Assembly (NCBI RefSeq): GCF_000702885.1
Contig: NZ_JNKO01000008.1
Location: 85,041-149,040 of the forward strand
Length of the DNA: 64,000 nucleotides
Source of the DNA: Oribacterium sp. P6A1
Lineage (GTDB): Bacteria; Bacillota; Clostridia; Lachnospirales; Lachnospiraceae
Direction of reading: 5' to 3'
The notes beneath the pieces were generated by a model. That model was given only the letters and a program-made list of their open reading frames with translations. It did not search any database and had not been told where the DNA came from. Below are positions 1 through 64,000 of this stretch, piece after piece (position 1 is the stretch's first letter; every line of letters begins with the position of its first letter). Made by a program: the position numbers and the translations under genes.

Positions 1-231
1 AACGACTTTACATTCCTTCCTCTCTGGAAGGAGGTGCTCCTTAACTTTTTATTCTACGGAGGAGTAATTGCAATTATTGTAACTATAGTTACGAATTATA
101 AAAAACTGTCTGCAGCCATAAAAAAGGAGAGCTCCCTACCGAGGATGTATATGCTTTGGTTCACAACGATTCCCGTGATCCTGGTTACCCTGTTCTATGT
201 TCTCCTGACCATACTGAGCCTGTTTGCTTGA
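1..231 (+). CDS. Partial membrane protein, C-terminal end (5' end outside window)
   Basis: The reading frame is open from the first base, so this is the tail of a gene that starts upstream; the GTG at 34 is only an internal possible start. The visible residues hold two hydrophobic segments, one after FLFYGG and one starting near WFTTIPVIL, separated by a short basic stretch (NYKKLSAAIKKES). This suggests an integral membrane protein with a short cytoplasmic loop. No family motif can be recognised. It is the only plus-strand gene at this edge and converges on the DUF853 ATPase. Confidence 0.5.
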   Translation, partial: NDFTFLPLWKEVLLNFLFYGGVIAIIVTIVTNYKKLSAAIKKESSLPRMYMLWFTTIPVILVTLFYVLLTILSLFA

Positions 232-239
232 AGCCCAAC

Positions 240-316
240 GCAAAATCCCACATCAAAGATGGTCGATTAAATTTCAGCCTGTGCCGGCACAGCCTCCGCT
301 TTAAGCTCCTATCTGA
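240..316 (-). repeat. Degenerate copy (E) of the post-terminator hairpin family
   Basis: On the minus strand, right after the T-tract of the terminator at 317-354, the sequence reads CAGATAGG, then AAGCG, then a perfect 14-base palindrome centred on GTGCCGGCAC (279-292), then AAATTTAA. These are diverged versions of the entry box, GCG/CAT internal loop and GTGC-nn-GCAC tip seen in the better copies at 26.9 and 63.25 kb. The outer stem is short (TTAA/TTAA), so this copy is less certain. Confidence 0.4.
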
Positions 317-354
317 AAAAAGACCATTGTGCACGTTCTGCACAATGGTCTTTT
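317..354. terminator. Bidirectional intrinsic terminator
   Basis: A perfect 13-bp stem (321-333 with 339-351) around a 5-base loop, flanked by A-tract and T-tract on either side. It lies between the convergent membrane-protein gene and the DUF853 ATPase and can serve both. Confidence 0.85.
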
Positions 355-391
355 GATTTATACATGATCACGCCATGACCTTAGGTTTATG

Positions 392-1951
392 TCATTTATT
401 AAACAGAGTGTCAAGAATTCCTCTTCCGAGGGCCGCGCCAATGTTTCCGCCCACACGTTTTCCGAAGCTTCCCAGGAAAGTCTTTCCGATGGCTCCTCCC
501 GCCTCCCGGCCCAGTGTTCCGGCCGTGGAGCGTCCCACTGACTTGACTGCATTTCTGGTGCCTCTGGATGCCTTCTCTTCAGCCTTTGCCTTCTCAAGGG
601 CTTCCTTCTCTGCCTGCTTCTGTGCCTCCAGCTTTGCAGCTTCAGCTGTAGCCTCATCCGTAAGTCTCTTGAAAAACTCGTAAGCCGAATCTCTGTCTAT
701 GGTTTCGCTGTATTTTCCCGAAAGATCCGAAGCTATCATGGCAGCAAGTCTTGATGTATCATCCACCGGGCCCATTTTTGACTGAGGCGGAAGAACACGG
801 CATCGTCTCACCATTTCAGGTTTACCCGTTTCATCAAGGAAAGAGATGAGAGCCTCACCTGTTCCGAGATTCTGAAGCACCTCCGCTGTATCAAAGCTCT
901 TATTCACTCTGAAGGATGCGGCTGCCGACTTAATCTTCTTTTCCTCTGCCGGAGTGTATGCATGAAGCGCATGCTGCACCTTGTTTCCAAGCTGGGCCAG
1001 AACACCGTCGGGAACATCACCCGGGTTCTGGGTAATGAAATAAACACCTATGCCCTTTGAACGAATAAGCTTCACTACCTGCTCTATCTTATCAAGAAGG
1101 GCCTTTGGAGCTCCGTTAAACAGCAAATGGGCTTCGTCAAAGAAAAATACCATCTTTGGCTTATCAAGATCACCCACCTCAGGCATCTGTTCAAAAAGCT
1201 CCGAAAGCATATAGAGCATAAAGGTGGAATAGATCAACGGGCTCTGAATGGTAGTCTCTGCATCCAGAATATTGATCATGCCCTTTCCCGCATTGTCGGT
1301 TCTGAAGAAATCCCGGATATCTATGGCCGGTTCTCCGAAGAATCGGTCGCCTCCCGCTGTCTCAAGAGCCACAACAGAACGAAGGATGGCATTGAGAGAA
1401 GCTGTAGTCATGTTGCCGTATTCTGCGCTGTACTTCTTATTGTTCTGGGCTACGTACTGCACCATGGAACGAAGATCCTTGGTATCAAGAAGCAAAAGAT
1501 TCTCTTCATCCGCTATTCTGAAAATGATGGTAAGGATGTTTGCCTGCAGATCCGTAAGACCAAGAACCCTGGAAAGAAGAGTAGGTCCAAACTCACTTAC
1601 TGTTGTTCTGAGAGGCATTCCCTTTTTACCATCAATATCCCAGAACTGGGTGGGAAAAGGTCTGTAAGTAAAGCCGGCGGTTGCGAGCCCAAAGCGCTCA
1701 ATTCGTTTCCTCATATCATCGCTGTCAGCTCCGGGACTTATCATCCCCGCCAGGTCTCCCTTGACATCCGAAAGAAATACCGGAACTCCCATATCGCTGA
1801 ATGACTCTGCAAGCACCTTTAATGTTATGGTCTTACCTGTTCCGGTAGCCCCGGCAATAAGTCCGTGCCTGTTTGCCATATGAGGCAGTATGCAGACCTT
1901 TTCATCCGTATCCATATCAAGTCCGGCCCAAATAGCATTGTTATATAACAT
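392..1951 (-). CDS. HerA/YjgR-like ATPase (DUF853 family)
   Basis: A 519-aa P-loop ATPase of the FtsK/HerA superfamily, resembling E. coli YjgR (DUF853), a family without an agreed cellular role. Walker A is GATGTGKT at about residues 34-41 and Walker B is MVFFFDEAH in the middle, followed by ITQNPGDVP, a sensor-like segment. The last 100 residues are an Ala/Glu/Lys-rich helical stretch, then a Gly/Arg-rich tail (GREAGGAIGK). The start was moved inward from the longest frame because GGAGG lies six bases before the ATG at 1951 (MLYNNAIWAG). It appears monocistronic and ends at the terminator at 317-354. Confidence 0.85.
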   Translation of the reverse strand: MLYNNAIWAGLDMDTDEKVCILPHMANRHGLIAGATGTGKTITLKVLAESFSDMGVPVFLSDVKGDLAGMISPGADSDDMRKRIERFGLATAGFTYRPFPTQFWDIDGKKGMPLRTTVSEFGPTLLSRVLGLTDLQANILTIIFRIADEENLLLLDTKDLRSMVQYVAQNNKKYSAEYGNMTTASLNAILRSVVALETAGGDRFFGEPAIDIRDFFRTDNAGKGMINILDAETTIQSPLIYSTFMLYMLSELFEQMPEVGDLDKPKMVFFFDEAHLLFNGAPKALLDKIEQVVKLIRSKGIGVYFITQNPGDVPDGVLAQLGNKVQHALHAYTPAEEKKIKSAAASFRVNKSFDTAEVLQNLGTGEALISFLDETGKPEMVRRCRVLPPQSKMGPVDDTSRLAAMIASDLSGKYSETIDRDSAYEFFKRLTDEATAEAAKLEAQKQAEKEALEKAKAEEKASRGTRNAVKSVGRSTAGTLGREAGGAIGKTFLGSFGKRVGGNIGAALGRGILDTLFNK

Positions 1952-2125
1952 ATGTTCCTCCATCCCTAATGTTTCACAAACCATCCGTACAAACATGACC
2001 CTCATTTAATGTGTCTTTTGCACGTCTCTATAAATGCTATTTTAACATACTCCGGTTTGTGTTTACAGCTTTCACTTGATCATAAACAGGGATTGTGGAA
2101 TGGGCCGGTGCCTTAGGGTATATCT

Positions 2126-3298
2126 TTAAATCCTTGCAACCCCTGACTTTCTTGCAGCTTCTGCCGTAGCCTTTGCAACCGCATCCTTTACACGCGGATC
2201 AAATGCCTTTGGAAGAATGTAATCGGCATTGAGTTCCTCATCGGAAACCAGACCTGCGATAGCCTTTGCTGCCGCAATCTTCATCTCATCGTTGATATCA
2301 GATGCGCGGACATCAAGAGCTCCACGGAAGATTCCCGGGAAGCAGAGAACATTGTTTATCTGGTTAGGGAAGTCTGAACGTCCGGTTGATACTACCGCTG
2401 CTCCTGCCTCCTTTGCCTCATCAGGGAATATCTCCGGTGTAGGATTTGCACAGGCAAAAATGATAGGATCCTTGGCCATGGTGCGAACCATTTCCTTTGT
2501 GAGTGTTCCCGGTGCTGATACACCTATGAAGCAGTCAGCTCCCCTGATAACCTCTGCAAGTGTTCCCTTCTCATGATTAAAGTTTGTGATCTTTGCCATC
2601 TCCTGCTTGATGGGATTTAAGTCCTCTCTTCCTTCGTAGATAGCACCCTTACGGTCTGTCATGATTACGTTTTTGAGTCCCATGGCCATGAGAAGCTTAA
2701 TTATGGCGATTCCCGCAGCGCCTGCCCCTGAGGTTACGATCTTTATATCTTCAATCTTCTTTCCCACTACCTTAAGGGCATTCATAAGACCTGCCAGAGT
2801 TATAACCGCTGTACCGTGCTGGTCATCATGGAAGATAGGAATGTCCGAAACCTCCTTAAGCTTCTTCTCGATTTCAAAACATCTGGGAGCTGAGATATCC
2901 TCAAGATTGATTCCTCCGAAAGAGCCCAGGAGCATCTGTATGGTATGAACGATTTCATCAGGATCCTTGGAACGTACACAGAGAGGAATAGCATCAACAT
3001 CACCGAAGGCCTTGAAAAGAACGCATTTTCCTTCCATAACAGGCATACCTGCCTCAGGTCCGATATCTCCTAAGCCAAGAACTGCAGTGCCGTCTGTCAC
3101 AACTGCAACAGTGTTCCATCTTCTGGTAAGCTCGTAAGACTTGTTCACATCCTTCTGGATTTCAAGACAAGGCTGCGCAACTCCGGGGGTATATGCGATA
3201 GAAAGGGCTTCGGAAGAGTCAACCGCTGCTCTTGAAACAACCTCTATCTTACCTTTCCACTCATAATGCTTCTCCAATGATACCTTTGCATAATCCAT
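2126..3298 (-). CDS. NAD(P)-dependent malic enzyme
   Basis: A 390-aa oxidative decarboxylase converting malate to pyruvate and CO2 with reduction of NAD(P)+. It has the short bacterial malic enzyme layout: the YTPGVAQPC motif near residue 37, the FHDDQHGTAV metal/substrate segment in the middle, and a Rossmann glycine motif SGAGAAG in the C-terminal half. No phosphotransacetylase domain is fused on. AGGAG precedes the ATG. Placed next to the pfl genes it fits pyruvate supply in fermentation. The NAD versus NADP preference cannot be read from the sequence. Confidence 0.92.
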   Translation of the reverse strand: MDYAKVSLEKHYEWKGKIEVVSRAAVDSSEALSIAYTPGVAQPCLEIQKDVNKSYELTRRWNTVAVVTDGTAVLGLGDIGPEAGMPVMEGKCVLFKAFGDVDAIPLCVRSKDPDEIVHTIQMLLGSFGGINLEDISAPRCFEIEKKLKEVSDIPIFHDDQHGTAVITLAGLMNALKVVGKKIEDIKIVTSGAGAAGIAIIKLLMAMGLKNVIMTDRKGAIYEGREDLNPIKQEMAKITNFNHEKGTLAEVIRGADCFIGVSAPGTLTKEMVRTMAKDPIIFACANPTPEIFPDEAKEAGAAVVSTGRSDFPNQINNVLCFPGIFRGALDVRASDINDEMKIAAAKAIAGLVSDEELNADYILPKAFDPRVKDAVAKATAEAARKSGVARI

Positions 3299-3577
3299 AA
3301 CTTTTCTCCTTTATTTATGATTTGAATAGTCCGCTTCTATGGCAGACCATGCCTTCTCAACTAATTCGGGAAGCAACTCATACATTACCATAAAATCCCT
3401 CTTTTTCATAGATAAGGTCTCTTCTGGTTCGTATCCATTCACTTACGGTTCCGTACTCTATAATGAAACCGCCCGGTATAAAAAGGCCCTTGCTATGATA
3501 AAAATCAGGTTTGGTGAAAAACTATATGGATTATAAAACAGGCTGGAGGCCTTCCATAATCTGTCAGTCTCTGTGGA
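3299..3577. other. Intergenic region without a supported gene
   Basis: Lies upstream of malic enzyme and downstream of pflA. A 65-codon plus-strand frame (3339-3536) has no SD and no recognisable protein features. No clear terminator for pflA is seen; a short GGAGGCC-type palindrome lies near 3545. Confidence 0.4.
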
Positions 3578-4315
3578 TCATCTTATTCCGAGAAGCTTTT
3601 CCGCGTGTTCTACCAGTTCACGGCTTGGTGCAGGTACATCGCTTAAAGTGTATTTAATGCCCATCTTCTCGTATTTATAAATACCGAGACTGTGATAGGG
3701 AAGTATCTCCACCTTCTTAACAGTTTTAAGGGTATCAATGAACTTTTTGGTTTCTATGAGTTCCTCATCAGAATCCGTAAGTCCCGGTACAAGAACATGA
3801 CGTATCCACATATCAACTCCCTGCTCGCTTAAATAGGAACAGCAGTCAAGAATATTTTTATTTGTCTGACCGGTTAATTTTTTATGCTTTTCGTCATCAA
3901 TTTCCTTAATGTCAAACAACACAGTGTCAGTGACCTTTATCAGACGGTTGAACTTACTGAAGAAGGGTTCCTCTCTTGTAAAAGGCTGGGCAGAAGTATC
4001 AAGACATGTGCTGATCCCCATTGCTTTTGCCTTTTCAAAAAGGTCGATAACAAAATCTATCTGAATGAGAGGATCTCCTCCGCTCACTGTGATTCCGCCC
4101 TCTTCTCCCCAGTATTCACGATATCTTACTGCATTCTGCAAAATTTCATCCGCAGTACGCATATCCTCACTGTGAAAATCCCATGTATCAGGATTATGGC
4201 AGTAACGGCAGCGCATATTGCAGCCTTTAAGGAATACGATATATCTTACTCCCGGTCCGTCAACGGATCCGAATGTTTCAATGCTGTGGATTGCACCTTT
4301 GATTGCTTCAGCCAT
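3578..4315 (-). CDS. pflA: Pyruvate formate-lyase activating enzyme
   Basis: A 245-aa radical SAM enzyme that abstracts hydrogen from the glycyl-radical site of PflB to switch it on under anaerobic conditions. The [4Fe-4S] motif is CX3CX2C at C32, C36 and C39, followed by HNPDTW; the glycine-rich SAM-contact motif is seen as VSGGDPLIQ. The length matches the PflA family, and there is no extra ferredoxin insert as in the other glycyl-radical activases. AGGAGG precedes the ATG. It lies downstream of pflB on the same strand, separated by a hairpin that may lower its expression relative to the enzyme. Confidence 0.95.
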   Translation of the reverse strand: MAEAIKGAIHSIETFGSVDGPGVRYIVFLKGCNMRCRYCHNPDTWDFHSEDMRTADEILQNAVRYREYWGEEGGITVSGGDPLIQIDFVIDLFEKAKAMGISTCLDTSAQPFTREEPFFSKFNRLIKVTDTVLFDIKEIDDEKHKKLTGQTNKNILDCCSYLSEQGVDMWIRHVLVPGLTDSDEELIETKKFIDTLKTVKKVEILPYHSLGIYKYEKMGIKYTLSDVPAPSRELVEHAEKLLGIR

Positions 4316-4395
4316 AATTTTTTCCTCCTTTGTATTATCCGTTTAATAGAAACGGCCTGCCGGAAAGCTATTTAGTCAGCTTCCTGCATATAGTC

Positions 4396-4435
4396 AAAAT
4401 AAGCCGTCACTCTCTTACGAAAGCGGCGGCTTATT
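4396..4435 (-). terminator. Intercistronic terminator between pflB and pflA
   Basis: The outer stem AATAAGCCG/CGGCTTATT (4398-4406 with 4427-4435) is followed by a short T-run on the minus strand. It sits 77 bases after the pflB stop and about 80 bases before the pflA start, so it would reduce readthrough into pflA. Confidence 0.65.
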
Positions 4436-4511
4436 ATCAAGGCTCAGAAAATGATACAAAGATTTTGGTCACGCACTGGAAAGAATATGTATCATTTAAT
4501 CCGGTTTTAAA

Positions 4512-6758
4512 TCAGAGTGCCTTATGCTCAGTTCTTGAAATTACATCAAGCTGCTGCTCTCTTGTAAGATCAATGAACTTAACTGCATATCCTGATACAC
4601 GGATAGTGAAGTTAGCATACTCAGGCTTCTCAGGGTGCTCCATAGCATCCTTAAGCTTCTCAACACCGAAAACGTTAACGTTTACGTGGTGTGCACCCTT
4701 TGAGAAATAACCATCCATAACTCTTACAAGAGTTGTTGACTGCTCATCCTCTGTGTGTCCAAGAGCTGCAGGATTGATTGTCTGAGTATTTGAAATACCG
4801 TCAAGTGCATACTCGTATGGAAGCTTAGCCACTGAGTTAAGAGATGCAAGAAGACCTGAAGTCTCGGCACCGTAGCTTGGGTTTGCTCCCGGTGAAAGAG
4901 GAGCGCCTGCAGGACGTCCGTCAGGCATAGCACCTGTAGCCTTACCGTATACTACGTTTGAAGTAATTGTAAGGATAGATGTTGTAGGCTCTGAATCTCT
5001 GTATGTATGATGCTTCTTGATCTTGTTAAGGAATGTCTTGAGAAGCTCAACAGCGATCTCATCAGCACGGTCATCATCATTACCATACTTAGGGAAATCA
5101 CCCTCAACCTGATAATCAACTACGAGACCGTCCTCATCACGAACAGTCTTAACCTTCGCATACTTGATAGCGGAAAGTGAATCAACTACGTGTGAGAAAC
5201 CTGCGATACCTGTAGCGAATGTACGGCGTACATCTGTATCGATAAGAGCCATCTCGGCAGCCTCATAGAAATACTTGTCGTGCATGTACTGGATAAGGTT
5301 AAGTACGTTTACATAAACGCCTGCAAGCCAGTCCATCATCTGATCGTACTTATGGCAAACCTCATCATAATCAAGATACTCTGATGTGATAGGCTTGTAC
5401 TCAGGTCCGATCTGCTCCTTTAACTTCTCATCAACACCGCCGTTGATAGCGTAAAGAAGGCACTTTGCAAGGTTTGCACGGGCACCGAAGAACTGCATCT
5501 CCTTACCTGTCTGTGTTGCGGATACGCAGCAGCAGATTGAGTAATCATCGCCCCATACAGGTCTCATAACATCATCGTTCTCATACTGGATTGATGATGT
5601 TGTTACAGAGATCTTTGCAGCGTACTTCTTGAAGTTCTCAGGAAGTCTCTTTGTGTAAAGAACTGTAAGGTTTGGCTCCGGTGCAGGTCCCATGTTCTCA
5701 AGAGTGTGGAGGAAACGGTAGTCGTTCTTTGTAACCATTGAACGTCCGTCCTGACCCATACCTGCAACCTCAAGTGTAGCCCATACAGGGTCTCCTGAGA
5801 AGAGCTGGTTGTATGAAGGGATTCTTGCGAACTTAACCATACGAAGCTTCATTACGAAGTGATCGATAAGCTCCTGAGCCTCAGCCTCAGTAAGAGTACC
5901 CTCAGCGATATCTCTGTTGATATAGATATCAAGGAATGTAGAAACACGGCCTACTGACATAGCAGCACCGTTCTGTGTCTTGATAGCGGAAAGGTATCCG
6001 AAGTAGAGCCACTGAACAGCCTCTCTTGCATTCTTTGCAGGAGCTGAAATATCGAAGCCGTAAGATGCAGCCATCTCCTTCATCTGACGGAGAGCTCTCA
6101 TCTGATCTGCGATCTCTTCTCTCTTACGTACGATGTCATCTGTCATTGTTCCGTCGCCGCAGTTGTCGAAATCCTTCTTCTTCTCTTCAATGAGGAAATC
6201 GATACCGTAAAGAGCGATTCTTCTGTAATCGCCTACGATACGTCCACGGCCATATGTATCAGGAAGACCTGTAAGAATATGAGCGTGACGAACCTTCTTC
6301 ATCTCCGGTGTGTAAGCATCAAATACACCCTGGTTGTGTGTCTTGTGATACTCTGTGAAGATCTTGTGAAGAAGTGGATCAGGTGTGTAGCCGTAAGTTG
6401 TACAAGCCTGCTCTGCCATCTTGATTCCGCCATAAGGCATGAATGCTCTCTTAAGAGGCTTATCAGTCTGAAGACCAACAACCTTTTCCTTATCCTTAGA
6501 ATCGGCTGTTATATAAGCTGCGTCGTAAGCTGTGATACCGGAAACGATCTTGGTCTCCATATCAAGAACTCCGCCCTTAGCTCTTTCTTCCTTCTGTAAT
6601 CCCTGAACCTCATCCCAGAGCTCCTTTGTAGCATCTGTAGGTCCCTGCAGGAAGCTGGCGTCACCATCGTATGGTGTGTAGTTATTCTGAATGAATGAAC
6701 GTACATTTACGTCGCTTGTCCAATGTCCGGCATTAAAGCCTCTCCATTCCTCTCTCAT
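4512..6758 (-). CDS. pflB: Formate C-acetyltransferase (pyruvate formate-lyase)
   Basis: A 748-aa glycyl-radical enzyme that converts pyruvate and CoA to acetyl-CoA and formate. The catalytic cysteine pair is C410-C411 within [11 protein letters not shown], and the radical-bearing glycine is G723 in RVSGYAV, close to the C terminus as required. Length and motifs match true PFL rather than the diol dehydratase or choline lyase relatives. Expression is probably driven by the strong promoter at 6938-6966, whose spacer holds a palindrome shared with the divergent Rrf2 regulator. The coding region has strong codon preference for GCA and AAG typical of an abundant protein. Confidence 0.97.
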
Positions 6759-6937
6759 TTCTTTTCCTCCAATAAAACCATTGTCTTATCTGTATAACAT
6801 CAGAATCCCGGCACATGCAGTATCTTCACTGTTTTGTCTTACTTCTGATGCTCTGATAATAAACCATTGCCTCCATTAATTCTGTTGCACGCGCAACAAA
6901 GATGCGAAGCGTGTATACAATTTATGGAAGCATTGGA

Positions 6938-6966
6938 AGTATATTATCTTGACAATAATCTGTCAA
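6938..6966 (-). promoter_or_regulatory. pflB sigma-A promoter
   Basis: On the minus strand, TTGACA (6961-6966) and TATACT (6938-6943) are separated by exactly 17 bases. This predicts a start near 6931 and a leader of about 170 bases before pflB. Confidence 0.8.
6949..6966. promoter_or_regulatory. Candidate operator: 18-base inverted repeat
   Basis: TTGACA and TGTCAA form a perfect inverted repeat with a 6-base spacer. One arm is the -35 box of the pflB promoter and the rest lies in its spacer, so a bound regulator would block RNA polymerase. The adjacent Fe-S-type Rrf2 protein is the obvious candidate ligand, but that is inference. Confidence 0.45.
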
Positions 6967-7125
6967 TACACATAAAGGCTTAATAATATATGTTTCTCTT
7001 TAAAAACAATAGTATTTATTAATTATGTATTGTCAGCAAAACTGTAGTCGTATTAATATTGTATAAACTCTAGTGATATGGTAGGATTACCGATATCTCT
7101 ACGCTTTTTTAGGAGGTTGTTTTTT

Positions 7126-7536
7126 ATGATGATTTCAACAAAAGGACGTTATGCCCTTTCGACGCTTATAGACATTGCACAGCACTATGACGGAGTAAAT
7201 CCCGTATGTATTAAGGAAATATCAGAGCGGCAGGGCATATCCCTCAAGTATCTGGAGCAGATCATTTCCTTGATGGTCAAGGGCGGGTTTCTGAAATCCG
7301 TACGCGGCGCCAAAGGAGGTTATCTTTTCACCCGTCCGACAGAAGAAATAAAAGTCGGGGATATTCTTAATGCAGCTGAGGGCAGTCTTGCTCCGGTTGA
7401 ATGTGTAAGCGGCAATTCCGTGTGCCACAAGTCGGCAAGCTGTCCTTCTTTTTCTTTATATAAGGAGATTGATGATGCTATTTATAATGTGGTAAACAAA
7501 TACACACTATATGATCTTGCCAATCAAAAAAAATAA
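7126..7536 (+). CDS. Rrf2/IscR-family transcriptional regulator
   Basis: A 136-aa winged-helix regulator starting MMISTKGRYAL. AGGAGG lies nine bases before the ATG at 7126, which excludes the longer upstream frame. The N-terminal half is the typical Rrf2 DNA-binding domain (GISLKYLEQI, recognition region, then RGAKGGYLF). Three cysteines, C93, C100 and C106 in the order CX6CX5C, match the ligand loop of IscR-type [2Fe-2S] or [4Fe-4S] proteins. It may therefore sense oxygen, iron or nitrosative stress. It is divergent from pflB and followed by tRNA-Arg. Control of pflB, an oxygen-sensitive enzyme, is a plausible but unproven role. Confidence 0.88.
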   Translation: MMISTKGRYALSTLIDIAQHYDGVNPVCIKEISERQGISLKYLEQIISLMVKGGFLKSVRGAKGGYLFTRPTEEIKVGDILNAAEGSLAPVECVSGNSVCHKSASCPSFSLYKEIDDAIYNVVNKYTLYDLANQKK

Positions 7537-7555
7537 AAAAAATTTCAAAATATTG

Positions 7556-7584
7556 TTGACATTCGTTTTGGTATTCGCTAATAT
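7556..7584 (+). promoter_or_regulatory. tRNA-Arg promoter
   Basis: TTGACA (7556-7561), 17-base spacer, TAATAT (7579-7584), ending 40 bases before the tRNA. Confidence 0.8.
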
Positions 7585-7624
7585 AACTGAGTCGCTTGAA
7601 GAGAGCGGCACAAAACAAAAAGAT

Positions 7625-7698
7625 GCGTGCGTAGCTCAGCTGGATAGAGCGTCTGGCTACGGACCAGAAGGTCGTGGGTTCGAATCCTGTCGCACGCA
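7625..7698 (+). tRNA. tRNA-Arg (ACG)
   Basis: A 74-base cloverleaf. The acceptor GCGTGCG pairs with CGCACGC, the anticodon loop is CTACGGA (anticodon ACG, expected to be read as ICG), and the T loop is TTCGAAT. The CCA end is not encoded. Confidence 0.95.
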
Positions 7699-7704
7699 TT
7701 ATTT

Positions 7705-7734
7705 AACCGGATTGCTTCTGCAATCCGGTTTTTT
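7705..7734 (+). terminator. Terminator after tRNA-Arg
   Basis: An 11-bp perfect stem (7705-7715 with 7720-7730), a TTCT loop and a T-run. Confidence 0.9.
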
Positions 7735-7741
7735 CTTTTTC

Positions 7742-7778
7742 AAAAAAAGAACGCGGTCAGAAATGATCGCGTTCTTTT
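7742..7778 (-). terminator. Terminator overlapping the DUF5662 stop codon
   Basis: The stem 7749-7759 with 7764-7774 has a 4-base loop, and seven A residues at 7742-7748 give the minus-strand T-run. The stop codon (7757-7759) lies inside the stem, so the hairpin includes the last codons of the gene. Confidence 0.8.
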
Positions 7779-8320
7779 CTCCTTCTTTTCACTTCTTCCC
7801 TGAGATACGAAAAGGCCTTCTCCTCCCCTTCTGTTTTCAGCATCAGAAGAAGCTTTGTAATTTCTTTTTTTGTTTCCGGCTCCAAAAGCAAGGTATCCTT
7901 TGTAGGCTCAAAGTACTCCCATGCAACACCGTCATGATAGTCTTTCCCTTTATATACTTTTGCAGCCGCTACCCTGTCACAAAACATCTCGGCCACATAT
8001 CTGTAGGGCATCCTGCAGCCAACCATGATTCCCTTTTTCTCCAGATCATAGTCACACCAGTATTCAAAATGGTGTTTATTACGTCCTTTGTGATGGAGCC
8101 AGGCGGCGGATACTCCCGTCTTCAGACGTTCCTCGGTATTGGGACTTTTATTGCCCTGGTAATACTTGATTCCCGTCTTAAACTCCACCCAGGAATACTT
8201 TGAAAGGTCATGCATGATTCCCTGTCTGTAAAGTCCCACTCTGAAACAATTCTTCAAAACCTCCCATTTATGCCTGTTTATGGTTTTAAAATGTTTCACA
8301 GCATTAATTAGATAGTTCAT
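7757..8320 (-). CDS. DUF5662 family protein
   Basis: A 187-aa protein of the DUF5662 type, whose function is not known. Several conserved-looking His and acidic clusters are visible: HDLSKYSWVEF near residue 38, WLHHKGRNKHHFEYW near 75-90 and a DYHDG segment near 125. Such spacing hints at an HD-like metal site, but this is inference. There is no signal peptide or membrane segment, and the C terminus is a basic tail (KRRRKERDHF). It forms a small minus-strand group with the unknown 107-aa gene upstream. Confidence 0.75.
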   Translation of the reverse strand: MNYLINAVKHFKTINRHKWEVLKNCFRVGLYRQGIMHDLSKYSWVEFKTGIKYYQGNKSPNTEERLKTGVSAAWLHHKGRNKHHFEYWCDYDLEKKGIMVGCRMPYRYVAEMFCDRVAAAKVYKGKDYHDGVAWEYFEPTKDTLLLEPETKKEITKLLLMLKTEGEEKAFSYLREEVKRRRKERDHF

Positions 8321-8354
8321 ATTATGTTAATGTTTAACTTCCTTATTTCTACAA

Positions 8355-8678
8355 TCAGAATTCGCTCAGCAGCATCTGATTTGCTTTTTTGTGATCTCCC
8401 AGGTCTATAAAATAACCGTAAAGAAAATCTCTCTGCCTGGATGTCAATGGGCGGATATGCGTAGCAGATATATTATTCTTCCCGGGATTATGCAATAAAC
8501 AATACCCCTTATCGCACAAAAAGTCACGCTCATTTGCGCAGTACCTCTCGCAGAACTCATGGTACCATCCGTTTTTGCTGATTATCTCAACGGCTCCTTC
8601 TGTGTGTTCACCCCACTCATAAGGAGTAAAAGTACCATCCGGTGAAATCCATCCAAGAACAGCTCTCGCATCGTCCAT
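8355..8678 (-). CDS. Hypothetical protein, 107 aa
   Basis: Not recognised. A good SD (GGAGGG) lies before the ATG, and codon use resembles the neighbours. The protein is soluble and rich in aromatic residues and cysteine (WYHEFCERYCANERDFLCDKGYCLLH). The five cysteines in the middle could bind metal, but their spacing matches no motif I know. It lies 34 bases upstream of the DUF5662 gene on the same strand, and a predicted structured RNA (8818-8905) lies about 140 bases upstream of its start. Confidence 0.65.
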   Translation of the reverse strand: MDDARAVLGWISPDGTFTPYEWGEHTEGAVEIISKNGWYHEFCERYCANERDFLCDKGYCLLHNPGKNNISATHIRPLTSRQRDFLYGYFIDLGDHKKANQMLLSEF

Positions 8679-8817
8679 AACACGCCCTCCTTTTTAGGTA
8701 ATCCGGGAAATATTTATCATTTTCATCATAACAAAAACATAAGTTGTACTTTATTAATTTTCACTTAAATCTGCCGGCCCCGTATGTAAAATTATATCCC
8801 TTTAAAAACAGCTTATA

Positions 8818-8905
8818 TGACGCAAGTGTCTAAACCCGACATCGGAACCCTTCCGGCATTCGGCTCCTGTATATTTGAAGACATCTAAAATACAGTGCTG
8901 CGTCA
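8818..8905 (-). ncRNA. Candidate three-way-junction RNA
   Basis: Three helices nest without conflict. P1 is TGACGCA/TGCGTCA (8818-8824 with 8899-8905). P2 is CCGA/TCGG (8836-8839 with 8860-8863) enclosing CGGAA/TTCCG (8843-8847 with 8851-8855). P3 is CTGTAT/ATACAG (8867-8872 with 8890-8895). Strand is assigned from the neighbours: on the minus strand it would precede the 107-aa gene. No known riboswitch consensus was recognised. Confidence 0.35.
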
Positions 8906-8942
8906 GGCTGAATATCAAATTAATGTTCTTTTCTGTATAGCG

Positions 8943-8996
8943 AAAAAGAAGCTTTTCATCGACTTCAATTAATTGAAACCAATGAAAAGCTTCTTT
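8943..8996 (-). terminator. Terminator of the 65-aa gene
   Basis: A 15-bp perfect stem (8945-8959 with 8982-8996) with a small inner hairpin in its loop and A residues that give a minus-strand T-run. Confidence 0.75.
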
Positions 8997-9015
8997 TATT
9001 ACTTTACATTTCGAT

Positions 9016-9213
9016 TTATTTAGAAACCTCGGACCAGGCCCCCTTCATACCTACGCTTCCAAACTGACAAGGATTAACCTTTGAATAAAAGTGCTGCATT
9101 CCGCTGTCATCGATAACAGATACGCAGAACTGGTTTACATCCTCTACCTCATACATCTTTCCGTTTGTGAGTCCGTTTGCAAAGCTTGACCCTTTGTACA
9201 CTAATCTTGTCAT
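9016..9213 (-). CDS. Hypothetical small protein, 65 aa
   Basis: Not recognised. It starts MTRLVYKGSSF with AGGAGAG nine bases before the ATG, and is followed by a strong terminator, so it is probably a real monocistronic gene. The sequence is a compact beta-like pattern (GKMYEVEDVNQFCVSVIDDSG) with two cysteines and no membrane segment. It could be a small SH3-like or cold-shock-sized domain, but no motif supports a specific call. Confidence 0.6.
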   Translation of the reverse strand: MTRLVYKGSSFANGLTNGKMYEVEDVNQFCVSVIDDSGMQHFYSKVNPCQFGSVGMKGAWSEVSK

Positions 9214-9684
9214 TATTCTCTACTCTCCTTAAAGCATTATATTGTTTTTCCCCAAAAACATCGTAGATTATAGCATTTATATTTGTTAATGCAACTATAA
9301 AATTAATTAAATGCCTTTTTGATATACCATACATTCACAGCCTTTACATTTTCAATCCTTCCAATACCTTATTCCGGCCATAACTCTTCTTCGAAATTCC
9401 ACATTGCAAAAATATTTTCCACCTTTAAATATCAATATCGTTCATAATCGGGCACTAATATTCAATGTAAAGCGCTTTCTCAATGATATTTTCGGTTTAC
9501 ATATTGACCGATATTGAATAGTTAAATTTTATTAAATATCATCGAAGCTTTGATCACTCATCATTGTCCTTAATCTGTATACAAAAATGATAAACCGGTT
9601 TGATAACTATTTGTCATAACACAGCCTCCTCTTTCCGTTTATTTTCCCTTTTTTAATAGTTTTTTACGGATAATTATCATCTTA
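9214..9684. other. AT-rich intergenic region
   Basis: About 470 bases of A/T-rich sequence between the EAL protein and the 65-aa gene. It holds repeated AATATCG-like and TTTACAT/ATGTAAA half-sites around 9430-9530 and a 15-codon frame with a strong SD (9570-9617). No RNA gene is recognised. Confidence 0.5.
9570..9617 (-). CDS. Possible 15-aa micro-ORF
   Basis: MTNSYQTGLSFLYTD, starting with ATG behind the strong SD GAGGAGG and lying about 70 bases after the EAL gene stop. The SD is the only support; it could be a leader peptide or chance. Confidence 0.25.
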   Translation of the reverse strand: MTNSYQTGLSFLYTD

Positions 9685-12600
9685 CTATTCCTTTTGTCCC
9701 CGCATCTCTTCGTCTACCACATCACAGATAACAAAGCATGCATTCGGTTCCTCTGTCGGTGAAGCGGTAAATTTGAGCCAGTGGTGTGTGGCGCCGTCAT
9801 AAAGAGTCGCCTTTACATATTCACCCTTACAAGCCTTATATGTCATGTCTATCCAGCTCTTATCAGTCTGGGGGAACGTCTCAAGGTAACCATGTCCCAA
9901 AAGCTCATTACGGGACTTTCCGGTCATCTCACAGTAAGCATTGTTGACGAAAATAAATACCATATCCATAGGTTTATTATCAGTCTTATCCAGGCGCGGT
10001 CTCACCATGACTCCCGGAAGCGGTATGTCGGTGTATGGGTCAGGAATAGTCTCATCCATTAGAACAACTCCGGTTCCAACGAAACGACGGGCCTTTCGTA
10101 TACGATTATTTGCAAGTTCTATAATACTCTGAAAATTTGTTGCCTCCGAACCGCTTGCTGCGCCAAATCTTGCCACCAGGCGGCATTCTCTTCCGTCCGC
10201 CTCATTTATATCATTAACCTCCGCCATGCACTCACTTATACAGCCGAATACCACATCTATGGGACGTCCTCTTTCACATATTCCGAAATGAGCTCCCTCA
10301 TTTCTTGAAATAACGGCCGTGCTGCTGAAACTGTTCTTTATTACGTCAGCCATCTTCTTCAGCAGTTTCATGGCTACTTCTCCGCCATAATCCACCAGCA
10401 CATCACTGTAGCCTTCGATATTCAGAGCTATATAGATATAGTTCTCACCATTTGTTCTGTAATTGTTATCAAGCTCAGACAACGCAGTCATCAGTCCCTG
10501 TACATTCATAAGACCGGTAACCGGGTCAAGATACCGATTGTCTCTGTTAGGGCCGTCGGCTATTACGTCATAATCAGCGTCAACCATATAACCCACAAGT
10601 CCTATGATTTGATTATCCTTATATACGGGGATCTTAGAAGCAATAATATGATGTGTCACTCCATCCACCACATTTATTGTGGTGGCATTTAGAATTGATT
10701 CTCCCTTTGTAAGAATCCGGATCTCATCTGATTCAAAAGGAGCATCATTCAGATGCCATCCGATTTCCTCATCAGTCTTTCCCAGAATCTCTTCTCCGCT
10801 CTTGTAACCATAATAATTGTAGAATGCTCTTGTAGCACCCAGAAATCTCCTGTTGGTATCCTTCCAGAACATCTTCAGATTACTTTCATCCAAAATGGAT
10901 TTCCAGATGAATGATTCCATAGTTTCTATTTCATCAAGTTCAAGATACCCGTACTCAAGAACCCGTTTCACAAAAGTCTTCTTACCTTCGGAATCCAGAT
11001 TTTCAATAGCCGCAGGCTTTATGCAGAAAACAAGCTTATCCTCGTCGGTCTTATTGTCAAACAGAAACATAAGCTCCATCCATAAATAGTTTCCGTTATT
11101 CCGCTTCATAAGGAAATAATCAGAAAAGAATCCTCGTCCGGATTTTTTTATCCTGTCAATGATGTAATCCTTATTCGCAAATTCATTCCATTTTTCTTCC
11201 TCTTTATCATACAGTCTGCTCTGAATGGGCACATTACAGAAAATATCATCTCCGCTTATTACATCACCTTCCGACTCACATTCCACATTACTTACCACAA
11301 CCAATCTCAGTTTGTTTTTCAGGTCAAGCACATAAATGCATTCGTATACGGAACTAAGATTCCGGATGATATTATCAGTTGCTTCAGTGGCTCTTATCCT
11401 GTTATATATCTTTCCATCCAGCACCGCTGAAAGTACAACTCCGTTTCTGGACTTGGCCACCAGCTTGAACGAAAAATGCAGATATCTTCCGCGAAACAGA
11501 AAAGTCATAAACTCTCCTTTTTCGCTAAGTACAGCCTTATCTGCCAGACTTCTGAATCTGGGGCTGTAGGTACTCTGCTCAGAATTCATGATGTCATCTA
11601 TATATTTATCCAGATACTCATCGTCGCCCTCTTTCGGAAGTTCATCAAGGTAACTTACGTTCCTGAATATCATGTCAAATCTGTTTCCATCATAAAAGAA
11701 CAGAGCAAGGGGATTATCCGTAACCACATCAATAAGCCCTATCTTCTGATACAGTGTATACTCTTCTCTTGATTCGCCAATAATTCCATTGGCACTGAGA
11801 TGTTCTATGGAATCCGCAAGAGAAAGCGGCTTTCCGTAGAAGTAACCCTGAATTCGTTCACAGCCTATCTCCTTAAGAAACTCCACGTGCTCCCTGGTCT
11901 CAACACCTTCTGCCAATGTATGAATCCCCAGGCTTTTAGCCATCCTTACCGCCATAGTAACGATAGTCTTAGATTTTTCATCAAAGTTTCTGAGGAATCC
12001 CATGTCGATCTTTATTTCATCAAAATCAAAATCCTTCAGAATGTTCAGAGAAGAATATCCGCTTCCGAAATCATCCATCAGAACTTCAAAGCCGGCCTTA
12101 TGAAAACGGTTTATGGCATCCTTCATCACCTGACTGTCGGAAATAACCGCTGTTTCAGTTATCTCAATAGCTATGAGACTTCGTCTCACGCCATGAGCAT
12201 CACAGGCCGCGGCTATGAACCCTACGGGATCGCAATATTCAAAATCAGAACGGGATATATTTATAGATACCTGAACCGAAGTTAAATTCTGTCTTGTTCG
12301 CTGCTGAAGCATGGAGATAACTCTTTGGGCAATATACATATCCAGCTTGTAGGAAAGTCCATTCTCTTCCAGTACAGGGATAAACTTTCCCGGAGATATC
12401 ATTCCAAGCTCAGGATCATCCCACCTGGCCAAAGCTTCAACGCTGCAGAGTTTTCCCGAAAATGTTCTGATTATCGGCTGATAGTAAGGCTCGATCCACC
12501 CTTCGGATATAGCCCTGTCTATATTCGATAAAATGTAGCTTTGTTCTGATTCCGGTTTTTCTGTTATGGGCACAGGAAAAGAAAGGAACACATTGAAAAG

Positions 12601-12975
12601 AGGTCCTTCAGCCGGACTAAGATAATATCGTCCGAAAGCCTCAACCTGCTTTGTAGTTCCTTTTTTTGTTATGATTCTAAATTCTATCTGGGAATACTCG
12701 TCTCCGGTATTGGAAATATGTTTACGTATACTCTTTTTTACCGATTCATAGTCTTCAGGATGTATCACACCCTTAAAAGTGCCTCCGGTATATTCCAGAA
12801 ACTCTTCCTTACTTTCACAATCAAATTCATCTATCAGGATATCATTGGCAAAGAGTATCTCTTCTTTACTCCAATCCGCCTTATGGATAAGGAGACCGCC
12901 CGGAATTGCCTTGATAGCATCAAACATATACGATTTTGAGTATTCTCTTTGTGATACTATATTTTCAGCCCGCAT
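9685..12975 (-). CDS. Cyclic-di-GMP phosphodiesterase (PAS-EAL-PAS-degenerate GGDEF-PAS)
   Basis: A 1096-aa cytoplasmic signalling protein. Residues about 15-135 are PAS-like. Residues about 150-400 form an EAL domain with the full catalytic set: E180 of EAL, N239, E271, D301-D302, K322, E356 and Q376, so c-di-GMP hydrolysis is expected. Two further sensor-like regions follow (about 410-650 and 690-800). A GGDEF-like domain lies at about 816-975, but its signature reads NEGAH at 892-896, so it should not make c-di-GMP. A last PAS domain covers about 980-1090. The order is unusual because EAL precedes GGDEF. No membrane segments are visible. It appears monocistronic. Confidence 0.88.
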   Translation of the reverse strand: MRAENIVSQREYSKSYMFDAIKAIPGGLLIHKADWSKEEILFANDILIDEFDCESKEEFLEYTGGTFKGVIHPEDYESVKKSIRKHISNTGDEYSQIEFRIITKKGTTKQVEAFGRYYLSPAEGPLFNVFLSFPVPITEKPESEQSYILSNIDRAISEGWIEPYYQPIIRTFSGKLCSVEALARWDDPELGMISPGKFIPVLEENGLSYKLDMYIAQRVISMLQQRTRQNLTSVQVSINISRSDFEYCDPVGFIAAACDAHGVRRSLIAIEITETAVISDSQVMKDAINRFHKAGFEVLMDDFGSGYSSLNILKDFDFDEIKIDMGFLRNFDEKSKTIVTMAVRMAKSLGIHTLAEGVETREHVEFLKEIGCERIQGYFYGKPLSLADSIEHLSANGIIGESREEYTLYQKIGLIDVVTDNPLALFFYDGNRFDMIFRNVSYLDELPKEGDDEYLDKYIDDIMNSEQSTYSPRFRSLADKAVLSEKGEFMTFLFRGRYLHFSFKLVAKSRNGVVLSAVLDGKIYNRIRATEATDNIIRNLSSVYECIYVLDLKNKLRLVVVSNVECESEGDVISGDDIFCNVPIQSRLYDKEEEKWNEFANKDYIIDRIKKSGRGFFSDYFLMKRNNGNYLWMELMFLFDNKTDEDKLVFCIKPAAIENLDSEGKKTFVKRVLEYGYLELDEIETMESFIWKSILDESNLKMFWKDTNRRFLGATRAFYNYYGYKSGEEILGKTDEEIGWHLNDAPFESDEIRILTKGESILNATTINVVDGVTHHIIASKIPVYKDNQIIGLVGYMVDADYDVIADGPNRDNRYLDPVTGLMNVQGLMTALSELDNNYRTNGENYIYIALNIEGYSDVLVDYGGEVAMKLLKKMADVIKNSFSSTAVISRNEGAHFGICERGRPIDVVFGCISECMAEVNDINEADGRECRLVARFGAASGSEATNFQSIIELANNRIRKARRFVGTGVVLMDETIPDPYTDIPLPGVMVRPRLDKTDNKPMDMVFIFVNNAYCEMTGKSRNELLGHGYLETFPQTDKSWIDMTYKACKGEYVKATLYDGATHHWLKFTASPTEEPNACFVICDVVDEEMRGQKE

Positions 12976-13143
12976 ACCGATAACAACTCCATAGTAGATT
13001 TTTTATGCACATAAAATCTTCGCATCTCATGCTGCATCGTAAAGGAATTCCATTCCCTATCTCTAAAGCCCACTGATAAAGTCTGAACTCTTTACCTAAT
13101 CATAGTTTCTAATGTTCTATCGGCAGTATTTTCATAATAAATA

Positions 13144-13173
13144 ACAAAAAAAGCTTGTGTTTAAAACACAAGC
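13144..13173 (-). terminator. Terminator after tRNA-Ser
   Basis: A 10-bp perfect stem (13153-13162 with 13164-13173) followed on the minus strand by a T-run (13146-13152). Confidence 0.8.
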
Positions 13174-13182
13174 CCTTACTCG

Positions 13183-13268
13183 CGCAGAGGGTGGGGTTCG
13201 AACCCACGTGCCCTTGCGGACAAACGGTTTTCAAGACCGCCTCGTTATGACCACTTCGATACCTCTGC
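13183..13268 (-). tRNA. tRNA-Ser (TGA)
   Basis: An 86-base class II tRNA with a long variable arm. The acceptor GCAGAGG pairs with CCTCTGC, and the anticodon loop is CTTGAAA (anticodon TGA). It has its own terminator. Confidence 0.95.
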
Positions 13269-13469
13269 ATATTCAGTTCATTCGCTCTCAGCGACCTGTA
13301 TAATATACTCATTTTGTCGCACTTAGTCAATAGCTTTTTGATTTTTATTTTTTCGGTCCTCGCTCACCTTCCTCTCTCAGGATTCTTATCTCCCTCCCGG
13401 ATCCGTATATGCTTTTTCTCAGCCGAACCGTTAAAGATCATCCTTTTGTGCCGCCCGGGTTATGTTTTC

Positions 13470-13502
13470 AAAAAAAGAGAACGTTGAATATTCAACGTTC
13501 TC
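13470..13502 (-). terminator. Terminator after tRNA-Met
   Basis: A 26-base perfect palindrome (13477-13502) followed on the minus strand by seven T residues. Confidence 0.9.
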
Positions 13503-13515
13503 AAGAGCCCTTTAA

Positions 13516-13589
13516 TAGCGAGAGGGGGACTTGAACCCTCGACACCGCGGGTATGAACCGCGTGCTCTAGCCAACTGAGCTATCTCGCC
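13516..13589 (-). tRNA. tRNA-Met (CAT), elongator type
   Basis: A cloverleaf with anticodon loop TTCATAC (anticodon CAT). The CGGTTCATACCCG arm is typical of elongator tRNA-Met rather than initiator or lysidine-type Ile. The first acceptor pair is G-T. Confidence 0.88.
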
Positions 13590-13644
13590 ATATTTGATTT
13601 TCTCGACCCAGGCCGCGCATAAAGCGCAGTCCAGACCGAAGACG

Positions 13645-13717
13645 TGGGGCCTACAGGGCTCGAACCTGTGACCCCCTGCTTGTAAGGCAGATGCTCTCCC
13701 AGCTGAGCTAAGACCCC
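13645..13717 (-). tRNA. tRNA-Val (TAC), copy 1
   Basis: A 73-base cloverleaf with acceptor GGGGTCT/AGGCCCC and anticodon loop CTTACAA (anticodon TAC). It is first in the tRNA-Val/tRNA-Met transcript, and its sequence is identical to the copy beside the rRNA operon at 63329-63401. Confidence 0.95.
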
Positions 13718-13777
13718 GTCTATCGCTTTCGTTTCAGTGCTTTTTGTTTTTTAGCTCTGTCTCTTGGCGACTCGTAT

Positions 13778-13806
13778 ATATTACTAAATGGATTCATCTT
13801 TGTCAA
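13778..13806 (-). promoter_or_regulatory. Promoter of the tRNA-Val/tRNA-Met cluster
   Basis: Minus-strand TTGACA (13801-13806), 17 bases, TAATAT (13778-13783), about 60 bases before tRNA-Val. The rest of 13807-13978 contains no gene I can support. Confidence 0.82.
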
Positions 13807-13977
13807 TAAACATTTTAAACTTTTTTGATTATTTTGATTCAGACGCCAAAAACCGCGATATTACGTGGGTTTTAAGCCATCGAACAGGCCAGAAACCCCT
13901 ATTCGATGAACCGGGCTGTCAAATATATATTCTTGCGAAAAGATACTTGCATTTCACAGCCATATAGCAAAAGTAAT

Positions 13978-13996
13978 CCCCCGCCGTAAAGCGGGG
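13978..13996 (-). terminator. Hairpin after the glycosyltransferase gene
   Basis: CCCCGC/GCGGGG stem (13979-13984 with 13991-13996), 8 bases past the stop. The T-tract that follows is poor, so termination may be weak. Confidence 0.5.
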
Positions 13997-14004
13997 AATA
14001 TAAA

Positions 14005-15024
14005 TCAGTTGAATCCGTAGAACTTCTGGGCAAGCTTATAGCACATGATAGTGAGCTTGTTTCCGGCCTTTGTATTGAAGTTCATGCCCTGTCCAAGGAA
14101 AGATGCTCTCATACGAAGCCATACAGAGAAATTTGTCTCTCTTATATGATTCCAAAGTTCCTTTTTCTTTTCCATGTTTTCAGGAAGACCTGACTTTATG
14201 GCAAGAACAGAAGAAATGGTCGTAATGATCTGAAGATAGCTGAACATGTACTTACGAAGCTTTCTTGAGCTCAGCTTGTTGATATCACAGCATTCAAGCA
14301 TGATGCGGTTGACCTTAAGCTGCTGGTCTATACGCCCTATCATGACCGTCTCATTGACAGACTGGTCATCGCGTCCGATAAAGTAATGATAAAGGTTGAT
14401 GTTCATGTAGTACATGGACTTAACGGATGGCAGAGGCTGATATACGAAGATATTGTCCACATAAAATGTATGCTTGGGAAGCTCCAGCTTACAGTCTCTG
14501 AGCATCTGTGTACGATAGATGACAGAATGCATCAGTATGTACTGTCCGATATGGAAATGCTTAACATCCTTCCATGAAAATACCTTATCCTGAGGAAGGG
14601 CTGTGGTATATTTCATCACCTTCTTATGTGCCTGTCCCACCTTATCATAGATGAAGTTGCAGACGAACATATCAACCGAATTTCCCTCCATGACCAGAGA
14701 ACGCAGCTGTGAAAGGACTTTAGGAAGCGCCTCCTCATCAAGCCAGTCATCAGAGTCTACAACTTTGAAATAAAGCCCTGTGGCATTTTTAAGGCCCGTA
14801 TTTACGGCCTCTCCATGTCCGCCATTCTCCTGATGAACAGCCTTCACGATTCCAGGATACTTAGCTTCATATTCCCTGGCTATTTCAAAGGTGTTGTCCT
14901 TCTGAGAACCATCGTCCACAACTATGATCTCAACTTCATCTCCTCCCACAAGTATGGACTCAATACACTTCCCCATATATGCCGCAGAATTGTAGCATGG
15001 GATTGCAAAACTAACTAATTTCAT
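14005..15024 (-). CDS. Family 2 glycosyltransferase
   Basis: A 339-aa GT-A fold enzyme that transfers a sugar from a nucleotide-sugar donor. The N terminus (FAIPCYNSAAYMGKCIESIL) and VVDDGS near residue 37 are the standard GT2 signature. The metal-binding region is DSDDWLDEE near residue 95, and ENGGHGEAVNTGL lies between them. The C-terminal 130 residues have no membrane segments, so it is likely a cytoplasmic or peripheral enzyme for cell-surface polysaccharide. It stands alone, without other polysaccharide genes, so the acceptor cannot be named. Confidence 0.88.
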   Translation of the reverse strand: MKLVSFAIPCYNSAAYMGKCIESILVGGDEVEIIVVDDGSQKDNTFEIAREYEAKYPGIVKAVHQENGGHGEAVNTGLKNATGLYFKVVDSDDWLDEEALPKVLSQLRSLVMEGNSVDMFVCNFIYDKVGQAHKKVMKYTTALPQDKVFSWKDVKHFHIGQYILMHSVIYRTQMLRDCKLELPKHTFYVDNIFVYQPLPSVKSMYYMNINLYHYFIGRDDQSVNETVMIGRIDQQLKVNRIMLECCDINKLSSRKLRKYMFSYLQIITTISSVLAIKSGLPENMEKKKELWNHIRETNFSVWLRMRASFLGQGMNFNTKAGNKLTIMCYKLAQKFYGFN

Positions 15025-15149
15025 GATATTTCCTCAAAATAAAAGCAGTTCATCTCATTCTCATGGATATTCGGGAAGGGAAAACTGCTTTCTCATATAC
15101 ATATTTTTGTGATGAAGTCTTAATTTTCCAACAATCACAAACCATAAAA

Positions 15150-15194
15150 AATAAAAAGCTACGTGGAAATTTTAACCCCACATAGCTTTTTATT
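15150..15194. terminator. Bidirectional terminator after carbamate kinase
   Basis: A 17-bp stem with one C-A mismatch (15150-15166 with 15178-15194), with A- and T-tracts on either side. It ends the carAB-carbamate kinase transcript. Confidence 0.85.
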
Positions 15195-15257
15195 CAAGTA
15201 GATATATAGTTTGAAGAACTCCTCTTACGATAATCCGGAAAGAGTCTGCATAGACTG

Positions 15258-16193
15258 TCAGGCGATGGTGGTACCTGCAAGTCCGGCTACCGCCTTCTCT
15301 GCAAGCTCCATTGAAGTAATGATGGCGCGTCTTCCGTTTCCTGCCTCTACGAATTCGATTCCTGCCTCTACCTTTGGCTGCATGGACTTGAACTCAAAAT
15401 GACCGTCCTTTATATACTGCTTTGCCTCTTCTATGGACATCTTGCCGAGAGGCTTCTCATCAGGCTGTCCGAAATTAAGAGAAACCTGATCCACTGCCGT
15501 TGTGATAAGAAGAACATCCGCATCTATCTCCTTTGCAAGAAGAGCTGCCGTTCTGTCCTTCTCAATAACTGCTGCAGCACCTTTAAGATTGTTGCCCTGT
15601 CTAAGCACGGGAATTCCACCGCCTCCGCAGGCTATGACAACCTGATCCGCATCAAGCAGAGCCTTTATGGCGTCTATCTCAACTATGGACTTAGGTACAG
15701 GAGCCGGAACAATACGCTGGAACTTTCCATCGGAGATCATAACAACATGATTTCCATTGTCCTCTTCTCTCTTTGCCTCCTCAGCAGTCATGATCTTTCC
15801 GACTTTTTTGATAGGATTGTAGAAGCTCTCATCATAAGGATCAACAAGCACCTGTGTAAGCACTGTAGAAGCAGACTTGTATATTCCTCTCTTAACGAGC
15901 TCGGCTCTTACCGAATTCTGAAGATCATATCCTATCATACCCTGGCTCATGGCAGAGCAGACACTAAGAGGTGTAGTCACGTACTGCTCAGGAAACTCAT
16001 CAGAGAGATTCTTCATTGCGGTATGTATCATACCTACCTGAGGTGCATTTGAGAAAACCAATGCCACCTGATATCCGTTTTCAACAAAGTCGGCGATCAT
16101 AACCGCTGTTTTCTCTGTTGCAGCCTTTAACTCAGGAAGTGTAAAGCCCAGATCCTTGTGACCCAGGGCGATAACCATACGCTTCTTACTCAT
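15258..16193 (-). CDS. arcC: Carbamate kinase (variant N-terminal motif)
   Basis: A 311-aa amino-acid kinase fold enzyme that interconverts carbamoyl phosphate plus ADP with carbamate plus ATP. Family marks include NAPQVGM near residue 52, ACGGGGIPV, and the C-terminal VEAGNGRRAIITS. The usual ALGGNAL phosphate loop reads ALGHKDLG (G11-H12-K13), and the following HGNGPQVG motif reads FSNAPQVG. The start is the ATG at 16193, behind GGAGGACAAAC; a 39-residue upstream extension is not credible. It begins 13 bases after carB, so it is co-transcribed with carbamoyl phosphate synthase rather than with arginine deiminase genes. Confidence 0.85.
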   Translation of the reverse strand: MSKKRMVIALGHKDLGFTLPELKAATEKTAVMIADFVENGYQVALVFSNAPQVGMIHTAMKNLSDEFPEQYVTTPLSVCSAMSQGMIGYDLQNSVRAELVKRGIYKSASTVLTQVLVDPYDESFYNPIKKVGKIMTAEEAKREEDNGNHVVMISDGKFQRIVPAPVPKSIVEIDAIKALLDADQVVIACGGGGIPVLRQGNNLKGAAAVIEKDRTAALLAKEIDADVLLITTAVDQVSLNFGQPDEKPLGKMSIEEAKQYIKDGHFEFKSMQPKVEAGIEFVEAGNGRRAIITSMELAEKAVAGLAGTTIA

Positions 16194-16206
16194 GTTTGTC
16201 CTCCTT

Positions 16207-19200
16207 TTAATCCAACTGAGCGATATCGATAAGATGAAGCTCTGATGATTTATTTTCAAGTGAAGTAGCAAGAGCCTTTGCAGTATCAATGGCGGTAAGA
16301 ACATTGACACCTGTCTCTACCGCATTTCTTCTGATAACGAAGCCATCCTTGCCTGCCTCTGCACCTTCCTTAGGAATATCTATAACTATGTCAAGCTCGT
16401 GTCCGAGAACAAGATCCAGAATGTTAGGAGACTCCTGCTCTACCTTGCGAACCTGATAGCACTTTACACCGCCATCGGAAAGAGCCTTGAAGGTACCATG
16501 AGTTGCAAAGATACGATATCCAAGATCCTCAAAACGCTTTGCAATCGGAACTATCTCAGCCTTGTCCTCATCCTTAACTGTGATTACCATATTCTTGTAC
16601 TTGGGAAGCTGTATTCCGGCTCCCTGGAATGCCTTGTAAAGAGCCTCATTAAAGGACTTGGCGATACCGAGACACTCACCTGTGGACTTCATCTCAGGTC
16701 CCAGGCTGATGTCTGCTCCCTTGATCTTTTCAAAGGAGAATACAGGCATCTTGATGGCATAGTAATCAGCTTCCTTCTGAAGCCCCGGCTCATAACCAAG
16801 CTCTCTTATGGTATGTCCGCAGATTATCTGTGTTGCAAGAGGCACGATAGGTATACCTGTCACCTTGCTGATATATGGCACTGTTCTTGAAGAACGGGGG
16901 TTTACCTCGATGATATACACATCATCTCCGTCAGCTATGAACTGAACATTTACCATACCTATTACATGAAGTGCCTTTGCAAGACGCTCTGTATAATCGA
17001 TGACTCTCTGCTTTGCAGCGGCACTCAACGAACGCTGCGGATAGATAGATATGGAGTCTCCGGAGTGGATACCTGTACGCTCAATATGCTCCATGATTCC
17101 CGGAATGAGAATGTCATGTCCGTCACAGATCGCATCTACCTCCAGCTCTGTTCCCCTGATGTACTTATCAACAAGTATAGGATGCTCCTGGGCGATCTGG
17201 TTGATCTCTCCGATGTACTCGTCTATATCCTCGTCGCTGATAGCGATACGCATGCCGGCTCCGCCAAGTACGTATGACGGACGTACAAGCACCGGATAAC
17301 CAAGCTCTGCTGCAGCCTTCTTTGCTTCCTCTTCGGTAAATACTGTCTGACCTGCGGCACGCTGGCAGCCTGTTTCCTGAAGAATGGCATCAAATCTCTC
17401 ACGGTCTTCTGCAGCATCCACGTCATCCTGCTGTGTTCCGAGGATAGGAACTCCCATCTTCTCAAGTGCATCCGCAAGCTTGATGGCTGTCTGTCCTCCG
17501 AACTGAACCACCGCTCCGTCCGGCTTCTCCACATCAACAACATTCTTTACATCCTCCGGTGTAAGAGGCTCGAAATAAAGCTTGTCTGCGATATCGAAGT
17601 CTGTGGAAACAGTCTCCGGGTTGTTATTAATAATTATAGTCTCATAACCTTCTTTTTTGAACTGCCATGTACAGTGTACGGAACAGAAGTCGAACTCGAT
17701 ACCCTGACCGATACGGATAGGTCCGGAACCAAGTACCAGCACCTTTTTCTTCTTTTCCGGATCACGGAAAGCTCCTGTAGATTCATTCTCAGAGCCGAAT
17801 ACACTGTAGTAATAAGGTGTCTCCGCCTCAAACTCAGCCGCGCAGGTATCAACCATCTTGAAAGCAGCCTTGATATCCCACTTATCACGCATTTCTGCAA
17901 TCTCTGACTCCTCATAGCCTGTGAGACGGGCGATGACATTGTCAGGGAACTCTATTCTCTTTGCCTCACGAAGCAGAGTCTCGTTCATGGACTCACCCTT
18001 TAAACGGTTCTCCATGTCTACAAGAATCTTTATCTTATCTATGAACCACTCATCGATCTTTGTGATGTTGTGGATCTCCTCATAGCTGTAGCCTCTTCTT
18101 AATGCCTCAGCGATTACCCAGATACGGCGGTCATCCACTCTGTGAAGAAGCTTGTGAAGATCATGATCGTCAAGGTCTGAGAAGTCATAGGACATGAGCG
18201 AGTCCACATGCTGCTCAAGGGAACGGATGGCCTTCATGAGACCTCCCTCGAAGTTGTTGGCTATGGCCATAACCTCTCCGGTAGCCTTCATCTGTGTTCC
18301 CAGAGTGTGCTCTGCGGTTATGAACTTATCAAACGGAAGGCGTGGCATCTTTACTACCACATAGTCAAGCATAGGCTCGAAGGATGCATAGGTCTTTCCT
18401 GTTACCGCATTCTTGATCTCATCAAGTGTGTATCCGAGAGCGATCTTAGCTGCCACCTTTGCGATAGGGTATCCTGTTGCCTTTGAAGCCAGGGCCGAAG
18501 AACGGGACACACGTGGATTTACCTCGATTACACAGTACTCCATGCTTTCAGGATGAAGTGCGTACTGTACGTTACATCCTCCGGTGATACCGAGCTCTGT
18601 TATGATATTGAGAGCCGAGGTACGGAGCATCTGATATTCCTTGTCTCCGAGAGTCTGGGAAGGTGCAACTACGATTGAGTCACCTGTATGGACACCTACA
18701 GGATCGATGTTTTCCATATTACATACGGTGATAACATTACCCGCTGAATCTCGGATTACCTCATACTCGACTTCCTTCCAACCGGCGATACACTTCTCTA
18801 CCAGAACCTCATGAACTCGTGAAAGTCTGAGACCGTTCTCAAGGATCTCTGTACACTGCTCACGGTTTTCTGCGATTCCGCCGCCTGAACCTCCGAGGGT
18901 GTAGGCAGGACGCAGTACTACAGGATAACCGATCTCCTCTGCCACTCTTAAACCGTCTTCAACAGAATTTACCACCTCTGAAGGAGCCACAGGCTCATGG
19001 ATCTTTTCCATGGTCTCCTTAAACATGAGACGGTCCTCTGCCTTCTTGATGGTGAGGGCTGTGGTTCCGATGAGTCTTACATTGTGCGACTTGAGGAATC
19101 CTGACTCGTCAAGGGCCATGGCAAGGTTAAGTCCCGCCTGACCTCCGAGAGTAGGAAGGATGGAATCCGGCTTTTCCTTCTCTATAAGTCTTTCCAGAAC

Positions 19201-19413
19201 ATCTATGGTAAGGGGCTCGATATAAACGTGATCCGCGATGTCCTTATCTGTCATGATTGTGGCCGGGTTTGAGTTGAGGAGAACTACCTCAACTCCCTCT
19301 TCCTTAAGTGAACGGCAGGCCTGGGTTCCCGCATAGTCGAACTCTGCAGCCTGACCGATAACTATAGGTCCGGAACCGATCATCAATACTTTTTTAATGC
19401 TTGTGTCTCTCAT
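16207..19413 (-). CDS. carB: Carbamoyl phosphate synthase, large subunit
   Basis: A 1068-aa ATP-dependent synthase that joins two homologous ATP-grasp halves. The halves begin [24 protein letters not shown] and [24 protein letters not shown]. ATP-grasp motifs ([16 protein letters not shown] and [14 protein letters not shown]) and [20 protein letters not shown]-type metal sites occur in each. The last 140 residues are the MGS-like allosteric domain, which binds UMP, IMP or ornithine in relatives. Only four bases separate it from carA, so the two subunits are co-translated. The product feeds PyrB (48.4 kb) and arginine synthesis. Confidence 0.97.
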   Translation of the reverse strand: [1068 protein letters not shown]

Positions 19414-19417
19414 CTTT

Positions 19418-20527
19418 TCAGCCCTCCATCATCTTCATAAAACGCTCAAACAGGTATGCACTGTCTCTCGGACCGGGGCAGGCCTCCGGATGATACTGTA
19501 CAGTTACGATATTCTTTCCTATATATTTAAGACCTTCATTTGTTCCGTCATTTACATTGACAAAGGCCTCCTCACATACCTTGGGATCCAGTGACTTCGG
19601 ATCAACCGCATAACCGTGGTTCTGGGATGTGATGTAAACTCTTCCGTTCCCGAGATCCTTTACAGGATGGTTGCCTCCGCGGTGGCCGTACTTAAGCTTG
19701 AAAGTATCGGCGCCTGTTGCAAGAGCCATGAGCTGGTGTCCGAGACAGATCGCAAAAATAGGGACCTCTGAATCATAGAGTTTCTTAATCTCCCTGATGA
19801 TGGAAACGTTCTCCTTTGGATCTCCGGGACCGTTTGAGATCATGATTCCGTCGGGATTCTGACTGAGGATAGTCGAGGCTTCCGTATCCGCAGGGTAAAC
19901 GGTCACATCACAGCCCTGTCTCTGAAGAGATCTGATAATGTTTCTCTTTGCACCAACATCCAGGAATGCAACTCTCTTAGGATCCTTATTTCCGGTGTAA
20001 CGTGTTCCGTCAGGATTCTGAGCCTTTGCAACAAAAACTCCCTTTGTGGTTGTCTTTGCCACAACGCCTGTGACAGAGTATTCCTTTATCTTTGAAAGGA
20101 CATCCTTAAGAGCTTCACCGTTATAACGTCTGGTAGTAACCATACCGTTCATGGTTCCCTTGTCACGAAGGATCTTTGTAAGGGCTCTTGTATCGATTCC
20201 GGCGATACCCGGTATATCATTTTTCTTTAAAAAATTCTGGATTGTGTTCTCAGATCTGAAATTGGACGGCATACGTGAAAGCTCACGAACTATAAATGCG
20301 TCCAGCCATGGGCGTTCCGACTCCATATCGTCGTAACATATACCATAATTACCGATTAACGGGTAAGTCATGACAGTTGCCTGTCCGGCATAAGAAGGGT
20401 CGGTCAAGACCTCAAGATAACCGGTCATGGAAGTATTGAATACTACTTCGGAAATGACCTCTTTCTCAGCGCCGATTGATGTTCCTTTGAAAACAGTTCC
20501 ATCTTCCAGAATCAGAAATGCGTCCAT
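19418..20527 (-). CDS. carA: Carbamoyl phosphate synthase, small (glutaminase) subunit
   Basis: A 369-aa class I glutamine amidotransferase that supplies ammonia to CarB. The N-terminal half is the CarA-specific domain (FKGTSIGAEKEVISEVVFNTSMTGY region), and the C-terminal half is the GATase triad domain, with nucleophile Cys in AICLGHQLMAL and the His/Glu pair in QYHPEACPGP. AAGGAG lies six bases before the ATG. Upstream is a 350-base leader with three hairpins and an intrinsic terminator, suggesting attenuation. Confidence 0.97.
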   Translation of the reverse strand: MDAFLILEDGTVFKGTSIGAEKEVISEVVFNTSMTGYLEVLTDPSYAGQATVMTYPLIGNYGICYDDMESERPWLDAFIVRELSRMPSNFRSENTIQNFLKKNDIPGIAGIDTRALTKILRDKGTMNGMVTTRRYNGEALKDVLSKIKEYSVTGVVAKTTTKGVFVAKAQNPDGTRYTGNKDPKRVAFLDVGAKRNIIRSLQRQGCDVTVYPADTEASTILSQNPDGIMISNGPGDPKENVSIIREIKKLYDSEVPIFAICLGHQLMALATGADTFKLKYGHRGGNHPVKDLGNGRVYITSQNHGYAVDPKSLDPKVCEEAFVNVNDGTNEGLKYIGKNIVTVQYHPEACPGPRDSAYLFERFMKMMEG

Positions 20528-20610
20528 TGTTTCTCCTTCATTTTGTAAAAACTTATTGCCATGCCGGATTGATACGTACTGTACGTGAAACGAAATGTTC
20601 CGGTACTCTC

Positions 20611-20840
20611 AAAAAAATAGAGATGTATAAATGCATCTCCATTTTTTGTCTTTTATCAAAGCCCCATAAGCTACTACCGTAAGGTCACTCGCGATAATAG
20701 CAGAAGCAGCATGACGTATATCTTAATATCACAGAAAAAAATGATATTAAAAGCTGCAACTATGACATCCACGCCATTCCTTCCGGTACGAATGCTGCCG
20801 GTGATTTAAAAACCTCTTTTAGGAAATCTTATAAATCACC
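20611..20840 (-). promoter_or_regulatory. Structured leader and attenuator-like terminator of carAB
   Basis: Between dapF and carA the minus-strand transcript can form four helices. They are GGTGATTT/AAATCACC (20800-20807, 20833-20840); a long arm TTAATATCA/TGATATTAA (20723-20731, 20742-20750) closed by GCAGC/GCTGC; a 10-bp arm with two G-U pairs (20670-20679, 20692-20701); and a GAGATG/CATCTC terminator (20620-20625, 20634-20639) with seven T residues. The terminator ends about 84 bases before the carA start. No PyrR-loop or T-box consensus was found. Confidence 0.45.
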
Positions 20841-20883
20841 TTGATTAGTACCAGGCACCTGAATATCGCTTTTGTCACTCAAA

Positions 20884-21720
20884 CTATACCGGGAAATCTC
20901 CGCTGAAGACCTCCACCGCAGGTCCTGTCATGAAGCAGCGGCCTGTGGCAGATTCATATTTAATTTTCAAATCTCCACCGATAAGGTGAACCGTTACTTC
21001 TGTGTCAGCTTTAAGCTTTCCTGCCATGCATCCCGCCGCAACAGATGCTGTTGCTCCGGTTCCGCAGGCAAGGGTTTCTCCAGAGCCTCTCTCCCACACC
21101 CTGAAGTCAATCTCAGTAGGAGAAATGATCCTGATAAACTCTGAATTTACCTTCTCGGGAAAACGTTCATGAGTCTCAAAATCATGTCCATATAAAAGAA
21201 AATCCAAATCAGAGACTAAAGAAACATTAAGCTCAGGATTATCAGACAGGAAATAAACTGCATGAGGATTACCGACATCAATGCCGATGAAATGTAAATG
21301 CATCCCATGAACAGTGATATCTTCGGGAAGCTCTGAAGTTAATTTCGCAATTCCCATATCAACCGTTGCGTGGGTCATTTTTCCATTGTCTGTATAAAGC
21401 TTAATTTTCTTAAGTCCCGATTTGGTATCGATGACTGCTTCATCACGGTCACTTCCGATAATGCCGTGATCATATATGTATTTAGCTACACAACGTATGC
21501 CGTTTCCGCACATATTGCCTTCGGATCCGTCCAGATTGAACATATGCATGTATGCATCTGCCTTATCGGATGGCTCGATGAGGATAAGTCCGTCGCCGCC
21601 GACACCGAAGTGCCTGTCAGCAATCTTCACCGCAAGGGATGAGGGATCCCCGACCTTCTCCGAAAAGCAATTTACATATACATAGTCGTTTCCGCAACCC
21701 TGCATCTTAGTAAATTTCAT
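20884..21720 (-). CDS. dapF: Diaminopimelate epimerase
   Basis: A 278-aa cofactor-free epimerase converting L,L- to meso-diaminopimelate for lysine and peptidoglycan. The two catalytic cysteines are present: GNMCGNGIRC near residue 71 and LACGTGAT near residue 220. FTKMQGCGNDYVYVN at the N terminus is also typical. It has its own promoter (21751-21779) and lies before the carAB leader. A meso-DAP dehydrogenase (ddh) is also encoded in this window, so two routes to meso-DAP may coexist. Confidence 0.96.
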   Translation of the reverse strand: MKFTKMQGCGNDYVYVNCFSEKVGDPSSLAVKIADRHFGVGGDGLILIEPSDKADAYMHMFNLDGSEGNMCGNGIRCVAKYIYDHGIIGSDRDEAVIDTKSGLKKIKLYTDNGKMTHATVDMGIAKLTSELPEDITVHGMHLHFIGIDVGNPHAVYFLSDNPELNVSLVSDLDFLLYGHDFETHERFPEKVNSEFIRIISPTEIDFRVWERGSGETLACGTGATASVAAGCMAGKLKADTEVTVHLIGGDLKIKYESATGRCFMTGPAVEVFSGDFPV

Positions 21721-21750
21721 AGGCTTTCCTTTTTATTTCAAATTTTCAAT

Positions 21751-21779
21751 ATAATATCAAAATTAGCTTTCCAGCACAA
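21751..21779 (-). promoter_or_regulatory. dapF promoter
   Basis: Minus-strand TTGTGC (21774-21779), 17 bases, TATTAT (21751-21756), about 30 bases before the dapF start. Confidence 0.55.
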
Positions 21780-21863
21780 TATAAATAATTTACATAATAT
21801 GATTTTTTGTTCAAACAAGATTTATCCATATTTTAGCAAAGCAAAGCGCTGAAGTAAAAGCAT

Positions 21864-21892
21864 GGCAGGGGTACTGGTCATCTACCCCTGCC
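21864..21892 (-). terminator. Terminator of the liv operon
   Basis: GGCAGGGGTA/TACCCCTGCC perfect 10-bp stem (21864-21873 with 21883-21892), followed on the minus strand by a TTTTA tract. Confidence 0.75.
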
Positions 21893-21915
21893 GTATTCAT
21901 GTCATTTTATATTTT

Positions 21916-22623
21916 TCACTTTTTCTTGCCAAGATATGCAGACTTGATATCATCATTTGCAAGAAGCTCTGCACCGGTGCCGGAAAGAGTTATACGTCCT
22001 GTTTCCATGACGTAAGCCTTGTCCGCAACCTTCAGTGCCATATTCGCATTCTGTTCAATAAGAAGGATGGTTGTTCCTCTCTCCTTGTTGATCTTCTTTA
22101 TGATGGAGAAAATCTCCTGCACAACGATAGGAGCAAGACCGAGGGATGGCTCATCCAGCATCATGATCTCAGGATTGGACATAAGGGATCTTGCCACAGC
22201 CAGCATCTGCTGCTCTCCGCCGGAAAGTGTACCGGCAAGCTGCCAGTTGCGCTCTTTAAGTCTCGGGAACAGATTGTAAACATTTTCTATATCTTCAGTG
22301 AGATCGTCGTTTCTGAGATATGCACCGATCTTGATGTTCTCAAGAACAGTCATATCGGGGAAAACTCTTCTTCCCTCAGGACAGAGAACGATGCCCTTTC
22401 CCACTCTCTTTGCAGACGGCATATTGGTAATGTCTTCGCCGTCAAGACTTATAGTTCCGTCACTTGCCTTTACAAGTCCGGCTATGGTACGAAGTGTCGA
22501 AGACTTTCCGGCACCGTTTGCACCTATAAGTGTAACTATGGAGTGATCCGGAACCTCAAAGCTGATTCCCTTAACAGCTTCGATTCCGCCATAGTGGATT
22601 TTAAGATTGTCAACTTTAAGCAT
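21916..22623 (-). CDS. livF: Branched-chain amino acid ABC transporter, ATP-binding protein
   Basis: A 235-aa ATPase of the LivF type. Walker A is GANGAGKSS near residue 35, the signature is LSGGEQQM near 137, and Walker B is IMMLDEPSLGLAP. The short length and the LFPRLKERN segment before the signature fit LivF rather than LivG. It overlaps the end of livG by eight bases, implying translational coupling. It works as a heterodimer with LivG on the LivH/LivM pore. Confidence 0.95.
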   Translation of the reverse strand: MLKVDNLKIHYGGIEAVKGISFEVPDHSIVTLIGANGAGKSSTLRTIAGLVKASDGTISLDGEDITNMPSAKRVGKGIVLCPEGRRVFPDMTVLENIKIGAYLRNDDLTEDIENVYNLFPRLKERNWQLAGTLSGGEQQMLAVARSLMSNPEIMMLDEPSLGLAPIVVQEIFSIIKKINKERGTTILLIEQNANMALKVADKAYVMETGRITLSGTGAELLANDDIKSAYLGKKK

Positions 22624-23395
22624 CTTCAGAACCTCCCAGATATGCTTCTATAACTTCAGGATTGCTTTGTATCTCCAGAGGTGTACCCTGTGCTATCAGC
22701 TTACCAAAGTTAAGAACGTAGATACGCTCTGAAATCTGCATTACCAGATCCATATGATGCTCTATCATGAAGATACTGAGCTTGTACTGATCACGGATCT
22801 TTACGATAAAATCTGTAAGTTCCTGCGTTTCCTGTGGGTTCATGCCCGCTGCAGGCTCATCAAGAAGAAGGAGCTCCGGCTGTGTTGCAAGGGCTCTCGC
22901 TATCTCAAGATGTCTCTGAAGACCATAGGGAAGTGATGAGGCAATCTCGTCCTTAAGCTCATATAATCCCTGTTCCTTGAGAAGCTGTGCTGTTTCCTCT
23001 CTCATACGCTTTTCTTCTGCACGGTTAAGTCTCAGTGTTGCGGTGAAGATATTATCCTTTGCCCTAAGATGCTTTGCTATCAAAACATTATCAAAAACAG
23101 TAAGATTCGAAAAAAGTCTGATGTTCTGGAAAGTTCTGGCGATACCAAGTTTTGTTATCTCATCCGGCGAATTGCCCTTTAAGTTCTTTCCGTTGAAAGA
23201 AACCTCACCGGAGGTCGGAGTATAAATACCTGTGATACAGTTAAATGCTGTTGTCTTTCCTGCACCGTTAGGACCGATAAGTGCTACGATCTCTCCCTTG
23301 TTTACATCAAGTGAAAGCTCATCTATGGCTCTTACTCCGCCAAACTGCATAACAACATTCTGCATGCTGAGGACATTCTGTCTGTTTTCACTCAT
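22616..23395 (-). CDS. livG: Branched-chain amino acid ABC transporter, ATP-binding protein
   Basis: A 259-aa ATPase of the LivG type. Walker A is GPNGAGKTTAFN, the signature region reads LPYGLQRHLEIARAL (the usual SGGQ replaced by PYGLQ, as is normal for LivG), and Walker B is LLLLDEPAAGMNPQET. The C-terminal EVIEAYLGG is diagnostic of LivG. It shares one base with the livM stop region and partners LivF. Confidence 0.95.
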   Translation of the reverse strand: MSENRQNVLSMQNVVMQFGGVRAIDELSLDVNKGEIVALIGPNGAGKTTAFNCITGIYTPTSGEVSFNGKNLKGNSPDEITKLGIARTFQNIRLFSNLTVFDNVLIAKHLRAKDNIFTATLRLNRAEEKRMREETAQLLKEQGLYELKDEIASSLPYGLQRHLEIARALATQPELLLLDEPAAGMNPQETQELTDFIVKIRDQYKLSIFMIEHHMDLVMQISERIYVLNFGKLIAQGTPLEIQSNPEVIEAYLGGSEDA

Positions 23396-24501
23396 TATGC
23401 CTTGCCCTCCATCTTTTTACTTTTCTTTTTGCCCGGATTTTTGAAAAATGCAAATATTCCGTTCCAGCTGAATTCATTTGTACCCATAAGTCCCTTTCTG
23501 TAGAAAAGAACCACGATCATGAGAAGTATGGAGAAAATAACCATACGGAATCCCGGTCTGAACAGAGGTACTTCAAAGCTTCCGATAAAAAGCGGCTCAT
23601 CAAAGAATCTGAGTATCTCTCTTCCTGCTGTAACGATAAATGCTCCGATAACGGAACCCGTCACTGAACCTATACCTCCGATAACAACGATAAGTAGGAT
23701 GTCATAGGTAAGAGCAACCTGGAAGGTTTTACTGTCAATTGATCTCATGAACATTGCCAGCATTCCGCCGCTGACTCCTGCAAAGAATGAAGAGATCACA
23801 AAGGAAAGCTCCTTGGTCTTGAACAGGTTGATTCCCATGGCCTCTGCAGCAATTTCATCCTCACGTACCGCCTTGAACATACGGCCGTATGATGAATTGA
23901 TAATAAGCACCATAAGTCCGATACAGACTGCCGACAGTGCCAACGGCTGGAAAATATTGGTAAATCCCGGAATTGACTTAAGACCATAGGATCCGTTTGT
24001 AATGGTATCAAACTGAGGCGCAGCGATACACGCACGGATGATCTCCGCAAATCCAAGTGTGGCGATGGCAAGATAGTCCGACTTGAGTCTGAGAACCGGG
24101 AATCCGATGAGCGCAGCAACTCCTGCGGCCACAAGGCCTCCGAGTATCAGCGCCAGTATGATAGGGAGCTGAACATTGGCAATAACAGGATTAATTCCCG
24201 AAATATAATATACGGAAGCTCTCTGATTTACCGGAATGGTAAATATAGCCGTAACATAAGCCCCCAATGCCATAAAGCCCGCCTGTCCCAGCGAGAACAG
24301 TCCCGTGAAACCATTTACCAGGTTCATGGAAACCGCAACCACCGCATAAACCATGGATCTTTCAATAATGGATATCGCATAGCTGTAACTGTATTTATTT
24401 GCCTCAAGATAACCGCATACACCAAGCACCAGCGCTATCAGTATAAGGGTACATATGCAGTTCCTTCTTTTTTCTGTATTAATCATTCTATTCGCACTCA
24501 T
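23395..24501 (-). CDS. livM: Branched-chain amino acid ABC transporter, permease LivM
   Basis: A 368-aa polytopic membrane protein with roughly eight to ten hydrophobic segments. It contains NLVNGFTGLFSLGQAGFMALGAY near residue 60 and the ATP-binding-protein contact loop AVREDEIAAEAMGIN. The basic C-terminal tail (NPGKKKSKKMEGKA) is cytoplasmic. It forms the membrane channel with LivH. Confidence 0.95.
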   Translation of the reverse strand: MSANRMINTEKRRNCICTLILIALVLGVCGYLEANKYSYSYAISIIERSMVYAVVAVSMNLVNGFTGLFSLGQAGFMALGAYVTAIFTIPVNQRASVYYISGINPVIANVQLPIILALILGGLVAAGVAALIGFPVLRLKSDYLAIATLGFAEIIRACIAAPQFDTITNGSYGLKSIPGFTNIFQPLALSAVCIGLMVLIINSSYGRMFKAVREDEIAAEAMGINLFKTKELSFVISSFFAGVSGGMLAMFMRSIDSKTFQVALTYDILLIVVIGGIGSVTGSVIGAFIVTAGREILRFFDEPLFIGSFEVPLFRPGFRMVIFSILLMIVVLFYRKGLMGTNEFSWNGIFAFFKNPGKKKSKKMEGKA

Positions 24502-24512
24502 CCCTTTCCTCC

Positions 24513-25394
24513 TTAGACCTTGTTTGTGGTCTTCTCACCAAAAAGTCCGGTAGGACGAACGAGAAGAATTACAATCAGGATTACAAAGGTAAAAGCATCA
24601 GAAAAAGTAGAGTGACCCGCTGCAACAAGTGCTGTTTCACCTATTCCGATGAGGAAACCTCCTACTACTGCACCCGGAATGGATCCGATTCCTCCGAAAA
24701 CCGCCGCAACGAAGCACTTCATTCCCGGAAGTGAACCTGAAAACGGGAAAACCGTCATACGGTCTGTAAAGTAAAGGATGGAACCTACTGCAGCAAGTAT
24801 GGAACCTATGGCAAATGTTATGGAAATGGTACGGTTAATGTCTATACCCATAAGAGAAGCCGTCTCATAGTCCTTGGATACCGCTCTCATGGCCATACCC
24901 ATCTTGGTGTGCTGTATCAGTGTAATAAGAAGATACACAAGAATCAGTGTAAGGACAGGTGTAAGGAATGTAACAAAAGATGCAGAAAGACCGCCCAACT
25001 GATATACCTTCTTAAGGCCGGGTATCTCAGGATAGCCCATAGGAAGTGCTGTAAAAAGATATGTGGCAAGATTCTGAAGCAGGTATGAAACACCGATTGC
25101 AGAAATCATGACAGACATCCTTGGTGCGGATCTTAAGGGCTTGTAGGCAACTCGCTCAATACCCACACCGAGAGCAGTAGTAACGATCAGCACTACAGGT
25201 AATGCAATGAACCATGGAAGTGATGCCATAGCAAAGATCATGAAGTATCCTGCCATCATGAAGATATCACCATGTGCGAAATTGATCAGTCGGAGAATAC
25301 CATACACCATGGTGTATCCGATGGCGATAAGTGCGTAAGCACCACCGAGTGAAATACCTGTCAGACACTGCTGCAGGAACGTTGTAAGAGACAT
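24513..25394 (-). CDS. livH: Branched-chain amino acid ABC transporter, permease LivH
   Basis: A 293-aa polytopic permease. The start was moved to the ATG at 25394 (MSLTTFLQQCLTG), because AAGGGG precedes it and the upstream 25 residues come from the intercistronic hairpin region. Typical parts are LINFAHGDIFMMAGY near residue 40 and the EAA-like loop RAVSKDYETASLMGI. It is followed after 11 bases by livM. Confidence 0.94.
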   Translation of the reverse strand: MSLTTFLQQCLTGISLGGAYALIAIGYTMVYGILRLINFAHGDIFMMAGYFMIFAMASLPWFIALPVVLIVTTALGVGIERVAYKPLRSAPRMSVMISAIGVSYLLQNLATYLFTALPMGYPEIPGLKKVYQLGGLSASFVTFLTPVLTLILVYLLITLIQHTKMGMAMRAVSKDYETASLMGIDINRTISITFAIGSILAAVGSILYFTDRMTVFPFSGSLPGMKCFVAAVFGGIGSIPGAVVGGFLIGIGETALVAAGHSTFSDAFTFVILIVILLVRPTGLFGEKTTNKV

Positions 25395-25433
25395 AAGACT
25401 TTTCCCCTTAAAAATAGAATATCCTAAACATGG

Positions 25434-25465
25434 AATCGAGTAGAGGAGATTCCCTCTACTCGATT
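25434..25465 (-). promoter_or_regulatory. livJ-livH intercistronic hairpin
   Basis: A 13-bp perfect stem (25434-25446 with 25453-25465) with a 6-base loop and no T-tract. It lies between the binding-protein gene and the permease genes, where such stems often stabilise the upstream message or act as partial terminators, giving more binding protein than membrane components. Confidence 0.7.
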
Positions 25466-25482
25466 TCATAATTTTTTAAAAA

Positions 25483-26676
25483 TCAGCCGCTGATAGTTGT
25501 TGTTGTAAGGAACTGGAATGCACCATCCTTAACTGTCTTGATGAATGCCATATCCTTATTGGCATCACCTTCACCGTTAAATGAAACTGCTCCTGTTACA
25601 CCGTCATAGGAAACTCCCTTAAGTGCTTCCTTGATAGCCTCACCGTCTGTTGACTGTGCCTTCTCGATAGCATTGTAAGCTGCGAGGTATGCATCATAGC
25701 CAAGAGCGGAAACTGCAGGAATGATATCTGACTGGTCGTTCTTCTTTAAATACTCCTTGAAGCCCTTGATAAATGACTCTGCTTCAGCATTGGCAGGCTC
25801 AGCCTCATCAAAGAAGGTTGAAAGAACGATACCCTCTGCATCGTTACCTGCATTTTCAATGATGGTTGAGTTCTCCCAGGTATCACCTGCAGAAATAAGA
25901 GCCTCGATTCCGAGCTCTCTGGCCTGCTTGATGATAAGAGGAGCAGTTGTGATAGATGAAGGAGCAAAGATCACATCAGGATTTGCAGCCTTGATATTTG
26001 TAAGAACAGCCTTGAAATCTGTCTGATTTGTCTGGAACTGCTCTTCGTCAACTACTGTGCCCCCAAGCTCCTCAAAAGCTGTCTTGAAGTATGAACCAAG
26101 GCCTGATGAATAGTCATCACCGAGCTGTGTAAGAATGGCAGCACTCTTGTAACCGTTCTGCATAGCGTAGTTTGCCATAACCGTACCCTGGAACGGATCA
26201 AGGAAACATACTCTGAAGTAGTACTCATTTCCCTGTGTTACCTGAGGGTTTGTGCAGGAACATCCTATAGCAGGTACCTTTGCATCTGCAAAGATCTGTC
26301 CGGCTGCTATGGAAACACCTGAACCATAGGAACCGAGAACCACTGAAACCTTTTCTCCCATGAGCTTATTGGCAGCATTTACAGCCTCTGTCTTATCGGA
26401 CTTGTTATCTACCTCAACCAGCTCGATAGTGTACTCTGTATCTCCGATCTTCACTGTCTTGTGAGTTTCATTTGCATAACGGATACCGAGAACCTCCTGA
26501 TATCCGCCGCCGCCGTTCTCTCCGGTAGTCGGCTCGAAAACACCGATCTTGATCACGTTTCCACCGGAACTGGATGATCCGCCGCCGGCAGCTGCTCCGG
26601 AAGAGCTTCCGCAAGCCGCAAGTGAAGCTGCACATGTTACTGCAAGACCAAAAGATAAGATTTTCTTCAGTTTCAT
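25483..26676 (-). CDS. livJ: Branched-chain amino acid ABC transporter, substrate-binding lipoprotein
   Basis: A 397-aa type I periplasmic-binding-fold lipoprotein. The signal peptide MKLKKILSFGLAVTCAASL ends in the lipobox LAAC, giving a lipidated Cys at about residue 22, followed by a Gly/Ser-rich linker. The mature domain begins IKIGVFEPTTGENG and contains GSYGSGVSIAAG and VTQGNEYYFRVCF, typical of LivJ/LivK. It is the first gene of the livJHMGF operon, and its specificity within aliphatic amino acids or amides cannot be fixed by reading. Confidence 0.94.
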   Translation of the reverse strand: MKLKKILSFGLAVTCAASLAACGSSSGAAAGGGSSSSGGNVIKIGVFEPTTGENGGGGYQEVLGIRYANETHKTVKIGDTEYTIELVEVDNKSDKTEAVNAANKLMGEKVSVVLGSYGSGVSIAAGQIFADAKVPAIGCSCTNPQVTQGNEYYFRVCFLDPFQGTVMANYAMQNGYKSAAILTQLGDDYSSGLGSYFKTAFEELGGTVVDEEQFQTNQTDFKAVLTNIKAANPDVIFAPSSITTAPLIIKQARELGIEALISAGDTWENSTIIENAGNDAEGIVLSTFFDEAEPANAEAESFIKGFKEYLKKNDQSDIIPAVSALGYDAYLAAYNAIEKAQSTDGEAIKEALKGVSYDGVTGAVSFNGEGDANKDMAFIKTVKDGAFQFLTTTTISG

Positions 26677-26772
26677 ATTCCCTCCTATAGAATGTAATCC
26701 TATCGTACATTCTCATTTAAAATGTCCGTCTGCGTAATACAATTGTATTTGTATCGCAAACACTTTTGCTTT

Positions 26773-26800
26773 ATTCTATCACTTTTAGCAATAATTTCAA
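26773..26800 (-). promoter_or_regulatory. liv operon promoter
   Basis: Minus-strand TTGAAA (26795-26800), 16 bases, TAGAAT (26773-26778), giving a leader of about 90 bases before livJ. Confidence 0.55.
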
Positions 26801-26876
26801 TATATTTAAGGCCCAATTATTACCTAAAGTTTGATAGAAAAAAAATACAAGAACAACGGGTTATATCATATATAAC

Positions 26877-26966
26877 AATCGAGCAGGAAAAAATCCTACT
26901 CGATTTCGCGTTGGGTTTCAAATGTCCTCTCGTGCAGGCACAGAGTCCGCTTGAAACCCATATCGC
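26877..26966 (-). repeat. Post-terminator hairpin element, copy A
   Basis: On the minus strand it begins directly after a terminator T-tract with GCGATAT. Then comes a perfect 9-bp stem (GGGTTTCAA with TTGAAACCC, 26913-26921 with 26951-26959), an internal loop GCG opposite CAT, a second stem, and the tip GTGC-CT-GCAC. It ends AACGCG, followed by a second hairpin beginning AATCGAG and ending CTCGATT (26877-26905). The same order is seen in copy B at 63185-63293 with unrelated stem sequences. Confidence 0.65.
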
Positions 26967-27000
26967 AAAAAAAGGAAGCTGCCGCTTTCGCGACAGCTCC
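26967..27000 (-). terminator. Terminator of the carboxypeptidase operon
   Basis: GGAGCTGTCGC/GCGGCAGCTTCC stem with a GAAA loop on the minus strand and seven T residues (26967-26973), 90 bases after the carboxypeptidase stop. Confidence 0.85.
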
Positions 27001-27089
27001 CTTGCTGCTCTTAATTCAAAATATAATGTCTTCGTATCTGATTGTCAATGAAGCCCGATGTCGTAATAAGTTATGTCTGTCATAACACT

Positions 27090-28625
27090 TCATTGTCTCT
27101 GTTCGTGACGGCCTCTGCTCACATTCCGTCTTCCGTTAGTATATTCATAGTGGTTCTGTCTTTTTGTATGTGATGTATTATGAGTTTTCGGACGGATTTC
27201 TCTTCTGTTCGCAAGAACAGACATAAACTCTTCCTCGGATATGTTTATATCCTTGAGACGCTCTGCCCTTCTCTCTTTCATACGTCTGTCAAGTTCCCTT
27301 GAATCCCTGGCATTTTTTATGCCAATGATGATTCCGGTGCAGAGCACTCCGATCCCTAGAATGATTCCTATGGTCTTTCCCAGGGTTTTTACATCCATAG
27401 AGGAAACCACCTTTGTCTCCTTTGTCTCTTCCGCTGCCGTTTCCTCCGGAGTGGTGGCGACAGCCACCGTCTGTTCCTTTTCAAGATAGTATCTTCCGAC
27501 AGTGATCCCGTCTGCCTGATACTCTATTTCTGCTATGGTTCCCATACCCACCGTATCCGGAAGATTATAGTTCAGCCTGTAGCCGAGTCCTTCCTGAGTG
27601 GAACCCACCGGTAAAGAAATAAACATATCCTGTTTAACAGAAAGATCTGATGCATTGCAGCTCTCATCAACTATGGTGTCCGCTATAAGACGGTTCTTTA
27701 TATCCTCTGTGTTAAAAAGAGCCGGATCCAGAAGCTGTTTTTCCGTGCTGTAAAATCCCAGATCCAAAAGTGCCTTTGTATCAGTATAGTGGGAAGGATT
27801 CTTATCCTTCAGAACAACAGCCACCAGGTGTCTGTCATTTTCAGATGCCATGGTAATGAGTGTATTGCCTGAATCTCTGGTATACCCCGTCTTTCCCGCC
27901 ACCACTCTCTTATCGGAATATCCGGTGTCATTTCTCAGCATCTTATGCTCCATATACACCGTATGTCCTTCAGGATTTCTGGCAGTTGGCCCCAGCTTGT
28001 ATGACAAATGAGAGTCTATCTCCATAAAGGCTTCATTTTTCATGGCGGCCATTCCTATAAGTGCCATATCATAGGCACTTGTATAATGATTTTCATTAAA
28101 AAGACCGGAAGGATTCGTAAAATGACTATCAGTACATCCAAGACTCTGAGCCTTCTTGTTCATAAGTTCCGCGAAAGCTTCCCTTGATCCCGCAACATGA
28201 CAGGCAAGTGCATTGGCCGCTTCGTTTGCTGATTTAAGAAGCAAAGCATGAAGGCAGTCTTCTACTGTAAGGACATCCCCCTCATCTATCTGGGCATTGG
28301 AGGAGCCGGCGTCAACATTGTATACATCATCATGTGAAAATGTAACGTTCTCCGTAAGCTCACAGTTATCGAGTACCACCAGAGCAGTGAGGACCTTCGT
28401 TATAGATGCAGGATACTCCCTGTTATGCGCATTCTTCTGGAATAACACAGCACCGGTATCCGCATCCATGACTATTCCGGCTTCGGCAACAAGTTCGGTA
28501 CCCGGAAAATTCCAGGCAGCATAAGCTGTCACAGCTGTGCAGGGATTAAATATACTCAGTATTAAAAAAGTCAGTGTGAGGACCGCAGTAACATATCGCA
28601 CTCGTCCGTGATTTTCTGTAGTCAT
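27090..28625 (-). CDS. D-alanyl-D-alanine carboxypeptidase (peptidase S11, DacF-like)
   Basis: A 511-aa penicillin-binding protein that trims the terminal D-Ala of peptidoglycan stem peptides. An N-terminal signal sequence (VLTLTFLILSIF) ends near AYAA. Catalytic motifs are SITK near residue 75, SAN near 132 and KTG near 240. A transmembrane helix near residues 415-440 (GIILGIGVLCTGIIIGI) anchors the protein, followed by a basic cytoplasmic tail rich in Arg and His. This C-terminal membrane helix plus basic tail, rather than an amphipathic anchor, is a notable detail. It is the last gene of a six-gene minus-strand cluster. Confidence 0.92.
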   Translation of the reverse strand: MTTENHGRVRYVTAVLTLTFLILSIFNPCTAVTAYAAWNFPGTELVAEAGIVMDADTGAVLFQKNAHNREYPASITKVLTALVVLDNCELTENVTFSHDDVYNVDAGSSNAQIDEGDVLTVEDCLHALLLKSANEAANALACHVAGSREAFAELMNKKAQSLGCTDSHFTNPSGLFNENHYTSAYDMALIGMAAMKNEAFMEIDSHLSYKLGPTARNPEGHTVYMEHKMLRNDTGYSDKRVVAGKTGYTRDSGNTLITMASENDRHLVAVVLKDKNPSHYTDTKALLDLGFYSTEKQLLDPALFNTEDIKNRLIADTIVDESCNASDLSVKQDMFISLPVGSTQEGLGYRLNYNLPDTVGMGTIAEIEYQADGITVGRYYLEKEQTVAVATTPEETAAEETKETKVVSSMDVKTLGKTIGIILGIGVLCTGIIIGIKNARDSRELDRRMKERRAERLKDINISEEEFMSVLANRREIRPKTHNTSHTKRQNHYEYTNGRRNVSRGRHEQRQ

Positions 28626-28637
28626 CAGTTCTCTCTT

Positions 28638-29534
28638 TTAGTTCTTAATTTTTATTTGGTCCTTCTCATGCTCAAGTCTCGCATAATAAAACATATACTG
28701 CTGAAGCACACCAAGCACCGGCCTATAGCTCTCCGGCCACTCACCGGAGTAATGCTGCTCTTTAACCCTCTTCATCCAGACATCCTCAGGGCATAAGGAA
28801 AGTCTGTGAAATCCAAACAGAGCCGTACAGCTGGCAACCTTTATTCCCACGCCCTGCAGCTCCAGAAGTTTTTCCAGAAGTTCTTCATCGGAAAGCTTTT
28901 GAAGTCCGCAAAGACCAAGTTCACCTGTTGAGGCCTTTCTTGCTGCCTCCATGATATAGCCGGTACGATAACCCGTGCCTGTAGAATTGATTTCCTCCGG
29001 GCCGTACTTTGCCAATGTCTCCGCATCGGGGAAAGGATAATAAACTATACTTTCCGGCAGCGCAGGATTAAGTTCATGCCACACAGTGCAGTCAAGTTTT
29101 TTCTCTTCTCCTGACAGGGCGCACAGTCTTTCCACTGTTGTACGTATGGCAGGGACAGATTTCCTCTGGGAAATAATAAAGCTTATGAGCATCTCCCATG
29201 GATCCTGATTAAGTATCCTTATGCCTTTTCCGTAATCCATGCATCTCTGAAGGAAACTGTCCTTTTCATCCGCATAATTCCTGTAAATGCTGTAGTCCCT
29301 GTTCAGGTCAAAGTAGTCTTTATAGAAATCATCCCATTCAGATTCAGTACAGCCTGCAAGAAATGAATGTTCGTCTCCCTGCGGATCTCCCGAAATAAGC
29401 AGACATCTTCCGGAAGCTATGACCTTATATACGGGATAGCCAGGTTTCAGGCTGCCCAGCTCTGTCATACGAAAGCATTGTCCGGACTCCGCAACAGCTC
29501 TCAGATCAAAATCATCTATCCTCAAGTGGAGCAT
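28638..29534 (-). CDS. OGG1-like 8-oxoguanine DNA glycosylase
   Basis: A 298-aa HhH-GPD DNA glycosylase/lyase that removes oxidised guanine. The central fold starts with LISFIISQRKSVPAI, and the HhH motif LQGVGIKVASCTALFG supplies the catalytic Lys. The GPD aspartate lies in LCPEDVWMKRV. The N-terminal domain resembles the OGG1 (N-glycosylase) rather than the Nth/MutY branch, and no Fe-S cysteines follow. Its start overlaps the end of the M29 peptidase gene by 23 bases. Confidence 0.85.
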   Translation of the reverse strand: MLHLRIDDFDLRAVAESGQCFRMTELGSLKPGYPVYKVIASGRCLLISGDPQGDEHSFLAGCTESEWDDFYKDYFDLNRDYSIYRNYADEKDSFLQRCMDYGKGIRILNQDPWEMLISFIISQRKSVPAIRTTVERLCALSGEEKKLDCTVWHELNPALPESIVYYPFPDAETLAKYGPEEINSTGTGYRTGYIMEAARKASTGELGLCGLQKLSDEELLEKLLELQGVGIKVASCTALFGFHRLSLCPEDVWMKRVKEQHYSGEWPESYRPVLGVLQQYMFYYARLEHEKDQIKIKN

Positions 29535-31599
29535 TTAAAACCTCCGTACCTTCAAGTACAAATCTGCCGTCTGAGATGATAGAAATCTCCTGTCCCCTCT
29601 CTGTAACGGCAACTATGGAATCAAGTTCGTTGTACGGAATGGTTATATCCGTATGAACTGCAAAATAAGCCTTTTCAGGTGATGTCCTTCTCAAGGATGA
29701 GCACTCATTTTCCTTGGCTATAAGTTCCTTCCCGTCAGGATTGAACAGCTTCATATCCTCCATGAATGAGTAGCAAGTGTCCCCCACCGCAAAATGGGGG
29801 CCTGTCTTTTCAGCTATAAGTATGGGCATCTTTGAACCGAGCCTGTACTTTTCTATCATTTTATAGGCGATAGTATTGGTGCCTATGGCAAACTCACCTA
29901 TGGGAAGATTCTCTTTTTCACCGAAAATGACTCTTCGTATAAGTGCCTTTGATGCTTCAGGACTTTCAAAATTGTCACAGCTGTAATCTGTAACCCGTCC
30001 GTCCCTGAACTCTAATCTCAGATTCTTAAACTGAAGTCCTTCGATAAAAACCGACTTCACATTAAGAACTCCCGTTGTCCCCTTAAGCACAGGCGAAGTA
30101 AAAACTTCTCCCAAAGGAATGTTCACATCAGAAAGACAGTTTTCGAAATTAGACTGCTTTTCGGGATTCTCCAGTTTGTGAAGCATAACTGTCATGTCTG
30201 TATCATTGCCTTTTCCCTTAACTCTGACGAAGCTTGCTTTGTCAAGAGCATCTATGATTTTTGACTGTACAGGCATATAAGCTTCACTGGACATGGTGTT
30301 TATCTTCACAGTCTCATGAAGTATCTTTTCAAAATCCTCTCCTATGGAAGGAAGGGGCCATGCGATAATGGTAAAGGACCTCTCCTCCTCAAGTATGAAT
30401 CTGTGAACCAAAAGCTGAAGGTCATTCCTATAGCCTCCGTACACTTCTTTCTGATGCTCTGTAAAACGGAGACGCTCCTCCTTTTCCCTGGGTTCAAAAT
30501 CAGGCTCACCGAATCCTTCCATAACCACAGGTCCGGCATATCGCTTTATTTCATCTCCAAAAGAGCGGAATATCTGTTCCGTTTCCTCAATCATGCGGGA
30601 TGCGATACGATCTCCCATAACAAGAGAAAGATCATAACTGTGATCATAGTCCATCTGCCTGTTGGGACTCTCATAAAGGCTTCCTGCCCCCTTGGGACTT
30701 CTTGTGATAAAGTGTCCCGATCTTCTTGGAAGGGTGAAATCATAACCGTCTTCCTTAAAGTATTCAGCAGTACGCTTCAACACACGCTCATAACCCATCT
30801 GATATCTGAATTCGATCAGGGATTTCTTTTCGTAGGGCTTTCCCTGTATCATGAATCCATCCTTAAAGCCTTTATACCAGGTATAGGCCATGCGGTCTAT
30901 CTCTGTATCCGGAAGGGAAGCAACAAATTCAGCTGTCTTTAAAGCAGTATCCGAAACATAGCATCCGAACAGATAGATATCTTCAGCAGTCTTAAAGTCA
31001 TGATTAAGCAGGACGCTTCTTGTATAGGAACCATCCGGGATATACTGTCCCGTCATCTGCTGATGAATAAAATCCCATGAGTAGTCAAAAGCATAGGAAT
31101 AAAGAACATCCTTCACAGCCTTAACATCAGGAAGTGACTGTTCCTGCCTTTTCCCGCAATACCCGCTGCAGCCTGATTCAAACATGCAGTAAATCTGAAT
31201 GAATGTTTCAAGAACAGCAGTTATATCTGAAAGATTCTTTTCATACGCCGCAGGTATCAGACATTCAATCTCCATAAGAAGCACCGAAAGCATACCGCCA
31301 AAAGGAGACAGTCTCTTTTCACTGTACTGAGGATTGAGATATGAATTCTCATAACCCTCTGCCATATCACTGTAAAGAATCCTGTTCCACTCACGAAGCC
31401 TTCCCTGCAGTCTCTTTCCTTCTTCATTTTCAGAAAACACAATAAGTGACAGATCCTTATCCTTTGTTTCTTCAATGAAATCATTCAGTTTTAATATAAA
31501 TTCAGCGCAAACCATGAAATAATCCCGGAAAGTTTCCGGCACAGCCTTTTCTTCCGGGATTTGTCTGATGCGCTCTATAGCATCATAATATCGTTCCAT
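29512..31599 (-). CDS. M29-family aminopeptidase with long N-terminal extension
   Basis: A 695-aa protein. The C-terminal 350-400 residues are recognisable as a thermophilic-type M29 metalloaminopeptidase: NIPLGEVFTSPVLKGTTGVLNV, then GEFAIGTNT, IAEKTGPHFAVG and the C-terminal AVHTDITIPY. The first 310 residues are not part of classic M29 enzymes (about 410 aa) and contain no motif I recognise; they are soluble and helix-rich. TGAGG precedes the ATG. It is in a probable operon with VanZ and glycosylase genes. Confidence 0.82.
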   Translation of the reverse strand: MERYYDAIERIRQIPEEKAVPETFRDYFMVCAEFILKLNDFIEETKDKDLSLIVFSENEEGKRLQGRLREWNRILYSDMAEGYENSYLNPQYSEKRLSPFGGMLSVLLMEIECLIPAAYEKNLSDITAVLETFIQIYCMFESGCSGYCGKRQEQSLPDVKAVKDVLYSYAFDYSWDFIHQQMTGQYIPDGSYTRSVLLNHDFKTAEDIYLFGCYVSDTALKTAEFVASLPDTEIDRMAYTWYKGFKDGFMIQGKPYEKKSLIEFRYQMGYERVLKRTAEYFKEDGYDFTLPRRSGHFITRSPKGAGSLYESPNRQMDYDHSYDLSLVMGDRIASRMIEETEQIFRSFGDEIKRYAGPVVMEGFGEPDFEPREKEERLRFTEHQKEVYGGYRNDLQLLVHRFILEEERSFTIIAWPLPSIGEDFEKILHETVKINTMSSEAYMPVQSKIIDALDKASFVRVKGKGNDTDMTVMLHKLENPEKQSNFENCLSDVNIPLGEVFTSPVLKGTTGVLNVKSVFIEGLQFKNLRLEFRDGRVTDYSCDNFESPEASKALIRRVIFGEKENLPIGEFAIGTNTIAYKMIEKYRLGSKMPILIAEKTGPHFAVGDTCYSFMEDMKLFNPDGKELIAKENECSSLRRTSPEKAYFAVHTDITIPYNELDSIVAVTERGQEISIISDGRFVLEGTEVLNAPLEDR

Positions 31600-31605
31600 A
31601 GTACC

Positions 31606-31932
31606 TCAGGATAACTTCAAAAAACCAATGACTATCAGGCATATCCATATAATCAGGATAAATCCTGATGTGAAACCGGCTATACGCGACGGAAGGTAAT
31701 TTTTTTCCGGATCCCTGACACGAGGTATCATATCAAGAACCGCGTAAGCAGCATATATAACAGACATCAGCCCGAGAGCCCCTATGTATAATGCTCCCTG
31801 CCCCTTCATCATGGTGGATGCAGTAATGCAGGAAACCAGAAGCGCAAATGATAAGATGGTGATAATGATTCTGAACCAGGTACCCTCTGCCAGCTTCCTT
31901 CTTAAATAGTTAAATCGTTTCTTCTTTGCCAC
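31606..31932 (-). CDS. Small membrane protein, 108 aa
   Basis: Starts with GTG (MAKKKRFNYLRRK) behind AGAGG, and its first base is shared with the VanZ stop codon (TAGTG), so translation is coupled. It has a basic N terminus and three hydrophobic helices (IIITILSFALLVS, GALYIGALGLMSVIYAAYAV, SGFILIIWICLIVIGFL). It may belong to a Lachnospiraceae-type DUF of small membrane proteins (DUF6142 is my guess). No function can be assigned. Confidence 0.7.
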   Translation of the reverse strand: MAKKKRFNYLRRKLAEGTWFRIIITILSFALLVSCITASTMMKGQGALYIGALGLMSVIYAAYAVLDMIPRVRDPEKNYLPSRIAGFTSGFILIIWICLIVIGFLKLS

Positions 31933-32432
31933 TAAAAACCTCTGTATCTTTGTCTTTTCTCAGCAAAACGCACATATCTCATGGTCCTTTTATGAAGGAC
32001 ATACCTGAAAACAAGATACCCCAGTGCTCCGCCCAGAGTATTCAGGATGATATCATCCACATCACAGCTCCCGGCTCTGGTTATAAGCTGCACCATCTCT
32101 ATGCCATAGCTTAAAAGATATGTACAGATCACAGCATTGTACCAGTGAGCCCTGCACCTTAGGCTGATAACTCCCAGTATAAAGCCAAAGGGCATAAAAC
32201 CGATGATATTGCCGTATAAGTTCAGCAGCACGCCTCTTAAGCCTATCTGTTTTCCAAAAAACAAATACCTTCTTATTTCCAAAAAAGGTTTGAGATTGTA
32301 GGTATAGTCTGATTTTGCACCAAATCCTCTCTGCTCCATCTCGGAGAAGAACATGAGATAAAGAAGTGCCATCAGATATAGTACAAACAGCACCCAACCT
32401 ATCTTCTGGTTCCTCGTCCTTAGTTTAGCCAT
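31932..32432 (-). CDS. VanZ-family membrane protein
   Basis: A 166-aa polytopic membrane protein with about four helices. Family marks include NLYGNIIGFMPFGFILG near residue 75 and SYGIEMVQLITRAGSCDVDDIILNTLGGALGY, the conserved VanZ stretch. VanZ homologues lower teicoplanin sensitivity in enterococci, but most are of unknown role. The ATG follows the stop of the 49-aa gene by one base. Confidence 0.9.
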   Translation of the reverse strand: MAKLRTRNQKIGWVLFVLYLMALLYLMFFSEMEQRGFGAKSDYTYNLKPFLEIRRYLFFGKQIGLRGVLLNLYGNIIGFMPFGFILGVISLRCRAHWYNAVICTYLLSYGIEMVQLITRAGSCDVDDIILNTLGGALGYLVFRYVLHKRTMRYVRFAEKRQRYRGF

Positions 32433-32433
32433 C

Positions 32434-32583
32434 TCAGAATGTCAGTTCATTCTTTCTCTTTAAAAGAAGGGTTCCGTTTACAATGGAGATTACTCCCACC
32501 ACAATTCCGGTCACAAGTAAAATGACTCCAACAGCAATGGATCCTGCTCCTGTATAACGCATAGTTTTATAAATCTTTTCCAT
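32434..32583 (-). CDS. Small membrane protein, 49 aa
   Basis: The start at 32583 is chosen because AGGAGATAAT precedes that ATG. The protein is MEKIYKTMRYTGAGSIAVG followed by a long hydrophobic stretch able to form one or two helices and a charged tail (LLLKRKNELTF). It is the first gene of the VanZ/peptidase/carboxypeptidase cluster. No family is recognised. Confidence 0.6.
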   Translation of the reverse strand: MEKIYKTMRYTGAGSIAVGVILLVTGIVVGVISIVNGTLLLKRKNELTF

Positions 32584-32714
32584 ATTATCTCCTGTCATAA
32601 TTATCTGAATTCCTCTATAATCAACAGTCTGATCTGTCAAATTCCAAAAAAATAAAATCATTATCACATATTGATTCAATGTATTTTAACATAATGGTAT
32701 TTTGATAGCAAGTT

Positions 32715-32723
32715 TGATATAAT
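32715..32723 (+). promoter_or_regulatory. Extended -10 promoter of the GNAT gene (leaderless)
   Basis: TGATATAAT is an extended -10 box (TATAAT at 32718-32723). Only seven bases separate it from the ATG, so transcription should begin at or next to the start codon. The -35 region is poor (TGGTAT). Confidence 0.55.
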
Positions 32724-32730
32724 CACTGCC

Positions 32731-33600
32731 ATGGAAGCAGAATTATATAAAGAATTAAGTGAAAATGACCGTTCCGCAGTAAGGGAACTGGTAGAGGAAT
32801 GTAACCATGCAGATCATACCAACTACGATACCGACCTGGATGGGGATTTTTATTACATTATAAGAAACGATGACAAGGAAGAAAGCGGTCTTAACTCCGA
32901 ACTCTTTGCTGTTCTCTCAGGTTATCTTCTGGGAGAGACCATAGATGGAAAGCAGGTCCTGGAAGTGGAGGCCTTTACACATCCCGCAATGAGAAGGATA
33001 GGATTTTTTTCAACCTGTTATAACAGTCTGAAGGATGACTTCCGTAATTATCGAATCAGATTCATGATCAAAAGCCCATTGTACGGCTTTGATGATCCTG
33101 AGTATGAACACATCTCTTTTGAATCAGACTCCGGGGATCACGATATTTGCCTGGGCCATGAGGCAGCTGCCGGGGAAACTGACTATGGCAGGGCTCCTGA
33201 CGAACAAATGATCAAGTCAGCTGTCCCTTTTATTTTCCCTGATACCTATGAAACCCTGTGCGCTATTAGTGCTGTTCACCTTTACGATGAACTTTTCATG
33301 GAAAAAGAACTGGCCCGTTCCATTGCGGATCCCGGTGACAGCTTGTGCAACCGTTTCGGGGAAGTATATCTCTCCGGGTACAACAGCGATACTCTTTATC
33401 TTTACGGTCTTCTGGTATATGACAAGTATCTGGGCCGGGGACACGGCCGGAAACTTATGGAATCGGTAGAAAACTATGAGAAGAAAGGCCCCTATAAGAA
33501 GATACTTCTTCAGGTTTCCGACAGTAATCATATAGCTTACAGGCTCTATCAGCATCTCGGATATAAGGAGAGGGAACGTATAATCTATTTTCTGGTCTGA
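32731..33600 (+). CDS. GNAT-family N-acetyltransferase (tandem domains)
   Basis: A 289-aa protein with two GNAT-like halves. The N-terminal half has a beta-4/beta-5 region (VLEVEAFTHPAMRRIGFFSTCY) that is degenerate in the acetyl-CoA loop. The C-terminal half has an intact loop (YLGRGHGRKLM) and the closing motif VSDSNHIAYRLYQHLGYKE. It likely transfers an acetyl group to a small molecule or protein; the substrate is unknown. There is no SD before the ATG, and the -10 box is seven bases upstream. It is one of few plus-strand genes here. Confidence 0.85.
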   Translation: MEAELYKELSENDRSAVRELVEECNHADHTNYDTDLDGDFYYIIRNDDKEESGLNSELFAVLSGYLLGETIDGKQVLEVEAFTHPAMRRIGFFSTCYNSLKDDFRNYRIRFMIKSPLYGFDDPEYEHISFESDSGDHDICLGHEAAAGETDYGRAPDEQMIKSAVPFIFPDTYETLCAISAVHLYDELFMEKELARSIADPGDSLCNRFGEVYLSGYNSDTLYLYGLLVYDKYLGRGHGRKLMESVENYEKKGPYKKILLQVSDSNHIAYRLYQHLGYKERERIIYFLV

Positions 33601-33694
33601 ATTTTCCTGCCGGCATGGTCCCTTTATCTGAATCATAAAATTACAAATCGCATTTTTTAGCAGGCATCATAACCGGGTCACGATACTTCAAGGC

Positions 33695-33736
33695 AAAAAA
33701 CGAGGAACACATTCGGAATGTGTTCCTCGCTTTTTT
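33695..33736. terminator. Bidirectional terminator between GNAT and glgP
   Basis: A stem of about 14 bp (33702-33714 with 33716-33728) with A- and T-tracts on both sides, serving both convergent genes. Confidence 0.9.
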
Positions 33737-33777
33737 CATTTATATCTTTTCTGTCTCATGTGCAAAATCAGCTGACT

Positions 33778-36234
33778 TTACACCTTAACCTTGATTTTCT
33801 CAAGTCCCCATATTTCCTTAACGTACTCTTCGATGGTACGGTCTGAAGAGAATTTTCCGGCATGAGCAGTATTCAGGATACCTGCCTTTGCCCACCAGGA
33901 TTCATCCTCATACTTTTCACATGCCCTTCTCTGAGCTTCGTCATAAGAAGCAAAATCCTTCAGGATGAAATAGCGGTCCGCAACATCCGACTCTATTGTA
34001 TTAAGGAGTGAATTATAAAGCGGGCGGAACAGCTCAGGGTTATCAGGGCTGTAGAAGCCGTTAACAAGCTGCATAAGGACTCTTCTGATCTCCTGATTGT
34101 TGTTGAAGAATTCCATAGGATTGTACTGACGGCTATGCTCAAGGGCGATAACCTCATCAGAGCTCATACCAAAGGTAAATGCATGCTCCTCTCCTACTTC
34201 CTTCACTATCTCAACATTGGCACCATCCATAGTTCCGAGAGTCAGAGCACCATTCAGCATAAGCTTCATATTGGATGTTCCTGAAGCCTCCTTGGATGCA
34301 GTTGAGATCTGCTCGGAAATATCTGCCGCAGGAATGATGATCTCTGCATTGGATACTCTGTAGTCTTCTATGAATACTACCTTGATCTTTCCGTTTATTG
34401 ACTCATCGTTGTTGATGACCTTGGCCACATTGTTGATGAGCTTTATGGTAAGCTTTGCAGTCTTATAACCTGCCGCAGCCTTGGCGCCGAAGATGTATAC
34501 GTGAGGATGGAACTCCATATTCGGATGATCCTTCAGCTGATTGTAAACATACATAACATGAAGTATGTTCATGAGCTGTCTCTTGTACTCGTGCAGTCTC
34601 TTGACCATGACATCAAAGATGGCATCCGTTGATACCTCTATACCGTTATGCTCAAGTATATACTTTGCAAGACGCTCCTTGTTATGACGTTTGATAGCCA
34701 TAAACTCAGCCTGACACTTTTCATCGTCTGCATATACCGCAAGCTTACTGATCTTAGTAAGGTCTGTTATCCAGCCGTCGCCGATTTTGTCGGAAATCCA
34801 TGCAGCCAGCTCAGGGTTTGCATGAAGCAGCCATCTTCTCTGTGTGATACCGTTGGTCTTGCTTGAGAACTTTTCCGGATACATCTCATAGAAATCCCTG
34901 AGAGTCTCCTTCTTCAGAATCTCTGTGTGAAGCTGTGCAACACCGTTTACCGCATGTCCGCCAACGATGGCAAGGTGAGCCATCTTTACCTGACCGTCAT
35001 AAATGATAGCCATCTTGGAAATCTTGTATTCTGCATTGTCCGGATATTTATGCCGTATTTCCTCACAGAATCTGCGGTTGATTTCTTCAACTATCTGATA
35101 AATACGCGGGAGAAGCTTTGAGAAGAGCTCAATAGGCCATTTCTCAAGAGCCTCAGCCATAATTGTGTGGTTTGTATATGCACAGGTCTTAACAGTTATA
35201 TCCCATGCCTCATCCCATGAAAGATCATAATCATCCATAAGGACTCTCATAAGCTCTGCCACTGCAACTGTAGGATGTGTATCATTAAGCTGGAAAGCAA
35301 CCTTCTCATAAAGATGCTTAACATCGCCGTCATGCTTATCAGCATATTCCTTAACCGCAGTCTGTACAGATGCGGAAATGAAGAAATACTGCTGACGGAG
35401 ACGAAGCTCCTTACCTGCATAGTGGTTGTCGTTCGGATAAAGAACTTCAACTATGTTTCTGGCCATGTTCTCATTTTCAACAGCAGCCTCGTAATTACCC
35501 TTGTCAAACTCGTCAAGGCGGAATGTATCCTTCGCCTTTGCATCCCATACACGAAGTGTATCAACAACATGATTGTTGTAGCCCACTACAGGTGTGTCGT
35601 AAGGAATGGCGATCACAGACTGATATCCCTTCTGAACGAAACGAAGCTTGCCGTTTTCATTAACGGATTCTACCCATCCGCCGAATTTAACTTCTTTGGA
35701 AAGCTCTGCACGACGAAGCTCAAAGGGGTTTCCATCCTTTAACCAGTCATCAGGAACTTCCTTCTGGTAACCGTCAACGATCTGCTGCTTGAACATACCG
35801 TACTTATAACGAATGCCGCAGCCGCATGCCCAATATCCCAGAGTAGCAAGGGAATCAAGGAAACATGCTGCAAGTCTTCCCAAACCACCGTTACCGAGAG
35901 CCCAGTCAGGCTCCTCATTCTCGATAGCGTTAAGATCAAGCTTTAACTCTTTAAGAGCTTCCTGTATACCTTCACGGCAGCTTAAATTGATAATGTTGTT
36001 TCCAAGAGCTCTTCCCATCAGGAATTCCATGGAAAGATAATAAACTCTCTTTGTGTCTTTTTTCTCAGTCGTTTTCTGTGTTGCCATCCAGTCATCGATG
36101 ATGGTGTCCTGAACAGCATAGGCAACCGCAAAAAAAGCTTCCTTGGTGCTGAGATCCTTCAGGGATCTTCGATACAGCTTACGGGCACTGCTTTCAACTT
36201 CTTTTTTGAATAATTCCTTATCAAACTTCTCCAC
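33778..36234 (-). CDS. glgP: Glycogen/starch/alpha-glucan phosphorylase
   Basis: An 818-aa PLP enzyme releasing glucose-1-phosphate from glycogen-type glucans. The PLP lysine motif is EASGTSNMKLMLNGALTLGT, with GANVEI after it, and the N-terminal half carries VYYLSMEFLMGRAL and NGGLGRLAACFLDS. A GTG start at 36234 (after AAAGGAAAAGGATAGA) is preferred over the longest frame, which begins nine codons earlier without an SD. It lies about 90 bases after ileS and may have its own promoter; a GC-rich hairpin (36272-36293) without a T-tract lies between them. No other glycogen genes are nearby. Confidence 0.94.
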   Translation of the reverse strand: MEKFDKELFKKEVESSARKLYRRSLKDLSTKEAFFAVAYAVQDTIIDDWMATQKTTEKKDTKRVYYLSMEFLMGRALGNNIINLSCREGIQEALKELKLDLNAIENEEPDWALGNGGLGRLAACFLDSLATLGYWACGCGIRYKYGMFKQQIVDGYQKEVPDDWLKDGNPFELRRAELSKEVKFGGWVESVNENGKLRFVQKGYQSVIAIPYDTPVVGYNNHVVDTLRVWDAKAKDTFRLDEFDKGNYEAAVENENMARNIVEVLYPNDNHYAGKELRLRQQYFFISASVQTAVKEYADKHDGDVKHLYEKVAFQLNDTHPTVAVAELMRVLMDDYDLSWDEAWDITVKTCAYTNHTIMAEALEKWPIELFSKLLPRIYQIVEEINRRFCEEIRHKYPDNAEYKISKMAIIYDGQVKMAHLAIVGGHAVNGVAQLHTEILKKETLRDFYEMYPEKFSSKTNGITQRRWLLHANPELAAWISDKIGDGWITDLTKISKLAVYADDEKCQAEFMAIKRHNKERLAKYILEHNGIEVSTDAIFDVMVKRLHEYKRQLMNILHVMYVYNQLKDHPNMEFHPHVYIFGAKAAAGYKTAKLTIKLINNVAKVINNDESINGKIKVVFIEDYRVSNAEIIIPAADISEQISTASKEASGTSNMKLMLNGALTLGTMDGANVEIVKEVGEEHAFTFGMSSDEVIALEHSRQYNPMEFFNNNQEIRRVLMQLVNGFYSPDNPELFRPLYNSLLNTIESDVADRYFILKDFASYDEAQRRACEKYEDESWWAKAGILNTAHAGKFSSDRTIEEYVKEIWGLEKIKVKV

Positions 36235-36271
36235 TACTCTATCCTTTTCCTTTCTTATCACTAAGGCAGCT

Positions 36272-36293
36272 CCTGCAGCCTTTCAGCTGCAGG
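36272..36293 (-). other. Hairpin between ileS and glgP
   Basis: An 8-bp stem CCTGCAGC/GCTGCAGG with a 6-base loop and no T-tract. It may be a processing site or weak pause rather than a terminator. Confidence 0.5.
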
Positions 36294-36324
36294 GTGACTG
36301 CATATTGGAACCGAATGTAACAGG

Positions 36325-39300
36325 TCAGACTTTTTCAACAGCAAGAGTAAGATTCTCACCGTTGATGTCCCATGCCTTTTCATAGCCCTGAGACATATTG
36401 TAAACAATAGTATCAGCCATAACTATACGAATGATCTCTTCCTCATTGTTTCTCATGAGGTCGGCCATCTTGTTATTATCCTTTACATACACCTTGATAT
36501 GATCCATAACTTCGAATCCGGCCTCTTTACGCATGGTCTGAATCTTGGAAATGATCTCTCTTACAAATCCCTCTTCTATAAGCTCAGGTGTAAGGTTTGT
36601 GTCGAGCACTACAGTAAGCGCATTGTCTTCTTCTGTAACAAATCCGTCCTTCTCTGCCACATCGATGAGAAGGTCATCCTTTGTAAGCTCTACCTCTGTA
36701 TCACCGTCTACATTGAACTTGAGTACTCCCTCTGTTTCAAGTTCATCCATAGCTGTAGATCCGTCTACCTCTGTAAGATATGTACGGATAGCATTGAGAT
36801 GCTTTCCGTATTTAGGTCCCACAGTCTTGAGCTGTGGCTTGAATGTATATGAAGTGAACTTTCTGAGATCATCCTGGAAGTTCACGTTCTTAACATTGAG
36901 CTCGTCCTCAATGATGCTTACGAAATACCTGTCAAGTTCTGTCTCAGACTTGACATACATATTTCCGATAGGCTGACGATTCTTTACAGCTGCAGTATTT
37001 CTTGCTGCACGACCGAGAATAACTATCTTAAGAACCTTATCCATGCTTGACTCAAGTGAAAGATCGATCATTGATTCATCGGCTGACGGGAAATCACACA
37101 GATGAACTGACTTCTTTGCAGCCGGATCCACTGAGCAAACAAGATTACGATAGATGGACTCTGTGATGAAAGGTACCATCGGAGCCGCAGCCTTAGAGAA
37201 GGTAACAAGAGTTGTATATAAGGTCATATATGCATTGATCTTGTCCTGCTCCATTCCCTTTGCCCAGAAACGCTCTCTTGAACGGCGAACGTACCAGTTA
37301 GACATATCATCGGCAAATTCCTGCATGGCATTAGCAGCCTCAGGAATTCTGAAGTTTGAAAGGTTTTCATCAACAGCCTTTACAACAGAATTCAGCTTGC
37401 TGAGGAGCCACTTATCCATAACTCCCAGTTTGTCATACTCAAGTGAATACTTAGTCGGGTCAAAATTGTCAATGTTCGCATAAAGTACGAAGAACGCGTA
37501 TGTATTCCACAATGTAGAAAGGAACTTACGCTGTCCCTCAACAACTGCCTTGTCATGGAATCTGTTGGGAAGCCATGGTGCAGAGTTTGTATAGAAGAAC
37601 CAGCGGATAGCGTCGGCGCCGTGTTTCTTAAGGGCATCCATAGGATCAACTGCATTGCCCTTTGACTTACTCATCTTCTGTCCGTTCTCATCCTGAACAT
37701 GTCCGAGGACAAGTACGTTCTCATAAGGAGCCTTGTTAAAGAGGATAGTGCTCTCTGCAAGCAGTGAATAGAACCAGCCTCTTGTCTGATCCACGGCCTC
37801 ACAAATGAACTGAGCCGGGAACTGAGCCTCGAAAAGCTCCTTGTTCTCAAACGGATAATGATGCTGAGCGTACGGCATAGCTCCTGAATCGAACCAGCAG
37901 TCGATAACCTCAGGCACTCTCTTCATGTCGCCGCCGCACTTAGGACACTTACATGTGAGCTTGTCCACATAAGGCTTATGAAGCTCTATATGCTCATATC
38001 CAACATAATCCGAGCTGTAGCCTTCCTTACCTGAAGCCTTTAACTCAGCGAGAACATCCTCATAGTTGTATGCCATCTCTCTGAGTTCCTGAATAGAACC
38101 GATTGCATGCTTCTCACCGCAGTCCTTACATACCCAGATATTGAGAGGAGTACCCCAGTAACGGTTACGTGAGAGGCCCCAGTCCTGAACATTCTCAATC
38201 CATGCACCGAAACGGCCTGAACCGATGGTCTCGGGATACCACTTGACTGTGGCATTATTCTTTACGAGGTCATCCTTAACGGCGCTCATCTTGATGAACC
38301 ATGATTCTCTTGCGTAATAAATGAGCGGTGTGTCACATCTCCAGCAGTGGGGATATGAGTGAGTGAACTTAGGCGCATCGAAAAGAAGCTTTCTTGCGGA
38401 AAGATCCTTCAGTACCTCAGGATCACAGCTCACAGCACCTGCAGCGATTTCCTTCTCTGTAGGCTTGCAGCGCATTCCTGCAAAAGGAGTCTCTGCTGTC
38501 ATACATCCGCTCTCATCAACAAACTTTACGAGAGGCATATCATGCTCACGGCCTACACGGGCGTCATCCTCACCGAAGGCAGGAGCCTGGTGAACGATAC
38601 CTGTACCATCTTCAGCGGTTACGTATGCATCAGATACTACGTAGTGAGCTCTCTTGTGCTGCTTTGCGGCCACATCAGCTGCGCACTGATACAGCGGCTC
38701 GTAATCGATTCCCTCAAGGTCAGTTCCCTTATAGGTCTCAAGAACCTCATAAGCCTTCTCACCTTCTTTTGCAAGAGGAGAAAGAACCTTATCAAGCAGT
38801 GATGATGCCATGATATAAGTATATCCGTCCGCAGCCTTAACCTTTGAGTACTCAAGATCAGGGTTTACGCAGAGTGCGGTATTGGATGGAAGTGTCCATG
38901 GTGTAGTTGTCCATGCAAGGAAATAGAAATCCTTATCCTTTGCCTTGAAACGTACTATGGCAGAACGCTCATTGAGCTCCTTATAGCCCTGTGCTACTTC
39001 GTGGCTGGAAAGAGGTGTTCCGCATCTGGGGCAGTAAGGTACTACCTTGAAGCCCTCATAGAGAAGGCCCTTCTTCCAGATCTCCTTAAGGGCCCACCAC
39101 TCTGACTCGATAAAATCATCATGATAGGTAACATACGGGTCATCCATATCTGCCCAGAAGCCTACCTTATAGGAGAAATCCTCCCACATACCCTTGTACT
39201 TCCAGACGTTCTCTTTACATAAATCAATAAAAGGCGCAACTCCATACTTTTCAATCTGTTCCTTACCATTGATTCCGATTGATTTCTCAACCTCAAGCTC

Positions 39301-39576
39301 TACAGGAAGACCGTGGGTATCCCAGCCGGCCTTTCTCGGAACCATGGCACCTTTCATAGCATGAAATCTTGGGATCATGTCCTTGAAAGCACGGGTCTCA
39401 ACATGTCCGATGTGAGGTTTTCCATTTGCGGTTGGAGGACCGTCGTAGAATACGTAAGAAGGATCTCCCTCATGCTCCTTGATGGAGTCTTCAAAGATAT
39501 GATTCTGTCTCCAGAACTCCTCAACCTCATTCTCGCGCTCTACGAAGTTCATGTTTGTATCAACTTTTTTAAACAT
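36325..39576 (-). CDS. ileS: Isoleucyl-tRNA synthetase (eukaryote-like, IleS2 type)
   Basis: A 1083-aa class I synthetase charging tRNA-Ile. The HIGH motif appears in DGPPTANGKPHIGH, the KMSKS loop in GQKMSKSKGNAVDP, and an editing CP1 domain lies between them. The ANGKPHIGH form, RKAGWDTHGLPVELEVEK, and a length over 1050 aa match the eukaryote-like IleS2 group, which usually tolerates mupirocin, rather than standard bacterial IleS1. The promoter is at 39645-39673. There is no T-box in the leader, unlike many Firmicute ileS genes. Confidence 0.95.
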   Translation of the reverse strand: MFKKVDTNMNFVERENEVEEFWRQNHIFEDSIKEHEGDPSYVFYDGPPTANGKPHIGHVETRAFKDMIPRFHAMKGAMVPRKAGWDTHGLPVELEVEKSIGINGKEQIEKYGVAPFIDLCKENVWKYKGMWEDFSYKVGFWADMDDPYVTYHDDFIESEWWALKEIWKKGLLYEGFKVVPYCPRCGTPLSSHEVAQGYKELNERSAIVRFKAKDKDFYFLAWTTTPWTLPSNTALCVNPDLEYSKVKAADGYTYIMASSLLDKVLSPLAKEGEKAYEVLETYKGTDLEGIDYEPLYQCAADVAAKQHKRAHYVVSDAYVTAEDGTGIVHQAPAFGEDDARVGREHDMPLVKFVDESGCMTAETPFAGMRCKPTEKEIAAGAVSCDPEVLKDLSARKLLFDAPKFTHSYPHCWRCDTPLIYYARESWFIKMSAVKDDLVKNNATVKWYPETIGSGRFGAWIENVQDWGLSRNRYWGTPLNIWVCKDCGEKHAIGSIQELREMAYNYEDVLAELKASGKEGYSSDYVGYEHIELHKPYVDKLTCKCPKCGGDMKRVPEVIDCWFDSGAMPYAQHHYPFENKELFEAQFPAQFICEAVDQTRGWFYSLLAESTILFNKAPYENVLVLGHVQDENGQKMSKSKGNAVDPMDALKKHGADAIRWFFYTNSAPWLPNRFHDKAVVEGQRKFLSTLWNTYAFFVLYANIDNFDPTKYSLEYDKLGVMDKWLLSKLNSVVKAVDENLSNFRIPEAANAMQEFADDMSNWYVRRSRERFWAKGMEQDKINAYMTLYTTLVTFSKAAAPMVPFITESIYRNLVCSVDPAAKKSVHLCDFPSADESMIDLSLESSMDKVLKIVILGRAARNTAAVKNRQPIGNMYVKSETELDRYFVSIIEDELNVKNVNFQDDLRKFTSYTFKPQLKTVGPKYGKHLNAIRTYLTEVDGSTAMDELETEGVLKFNVDGDTEVELTKDDLLIDVAEKDGFVTEEDNALTVVLDTNLTPELIEEGFVREIISKIQTMRKEAGFEVMDHIKVYVKDNNKMADLMRNNEEEIIRIVMADTIVYNMSQGYEKAWDINGENLTLAVEKV

Positions 39577-39644
39577 CAGCGCCTTTTCTCCTTAAACATT
39601 TATTAAAACCGAAAAATGGGTAGACTTCGGTCTTTAGCGTACTA

Positions 39645-39673
39645 ATTATATAAAACTCACCCTATAAAATCAA
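39645..39673 (-). promoter_or_regulatory. ileS promoter
   Basis: Minus-strand TTGATT (39668-39673), 17 bases, TATAAT (39645-39650). The leader is about 60 bases and holds a short CCGAA/TTCGG hairpin but no T-box. Confidence 0.85.
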
Positions 39674-39731
39674 GCAACCAGGGGGATTAAATGGTCGTTG
39701 AATAACCTGTGGTTATGTCTTATAAAACAAT

Positions 39732-39776
39732 AAAAAAGCCCGAAGTTTTCATGATATTCCGAAAACTACAGGCTTT
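39732..39776 (-). terminator. Terminator of the LysR/EIIB-like unit
   Basis: Nested stems AAAGCC/GGCTTT and GTTTTC/GAAAAC followed by a minus-strand T-run (39732-39737). Confidence 0.75.
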
Positions 39777-39822
39777 AAATTCACATATATTCTGTTTATC
39801 CCTTGAAGCGGATACTTCTCTG

Positions 39823-40236
39823 TCAGGCCACCGGATTCATCAGCTTTTTAAGCTCAGCCTCTACAGGCAGAACCTCAGAGCCGATGATGATATGAACAGC
39901 TGTCTTACTCGGTCTCAGAACTCCGCCTACCTTGGCAGATCTGATTTTCTTCTCATCCACAGCCCCGTACTCATTTATCTGTATCTTGAGACGGGCACCG
40001 TCGTGATCAACACTCTGTACATTTTCGCTGCCTCCAAGACCTGCCAAAATGATCCGGGCCACCTCTTCCATATCAGCCTTGTTATCCAGAGTGATATGAA
40101 GCTTGTCATCCTCGGCAATCTTCATGGAAAGCTTGTCAGCATTTTTACGCTTGATGGATCTGTAAATGCTGTAACCGATTATTACAGCCACTACCGCAGA
40201 AACAGCGGCAATGATCATTATCATATCTCTATCCAT
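39823..40236 (-). CDS. Membrane-anchored PTS EIIB-like protein lacking the phosphocysteine
   Basis: A 137-aa protein: one N-terminal helix (MIMIIAAVSAVVAVIIGYSIY), then a domain like the glucose-family EIIB (IILAGLGGSENVQSVDHDGARLKI ending IIGSEV). In true EIIB the sequence ENIxxLDACxTRLRV carries the phosphorylated Cys. Here the aligned position is D79 (DHDGARL), so phosphate transfer by the normal route is not possible. It follows the LysR gene by 13 bases and may be a regulatory or structural relic of EIIB. The PTS link is from fold resemblance. Confidence 0.7.
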   Translation of the reverse strand: MDRDMIMIIAAVSAVVAVIIGYSIYRSIKRKNADKLSMKIAEDDKLHITLDNKADMEEVARIILAGLGGSENVQSVDHDGARLKIQINEYGAVDEKKIRSAKVGGVLRPSKTAVHIIIGSEVLPVEAELKKLMNPVA

Positions 40237-40249
40237 AATGGTCTCCTAC

Positions 40250-41158
40250 CTATACTGCATGAGCCTCATACTTTTTCAGCTCCGCAACATAACGCTCTCC
40301 CAGTTCACTGAGAGGAATCTTCTTTTTCTTAATATAGCCTATGGTCATCTTCTCTGATGTATCAAGCTTAACTGTGGTGTATTCAAGACCGTTAAGCTCC
40401 TGACAGATGATACCGGAGCAAAGAGTGTATCCATTCAATCCCACCATGAGATTGAGAGCCGTAGCCCTGTCATCGCACTTTATGATCTGTTTGTAATCAT
40501 AGGTACTGAGAACCTCTTCGGCAAAATAGAAAGAATTATGTTCCCCCTGATAGAAGCTTAGGCAGGGATAATGTCTCAGATCCTCCATGGTGATGAGATC
40601 CTTCTTCGCCATAGGATTGCTCTTGCTCATAAATACATAAATATTACAGTCGAACAGCGGAACAAATTCAAGAGAATCTTCTCTTAATATTTTGCCGATG
40701 ACCTTACTGTTAAAATCATTCATGTATATTACACCCACCTCCGAAGTCTGATTCTTCACGTCGTTTATAACTTCGATGGTCTTTGTTTCCTTCACCGCAA
40801 ACTCGTAAGTATCCATTCCGAATTCTCTGGCAAGGTGAATAAACGCCTCAACAGCAAATGTATAGTGCTGCATGGAAACCGCAAACTTCTTTTTACGGGT
40901 TCCCACATTAACATATTTATCCTCCATGAGCTGATACTGCTCAACGATCTGTCTTGCATATCCGAGGAATTCTTCTCCCTCCGCGGTGATAACTATACCT
41001 CGATTGGATCTCAGGAATATTTCCAGACCTATCTCTTTTTCCAGTTCTTTAATGGCAGCGGACAATGAAGGCTGTGTGATAAACAGATGCTTTGCAGCTT
41101 CGTTCATGGAGCCGCAGTCAGCTACAGCGATAACCTGCTTTAACTGCTGTAATGTCAT
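40250..41158 (-). CDS. LysR-family transcriptional regulator
   Basis: A 302-aa LysR protein with the N-terminal HTH (MTLQQLKQVIAVADCGSMNEAAKHLFITQPSLSAAIKEL) and a C-terminal effector-binding domain of two alpha/beta lobes, marked by EVINDVKNQTSEVGVIY and TMEDLRHYPCLSFYQG. The effector is unknown. It is co-transcribed with the EIIB-like gene, and no divergent target gene is adjacent. Confidence 0.9.
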   Translation of the reverse strand: MTLQQLKQVIAVADCGSMNEAAKHLFITQPSLSAAIKELEKEIGLEIFLRSNRGIVITAEGEEFLGYARQIVEQYQLMEDKYVNVGTRKKKFAVSMQHYTFAVEAFIHLAREFGMDTYEFAVKETKTIEVINDVKNQTSEVGVIYMNDFNSKVIGKILREDSLEFVPLFDCNIYVFMSKSNPMAKKDLITMEDLRHYPCLSFYQGEHNSFYFAEEVLSTYDYKQIIKCDDRATALNLMVGLNGYTLCSGIICQELNGLEYTTVKLDTSEKMTIGYIKKKKIPLSELGERYVAELKKYEAHAV

Positions 41159-41206
41159 AATTATTTCCTTTTACTGTTTCTCGGAGACCGGCGGCAAAAG
41201 CCGCCT

Positions 41207-42280
41207 TTAATCATCCTTTTTTATTTCTGAATAAGTAATAAATCCTGCCGGATCGATATGGATATGCTCTGCCATCCATGTTTCATGTCCTGACCCAACG
41301 ATGGCTGACGGTCTCATGGTGCTGACTGTACCATCATTGTTCAAAAACTCAATGGACGCATCTCTTCTGAAGCAGCCATCCCCTTCATATACCTTCTTTC
41401 CGATGGAACCGTCTTCCTTGCGCTCATAAAGACGCATGCTGGCATAAGTATACCACGCAAAGCCGTTTTCATTTTCAGGCATGATCTGATAGCTTCCTGA
41501 TGATCTGGCAGAAAACTCCGCATAAAGATCAGGATCCTTAACCAGCAGTTCACGATAGATATAGGTCTTATGATCAAGTTCCTCTATCGGTTTTTTTGAA
41601 ATCATACATGAACCGTTGTAGGCAAGACTTGTACCATCCGGTGCAGTTGTGTCCATAAGGGCGGCACCGTCTTCTCCCACATAAAAGTTTCCAACCTTCT
41701 TTGAAGTGGCAAGCACGCCTGTCGTCATATCAAGATGATAGAACTTTCCGTCATCTATCACCCATCCGGAAGCCGGTTTACCCTTTTCAAAATAATATTT
41801 CGCGCCGGAATCATCCGTATACCAGCCTTCATAAAGCTTTGCTTCACCCGTGGAAGGATCACACTTATAAAAAAGAGACGTACCGTCCTCCTGATCCATC
41901 CACATGACAGAATCTGCTTTTGACGTGTTGCTGCTGCCGGCAGCTGCTGCAGCGCTTACCGCTTCTGATGCAGAGTCCAATGCATCCGCCGCAGCACTCA
42001 GGTACGCTGAAACATCAACATTGCCGTAAGCGGCAAGTCCGGAAAGAATATCAGCAGGAACAGGCTGTCCCACGGATCTGAACAGCTCTGCCGTTGTCTG
42101 ATAGTACAGTGCAAGCTGTTTTGTCACCTCTGAATAATCCACTGAAGAAGCAGCTTCTGCAGCAGAGGTCACATAAGTCGTGACAGAATTTTCCTCAGCC
42201 ATCACTCCTGACGCCATCGACACAGACAGAACTGCAGCAGCCGCTATCGCTGCAGCATGCTTTTTAAAATAACTATTCAT
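41207..42280 (-). CDS. Secreted protein with cell-wall-binding repeats
   Basis: A 357-aa exported protein. The signal peptide (KKHAAAIAAAAVLSVSMASG) is cut near VMA-EENS, followed by an Ala/Ser-rich region (about 35-115). Residues about 135-210 hold two to three choline-binding-like repeats (LYEGWYTDDSGAKYYFEKGKPA, GWVIDDGKFYHLD, KKVGNFYVGEDG), which attach proteins to the envelope. The C-terminal 140 residues resemble no enzyme I know. It stands alone and has unusually high Ala content compared with neighbours. Confidence 0.75.
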   Translation of the reverse strand: MNSYFKKHAAAIAAAAVLSVSMASGVMAEENSVTTYVTSAAEAASSVDYSEVTKQLALYYQTTAELFRSVGQPVPADILSGLAAYGNVDVSAYLSAAADALDSASEAVSAAAAAGSSNTSKADSVMWMDQEDGTSLFYKCDPSTGEAKLYEGWYTDDSGAKYYFEKGKPASGWVIDDGKFYHLDMTTGVLATSKKVGNFYVGEDGAALMDTTAPDGTSLAYNGSCMISKKPIEELDHKTYIYRELLVKDPDLYAEFSARSSGSYQIMPENENGFAWYTYASMRLYERKEDGSIGKKVYEGDGCFRRDASIEFLNNDGTVSTMRPSAIVGSGHETWMAEHIHIDPAGFITYSEIKKDD

Positions 42281-42396
42281 ATAGAATTACCCGTTTGAAA
42301 AAGTAAAAATACAGCTTAAATGCCCCGGCATTTACCCCTCCGCCACCGGACAGGCCTAAGGCATTCAAGCCATATAAATACTTTTAAGATTTTTCC

Positions 42397-43380
42397 TTAC
42401 AGAAGAGTATGTCTCTGCTCTTCCTCCGATTTCGGATTGAGATACTTCGGAGCCACATCAAATACCGTAATGCAGCCGGTCTCGCCCTTATTTGCCATAC
42501 GGTAAACTGCTCTTCCATAAGCTGCAAGAACTGAACCTGTGAATTCAGGATTTGAATCAAGCTTCAGGCTGTATTCGATAAGCTCATGATGCTGACCCTC
42601 ATCTCCTGTAACGCCGGATCTCATAACAAATCCTCCATGTGGAAGCTCTGCATGATCACGCTTCATTTCCTCTTCAGAAATGAAGTGAATGGTAACATCA
42701 TAATCCGCATAGTAGTCAGGCATGGTCTTTATGGTATTCTCAACCTTTGCAGCATCAGCGCCCTCTTCAAGAACCACAAATACCTCTCTCTTATGCATCT
42801 CTCTTGCAGTGAACTCCGGCTGTTTGCCGCTTCTTACCGCATCCATGGCCTCCCCGACAGGAAGAGTGTATGAACGTGCATCCTTTACACCGGGAACTCT
42901 TCTTGCGGCATCACTGTGTCCCTGGGAAACTCCCTTTCCCCAGAATGTATAATGCTTTCCTGCAGGAAGAACCGACTCCGCATAGATTCTTGCAATAGAG
43001 AACATACCCGGATCCCATCCGCAGGAAATCATGGCAAGCTTACCGCCCTCCTTTGCAGCAGCATCAACTGCGGCAAAATGCTGAGGAACCTTGGGATGTG
43101 TATCGAAACTGTCGATAACATTAAAATACTTTGCATACTCCGGTGTCTGCTTTGGAAGATCTGTAGCAGAACCGCCGCATATCATCAAAACATCGATCTG
43201 GTCTTTATACTCGAGAATATTGTCAACAGTGTCAACCTTAACACCTTCTGTGTTGATCTTTACTGCAGACGGATCACGACGTGTAAAAACTGCAACCAGC
43301 TTTTCGTCTTCGTTACGCTTAATGGCACTCTCGATTCCACGGGAAAGGTTGCCATATCCAAGTAAACCAATTCTAATCAT
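42397..43380 (-). CDS. ddh: meso-Diaminopimelate dehydrogenase
   Basis: A 327-aa NADPH-dependent enzyme making meso-DAP directly from tetrahydrodipicolinate and ammonia. The N terminus IRIGLLGYGNLSRGIE is a Rossmann motif, and CGGSATDLPKQTPEYAKYFN and SCGWDPGMFSIARIYAE are typical of Ddh. The length is standard. AGGAG precedes the ATG. Together with dapF (20.9 kb) it gives two meso-DAP routes, unless one is used for recycling. Confidence 0.95.
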   Translation of the reverse strand: MIRIGLLGYGNLSRGIESAIKRNEDEKLVAVFTRRDPSAVKINTEGVKVDTVDNILEYKDQIDVLMICGGSATDLPKQTPEYAKYFNVIDSFDTHPKVPQHFAAVDAAAKEGGKLAMISCGWDPGMFSIARIYAESVLPAGKHYTFWGKGVSQGHSDAARRVPGVKDARSYTLPVGEAMDAVRSGKQPEFTAREMHKREVFVVLEEGADAAKVENTIKTMPDYYADYDVTIHFISEEEMKRDHAELPHGGFVMRSGVTGDEGQHHELIEYSLKLDSNPEFTGSVLAAYGRAVYRMANKGETGCITVFDVAPKYLNPKSEEEQRHTLL

Positions 43381-43480
43381 GTTTTTTCTCCTATTGAGTA
43401 AGTCTATAACACCGCGTTACAAAACACCCGAATATTATAACATACAGAAGGTGCCGTGCAATACAATAATGTACCATCAT

Positions 43481-44719
43481 TTATCCAAAGATGTCTTCCA
43501 TGGCTTTCCTGAGATTTTCTTCAGTGCTTTCGGCACTTCCCTGAATCATCTCCTTCTGTCCGCCTCCCCGGCCGTTTACAAGAGCATTGAACTCCTTTGC
43601 CCGGCTTCGTACATCCTCAGTTTCCGACCCTATGACATAGTTCCATGAGGAAGTCCCGGAATCCTGGGAACTATCCACATCCTTAAGGCCGAAAATTCCT
43701 ACCACCTTTGCCTTTGTATGCTTCATGAAATAGTCACAGCACTTTCTGAGTTCCACATTGTTCATACCCTCTTCCACATCAAAAAGGACTCCTGAAAAAT
43801 CCTTCAGAGTCTCTGCCTTCATGGCATAGTATCTCTGATTCAGTTCAGCTATCCGCCTGTCCTTTTTAAAGCTCTCCTCCATATGCTGTCTCACTGCCTC
43901 CTTCACCTCGGAGGGCGCAAAGGAAAGCATGTGGGACAGTTCAAGCAGATCATTATGTTTGTTTCTGTAGTCCTTAAGGGCATCCTTTCCGCAGAAAAGC
44001 TCCACTCTGACTCCACCCTTATGTCCGAGAACAGACAGAATCTTGATAAGACCTATTTCTCCTGTGGTCATCACATGGGTGCCGCAGCAGGCGCAGAGAT
44101 CAGCTCCTCCAAGATCCACCAGCCTCACATCTCCCTTAAGTGCTTTCTTGGAACGGAAATCCGTCTCCATAAGTTCTGCTTCCGAAGGCCAGAGCTGATT
44201 AACAGCTCTGTTTGCAAGCACAACCTCATTAGCCTCTTCTTCTATCTTCATGAGCTGCTCCCATGTAAGAACTCCGTCAAAGTCGATGGTCATGACATCG
44301 CTCATATGAAAGCCCACATTGTTATAACCATAATGCTTATGAACAAGACCGGAGACTATATGCTCACCGCTGTGATTCCGGGAATTTCTCATTCGTCTTT
44401 CCCAGTCTATACTGCAGTGATAAGCTTTTCCGGCTTCCAGAGCTCTGTCGACAGTGTGAAGGATACGGACGGAAACATTGCCCCTTTCATCCATCAGCTT
44501 TTCTCCTGTTGCAGGATCCTTCAGAGCCTCCTCCTGAACATCGCACACCACAGCATCACCGATCATTCCGTGATCCGCCGCCTGGCCACCGCCTTCAGGA
44601 TAAAAGCCATGGGCATCAAGTTCCACCTGATACAGTCCGTCCTTTTCCTCACATGATGTGACTGTCGCATCAAATTCCTTCACGTAAGGAAAACGGTAGT
44701 AAAGTGCATCCTTTTCCAT
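43481..44719 (-). CDS. Alanyl-tRNA editing protein (AlaX-L with DHHA1 domain)
   Basis: A 412-aa free-standing editing enzyme that deacylates mischarged tRNA-Ala, especially Ser-tRNA-Ala. Zinc ligands are H116 and H120 in HSGEHIV and the later CACCGTHV (about residues 209-215). The N-terminal domain is the AlaRS-like beta barrel (EGGGQAADHGMI). The C-terminal DHHA1 domain ends with VNGRGGGQKEMIQGSA. The length fits the long AlaX form. It begins five bases after the M24 peptidase stop and so is co-transcribed. Confidence 0.92.
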   Translation of the reverse strand: MEKDALYYRFPYVKEFDATVTSCEEKDGLYQVELDAHGFYPEGGGQAADHGMIGDAVVCDVQEEALKDPATGEKLMDERGNVSVRILHTVDRALEAGKAYHCSIDWERRMRNSRNHSGEHIVSGLVHKHYGYNNVGFHMSDVMTIDFDGVLTWEQLMKIEEEANEVVLANRAVNQLWPSEAELMETDFRSKKALKGDVRLVDLGGADLCACCGTHVMTTGEIGLIKILSVLGHKGGVRVELFCGKDALKDYRNKHNDLLELSHMLSFAPSEVKEAVRQHMEESFKKDRRIAELNQRYYAMKAETLKDFSGVLFDVEEGMNNVELRKCCDYFMKHTKAKVVGIFGLKDVDSSQDSGTSSWNYVIGSETEDVRSRAKEFNALVNGRGGGQKEMIQGSAESTEENLRKAMEDIFG

Positions 44720-44724
44720 CCCTG

Positions 44725-46548
44725 TTATACCTCTCTTGTAGCCATCTTAAGCCACTCTAGCTTCTCCCCTTCGAAATACGGTGAAAGCTTCTCATAAACT
44801 TCCCTGTGGTAGGCATTGAGCAGTTCTATATCTCTCTTTTCCATGAGGCTTAAGTCTATGGCATCAAGATCGTAGGGCGCCATGGTGATAAACTCGAAAC
44901 AGAAGAAGGTTCCGTAATCATTGGTCTGCCACTTCTTAACGAGAGTCAGGTTTTCGGTACGGATACCATGACTCCCCTCTATATAGAGGCCCGGCTCGTC
45001 TGAGGTTATGTTGCCTTCCGAAAGAGCCATATCCTCCATGCGTCCCGGTGCCTTACGGTAACGGATAGCATTGGGTCTCTCATGGACGTTGAGGCAGAAG
45101 CCTACTCCATGGCCTGTTCCGTGATTAAAATTCATGCCCTCTCTCCAGAACACCTCTCTTGCCGCAAGGTCAAGGGTTATTCCGGAAGACCCCTGAAGGA
45201 ACTTCACATCCCCGAGGCGAAGATGAGCCATAAGTACCATAGTATAATGCTTACGTTCCTCATCTGTGATAGGTCCCATAGCTATGGTTCTCGTTATGTC
45301 CGTTGTTCCCTCCGGATACTGTCCGCCTGAATCCACGAGATAAAGTCCCTTAGGTTCAATCTTTGAGAAACTCTCAGCAGTCGGAGCATAGTGAGGAAGG
45401 GCAGCATTTTCACCGTAGGCAGAAATGGTGGTGAAGCTTGGCTCTATATAGCCCTCCTGCTCCTTTCTGAAGTTTTCAAGCACAGCGGCTGTGTTCCACT
45501 CATTTATCTCCGCTTCACCAAGAAGCTCCTTTGCCTCCTCAGTAAGCATTCCATCCTTATCAAAGGCGTGCTTCATAAAATAGAGATAGTTTGTAATGGC
45601 AACACCGTCCTTGATGTGAGCCCTCTTCATGTTATCTATCTCAACCTGATTCTTGCGGGACTTCCAGAGTGAGCTTGGCAGCATCTCGTCTATTACATTA
45701 TTGGATGAATCGATATCGGAAATGGTCTCAAAATTTGTTCTTGCCTTTTCCAGAAGCACCGTCCTGTTTCTTAATGCCTTAACGTCCTCATAGAAACTGT
45801 CATAATCCAAAAGTTCCACTTCGAGCTCTGTAAGATATGCCAATGTCTCTTCATCGAAATCCTTCCTGTTGGCATAGAGTCTGGCCCCATCCATATCAAT
45901 CATAAGATAGGAAAGGAAAACAGGGTTGCATGGAATATCATCGCCTCTTAAGTTAAGTATCCAGGCTATGTCATCAAGACTTGTGACGATATGTGTGTCA
46001 GCATCCTGTTCTTTCATATAGTTTCTCAGATCACTGAGCTTATCCCGGGCGCTCTTTCCGGTGAACTTTTCACCGAGTATCCATACCTTTGATTCAGAAA
46101 GCGAAGGTCTCCCTTCCCAGATAAGTCCCACAAGATCAGTTCCCGCATGAACTGAAGCCTTCTTTTTTGAAAGTCTGTTCTGAAGGAAATTGCCATGCTG
46201 AAAATCCACACATCTTCCGTCAAATCCCAGGCTTCCGCCTTCATCTGTCTTTTCAATGAGATAATCATCAAGGGAAGGCACTCCCGGCTCTCCCATCTTC
46301 ATGAGCTCCACATCTTTTCCCGAAAGCTCCTTCTCTGCCTGGATAAAATATCTTCCGTCAGTAAAAAGAGCCGCAGTATCTTTGGTTACCACAAGATTAC
46401 CTTCTCCCGTAAATCCGGAAAGATAATGTATAGCCCTGAAGTAATCTCCAACATATTCACTCTGGTGAAAATCGTCGGTTGGTACAAGATATACATCTAT
46501 GCCTCTCTTATTCATTTCCAAACGAAGTTTATCAAGCTGTAAATTCAT
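44725..46548 (-). CDS. Xaa-Pro aminopeptidase (M24 family)
   Basis: A 607-aa metalloaminopeptidase removing N-terminal residues before proline. Two N-terminal creatinase-type domains (about 1-320) precede the pita-bread domain, as in eukaryote-like long aminopeptidase P. Metal ligands are the two Asp in VDSGGQYPEGTTDITRT, the His in HGTGHGVG, and the Glu residues of SHGIRTENL and FCFEFITMAP. The enzyme has no signal peptide and is cytoplasmic. It is transcribed with the AlaX gene. Confidence 0.93.
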   Translation of the reverse strand: MNLQLDKLRLEMNKRGIDVYLVPTDDFHQSEYVGDYFRAIHYLSGFTGEGNLVVTKDTAALFTDGRYFIQAEKELSGKDVELMKMGEPGVPSLDDYLIEKTDEGGSLGFDGRCVDFQHGNFLQNRLSKKKASVHAGTDLVGLIWEGRPSLSESKVWILGEKFTGKSARDKLSDLRNYMKEQDADTHIVTSLDDIAWILNLRGDDIPCNPVFLSYLMIDMDGARLYANRKDFDEETLAYLTELEVELLDYDSFYEDVKALRNRTVLLEKARTNFETISDIDSSNNVIDEMLPSSLWKSRKNQVEIDNMKRAHIKDGVAITNYLYFMKHAFDKDGMLTEEAKELLGEAEINEWNTAAVLENFRKEQEGYIEPSFTTISAYGENAALPHYAPTAESFSKIEPKGLYLVDSGGQYPEGTTDITRTIAMGPITDEERKHYTMVLMAHLRLGDVKFLQGSSGITLDLAAREVFWREGMNFNHGTGHGVGFCLNVHERPNAIRYRKAPGRMEDMALSEGNITSDEPGLYIEGSHGIRTENLTLVKKWQTNDYGTFFCFEFITMAPYDLDAIDLSLMEKRDIELLNAYHREVYEKLSPYFEGEKLEWLKMATREV

Positions 46549-46724
46549 TTAGTTTCTCCTTCTGTAATTCAGGAAATTTCATCCCGAATCTTCCATTTAT
46601 GAATGCCGGGCTGTCCGGTCTTATTATTTTAATGAATGTAAAAAAACTACATTATATCCTTCCGTCAGGTTCTTCGTACGGCAGATTCTCATGGAATATA
46701 CCTTGATTAAGACGGAGCATGTCA

Positions 46725-47534
46725 TCAAGAGATAAGTCCAAAGTGAACAAGGGCATTTTTGATTCCATCCCTGTCTATGTCATCGGTGATATAATCCGCC
46801 GCCTCTTTTGCCTCGGGAACAGCATTGCCCATGGCGATACCCACATGAACCTTCTCCAGCATCTCCACATCATTGGAGCTGTCACCGAAAGCATAGGTAT
46901 CCGAAAGTCCTATGCCGAAATGCTCACAGAGATGTTTGATGCCTTCAGCCTTGCTGTACTCGGCTTCCACCACATCAGCGCCGTATTCCTTTGAAAACAT
47001 CATGACATTAAGCTTCGGGAAAGCATACTGAAGTTCCTTACCACCTGCCCTTTCGCCATAGTAGGCAAGGGATCTGACAGGAAGCTTTAAAAGCTTCTTC
47101 GGATCGTCAAAGTTTCTGTGCATATCCGTTTTGAAATAAACCTTGTCAAAATAGAGCACCTTTTCAGGGCATACGAAATAATCCACATCATCTATATGGA
47201 CACCTATAGGCATCTCATGTTTCTCGCAGAACTCCAGCACTCTCTCAAGAAGCTCTTTATCCATTCGGTGATCCATAAGGATATCATCGCAAAGCTCCAC
47301 CATGGTACCGTTCATATGAATAAGGGCATGGGGATTCACCTCTCTGAGATACTCTATGGAGGTTCTGTTCTTCATATCCCTTCCCGATGCTATGGCCACC
47401 AGATATCCGTTTTCCTTCAGTTTTTCGATACTCTCCATTGCTGAAGGCGTTATCTTCCAGGTGTTATGGTCAAGCAGTGTATGATCAAGATCAAACGCCA
47501 CAAGACCTTTGTACTTTTTCTCTATATTTCCCAT
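46725..47534 (-). CDS. HAD-superfamily Cof-type hydrolase
   Basis: A 269-aa phosphatase. Motif I is FDLDHTLLD, motif II is the Ser/Thr of AIASGR, and the late Asp motif is AFGDSSNDVEML. The C2-type cap between them fits the Cof/YidA group, which acts on sugar phosphates or flavin phosphates. AGAGGAAAT precedes the ATG. It follows the structured region 47566-47981 on the same strand. Confidence 0.9.
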   Translation of the reverse strand: MGNIEKKYKGLVAFDLDHTLLDHNTWKITPSAMESIEKLKENGYLVAIASGRDMKNRTSIEYLREVNPHALIHMNGTMVELCDDILMDHRMDKELLERVLEFCEKHEMPIGVHIDDVDYFVCPEKVLYFDKVYFKTDMHRNFDDPKKLLKLPVRSLAYYGERAGGKELQYAFPKLNVMMFSKEYGADVVEAEYSKAEGIKHLCEHFGIGLSDTYAFGDSSNDVEMLEKVHVGIAMGNAVPEAKEAADYITDDIDRDGIKNALVHFGLIS

Positions 47535-47565
47535 ATTTCCTCTTTCTGAAATGCACTCTTTACAA

Positions 47566-47880
47566 TCAATTTAGTTTAGTTTGAAAAAGCGTCAAAGTCA
47601 AACCGAACCCTCCTGCAGGCACGTAAGCAGGTCCGAGCCGGGGGCATCCATTTATATGGGAGTCGCCTGCGTCGTAAAAATCAAAAATCATACCCCTAAG
47701 CGGCAGTAGGCCCTCGCCAATGCCAGAGTTTTCTTGATGAAAACTCTGACTTGGCGAGGGTGCTAAGGTAAAGGGAACCAAGAGCCACTAAGTGACCCTA
47801 TTCTGATTTTTCTCGCTTCTGCTTTACAGTCTTAAATAGACCCCCTCTGGCTCTTCTGAAAATCCAGTCTCAATCGAACT
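47566..47880 (-). ncRNA. Candidate large structured RNA
   Basis: The minus strand folds into several good helices: AAGAGCCA/TGGCTCTT (47780-47787 with 47848-47855); a 10-bp stem CCCTCGCCAA/TTGGCGAGGG enclosing CAGAGTTTTC and its complement (47711-47760); and CCTGC/GCAGG with a 10-base loop near 47611-47630. A 71-codon TTG-start frame crosses the region but has no SD and runs through the hairpins, so a protein is unlikely. The raiA-motif RNA of Clostridia is one candidate to test; I do not claim it. Confidence 0.45.
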
Positions 47881-47881
47881 A

Positions 47882-47930
47882 CCAAATGTCTTTCCGTGCG
47901 GGCAAAGCATCGCACGACCTCCTTATCGCG
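47882..47930 (-). repeat. Post-terminator hairpin element, copy D (partial)
   Basis: On the minus strand it follows the pyrI terminator T-tract as CGCGATAAGG, then a CGTGCG/CGCACG hairpin (47894-47899 with 47910-47915), then CATTTGGTAG. Entry box and CATTTG box match copies A and B, but the first stem (GGAGG) has no clear partner, so this copy may be truncated or merged with the structured RNA. Confidence 0.5.
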
Positions 47931-47981
47931 AAAATCCGCCATGCTGAAAATGAATGTTCATCTCCAGTACGGCGGATTTTT
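47931..47981 (-). terminator. pyr operon terminator
   Basis: AAAATCCGCC/GGCGGATTTT stem (47931-47940 with 47971-47980) enclosing a smaller hairpin, just past the pyrI stop. Confidence 0.85.
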
Positions 47982-47989
47982 CAAATGTC

Positions 47990-48421
47990 TCAGTTCAGTT
48001 CTTCACTTCTGACTATAGTGTCACAGTAAACGCAGCGGTAAAGTGCCTTTGTGCGGTCAACGATCTTGAATACCTGGGGAAGCTCCTGCTCCACAGAGGT
48101 GATACAGCGGGGATTCTTACACTTTAAAACATTGGTCAGAGTCTCAGGAAGAGAAAGGGTCTTCTTTTCAACACGTTTTCCATCCTTAATATAGTTTACA
48201 GTGATGCCCGGATCTATATATCCGAGAACATCAAGGTCAATGTCCAGATCCTCGGAGATCTTCACTATGTCCTTCTTTCCCATTACATGAGAAGTACAGT
48301 TCTGAATAAGCGCCACCTGAGAGCCAAGCTTATCGAGGTGAAGATATTTATAAACCAGCATAGCCTTTCCGGCTTTTATGTGATCAAGTACGATGCCGTT
48401 TTCGATTCCATCTACATTCAT
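47990..48421 (-). CDS. pyrI: Aspartate carbamoyltransferase regulatory subunit
   Basis: A 143-aa subunit that binds nucleotide effectors and zinc and links PyrB trimers. The allosteric domain begins GIENGIVLDHIKAGKA. The zinc site is C-KNPR-C with CVYC near the C terminus. It is the last gene of the pyr cluster, 23 bases after pyrB. A separate PyrI means the transcarbamoylase is probably feedback-regulated by nucleotides. Confidence 0.96.
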   Translation of the reverse strand: MNVDGIENGIVLDHIKAGKAMLVYKYLHLDKLGSQVALIQNCTSHVMGKKDIVKISEDLDIDLDVLGYIDPGITVNYIKDGKRVEKKTLSLPETLTNVLKCKNPRCITSVEQELPQVFKIVDRTKALYRCVYCDTIVRSEELN

Positions 48422-48444
48422 ATTTATGCTCCTATTTCAAAGGT

Positions 48445-49371
48445 TTATTTATCAAGTCCAAGTAAATACAGTATCAGAGCCATTCTCATCTGCTTTCCGC
48501 AGAGTGTCTGATAGAAATATTTAGCTCTCGGGTCCTTGTCAACAGCCACTGAAATCTCATTTACTCTCGGAAGCGGATGAAGTATGGCCATATCGCTCTT
48601 TGCATTCTGAAGCTTTTCCGGAGTGAGGATATAAGTATCCTTCAGACGGAGGTAATCCTCTTCGTTGAAGAAACGCTCCTTCTGCACTCTGGTCATATAG
48701 AGGATATCAAGCTTAGGTATGGCATCTTCAAGAGACTTTGTCTCCTCGAACTCTACTCCTGCCTCCTTCAGCTTATCAAGCTCATACTCCGGAATACGGA
48801 GCTCCTTGGGAGAGATAAGTATGTACTTGTTGTCAGGATAGCGGAGCATGGCATCTATAAGTGAATGAACGGTTCTTCCGAACTTCAGGTCTCCGCAGAG
48901 TCCCAGTGTGATTCCGCTGAGAGATCCCCTTGTTCTTCTGATGGTCAGGAGGTCCGCAAGAGTCTGTGTAGGATGGAAGTGTCCACCGTCTCCGGCATTG
49001 ATGAAAGGTACAGCGGTATGCATTGACGCAACTACAGGTGCACCCTCCTTAGGATGACGCATAACCATGATATCTACATAGTTGGACATTACGGATATTG
49101 TATCTGCCACCGACTCACCCTTTGAAGCACTGGAGCTTGCTGCCCCCGCAAATCCAAGAACCTGTCCGCCGAGACCAAGCATTGCAGACTCAAAGCTTAG
49201 TCTGGTTCTTGTGGAAGGTTCATAAAAGAGTGTAGCCAGCTGTTTGTGTGCGCAGCGATCCTGATACTTTTCCGGGTTCTTCTCGATGTCATCGGCCAGA
49301 TCCATAAGATGTTCAATCTCATCAACAGAAAGATCCAGAATATTGATAATGCTTCTGGCATTTGTCTCCAT
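48445..49371 (-). CDS. pyrB: Aspartate carbamoyltransferase catalytic subunit
   Basis: A 308-aa enzyme joining carbamoyl phosphate and aspartate. The carbamoyl phosphate motif is YEPSTRTRLSFESAM, with SKGESVADT after it, and the aspartate-loop motif HPLPRVNEISV lies near the C terminus. It is expected to act as a dodecamer with PyrI. A 163-base gap separates it from pyrE. Confidence 0.97.
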   Translation of the reverse strand: METNARSIINILDLSVDEIEHLMDLADDIEKNPEKYQDRCAHKQLATLFYEPSTRTRLSFESAMLGLGGQVLGFAGAASSSASKGESVADTISVMSNYVDIMVMRHPKEGAPVVASMHTAVPFINAGDGGHFHPTQTLADLLTIRRTRGSLSGITLGLCGDLKFGRTVHSLIDAMLRYPDNKYILISPKELRIPEYELDKLKEAGVEFEETKSLEDAIPKLDILYMTRVQKERFFNEEDYLRLKDTYILTPEKLQNAKSDMAILHPLPRVNEISVAVDKDPRAKYFYQTLCGKQMRMALILYLLGLDK

Positions 49372-49534
49372 AATTCTTCTCCTTACTTTTGATGGTCTGT
49401 TACTAAAACCGTTTCAAGCATGCCCGAACACTCTCGGTGACATATTGAAAACTCAGTCTGTAAACCTGTGACCATTCATTTCTTTATTAAACTGTGTTAT
49501 TACTATTGAACCTGTTCATGAGGGACATGGGATG

Positions 49535-50170
49535 TCAGTTTCTCCATGACTCGTCAGACGGGTTATCACGGAACTTAAGAAGCTTTGCCTCATCCTCAGG
49601 CTTAATGTAGTTCTCCTGAACCGCCACCTTTACAAGTGTATCGAGATCACAAAGAGAAGTATTTTCAATGTCTGCCTCCTTCAGTCTGTCGATACCCTTC
49701 TGCATACCGTAGGTGAAGATGGAAATGATACCGAGAACATCGGCGCCTGCCTCACGGAGAGGATTTACACAATCAAGAACCGATCCGCCTGTAGAGATAA
49801 GATCCTCAATAACAACCACCTTCTCTCCCTTCTCAAGGCGGCCCTCGATCTGATTCTTACGGCCGTGATCCTTGGCTGATCCTCTGACATATCCCATAGG
49901 AAGTCCCAGCTTATCTGCAGCTATGGCAGCATGAGCGATTCCTGCTGTACTTGTACCCTCAAGTGCTTCTGCCTCAGGATAAAGCTCCTTTACCTTCTCA
50001 GCGATAGCATCTTCTATAAGAGTGCGGACCTCAGGGTAGCTGAGAACCAGACGGTTATCACAGTAGATAGGTGATTTGATGCCCGATGCCCAGGTGAAAG
50101 GGTCGTCCGGCTTTAAAAATACTGCCTTGATGGATAAAAGTCCCTTTGCGATTTCTTCTTTAGTTGCCAT
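49535..50170 (-). CDS. pyrE: Orotate phosphoribosyltransferase
   Basis: A 211-aa enzyme joining orotate and PRPP to make OMP. The PRPP-binding motif is VVVIEDLISTGGSVLD, and the catalytic loop SAKDHGRKNQIEG is present. It lies 48 bases after pyrF. Confidence 0.96.
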   Translation of the reverse strand: MATKEEIAKGLLSIKAVFLKPDDPFTWASGIKSPIYCDNRLVLSYPEVRTLIEDAIAEKVKELYPEAEALEGTSTAGIAHAAIAADKLGLPMGYVRGSAKDHGRKNQIEGRLEKGEKVVVIEDLISTGGSVLDCVNPLREAGADVLGIISIFTYGMQKGIDRLKEADIENTSLCDLDTLVKVAVQENYIKPEDEAKLLKFRDNPSDESWRN

Positions 50171-50218
50171 ATATACTCTCCTTTTTTATATTAAAAACTT
50201 AAAATCATGCCTGAAATG

Positions 50219-50917
50219 TCAGCCAACAAACTCCCTCATTGCTCTTTCATAGGCTTCCACAGGATCTGCGGCCGCTGTAATGGAACGTCCCACAACGATG
50301 TAATCCGAACCTATCTCCTTTGCCTTTTCAGGTGTTGTGACTCTTGACTGGTCGCCCTTGGCATCTCCGGCAAATCTTATTCCCGGTGTCACAGTCATGA
50401 AATCATCCCCAATCTCATCATGGATGCGTCCCGCCTCAAGAGGTGAACATACAACACCATCAAGCCCTGCTGCTTTGGCATTCTTAGCATACTTAACAAC
50501 CACATCAGCAATGGGCTGATCTATGAGAAGTTCTTCTGTCATGGTCTCCTGTGATGTGGAGGTGAGCTGTGTGACAGCGATAAGTATGGGTCTTGTGCCA
50601 TCTTCTCTTGTAAGGCCCTCTACAGCAGCCTTCATCATTTTTATACCGCCTGAAGCATGGACATTTGTCATGTCTACTCCGAGATCGCGGAGTGACTGCA
50701 TTCCGCCTTTAACGGTATTTGGGATATCATGAAGCTTAAGATCCAGGAATACCTTGTGTCCTCTGCTCTTTATTTCCTTAACGATGCCCGGTCCTTCTGC
50801 ATAGAAAAGCTCCATACCTATCTTTACGAAAGGCTTTCTTCCCGTGAATTTATCAAGGAAGCTGTAGGTTTCCTTTGCCCCCGGAAAATCCAGTGCTATG
50901 ATGACATCTTTTCCCAT
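50219..50917 (-). CDS. pyrF: Orotidine 5'-phosphate decarboxylase
   Basis: A 232-aa TIM-barrel enzyme converting OMP to UMP. The catalytic DxKxxDI motif is [11 protein letters not shown] near residue 60, and the phosphate-gripper region [16 protein letters not shown] is near the C terminus. Length and motifs match group 1 PyrF. About 160 bases separate it from pyrD, so a promoter may lie between them. Confidence 0.96.
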
Positions 50918-51079
50918 TTTTTATCTCCATTCCGCCGGACTCCCGGCTTTATTTACTGTTATTTATTGTCTCTCTGTATGTCAGAAATCCGTACATACAG
51001 CAGATTTCTATATTAAGACTGTATTTATAAATATTATCTGTACCTTTTCATTCAGGATATCATCTGTCGAAATACTTCA

Positions 51080-51991
51080 TCACTCAACGCATCCTATGAT
51101 GTCGCTTATCTTCTCTATCTTTAACTCCTTAAGAAGTTCCGGAAGATCCTCGATGATCTTCTTGCAGGCAAAAGGATCCACCAGATTTGCAGCACCCACT
51201 TCAACCGCGCTGGCTCCTGCCATCATCATCTCCACAACATCTCTGGCGCTTGATACTCCTCCCATTCCTATGACAGGAATATTTACGGCCTTACTCACCT
51301 GATAAACCATTCTTACAGCCACAGGGAATATGGCCGGGCCCGAAAAGCCTCCCATCTTATTTGCAATCACCGGCTGGCGGCGTCTGATGTCTATCCTCAT
51401 ACCGAGAAGGGTGTTTATAAGTGCAAGTCCGTCAGCACCTGCAGCCTCCGCAGCCTTGGCTATGGAAACGATATCGGTGACATTGGGGCTTAACTTTATG
51501 TATACCGGTTTCTTTGCAACCTTCTTTACCTCTCTGGTAACCTCAGCCACATTTAGAGCGCTGGTTCCAAAGGCCATTCCTCCGCCGTGAACGTTTGGGC
51601 AGGAGACATTGACCTCAAGTATGCCTACTTCGGGAACCTCGCTCATGGCTTCCGCAAGCTTCACATATTCAGGTACACTGAAGCCTGAAATGTTGGCTAT
51701 AAGAGGTTTATGATAATGCTTGGCAAGTTCAGGTATCTCCTCCCTGATAACAGCTTCCATTCCGGGATTCTGAAGGCCTACGGAATTGATCATTCCCTGA
51801 TAGCACTCTGCGATTCTGGGAAGCTCATTTCCGTAACGCTCCTCCACAGTGGTTCCCTTGAAGGAAATGGATCCCAGTATATTAAGATCGTAAAGATCTT
51901 TGTATTCCTTTCCGAATCCGAAAGTGCCGGAGGCAGGGATTACCGGGTTACTGAGTTTTATTCCGGAAAGTTCCGTTGTGATGTCTACCAT
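51080..51991 (-). CDS. pyrD: Dihydroorotate dehydrogenase B, catalytic subunit
   Basis: A 303-aa FMN enzyme (class 1B) oxidising dihydroorotate. The start is the ATG at 51991 (MVDITTELSGIKLSN), which has GGAGGAG five bases upstream; it overlaps the pyrK end by seven bases. Class 1B motifs include the active-site Cys in EVNVSCPNVHGGG and the FMN-binding GMGGVSSARDVVEMMMAGAS. It uses NAD+ through PyrK. Confidence 0.96.
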   Translation of the reverse strand: MVDITTELSGIKLSNPVIPASGTFGFGKEYKDLYDLNILGSISFKGTTVEERYGNELPRIAECYQGMINSVGLQNPGMEAVIREEIPELAKHYHKPLIANISGFSVPEYVKLAEAMSEVPEVGILEVNVSCPNVHGGGMAFGTSALNVAEVTREVKKVAKKPVYIKLSPNVTDIVSIAKAAEAAGADGLALINTLLGMRIDIRRRQPVIANKMGGFSGPAIFPVAVRMVYQVSKAVNIPVIGMGGVSSARDVVEMMMAGASAVEVGAANLVDPFACKKIIEDLPELLKELKIEKISDIIGCVE

Positions 51992-52707
51992 GCTATCTCC
52001 TCCATCATGAATATTGGTCCGTCCTTGCAGACTCTCTTGAAGCCTGTCTTTGTCTTCTTGCTGCATCCCATGCATGCACCGAAGCCGCAGCCCATTCTGG
52101 CTTCAAAACTGAACTGACCGTCCTTTACCACATTGTAAACTGCTTTAAGCATGGGCTCCGGACCGCAGCAAAGGGCATAATCATGATCCCCGATAATGTC
52201 TGTTACAAATCCCTTTGCCCCATAGCTTCCGTCTACGGTGGCTACATTTACAGGTACTCCCAGGGCCTTGAACTCCGCCTCGTAGAAAACATCATCCTTA
52301 GTGTTGAATCCAAGTGCCACATAAGGTGTGATTCCCATCTTTTTAAGTTCCTTCGCAAGAGCATACATAGGAGGAACCCCCACTCCGCCTCCTGCAATAA
52401 CAGGATTCTTCGGAATCCTCTTAAGATCATATCCGTTTCCCAGGCCTGTTAGAGCGCTGATATACTCTCCCGGTTCCATATAGGAGAGGTCTTCGGTTCC
52501 TTCTCCCACAACCTTGTAAATAAGTGTCAGTTTATTATCTGACCAGTCACATACGGATATAGGGCGTCTCAGATATCTGCCCGGGATGGAAATCTCCACA
52601 AACTGTCCCGGTCTTTTGATATCACTGGTGTCTCCGTCCAATGTCATCTTAAAGATGTCCCCTGTGAGAGGTTCATTGGTCAGTATCTTGAACTCAACAT
52701 CTTTCAT
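51985..52707 (-). CDS. pyrK: Dihydroorotate dehydrogenase B, electron transfer subunit
   Basis: A 240-aa ferredoxin-reductase-like protein with FAD and a [2Fe-2S] cluster. The FAD motif is RYLRRPISVCD. The cluster ligands are the Cys residues in RMGCGFGACMGCSKKTKTGFKRVC. The NAD-binding glycine motif is AGGGVGVPPMYALAKEL. First gene of the visible pyr cluster and coupled to pyrD. Confidence 0.95.
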   Translation of the reverse strand: MKDVEFKILTNEPLTGDIFKMTLDGDTSDIKRPGQFVEISIPGRYLRRPISVCDWSDNKLTLIYKVVGEGTEDLSYMEPGEYISALTGLGNGYDLKRIPKNPVIAGGGVGVPPMYALAKELKKMGITPYVALGFNTKDDVFYEAEFKALGVPVNVATVDGSYGAKGFVTDIIGDHDYALCCGPEPMLKAVYNVVKDGQFSFEARMGCGFGACMGCSKKTKTGFKRVCKDGPIFMMEEIAW

Positions 52708-52753
52708 TTAAATCTCCTGACTTTTCCTTTTTTTGGGCATAAAAAAACCAGCC

Positions 52754-52951
52754 TCAAACAAATGTAAAAAACACATCTGTTAAGTCTGGAATATTAAACA
52801 AACCGTTCATGTCATAAACGGCAGCCTTACAATTTGAAATTACGATATTTCTGAACCATAAATACGGAACCTGAAATGCGGAAATGAAAATACCTCGGCC
52901 CTTTAAGCCGCTGCCTTTCATATCTGGTGCATTTACAATAAGAGTGAACAT
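52754..52951 (-). CDS. Hypothetical small protein, 65 aa
   Basis: The ATG at 52951 has AGGAGG five bases upstream, which supports a real gene. The sequence MFTLIVNAPDMKGSGLKGRGI is followed by alternating hydrophobic residues (ISAFQVPYLWFRNIVIS) and an acidic end. No family or membrane topology is clear. It lies just upstream of pyrK on the same strand and could be a leader gene of that operon. Confidence 0.5.
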   Translation of the reverse strand: MFTLIVNAPDMKGSGLKGRGIFISAFQVPYLWFRNIVISNCKAAVYDMNGLFNIPDLTDVFFTFV

Positions 52952-53040
52952 ATATCCTCCTACAAGTGCCGTCTTCAAGTTCCGAGATAATATAGCACAT
53001 GGCACTGAATCATGCAAGTGTGAAAATGTAGTGGTCGCCG

Positions 53041-53064
53041 GGAGTTTTGCTGATGCAAAACTCC
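53041..53064 (-). repeat. TGAT-loop hairpin repeat, copy 2
   Basis: A perfect 10-bp stem GGAGTTTTGC with its complement around loop TGAT, just after the stop codon of the HicB-like gene. Related hairpins with the same loop occur at 47724-47748 and 63630-63651. Confidence 0.7.
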
Positions 53065-53065
53065 T

Positions 53066-53338
53066 TCACTCGTCCCAGCCTTCTCTTGGCATAATGATCA
53101 TCATCTCTACAAAACGCTCATCCGGAGCGAGAACCACGTCATCTCTATGAGTCACTGCAGGCAGATCGTTGGTATCACTAAGCTCAAGCTGAATCCAGTC
53201 GATTGCATTTAATCTTGCGTCTGCAAGGGCCTCATCTTCCGTAGGGCCTTCACCGTAGCACTGGTCAAGATCAAAATACTCGACTCTGTAGTTTCCATCT
53301 GATTTTTTCTTTATCTTTGCAGGGTAATAAAATGTCAT
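53066..53338 (-). CDS. HicB-like (UPF0150) domain protein without HicA
   Basis: A 90-aa protein with the HicB-type alpha/beta core: YFDLDQCYGEGPTEDEALADARLNAIDWIQLEL is the usual LPGCxxxGxTxEEAL pattern. There is no C-terminal HTH, so it is the short form. No HicA-like small basic toxin gene is adjacent; the next gene upstream encodes AraC. It may be an orphan regulator. SD AGGAGG lies 13 bases from the start codon, farther than usual. Confidence 0.7.
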   Translation of the reverse strand: MTFYYPAKIKKKSDGNYRVEYFDLDQCYGEGPTEDEALADARLNAIDWIQLELSDTNDLPAVTHRDDVVLAPDERFVEMMIIMPREGWDE

Positions 53339-53345
53339 AGCTTAA

Positions 53346-54236
53346 TTAATCCTCCTTACCGAACTGTTTTCGGAACTTATGAGGCGTCTCGCCTGTTACG
53401 GAACGGAAAATCTTTATGAAATTTCCTATGTTATGGAAGCCGCATTCTTCTGCAATTTCATATACATGAGTATCGGTATCCCTGAGAAGTCTTGAAGCCT
53501 GTTCAACCCTGTACCTGTTAATGTAATCCAAAGGTGAAACACCTGTTACGCTTCCGAAAAATCTTATGAAATACTGCTCATTCAGTCCTGTCAGCTCAGA
53601 CAAATTGCGTATATACAGCTTTTCCCTGTAATGCTCACGTATGTAGTTTATAGAATCCTTGATAGCTCTTACCTGCTTCTCTGCATCCACATCCTCTTTA
53701 TCCTGAACCATTCCAAAAGAATCAATTAAGGCAATGATGTGAAGAAGATCCGCCTTCACCATAAGCTGATCGGAAACCGAATTCAAAACAAACTTACGCA
53801 CACTTACCGTATCCGTAGTTCCCTTAGTTCCAAACTCACGATATCTACGAACCATATCATTGAAAGATCTGAGAATCTGAAGAAATCCAAAATCCGATAC
53901 GGTTATAAATTCGGAGAATTTTATAGTACCGTTCTTTAAAGGATATAGCAAGGCTTCATTTACGGGATCTGTTTCTTTTTGGAAACACAATTCATTCAGA
54001 TCCAGTTTAATAGAATACTCAACACCCTTTTCATCCAGAGATTCCAGCTTACGGATAACTCCTGAATTCACTATGCAAAAGCACTCATCCGTAATATCAT
54101 ATTCTTTTAAATTGAGCATCAATTTATAATGTCCGTTTTTAAAATATATAATCTCAGGCACATCGTGCCAGTCCAGACCTACATCCAGCTTTTCATCCCG
54201 GCTGTTGAGCGACTCATAGAGTATTGCTGCCATCAC
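53346..54236 (-). CDS. AraC-family transcriptional regulator
   Basis: A 296-aa regulator. The N-terminal 170 residues are a cupin-like sensor (IYFKNGHYKLMLNLKEY). The C-terminal tandem HTH begins IKDSINYIREHYREKLYIRNLSELTGLNEQYFIRFF and ends GFHNIGNFIKIFRSVTGETPHKFRK. It is likely transcribed with the HicB-like gene seven bases downstream. The ligand is unknown. Confidence 0.9.
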   Translation of the reverse strand: MMAAILYESLNSRDEKLDVGLDWHDVPEIIYFKNGHYKLMLNLKEYDITDECFCIVNSGVIRKLESLDEKGVEYSIKLDLNELCFQKETDPVNEALLYPLKNGTIKFSEFITVSDFGFLQILRSFNDMVRRYREFGTKGTTDTVSVRKFVLNSVSDQLMVKADLLHIIALIDSFGMVQDKEDVDAEKQVRAIKDSINYIREHYREKLYIRNLSELTGLNEQYFIRFFGSVTGVSPLDYINRYRVEQASRLLRDTDTHVYEIAEECGFHNIGNFIKIFRSVTGETPHKFRKQFGKED

Positions 54237-54435
54237 TTCTCCAATTCAAAACAAAATACAAAAACATGAGTGCTTATACACTCACTGCAAAATGAACGTT
54301 CTGACCTGTTTAATTAAATATTAATCCCATACAATTATACTAATGTCATGATAACATAATTTTTGTCCGCCTTCAAACCTTATTACGTGGCTAAAATCTT
54401 ACAAAAATCATTTTTTTGTAAATTTGCATATCCTT

Positions 54436-54464
54436 TTGCATTGTAACCTGTGTTGCGTTATATT
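54436..54464 (+). promoter_or_regulatory. coaX promoter
   Basis: TTGCAT (54436-54441), 17 bases, TATATT (54459-54464), about 37 bases before the coaX start. Confidence 0.75.
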
Positions 54465-54501
54465 CTTATTATGTTTTTTATAATGTTTTTTGGGGGATTA
54501 T

Positions 54502-55287
54502 ATGATTTTAGCTGTAGATTGCGGTAATACTCACACAAAAATTGGATGCATTGATAACGGAAAAGTTATCGATCCGGTGATTCGTCTTGAGACCAACCGA
54601 AAAAAGACCATGTACGAGTATGCTTCGGATATTGACCGGATCCTCAGTCTCACACACCTTAAGGATACTCCTGTAGACGGTGTCATCATATCCTGCGTGG
54701 TTCCGCCACTGGCAGATGTACTTTCGGGTGCCCTCAAACTTGTAACAGGAAAGAATGCCATACTGGTTGGAGCCGGAGTGAAATCAGGAATTCGTATTCA
54801 AATCGACGATCCCGGAACCATCGCTTCAAACCTTGTTTGCGCCGCCGTAGGTGTAAAACATCTTTATGACCTCCCCGCCATAATCATTAACATGGGAACA
54901 GCTACCACCATTACAGTGGTCAACAGAGAGGGGACCTATATAGGCGGAACAATCATGCCGGGCGTTACCCTTTCAATGGATGCCCTGACTTCAGGCACCT
55001 CTCTTCTTCCTTCCATAGATGTGGCTGCACCCAGAAAAATCATCTGCACGCAGACCATAGATGCCATGAAGGCCGGAATCATATATGGATCAGCGGGGGC
55101 TCTCGACGGAATTCTTGATCGGTTCATAAAGGAGCTTGATCATCCATCTCCTACCATCATTGCCACGGGAGGAATAGCCCATGTCATAACAAGACATACA
55201 AAGCACAAGATCATACTGGACGAAGACCTTCTCCTGAAAGGACTCTGGTACATCTGGTGTCTGAATCAGGAAAAACACAAAAGGTAA
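54502..55287 (+). CDS. coaX: Type III pantothenate kinase
   Basis: A 261-aa ASKHA-fold kinase making phosphopantothenate for coenzyme A. The start is the ATG at 54502, preceded by GGGGGATT; the frame opens four codons earlier with TTG. Motifs are LAVDCGNTHTKIG at the N terminus, INMGTATTITVV (phosphate 2), and GGTIMPGVTLSMDAL. The C terminus is HKIILDEDLLLKGL. Length is standard. It has its own promoter and a terminator shared with tgt. Confidence 0.95.
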   Translation: MILAVDCGNTHTKIGCIDNGKVIDPVIRLETNRKKTMYEYASDIDRILSLTHLKDTPVDGVIISCVVPPLADVLSGALKLVTGKNAILVGAGVKSGIRIQIDDPGTIASNLVCAAVGVKHLYDLPAIIINMGTATTITVVNREGTYIGGTIMPGVTLSMDALTSGTSLLPSIDVAAPRKIICTQTIDAMKAGIIYGSAGALDGILDRFIKELDHPSPTIIATGGIAHVITRHTKHKIILDEDLLLKGLWYIWCLNQEKHKR

Positions 55288-55336
55288 ACAGCTATTCCTT
55301 ATCAGGATATTTTTGATTGCTGCCGAATCATCTCAA

Positions 55337-55385
55337 ATAAAAAAGGATTCAATCCACAGGTAGTAGTGGTTTGAATCCTTTTTAT
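55337..55385. terminator. Bidirectional terminator between coaX and tgt
   Basis: A 13-bp stem (55340-55352 with 55371-55383) with A/T tracts on both sides and an 18-base loop. Confidence 0.85.
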
Positions 55386-55420
55386 TATGATGCGGGTATC
55401 ATATATCGATACAGGAACGC

Positions 55421-55477
55421 TTCATAAAGTCAATCTCCTACTTTTGTGCAAGCACAAACGGGAGCAGACTTCATGAA
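55421..55477 (-). repeat. Hairpin element, copy F
   Basis: Minus strand: TTCATGAAGTC pairs with GACTTTATGAA (55467-55477 with 55421-55431, one G-U), then an internal loop, CTCC/GGAG, and the tip TTTGTGC-TT-GCACAAA (55442-55458), the same tip as copy B. It lies just after the tgt stop codon without an intervening terminator, unlike the other copies. Confidence 0.6.
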
Positions 55478-55489
55478 ACTTATATCATA

Positions 55490-56671
55490 TTATTCTTCGC
55501 CTCTGTCATAGGTTTCAAGGTCTGAAAGGGCACCGGTCTTCCACTCATTCCAGTTTCCTCCGCGGATAGCGCCGCGGATCTCCTCTGTAAGATGATTATA
55601 GAAATACAGATTATGAAGTACACACAGTCTCATTCCCAGCATTTCCTTTGCCTTCAGAAGGTGGCGGATATATGCTCTGCTGTAGCCGCCGGTAAATGTA
55701 CCGTCCTCTCTCTTCTGCCCTGCACAGACAGGACACATACAGCCTTCTTCAATGGGCCTTTCATCAAGTTCATGCTTCTGATTAAAAAGATTGATCTTTC
55801 CCTTATGAGTATAGACATGTCCATGTCTTCCGTTTCTTGACGGATAAACGCAGTCAAAGAAATCAATGCCTCTGTCAACAGCCTCGATAATATTGGCAGG
55901 AGTTCCTACTCCCATAAGGTAGGTAGGCTTGTTCTTTGGAAGATACGGAACCACTTCATCAAGAACATGGTACATCTGTTCGTGGGTCTCACCTACTGCA
56001 AGACCGCCTACAGCATATCCGTCCAGATCCATATCACTGATGATCTTTGCATGCTGAATACGGATATCATCAAATACTCCTCCCTGATTTATTCCGAAGA
56101 GAAGCTGTTCTTTATTTACAGTATCCGGAAGGCTGTTAAGTCTCGCCATCTCCTTCTTACATCTTTCAAGCCATCTGGTAGTTCTTTCAACCGATGGCAT
56201 GATATATTCCCTGTCAGCAAGGGCAGGAGGACACTCATCAAAGGCCATGGCTATGGTGGAACCGAGATTTGACTGAATCTGCATGGACTCCTCAGGCCCC
56301 ATAAAGATCTTTCTTCCGTCAATATGGCTATGGAAGTAAACTCCTTCTTCCTTTATCTTACGTCCTGTACCCGCAAGGGAAAATACCTGAAATCCGCCTG
56401 AATCCGTAAGAATCGGACGATCCCAGTTCATGAATTTATGAAGTCCTCCGAACTTCTTGATAAGAGGATCTCCTGTTCTTACATGAAGGTGATAAGTATT
56501 GGATAATTCCACCTGTGTGCCGATGTTTCTTAGATCATCTGTAGACACACCGCCCTTTATGGCAGCAACAGTACCTACATTCATAAATACAGGTGTTTCG
56601 ATAGTACCGTGTACGGTCTCCATGTGTGCTGATTTTGCACGACCGCTGGTCTTTACAATTTCATATTTCAT
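55490..56671 (-). CDS. tgt: tRNA-guanine transglycosylase (queuine tRNA-ribosyltransferase)
   Basis: A 393-aa TIM-barrel enzyme inserting preQ1 at position 34 of GUN-anticodon tRNAs. The start is the ATG at 56671 (MKYEIVKTSGRAKSA), with GAGG upstream; the frame extends 11 codons further without an SD. The nucleophile region is YPSRNGRHG, the general base is in LTDSGGFQVFSL, and the zinc site is CMCPVCAGQK with the later C/H ligands. Length is standard for bacterial Tgt. Confidence 0.96.
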   Translation of the reverse strand: MKYEIVKTSGRAKSAHMETVHGTIETPVFMNVGTVAAIKGGVSTDDLRNIGTQVELSNTYHLHVRTGDPLIKKFGGLHKFMNWDRPILTDSGGFQVFSLAGTGRKIKEEGVYFHSHIDGRKIFMGPEESMQIQSNLGSTIAMAFDECPPALADREYIMPSVERTTRWLERCKKEMARLNSLPDTVNKEQLLFGINQGGVFDDIRIQHAKIISDMDLDGYAVGGLAVGETHEQMYHVLDEVVPYLPKNKPTYLMGVGTPANIIEAVDRGIDFFDCVYPSRNGRHGHVYTHKGKINLFNQKHELDERPIEEGCMCPVCAGQKREDGTFTGGYSRAYIRHLLKAKEMLGMRLCVLHNLYFYNHLTEEIRGAIRGGNWNEWKTGALSDLETYDRGEE

Positions 56672-56742
56672 TCTCTGAACCTCTATTTCTTGATTCAACT
56701 GCAAAGCTTACCGGGAAAGCAGCCCGGAGCCTTAGATAAAAA

Positions 56743-56903
56743 CATAAGTCCTACGCATTGCTTCGCATACGCTTTCGCAATGCTACAGAAATCTCGAATT
56801 CGCGCTTTTGCGCTACTTCTCAATTTCTGTTGTCGTGCCAAATGGCGATGAATCCTTACAAGCAAGCTTGACGAATTCATCACCGCTTGGCGCAGGACTT
56901 ATG
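56743..56903 (-). ncRNA. Candidate four-way-junction RNA containing hairpin element C
   Basis: P1 is a 10-bp closing helix CATAAGTCCT/AGGACTTATG (56743-56752 with 56894-56903). Three arms lie inside. Arm a has stem GCCAA/TTGGC with GATGAAT/ATTCATC and the GCG/CAT internal loop of the repeat family (56837-56891). Arm b is ACAGAAAT/ATTTCTGT with inner GCGC-TTTT-GCGC (56785-56830). Arm c is GCATTGC/GCAATGC (56755-56783). It lies right after the secDF terminator and before tgt. The minus-strand sense is inferred from neighbours. Confidence 0.5.
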
Positions 56904-56907
56904 CACT

Positions 56908-56935
56908 AAAAAGACCGACTCAAAAGAGTCGGTCT
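56908..56935 (-). terminator. secDF terminator
   Basis: A perfect 10-bp stem AGACCGACTC (56912-56921 with 56926-56935), a 4-base loop and minus-strand T-run. Confidence 0.9.
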
Positions 56936-56992
56936 CTAATTTATAAAAATATTCCAATTCCGTCAAGTCCAAAGACCTGTACGAATTTTCAT

Positions 56993-59182
56993 TTAATTGT
57001 TGGCAGCCTTCTTTGTGGTCTTTGCCTCAGCCTTTGCAGCCTTTTCCTTTGCAAGCTTGTCTGCTCTTCTCTTCGTTGCCCAGTTTGTAAGGTCGAACCA
57101 GAGCGGACCTGCAATAGTGATTGAAGACCATGCGCCGGCAGCGATACCTACCATAAGAGGCAGTGTGAAATCACGGATTGAAGAAACACCAAGTATGTAA
57201 AGCACGATAACCATGATGAATGTTGTAAGTGATGTATTGATGGAACGTGTGAGTGTCTGTGAAATAGCAGTATTCACACATGCTCCGAAATCCTTCTTCA
57301 TATCAGGATCTGCAAGGTTCTCTCTGATACGGTCAAATACAACGATGGTAGCATTGATAGAGTAACCCACGATGGTAAGGATACAAGCAATGAAGGTTGA
57401 ACCAACCGCCCACTTAAGTCCTGCATAAAAGGCTACAGTAACAAGTACATCATGTGTAAGTGCAAGAACCGAAGCTGAAGCGAACTTGATGTCCTTGAAA
57501 CGAATCCAGATGTAGATCAGCATACAGATGATTGCGATAACAAATGCCCAGACTGCATCGACCTTCATCTCTCTTGAAACAGCACCGGAAATGTTCTCTG
57601 TTGTTATCTTGTTCTCGTCTACCGAGAATGTATCAACAAGATCCTTATAAAGCTTTGTACGCTCTTCTGTTGTAAGAGTTCTTGTCTTGATGATAACCTC
57701 ATTGGTTCCTGAAACCTTTGATGCCATTACTGAAGCATCTCCGCCTGTTACCTCCTTGAATATAGGAGAAACCTTTGCATCGATCTCTTCAAGAGAAAGA
57801 TCCTCATTGAAAGTTACATTAGTTGATGAACCACCCTGGAAATCAAGATCATAATTGAAAAGATTTCCAAGAGAAGCCTTGTTCATGCCCAGGAATACAA
57901 AACCTGTAATGATAACTATAGCTGACGCTGTATAAGCAATCTTACGGAACTTGATGAAATCAATAACCTTGATTTCCTTACGTACTCCGTAAAGCTTAGG
58001 GCTTGTTGCACCAAACTGTACAAAACACCAGAGAAGTCCACGTGTTACAAAAAGTGCTGTAATAAGAGAAATGATGATACCGATAGCAAGAGTTGTTGCA
58101 AATCCCTTAACAGTACCTGAACCTCTAAGATAAAGTACAGCCGCAGCGATAAGTGTTGTAATGTTTCCATCAAGGATTGCAGAAAGTGCCTTGCTGTATC
58201 CGGCCTTGATTGAGCCCTCTACACTGTTTCCGAGACCAAGCTCTTCCTTGATACGAGTGAAGATGATGACATTGGCATCAACCGCCATACCGATTGAAAG
58301 GATGATACCTGCAATACCCGGAAGTGTAAGTGTAACTTCAAATGCCTGTAGGATAACAAGCTCAAGACCTGTGTACATAACAAGTGCAAGTGAAGCTGTA
58401 AATCCCGGGAGGAGATATACAAGTATCATGAAGAGCATTACAAGTCCTAATCCGATAGCGCCGGCCTTAAGAGATGTGGAAATCGCCTCCTGACCAAGTG
58501 TGGCACCGATAACATTGGATCTTAATTCTGTAAGCTGAACAGGAAGGGCACCGATACGGATTGTTGATGCGATTCTTGTAGCTTCCTCATAATCTGTAAG
58601 TCCTGTGATGGATGCCTGTCCGCCTGAGATAGCCTCCTGAACTGTAGGAGCGGAAATAACGCTGTCATTATAAATAATGAAGATAGGCTTTCCAACATTG
58701 GCTGCAGTTGCATCTGCAAACTTTGTAGCTCCGGCATCGTTGAATGTGAGCTGGATTATGTACTCGTTCTTGCCATTGTTGTTTGTCATTCCTGCAGTTG
58801 CATTCTTAACATCATCTCCTGTGAGAAGGATGTTTCCGCTTGAATCCGCGAACTGAAGTGTACCGGGCTCACCGAGCTCCGCAAGAATTTCGTTGGCATC
58901 TGTTGCACCGGGGATGTCAATGTTTATACGATTGCTTCCCTCCTGGTAAACCTGTGCTTCTGTTGAATAGCCCTGTGCCTTCAGCTGAAGCTTGTAAATT
59001 GTATCGGACATCTGCTCCGATGTGGGGTTTGGATCAACTGTCTGATATGTGATGGAAACACCACCGTTCAGATCGAGACCCAGTTTAATGTCTCCTGCTC
59101 CATTCACTCCAAGGAAACAGAAACCGGCTGTGATAGCCAGAATCAGGAGTAGAGTGAGAGCTCCCTTTAGCTTGTTGTTCAT
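56993..59182 (-). CDS. secDF: Protein translocase SecDF fusion
   Basis: A 729-aa membrane protein fusing SecD (about 1-400) and SecF (about 410-715). It uses proton flow to help preprotein export through SecYEG. The SecD part has the LGLDLNGGVSI start, a large extracytoplasmic domain and the GIVLSIGMAVDANVIIFTRIKEEL motif. The SecF part has LDFQGGSSTNV, VALTHDVLVTV-like and TIVVFDRIREN motifs. About twelve hydrophobic helices are expected. A lysine/alanine-rich tail ends the protein. The strong promoter is at 59263-59291. Confidence 0.96.
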   Translation of the reverse strand: MNNKLKGALTLLLILAITAGFCFLGVNGAGDIKLGLDLNGGVSITYQTVDPNPTSEQMSDTIYKLQLKAQGYSTEAQVYQEGSNRINIDIPGATDANEILAELGEPGTLQFADSSGNILLTGDDVKNATAGMTNNNGKNEYIIQLTFNDAGATKFADATAANVGKPIFIIYNDSVISAPTVQEAISGGQASITGLTDYEEATRIASTIRIGALPVQLTELRSNVIGATLGQEAISTSLKAGAIGLGLVMLFMILVYLLPGFTASLALVMYTGLELVILQAFEVTLTLPGIAGIILSIGMAVDANVIIFTRIKEELGLGNSVEGSIKAGYSKALSAILDGNITTLIAAAVLYLRGSGTVKGFATTLAIGIIISLITALFVTRGLLWCFVQFGATSPKLYGVRKEIKVIDFIKFRKIAYTASAIVIITGFVFLGMNKASLGNLFNYDLDFQGGSSTNVTFNEDLSLEEIDAKVSPIFKEVTGGDASVMASKVSGTNEVIIKTRTLTTEERTKLYKDLVDTFSVDENKITTENISGAVSREMKVDAVWAFVIAIICMLIYIWIRFKDIKFASASVLALTHDVLVTVAFYAGLKWAVGSTFIACILTIVGYSINATIVVFDRIRENLADPDMKKDFGACVNTAISQTLTRSINTSLTTFIMVIVLYILGVSSIRDFTLPLMVGIAAGAWSSITIAGPLWFDLTNWATKRRADKLAKEKAAKAEAKTTKKAANN

Positions 59183-59262
59183 TGGAATATCTTCCTTTTT
59201 GTAAAAATTTACCGTTGCTCAGGTAAAAAAACAGTTATTTTTCTACGTCAACAGCAAACGAT

Positions 59263-59291
59263 ATTATAACAAAACTGCTTGTTTCTGACAA
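59263..59291 (-). promoter_or_regulatory. secDF promoter
   Basis: Minus-strand TTGTCA (59286-59291), 17 bases, TATAAT (59263-59268), about 80 bases before the start. Confidence 0.88.
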
Positions 59292-59408
59292 GAAATTAAT
59301 AGGAACAGTGAATTCCTCCCATGCTTCAAAACAAAAAAATCATTCCTGATTCTCTTATCCTGGATGTACGATTCCACGTTGACCGGATCTCACTTCTGCG
59401 CCTTAACG

Positions 59409-59439
59409 AAAAAAAGTGACCCTCCGGGATCACTTTTTT
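59409..59439. terminator. Terminator of the lspA-like gene
   Basis: AAAAAGTGA/TCACTTTTT stem (59411-59419 with 59430-59438) with an inner CC/GG pair; symmetrical A/T tracts. Confidence 0.85.
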
Positions 59440-59515
59440 CTTACTCTTCCGTTTTTTTGAATTATCTGTTTTACACTATGTAATTTGAGGCATCAGCCTG
59501 CCATGTCAATATCAA

Positions 59516-60043
59516 TCATTCGTCTTTTCCGAAAAGAGAGGCCAGGGCGTAGATTATTCCGCCTGCATAGATAGCTATGTCTCCGATATTTACTATCAGT
59601 GTCTTTAGTCCTGTTAATTGTATATTAAGGTAGTCTGTAACCTCTCCATTCACGATACGATCCAGGACATTGGACAATGCTCCGCCTATCACGATGGCGA
59701 TACCTATTTTCCTCAGTTTATATTTCTTAGGATAAAAGCTTGTGAGATACTGGAGCCCTCCTGCCAAAAATCCTACTGCCGCAACCGAACTGAGCTTTAC
59801 AAACTCAGGATGCTTTCCCAAACGTCCTCTGGAAAAGCCCGGATTATGAGCCCTCATGATTTTTACATACCCCTTTGTATGAGGCATCTCTCTCGGAAAA
59901 TTGGATTCCGGCTCAGTATCGATGGCGCTCTTCAGCATCTGATCCACAGCACAGATGATACCCGCAAAACTAAGAAGATGTATAAACTCACTGCTCAAAT
60001 CCCAAAAGAAATGTGTTGTCTTAAGATTTTTTAAAACACCCAT
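59516..60043 (-). CDS. Signal peptidase II-like lipoprotein signal peptidase
   Basis: A 175-aa membrane protein with four hydrophobic helices. The aspartyl-protease pair is present: NVLDR within GGALSNVLDRI, and D in VNIGDIAIYAG, corresponding to NxxDR and FNxAD of LspA. DQMLKSAI matches the N-terminal DQ..K motif. The usual NxGAAFG loop reads AHNPGFSRG, so it is a diverged LspA and could be a second copy in the genome. It is predicted to cut prolipoproteins at the lipobox. Confidence 0.8.
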   Translation of the reverse strand: MGVLKNLKTTHFFWDLSSEFIHLLSFAGIICAVDQMLKSAIDTEPESNFPREMPHTKGYVKIMRAHNPGFSRGRLGKHPEFVKLSSVAAVGFLAGGLQYLTSFYPKKYKLRKIGIAIVIGGALSNVLDRIVNGEVTDYLNIQLTGLKTLIVNIGDIAIYAGGIIYALASLFGKDE

Positions 60044-60185
60044 GATTTCCTCCCCACTTTTTCAGACTTCTGCAAAAAGTCCTGATTTTGATTTCCGCCG
60101 GCTGTTTGATTTTTTTCTTTTAAATAAGATGGCAACTCCCTAAGCAGACAGTTCGAAAATCTGTCTCATATACAGAGTATAACAC

Positions 60186-61262
60186 TTATCTTTCCTCTTG
60201 ACGACGCCTGCGTCTCACTCTGTTGATATGTCTTTCGAAATCTCCGCTGTTCAAAAACTCCGCCAGTACATACTGATCAAACATAGGAACCGTACAGGAA
60301 TAGAAATCTATTTTTTTCTTTAAACTCTCCGTACGTTCTTTCGGCAAAATCATATATCCGACTCTTACTGCCGGCGATAGTGTTTTTGTAAAGGTATTTA
60401 AATAAATCACCGTGCGCTCCGGTTCAAGAGAAAACAGCGTATCCTCAGATTTCGTAGATGGAGAAAACTCCGATGCATAGTCATCCTCTATTATCAGAGT
60501 ATCACGACTTTTTGCCCACGCGATATACTCCTGACGTTTTCCCGCCGTCGCCGTCACTCCGCTTGGATAACTGTCAAAGGGGGTTACATGAAGCACCTGG
60601 GCCCTGGACTCTCTCAACTCCCCCGAATGGATACCACGGGAACCCAGTTTCAGAAGTTCATACTTGGCCCCGTTGGCAGCATAAACCCGTCTTATCTTTT
60701 CATAAGACGGGTCTTCCAATGCATAAAGCTTGTCTCGCCCAAGCATCTGAACTATCAGACTGTAAAGATACTCAGAACCGGCACCTATCATAATCTGGTC
60801 ACTGCTGACATCCATTCCCCGGCTTCGCTGAAGATAACGTGAAATACTTTCTCTCAAAAAGAGGGAACCTTCGTTGGGGGATTTTTCAAGTATTCTTTCA
60901 CCATAATCCGAAAGCACTCTCCTCATTGTCCTTGCAAAGCTGGGGAATGATAAAGAATAAAGGTTTTCTTCATATTTATCAGTGATTACATTTTCATGAA
61001 CAGATACTCCGGCATCATCAGCTATCGAAAATGAATCTTCGGAGCTGTAACTCACAAAATATCCGCTTCGTTCCCTTGCTTCGATATAACCTTCATCTGC
61101 AAGAAGTCCGTAGGCATGCTCCACAGTGATGACGCTGGTGTCAGTTTCATCAGCCATCATTCGTTTCGATGGTAGTTTCTCCCCATTCTTATAATATCCG
61201 TTTATGATATGTTTTCTCAGTTTTGTATATATTCTTAGATATGCCGCAGGCTTCCCTTCCAT
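60186..61262 (-). CDS. MocR-type GntR/aminotransferase regulator, C-terminally shortened
   Basis: A 358-aa protein. The start at 61262 (MEGKPAAYLRIYTKL) has GGAGG five bases upstream. The N-terminal GntR winged helix is clear (GEKLPSKRMMADETDTSVITVEHAYGLLADEGYIEARERSGYFV). The aminotransferase fold I domain has the PLP lysine motif FTKTLSPAVRVG. It ends at HINRVRRRRRQEER, the point where MocR proteins continue about 80-100 residues with the small domain, and no continuation is seen downstream. It may be inactive or a natural short form. Confidence 0.8.
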   Translation of the reverse strand: MEGKPAAYLRIYTKLRKHIINGYYKNGEKLPSKRMMADETDTSVITVEHAYGLLADEGYIEARERSGYFVSYSSEDSFSIADDAGVSVHENVITDKYEENLYSLSFPSFARTMRRVLSDYGERILEKSPNEGSLFLRESISRYLQRSRGMDVSSDQIMIGAGSEYLYSLIVQMLGRDKLYALEDPSYEKIRRVYAANGAKYELLKLGSRGIHSGELRESRAQVLHVTPFDSYPSGVTATAGKRQEYIAWAKSRDTLIIEDDYASEFSPSTKSEDTLFSLEPERTVIYLNTFTKTLSPAVRVGYMILPKERTESLKKKIDFYSCTVPMFDQYVLAEFLNSGDFERHINRVRRRRRQEER

Positions 61263-61339
61263 TATTTCCTCCATGGGCCATGCACGAACCGGATCCAGTC
61301 CTGCCTTTATCCGCTCCGACAACACTTCTATCCATATTT

Positions 61340-62239
61340 TTATTGTTTATATTTTTCTCTGTAATCCGTAGGGGTAATACCCTTTGACTCTCTAAAGGTC
61401 TTTGCGAAATAGCTCATGTCCTGAAATCCGCAGTCTATAGCTATATCAACTATCTTTTCATCGGAAACCTGTAACAATTCCGCAGCCTTACGTATTCGAT
61501 AATTCTTGACGTACTGGATTGGGGTAGTGCCAAGCATGTTGTGAAAGCACCTCATGGCCTCTGATTCGCTGATTTCCGCGCTTTCAGACAGAACAGAGAC
61601 ATTGAGATCATCACGATAATGCTCATCTATATAGCTAAGCATTACACGTATACGCTCAGCATCCCTTGTGTCCTTTGAAGATATGACCCTGGGTTCCGCT
61701 GCGCTGTGTGAAGAAAGCAAAAATACCATCTGGGACATGGTGGCAATTGCAGCTTTATCATCAGCATCACTTTCTTCGATGGAACTATTCCATAGATTTC
61801 CCGCAAGTCTCAGGATTTCTTTGTGCCATGCAACATCCGACATCAATGCTGTTCCCTTAAAAGCTTCACCACTGAATAAAGGAGCTATATAGCTGTTAAA
61901 AAAAAGGCTTTCCTGTTCTTCAGACTCATTTCTCGGATCAAAAACCACCGATCTTATCAGGCATTCTCCTGAGGTTTCCGGTAATTGTCTACAGGCATTT
62001 AATGCCCCGGAATTTATAAAGAACCCTTCTCCTTCATTCAATAAATAACGCTCAGCTTCAACGCTTACTTCAACCTGGCCTTTATTTACAATGCAGATCT
62101 CAAGACTATCCTGCCAATGCCAGGGCAGTTCTATCCTCTGCAGATTCTTTTCATAAAAACAAACAGGAATCTCATAGTTTTCCTGTTTAAGAAGAATTTT
62201 CCCTTTTTCAATTATATTGGAATTGTCTGATATTGCCAT
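61340..62239 (-). CDS. AraC-family transcriptional regulator
   Basis: A 299-aa regulator with an N-terminal cupin sensor (ELPWHWQDSLEICIVNKGQVEVSVEAERYLLNEGEGFFIN) and a C-terminal AraC domain (LNVSVLSESAEISESEAMRCFHNMLGTTPIQYVKNYRIRKA, then CGFQDMSYFAKTFRESKGITPTDYREKY). The second ATG (62239) is preferred because GGAGAG precedes it. The MocR-type gene follows after 77 bases, so the two regulators may be transcribed together. Confidence 0.9.
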   Translation of the reverse strand: MAISDNSNIIEKGKILLKQENYEIPVCFYEKNLQRIELPWHWQDSLEICIVNKGQVEVSVEAERYLLNEGEGFFINSGALNACRQLPETSGECLIRSVVFDPRNESEEQESLFFNSYIAPLFSGEAFKGTALMSDVAWHKEILRLAGNLWNSSIEESDADDKAAIATMSQMVFLLSSHSAAEPRVISSKDTRDAERIRVMLSYIDEHYRDDLNVSVLSESAEISESEAMRCFHNMLGTTPIQYVKNYRIRKAAELLQVSDEKIVDIAIDCGFQDMSYFAKTFRESKGITPTDYREKYKQ

Positions 62240-62339
62240 GCATCTCTCCATAATCCAAACATAATATAGTTCAAGAAACGTAATAAATCATGACAGTATT
62301 ATCATATCAGTTTTTCAGTATTTTTACAAACATTAAAGC

Positions 62340-62377
62340 GGCAGGTTAAATCTCACTATACTGTGATTTAACCTGCC
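62340..62377 (-). terminator. Hairpin downstream of mntP
   Basis: A 13-bp perfect stem (62340-62352 with 62365-62377) 109 bases past the mntP stop. Only a short T-run follows, so its strength is uncertain. Confidence 0.55.
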
Positions 62378-62485
62378 ACAAGAAGCGTCCTAACTTACTC
62401 TGGGAGAACCATGTTTCAGATGTCATAATGTCTATCTCCCGTTTTTATACATGCACAAGCGAAAAAAACTTATGCCATTTATATT

Positions 62486-63103
62486 TTAAAATATATTTGA
62501 AATTAATATTTCCAGTCCTATTCCTATCAGTATAACTCCTCCGAGTATATCTGCTTTATTACTTAGTTTTGTACCGGCAGCCCGTCCTATTTTCAACCCT
62601 ATGATGCAAATTATAAAAGTTGTAACCGCAATTAGAACAGAGCATAACAGAGCTTCGGAAAAATGATAGTTTGCAATAGTGAATCCAACAGAAAGCGCAT
62701 CTATGGAGGTTGCTATCCCCTGAATAATCAATGTCCCGTTTGCAAGTTTTGAATTATCTTCAGTTTCTCCCTCAGCCGTTGTTCCCGGTTCCGCATCATT
62801 TTCTTTCTTTTTTATGCCTTCAAGTATCATTTTTCCACCGATATAAGAAAGAAGGATCAAGGCAATCCATGGAATAAACATTTGAAATGACTCAAAGTAT
62901 AGAACTATGGTATGTATGCATACCCATCCTGCCATAGGCATGAACCACTGAAAAAATGCAAAGCAACCTGCAATACGGCACATTTCAGTTTTTTTCATAT
63001 TGATATCATTCAAACCATTCGCAAGTGAAACAGAAAATGCATCCATAGCCAATCCGAATCCAAGCATGATACTGTTAATGATAAATGCAAGTGTAATACT
63101 CAT
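62486..63103 (-). CDS. mntP: Manganese efflux pump MntP
   Basis: A 205-aa membrane protein with six helices. The start is the ATG at 63103 (MSITLAFIINSIML), with GGGAG upstream; the frame extends 14 residues further without SD. Two repeated motifs GLAMDAFSVSLANG and ATSIDALSVGFTIA carry the acidic residues of the DUF204/MntP family. A charged, Glu-rich loop (KKKENDAEPGTTAEGETEDN) separates the halves. No yybP-ykoY manganese riboswitch is visible upstream. Confidence 0.92.
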   Translation of the reverse strand: MSITLAFIINSIMLGFGLAMDAFSVSLANGLNDINMKKTEMCRIAGCFAFFQWFMPMAGWVCIHTIVLYFESFQMFIPWIALILLSYIGGKMILEGIKKKENDAEPGTTAEGETEDNSKLANGTLIIQGIATSIDALSVGFTIANYHFSEALLCSVLIAVTTFIICIIGLKIGRAAGTKLSNKADILGGVILIGIGLEILISNIF

Positions 63104-63184
63104 ATAATAGACTCCCAAAACAAAATCATGGTCATGTATTATCACTTATTTATATTCGGTTAGTCAATTATAACAATTTACACC

Positions 63185-63293
63185 AATATGACAGGGAAAT
63201 TATTCCCTGTCATATTCCGCGTTGCCCGTCAAATGCTCCATTGGGCTTTTGTGCAAGCACAACGCCCATGGAGCGCTTGACGGGCTTATCGCG
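63185..63293 (-). repeat. Post-terminator hairpin element, copy B (best copy)
   Basis: Minus strand, starting right after the terminator T-tract: CGCGATAA, then stem GCCCGTCAA/TTGACGGGC (63224-63232 with 63277-63285), internal loop GCG opposite CAT, stem CTCCATGGGC with GCCCAATGGAG (63236-63246 with 63264-63273, one bulge), and tip GTGC-TT-GCAC (63251-63260). The 3' end is AACGCG, pairing with the entry CGCG, followed by a second perfect 14-bp hairpin (63185-63198 with 63203-63216). Confidence 0.7.
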
Positions 63294-63318
63294 AAAAAAA
63301 GCAGGACAAAAGTCCTGC
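63294..63318 (-). terminator. rRNA operon terminator
   Basis: GCAGGAC-AAAA-GTCCTGC (63301-63318) followed on the minus strand by seven T residues (63294-63300), just after tRNA-Val. Confidence 0.9.
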
Positions 63319-63328
63319 AAATAAAAAA

Positions 63329-63401
63329 TGGGGCCTACAGGGCTCGAACCTGTGACCCCCTGCTTGTAAGGCAGATGCTCTCCCAGCTGAGCTAAGACCC
63401 C
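63329..63401 (-). tRNA. tRNA-Val (TAC), copy 2
   Basis: Identical in sequence to the copy at 13645-13717, with anticodon TAC. It is the last gene of the rRNA operon before the terminator. Confidence 0.95.
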
Positions 63402-63685
63402 ATTTAAAAACATATTCAACTGAATCCTTGAGGACTCTTTAATAACCGCTCAAAACCACGCGGTTCTTTTGAACAAATATCAAAAGATCTATCGTACCTT
63501 CAAAACTGTACACCACATTTTATAAGTTATTCTCAGTAATCCATCATTAGGTTTCAGTCTGCTCTGTCAGCAGCCTGAAATTTCGCTTTGCGAAACAGCA
63601 TTTCTTCGAAATACTGCCATATCGTTCCGGAGTTTCCTGATGAAAACTCCTCCACTCTCTATCCGATAAACATTTAACCTCATTG
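63402..63685 (-). other. 23S to tRNA-Val spacer
   Basis: About 280 bases without a 5S rRNA. The minus strand shows a run of hairpins: one with a TGAT loop (63630-63651), then TTTCGC/GCGAAA near 63585-63600, and TTTCAG/CTGAAA near 63553-63582. Confidence 0.7.

Positions 63686-64000
<315 letters not shown>

Follow-up and report, generated by a model that had tools for sequence, protein, structure and literature searches.

Robart et al. reportedly found in 2007 that group IIC introns insert after intrinsic terminators. Minimal elements of the IS200/IS605 type carry hairpins near both ends, formed on one strand, and insert 3' of a short target on that same strand. For group IIC introns the target has been specified as the terminator stem-loop together with a T-rich stretch, insertion taking place downstream of it and in one orientation (PMC7161350). 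Short dispersed intergenic hairpins are also known as REPs, GTAG/CGTC palindromes accompanied by RAYT, which occur in clusters and show alternative complementary stem letters as well as G.T pairs (PMC3733652, in the parts describing these palindromes). Clostridiales-1 (RF01699) appears among the candidate structured RNAs of a 2010 list (PMC2864571).

The window analysed here is the whole stretch of DNA of 64 kb. A sequence-only reading of it had described two elements, A and B, which share the same ordered parts on the minus strand: stem 1, an internal loop with GCG opposite CAT, stem 2, a tip, the return CAACGCG and a second hairpin. Both belong to a dispersed repeat of roughly 90 bp, made up of two hairpins (Table 1). 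On inspection of the sequence both are laid out as described, and both fold far better than shuffled sequences: as RNA the two hairpins of B together reach -72.2 kcal/mol (z -10.6) and those of A -50.2 kcal/mol (z -8.5), none of 200 shuffles being as stable in either case. As had been claimed, GGGTTTCAA of A and GCCCGTCAA of B are stems that pair exactly with their own complements, and the lower stem is TGCG/CGCG in A and CGCG/CGCG in B. The bases of the proposed internal loop are present as well: within one long helix, GCG and CAT form first a G.U and last a G-C pair, with a C.A mismatch in between. In the window the pattern CAAGCG...CATTTG occurs twice, in A and B, versus 0.24 expected occurrences, and two or more were reached in 1 of 100 shuffles. 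A scripted search that required AAGCG to face CATTT, flanked by five or more pairs, returned three places only in the window, namely A, B and a further sequence, C.

Table 1. Coordinates of the repeat elements and of adjoining features in the window.
Feature	Position	Strand	Details
Element A hairpin 1, short-stem subtype	26907..26967	-	TGCGATAT ... CAACGCG; model match 79.9 bits
Element A hairpin 2	26877..26906	-	AAATCGAGTAGG...CCTGCTCGATT; right edge is the empty-site junction in two relatives
Intrinsic terminator adjoining A	26967..27003	-	12-bp stem, T7; present without the element in G011 and G015
Element B hairpin 1, long-stem subtype	63218..63293	-	CGCGATAA ... CAACGCG; model match 69.1 bits
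Element B hairpin 2	63185..63217	-	GAATATGACAGGG...CCCTGTCATATT
Intrinsic terminator adjoining B, behind rRNA/tRNA genes	63294..63318	-	GCAGGAC-TTTT-GTCCTGC, T7
tRNA and rRNA genes ahead of the terminator of B	63329-63401 (tRNA), 63683-64000 (rRNA)		Rfam search of the window
Copy C, Clostridiales-1 RNA (RF01699)	56745..56901	-	86.8 bits; related first hairpin
Decayed element remnant	269..315	-	model match 269-301, 17.2 bits, E 0.018; terminator T-run ends at 316
Possible decayed remnant	59335..59408 (about)	-	CGTTAAGGCG...GGTCAACGTGGAATCG, by eye; terminator T-run ends at 59409

In the home genome (3.7 Mb, 95 contigs) CAAGCG...CATTTG is found at 11 places, seven of which are elements as judged by eye; a backward control pattern gave 2. 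A covariance model built from seven home copies (61 positions, 23 pairs) returned 43 matches in the home genome at E<=0.01, a figure which includes the seven training copies and for which 150 of 468 first-look candidates were scored. With stricter filters the number was 42. An unfiltered model scan of the window gave strong scores only for A (79.9 bits) and B (69.1 bits), both training copies, and the possible remnant at about 59335-59408 is absent from the model matches in the window. Neither A nor B was matched by Rfam at gathering thresholds. Further copies in related genomes, whose absence would have spoken against the sequence-only reading, do exist: the model matched in 20 of 60 relatives (congeners, 10 of 16; rest of the family, 8 of 20; rest of the order, 2 of 24). 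Some matches in G005 and G007 share coordinates with RF01699 copies, so that the counts there mix two families. A pattern scan of named genomes with a longer 5' motif detected 10 stretches, seven from Oribacterium and three from genomes named Lachnospiraceae bacterium. We searched 41 home loci (48 matches) and 76 loci from relatives (98 matches), the relatives' copies being a sample drawn among the matches listed. The context set comprises 125 copies, that is the 48 home matches minus three antisense ones and the 98 from relatives minus nine from overlapping loci and nine that were weak, partial or antisense. In a literature search of titles and abstract openings, with the terms used and among the matches listed, no description of the A/B repeat family was detected, and we found no existing name for it.

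Conservation of the structure was assessed with 47 distinct copies of exactly 61 nt, which align gap-free. In this set 91.1% of the cells are paired, and 19 of the 23 pairs show changes on both sides that preserve pairing. Cells changed on both sides amount to 138 versus 45.5 in shuffles, and 0 of 500 shuffles reach any of five measures, a count that is no probability because the 47 rows are related and were selected by a model with the same structure. When the partner is shifted by one to three columns, pairing falls to 23-47%. A structure derived de novo from the same alignment keeps 16 pairs, 13 of them with a both-side change, and leaves out the closing CGCG stem. Variation is lower than in the stems at the AA that precedes the closing stem, at the G.U step and at the tip; the G.U pair of GCG opposite CAT is kept in 42 and an exact GATAA foot in 34 of the 47 copies. 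Three connected proposals of the sequence-only reading are thereby supported: stem changes are compensated across copies, the structure is under selection with loops kept and stems changing, and the compensated stems support an RNA motif or a hairpin DNA element rather than simple duplication.

The pairs also carry information on the folding strand. With the fixed G.U pair excluded, 81 cells hold G.U versus 23 with A.C, and column by column G.U prevails in 17 and A.C in one, with four tied; part of this excess may stem from match selection, because the covariance model somewhat prefers G.U over A.C. The excess identifies the folding strand as the transcript strand. It shows which strand folds and does not separate RNA from single-stranded DNA.

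Copy C had been counted as a member of the same family. It does share the AAGCG/CATTT step, located in its first hairpin, but belongs to RF01699 and is a relative of A and B. A comparison with Rfam, which had been suggested, identified a known family for C alone: at an RF01699 cut-off of 48 bits C scores 86.8 and B 35.1, and A gives no match at E<=1. Since A is without such a match and B lies under the cut-off, we consider A/B and C as relatives and not as one family; judged by sequence, RF01699 is the nearest named family to A/B. None of 20 home loci with copies, A and B included, contains an RF01699 match at the gathering threshold. The tip of Clostridiales-1 is of the GCTTGC type as in the A/B family, and Clostridiales-1 is also dispersed, with some copies likewise behind terminators; C itself starts a few bases past a terminator, the T-run of which has its last T at 56908. 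The differences lie in the remainder of the fold and in the ends. A and B fold into hairpin 1 and one simple hairpin, without hairpins 2-3 of RF01699 and without its three-hairpin junction with outer stem, and unlike A/B copies many of the RF01699 copies inspected have inverted-repeat ends and no abutting terminator. The home genome holds 31 RF01699 matches at E<=0.01, not all of them shown to exceed the cut-off and some possibly belonging to the A/B family.

Some observations concern RF01699 itself. Full copies often start with TGAT... and finish with ...ATCA. Five of them (L070, L072, L091, L093 and L097) are flanked, by eye, by AT-rich direct repeats of 5-6 bp (TAGTA, TTAAAA, TTATGA) in a MITE-like manner; other copies inspected alongside have no such flanking direct repeats. 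A second group (L284, L285, L282, L306 and window 56745-56901) begins with GTGCATAA or GTGTATAA right behind terminators, and L284 has matching inverted ends AGTGCATAAAGCCC/GGGCTTTATGCACT. At L191:4449-4546 there is a 98-bp insertion not present in G011 and G015, which by eye is like one end of an RF01699 copy.

The address of the A/B family on the genome is striking. In 90 of 122 copies with enough flank an intrinsic terminator (6 or more stem pairs, with the T-run no further than 3 nt away) abuts the left end of the element in the same orientation, versus 4-9 of 118-121 when the test was shifted by 30-300 nt or applied to the downstream side on either strand. Among 30 home copies inspected, a T-run lies at the left end or a few bases away from it in 25; of the remainder, L032 has no T-run and four are array units that come later in the array or at a contig end. 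In A the first base of hairpin 1 doubles as the last T of the terminator T-run. The 32 copies that fail the terminator test include 10 later array units, several weak or RF01699-like matches and a few copies (L139, L147) whose flanks look like terminators missed by the detector; good copies without a clear terminator are L046, L067, L156/L168 and L103. We also compared T-run lengths at 252 terminator candidates in the fetched loci. The mode is 7 (28/54) where an element-like start lies behind the candidate and 5 (95/198) at the remaining candidates, a set that includes chance hairpins. The terminators vary in sequence and follow tRNA and rRNA genes in the case of B and L018 and a TPP riboswitch in the case of L035, from which we conclude that the terminator is not part of the element.

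Two of these loci deserve a description of their own. At L035:1355-2810 the TPP riboswitch is followed by the terminator, the element and a 394-codon open frame, so the element is situated in a leader behind an attenuator. At L103:1732-1934 a 63-codon open frame runs into the terminator-less copy, which sits downstream of an element of the IS605 type whose Y1 gene is truncated.

The locus of A was searched in 13 relatives and matched in 9, six of which were aligned. All six are without A. Two of them, G011 and G015, retain the terminator of A and then directly continue with the sequence found after A at home: with a slash for each junction, the site reads TTTTT/GTTATA in G011 and TTTTC/GTTATA in G015 versus T7/GCGATAT...CTCGATT/GTTATA at home. 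G004, G012 and G014 are without A behind their terminator and have more diverged flanks, and G016 has neither the element nor a clear terminator. Regarding a target-site duplication, the position of the join at A is ambiguous by no more than a TT beside the T-run. At L194 the home genome carries one and a half units, and none of the five relatives inspected has the copy. Here G011 has about 26 nt behind the T-run that are missing at home, so not every event was clean.

At other sites the element differs between genomes. Different subtypes are located behind the same terminator in two genomes at L025 (long)/L129 (short) and at L133 (short)/L142 (long), and at L044/L063 the neighbours are common and the subtype behind the same terminator differs. 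L046/L171 have the same neighbours as L044 with the element elsewhere and were therefore not counted as a swap. Some pairs of relatives share the same copy by descent, e.g. L128/L145 and L127/L045. Behind the riboswitch terminator of L035 the home genome carries a member of the A/B family, and G011 and G015 carry hairpins of other sequence (arranged in tandem in G015), apparently from a different hairpin family. Behind the terminator at the L015 locus, G015 carries a dissimilar hairpin that may have decayed. L232 (G015) and L226 (G011) contain another hairpin repeat behind the terminator at the site of a home element; in G015 it reads AGCTACGAGCCAAAGTACCACC... and occurs in tandem.

Copies also form arrays in which whole and 3'-cut units follow one another in register. 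Among 92 first units with sufficient flank, 24 have a GATAA 20-60 nt past hairpin 1; later bins give 4-11 of 91-92. Judged by eye, the same subtype goes on in 17 of the 24 cases, as a whole or a cut unit and in four of them for no more than about 7-11 nt; a remnant of another stem type is present in L045 and L127, and L042, L121, L136, L138 and L157 are chance-like or unclear. The terminator-side unit is top-scoring or tied in 10 of the 11 loci with at least two close model matches, the exception being L066. The home contigs C2, C27 and C41 end inside near-identical units (L023, L026, L030, L034), hence the sizes of arrays there are probably underestimated.

The placement at terminators and the empty sites favour the hairpin-element alternative of the sequence-only reading over a free-standing RNA gene. 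In our opinion the A/B repeat is probably a non-autonomous mobile hairpin directed to terminators; the chemistry of its mobility we propose with low confidence. The target would be a terminator hairpin together with the T-run behind it. An enzyme provided in trans may recognise hairpin 1 by its GATAA foot, the G.U/C.A step and the CUUG-like tip and might join the fixed left end of the element to the T-run, the element being copied to terminators as a folded single strand. Copying could overrun one unit and stop early, which would yield tandem arrays with a cut last unit. If the folded strand is what is recognised, stems would be free to change as long as pairing is kept. Some of the empty or swapped sites could instead go back to gene conversion or to an older element having been lost.

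The main rival, which we consider unlikely, is an RNA structure maintained in place by selection at transcript 3' ends or in leaders behind attenuators, where it might act as a back-up terminator, an end-protector or a protein site. Such a structure agrees with pairing being preserved by compensation across copies, with the G.U excess by which the transcript strand folds, with copies sitting where readthrough RNA would include them, and with the relative RF01699 being filed as RNA. Selection for a downstream hairpin does not, however, need the zero spacer between T-run and left end, and the same site is empty in relatives or occupied by another type. In addition, stem changes between the orthologous copies L155/L169 and L046/L171 appear uncompensated by eye (uncounted).

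We assign a similarly small probability to an origin without a dedicated enzyme, by template switching during replication or by gene conversion: a strand stalled at a T-run would jump to an element-bearing T-run, copy the element and return. Well-placed copies begin after a T-run, which would provide the microhomology, the T-runs before element starts are the ones with the longer mode (7 versus 5), the last units of arrays are cut at varied points and subtypes replace one another at a single site, all as template switching would have it. The process should also use T-runs without a hairpin, though, and the association with terminators would speak against this; both sides of A's empty site are clean, and the process does not call for conservation of the GATAA foot and the tip.

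A more specific variant of the mobile hairpin, in our view rather improbable, involves reverse transcription of the element RNA. The enzyme would run off the 5' end and carry on along the U-tract of a terminated RNA, or else read the hairpin unit again, and the product would be fixed behind the terminator, constituting a new class of mobile element addressed to transcript 3' ends. If this were true, the fixed left end, the fractional tandem arrays and the folding of the transcript strand would follow in one step, and terminators would be a docking site common to several hairpin families. Antisense copying primed by poly(A) is disfavoured, as the G.U excess places the folding strand on the transcript side. 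Finally, independent small-RNA genes located behind terminators by chance, for which the listing of the related Clostridiales-1 as a candidate structured RNA (PMC2864571, as above) could be quoted, are highly improbable and were rejected, because the gap between T-run and element leaves no space for a promoter in abutting copies, and tandem, cut and swapped units are not gene-like.

For the proposed mobile hairpin directed to terminators a mobilising enzyme was looked for in the gene content of the genomes; none was found and the gene content fits no candidate tested. Y1 transposase genes are present in the home genome and in the copy-bearing G004, G012 and G014, also in the copy-less G006, G008, G009 and G013 and in the copy-poor G001, and were not found in the copy-rich G002, G011, G015 and G016 (14-18 matches each; G002 is 87% complete). 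Mobilisation of the RAYT/IS200 kind was rejected on account of this mismatch between Y1 gene content and copy content. The home genome has one intact Y1 gene of the IS605 type, in whose locus no copy was found, and one truncated gene; the L103 copy lies about 240 bp from the latter and does not form a flanking pair.

Reverse-transcriptase genes were surveyed in 21 genomes, with G013-G016 outside this set and the genes of G004 and G008 left untyped. Of eight copy-bearing congeners tested, six have them (home, G002, G004, G007, G011 and G012) and G001 and G005 do not; the copy-less G008 and G009 have them as well. The loci of six reverse-transcriptase genes were checked for copies, and none was detected. 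The genes at L323:1422-2660 (G011) and L324:1080-2300 (G012) encode stand-alone reverse transcriptases with the UG26 defence model as best match (331.6 and 509.7 bits). UG26 enzymes were rejected as partner, given that these gene loci of G011 and G012 hold no copies; a Pfam search of the home genome returned only two reverse-transcriptase genes, both of group II, so UG26 is no consistent partner. These two home genes sit in group II introns matching the D1D4-6 model, with no copy nearby.

If terminators are the preferred landing site, the element can multiply without breaking genes and at the same time reshape 3' ends and attenuators. Very small hairpin repeats would then join a ribozyme retroelement in targeting terminators, and a testable target rule would be at hand. 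Such targeting would also suggest that some families of structured RNA found by covariation, e.g. Clostridiales-1, are related to mobile elements.

Regarding known mobile systems, the A/B family differs from IS200/IS605-type elements in that no partner Y1 gene is established for it. Terminal inverted repeats as in MITEs were not detected either: in none of 125 copies do the 70 nt downstream contain the reverse complement of the foot, TTATCGCG, considering exact matches only. With REPs, as far as they are described in the source cited above, the family has in common the short dispersed intergenic hairpins, the alternative complementary stem letters, the G.T pairs and the clusters. It differs from them by its position directly behind terminators and by having no established transposase. 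An unpaired GTAG or CGTC tag is present in the feet of 0 of the 47 gap-free copies (CGTC lies within the paired stem in 20 of the 47), and no Y1 transposase flanked by the repeats, as in REPs and REPINs, was found in the home genome, nor any Y1 gene in the four copy-rich relatives. With group IIC introns the family shares insertion behind intrinsic terminators, seen in the 90 of 122 copies and in the empty sites. In contrast to these introns the element measures about 90 bp and has neither ribozyme domains nor a maturase ORF, and Rfam group II models had no match in the window or in 20 copy loci. Retro-mobility of the group IIC type by the element itself was rejected, as there is no ribozyme and no ORF and the home group II introns are of another type. 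The A/B family is thus a member of neither group; it resembles group IIC introns in its target and REPs in its copy behaviour.
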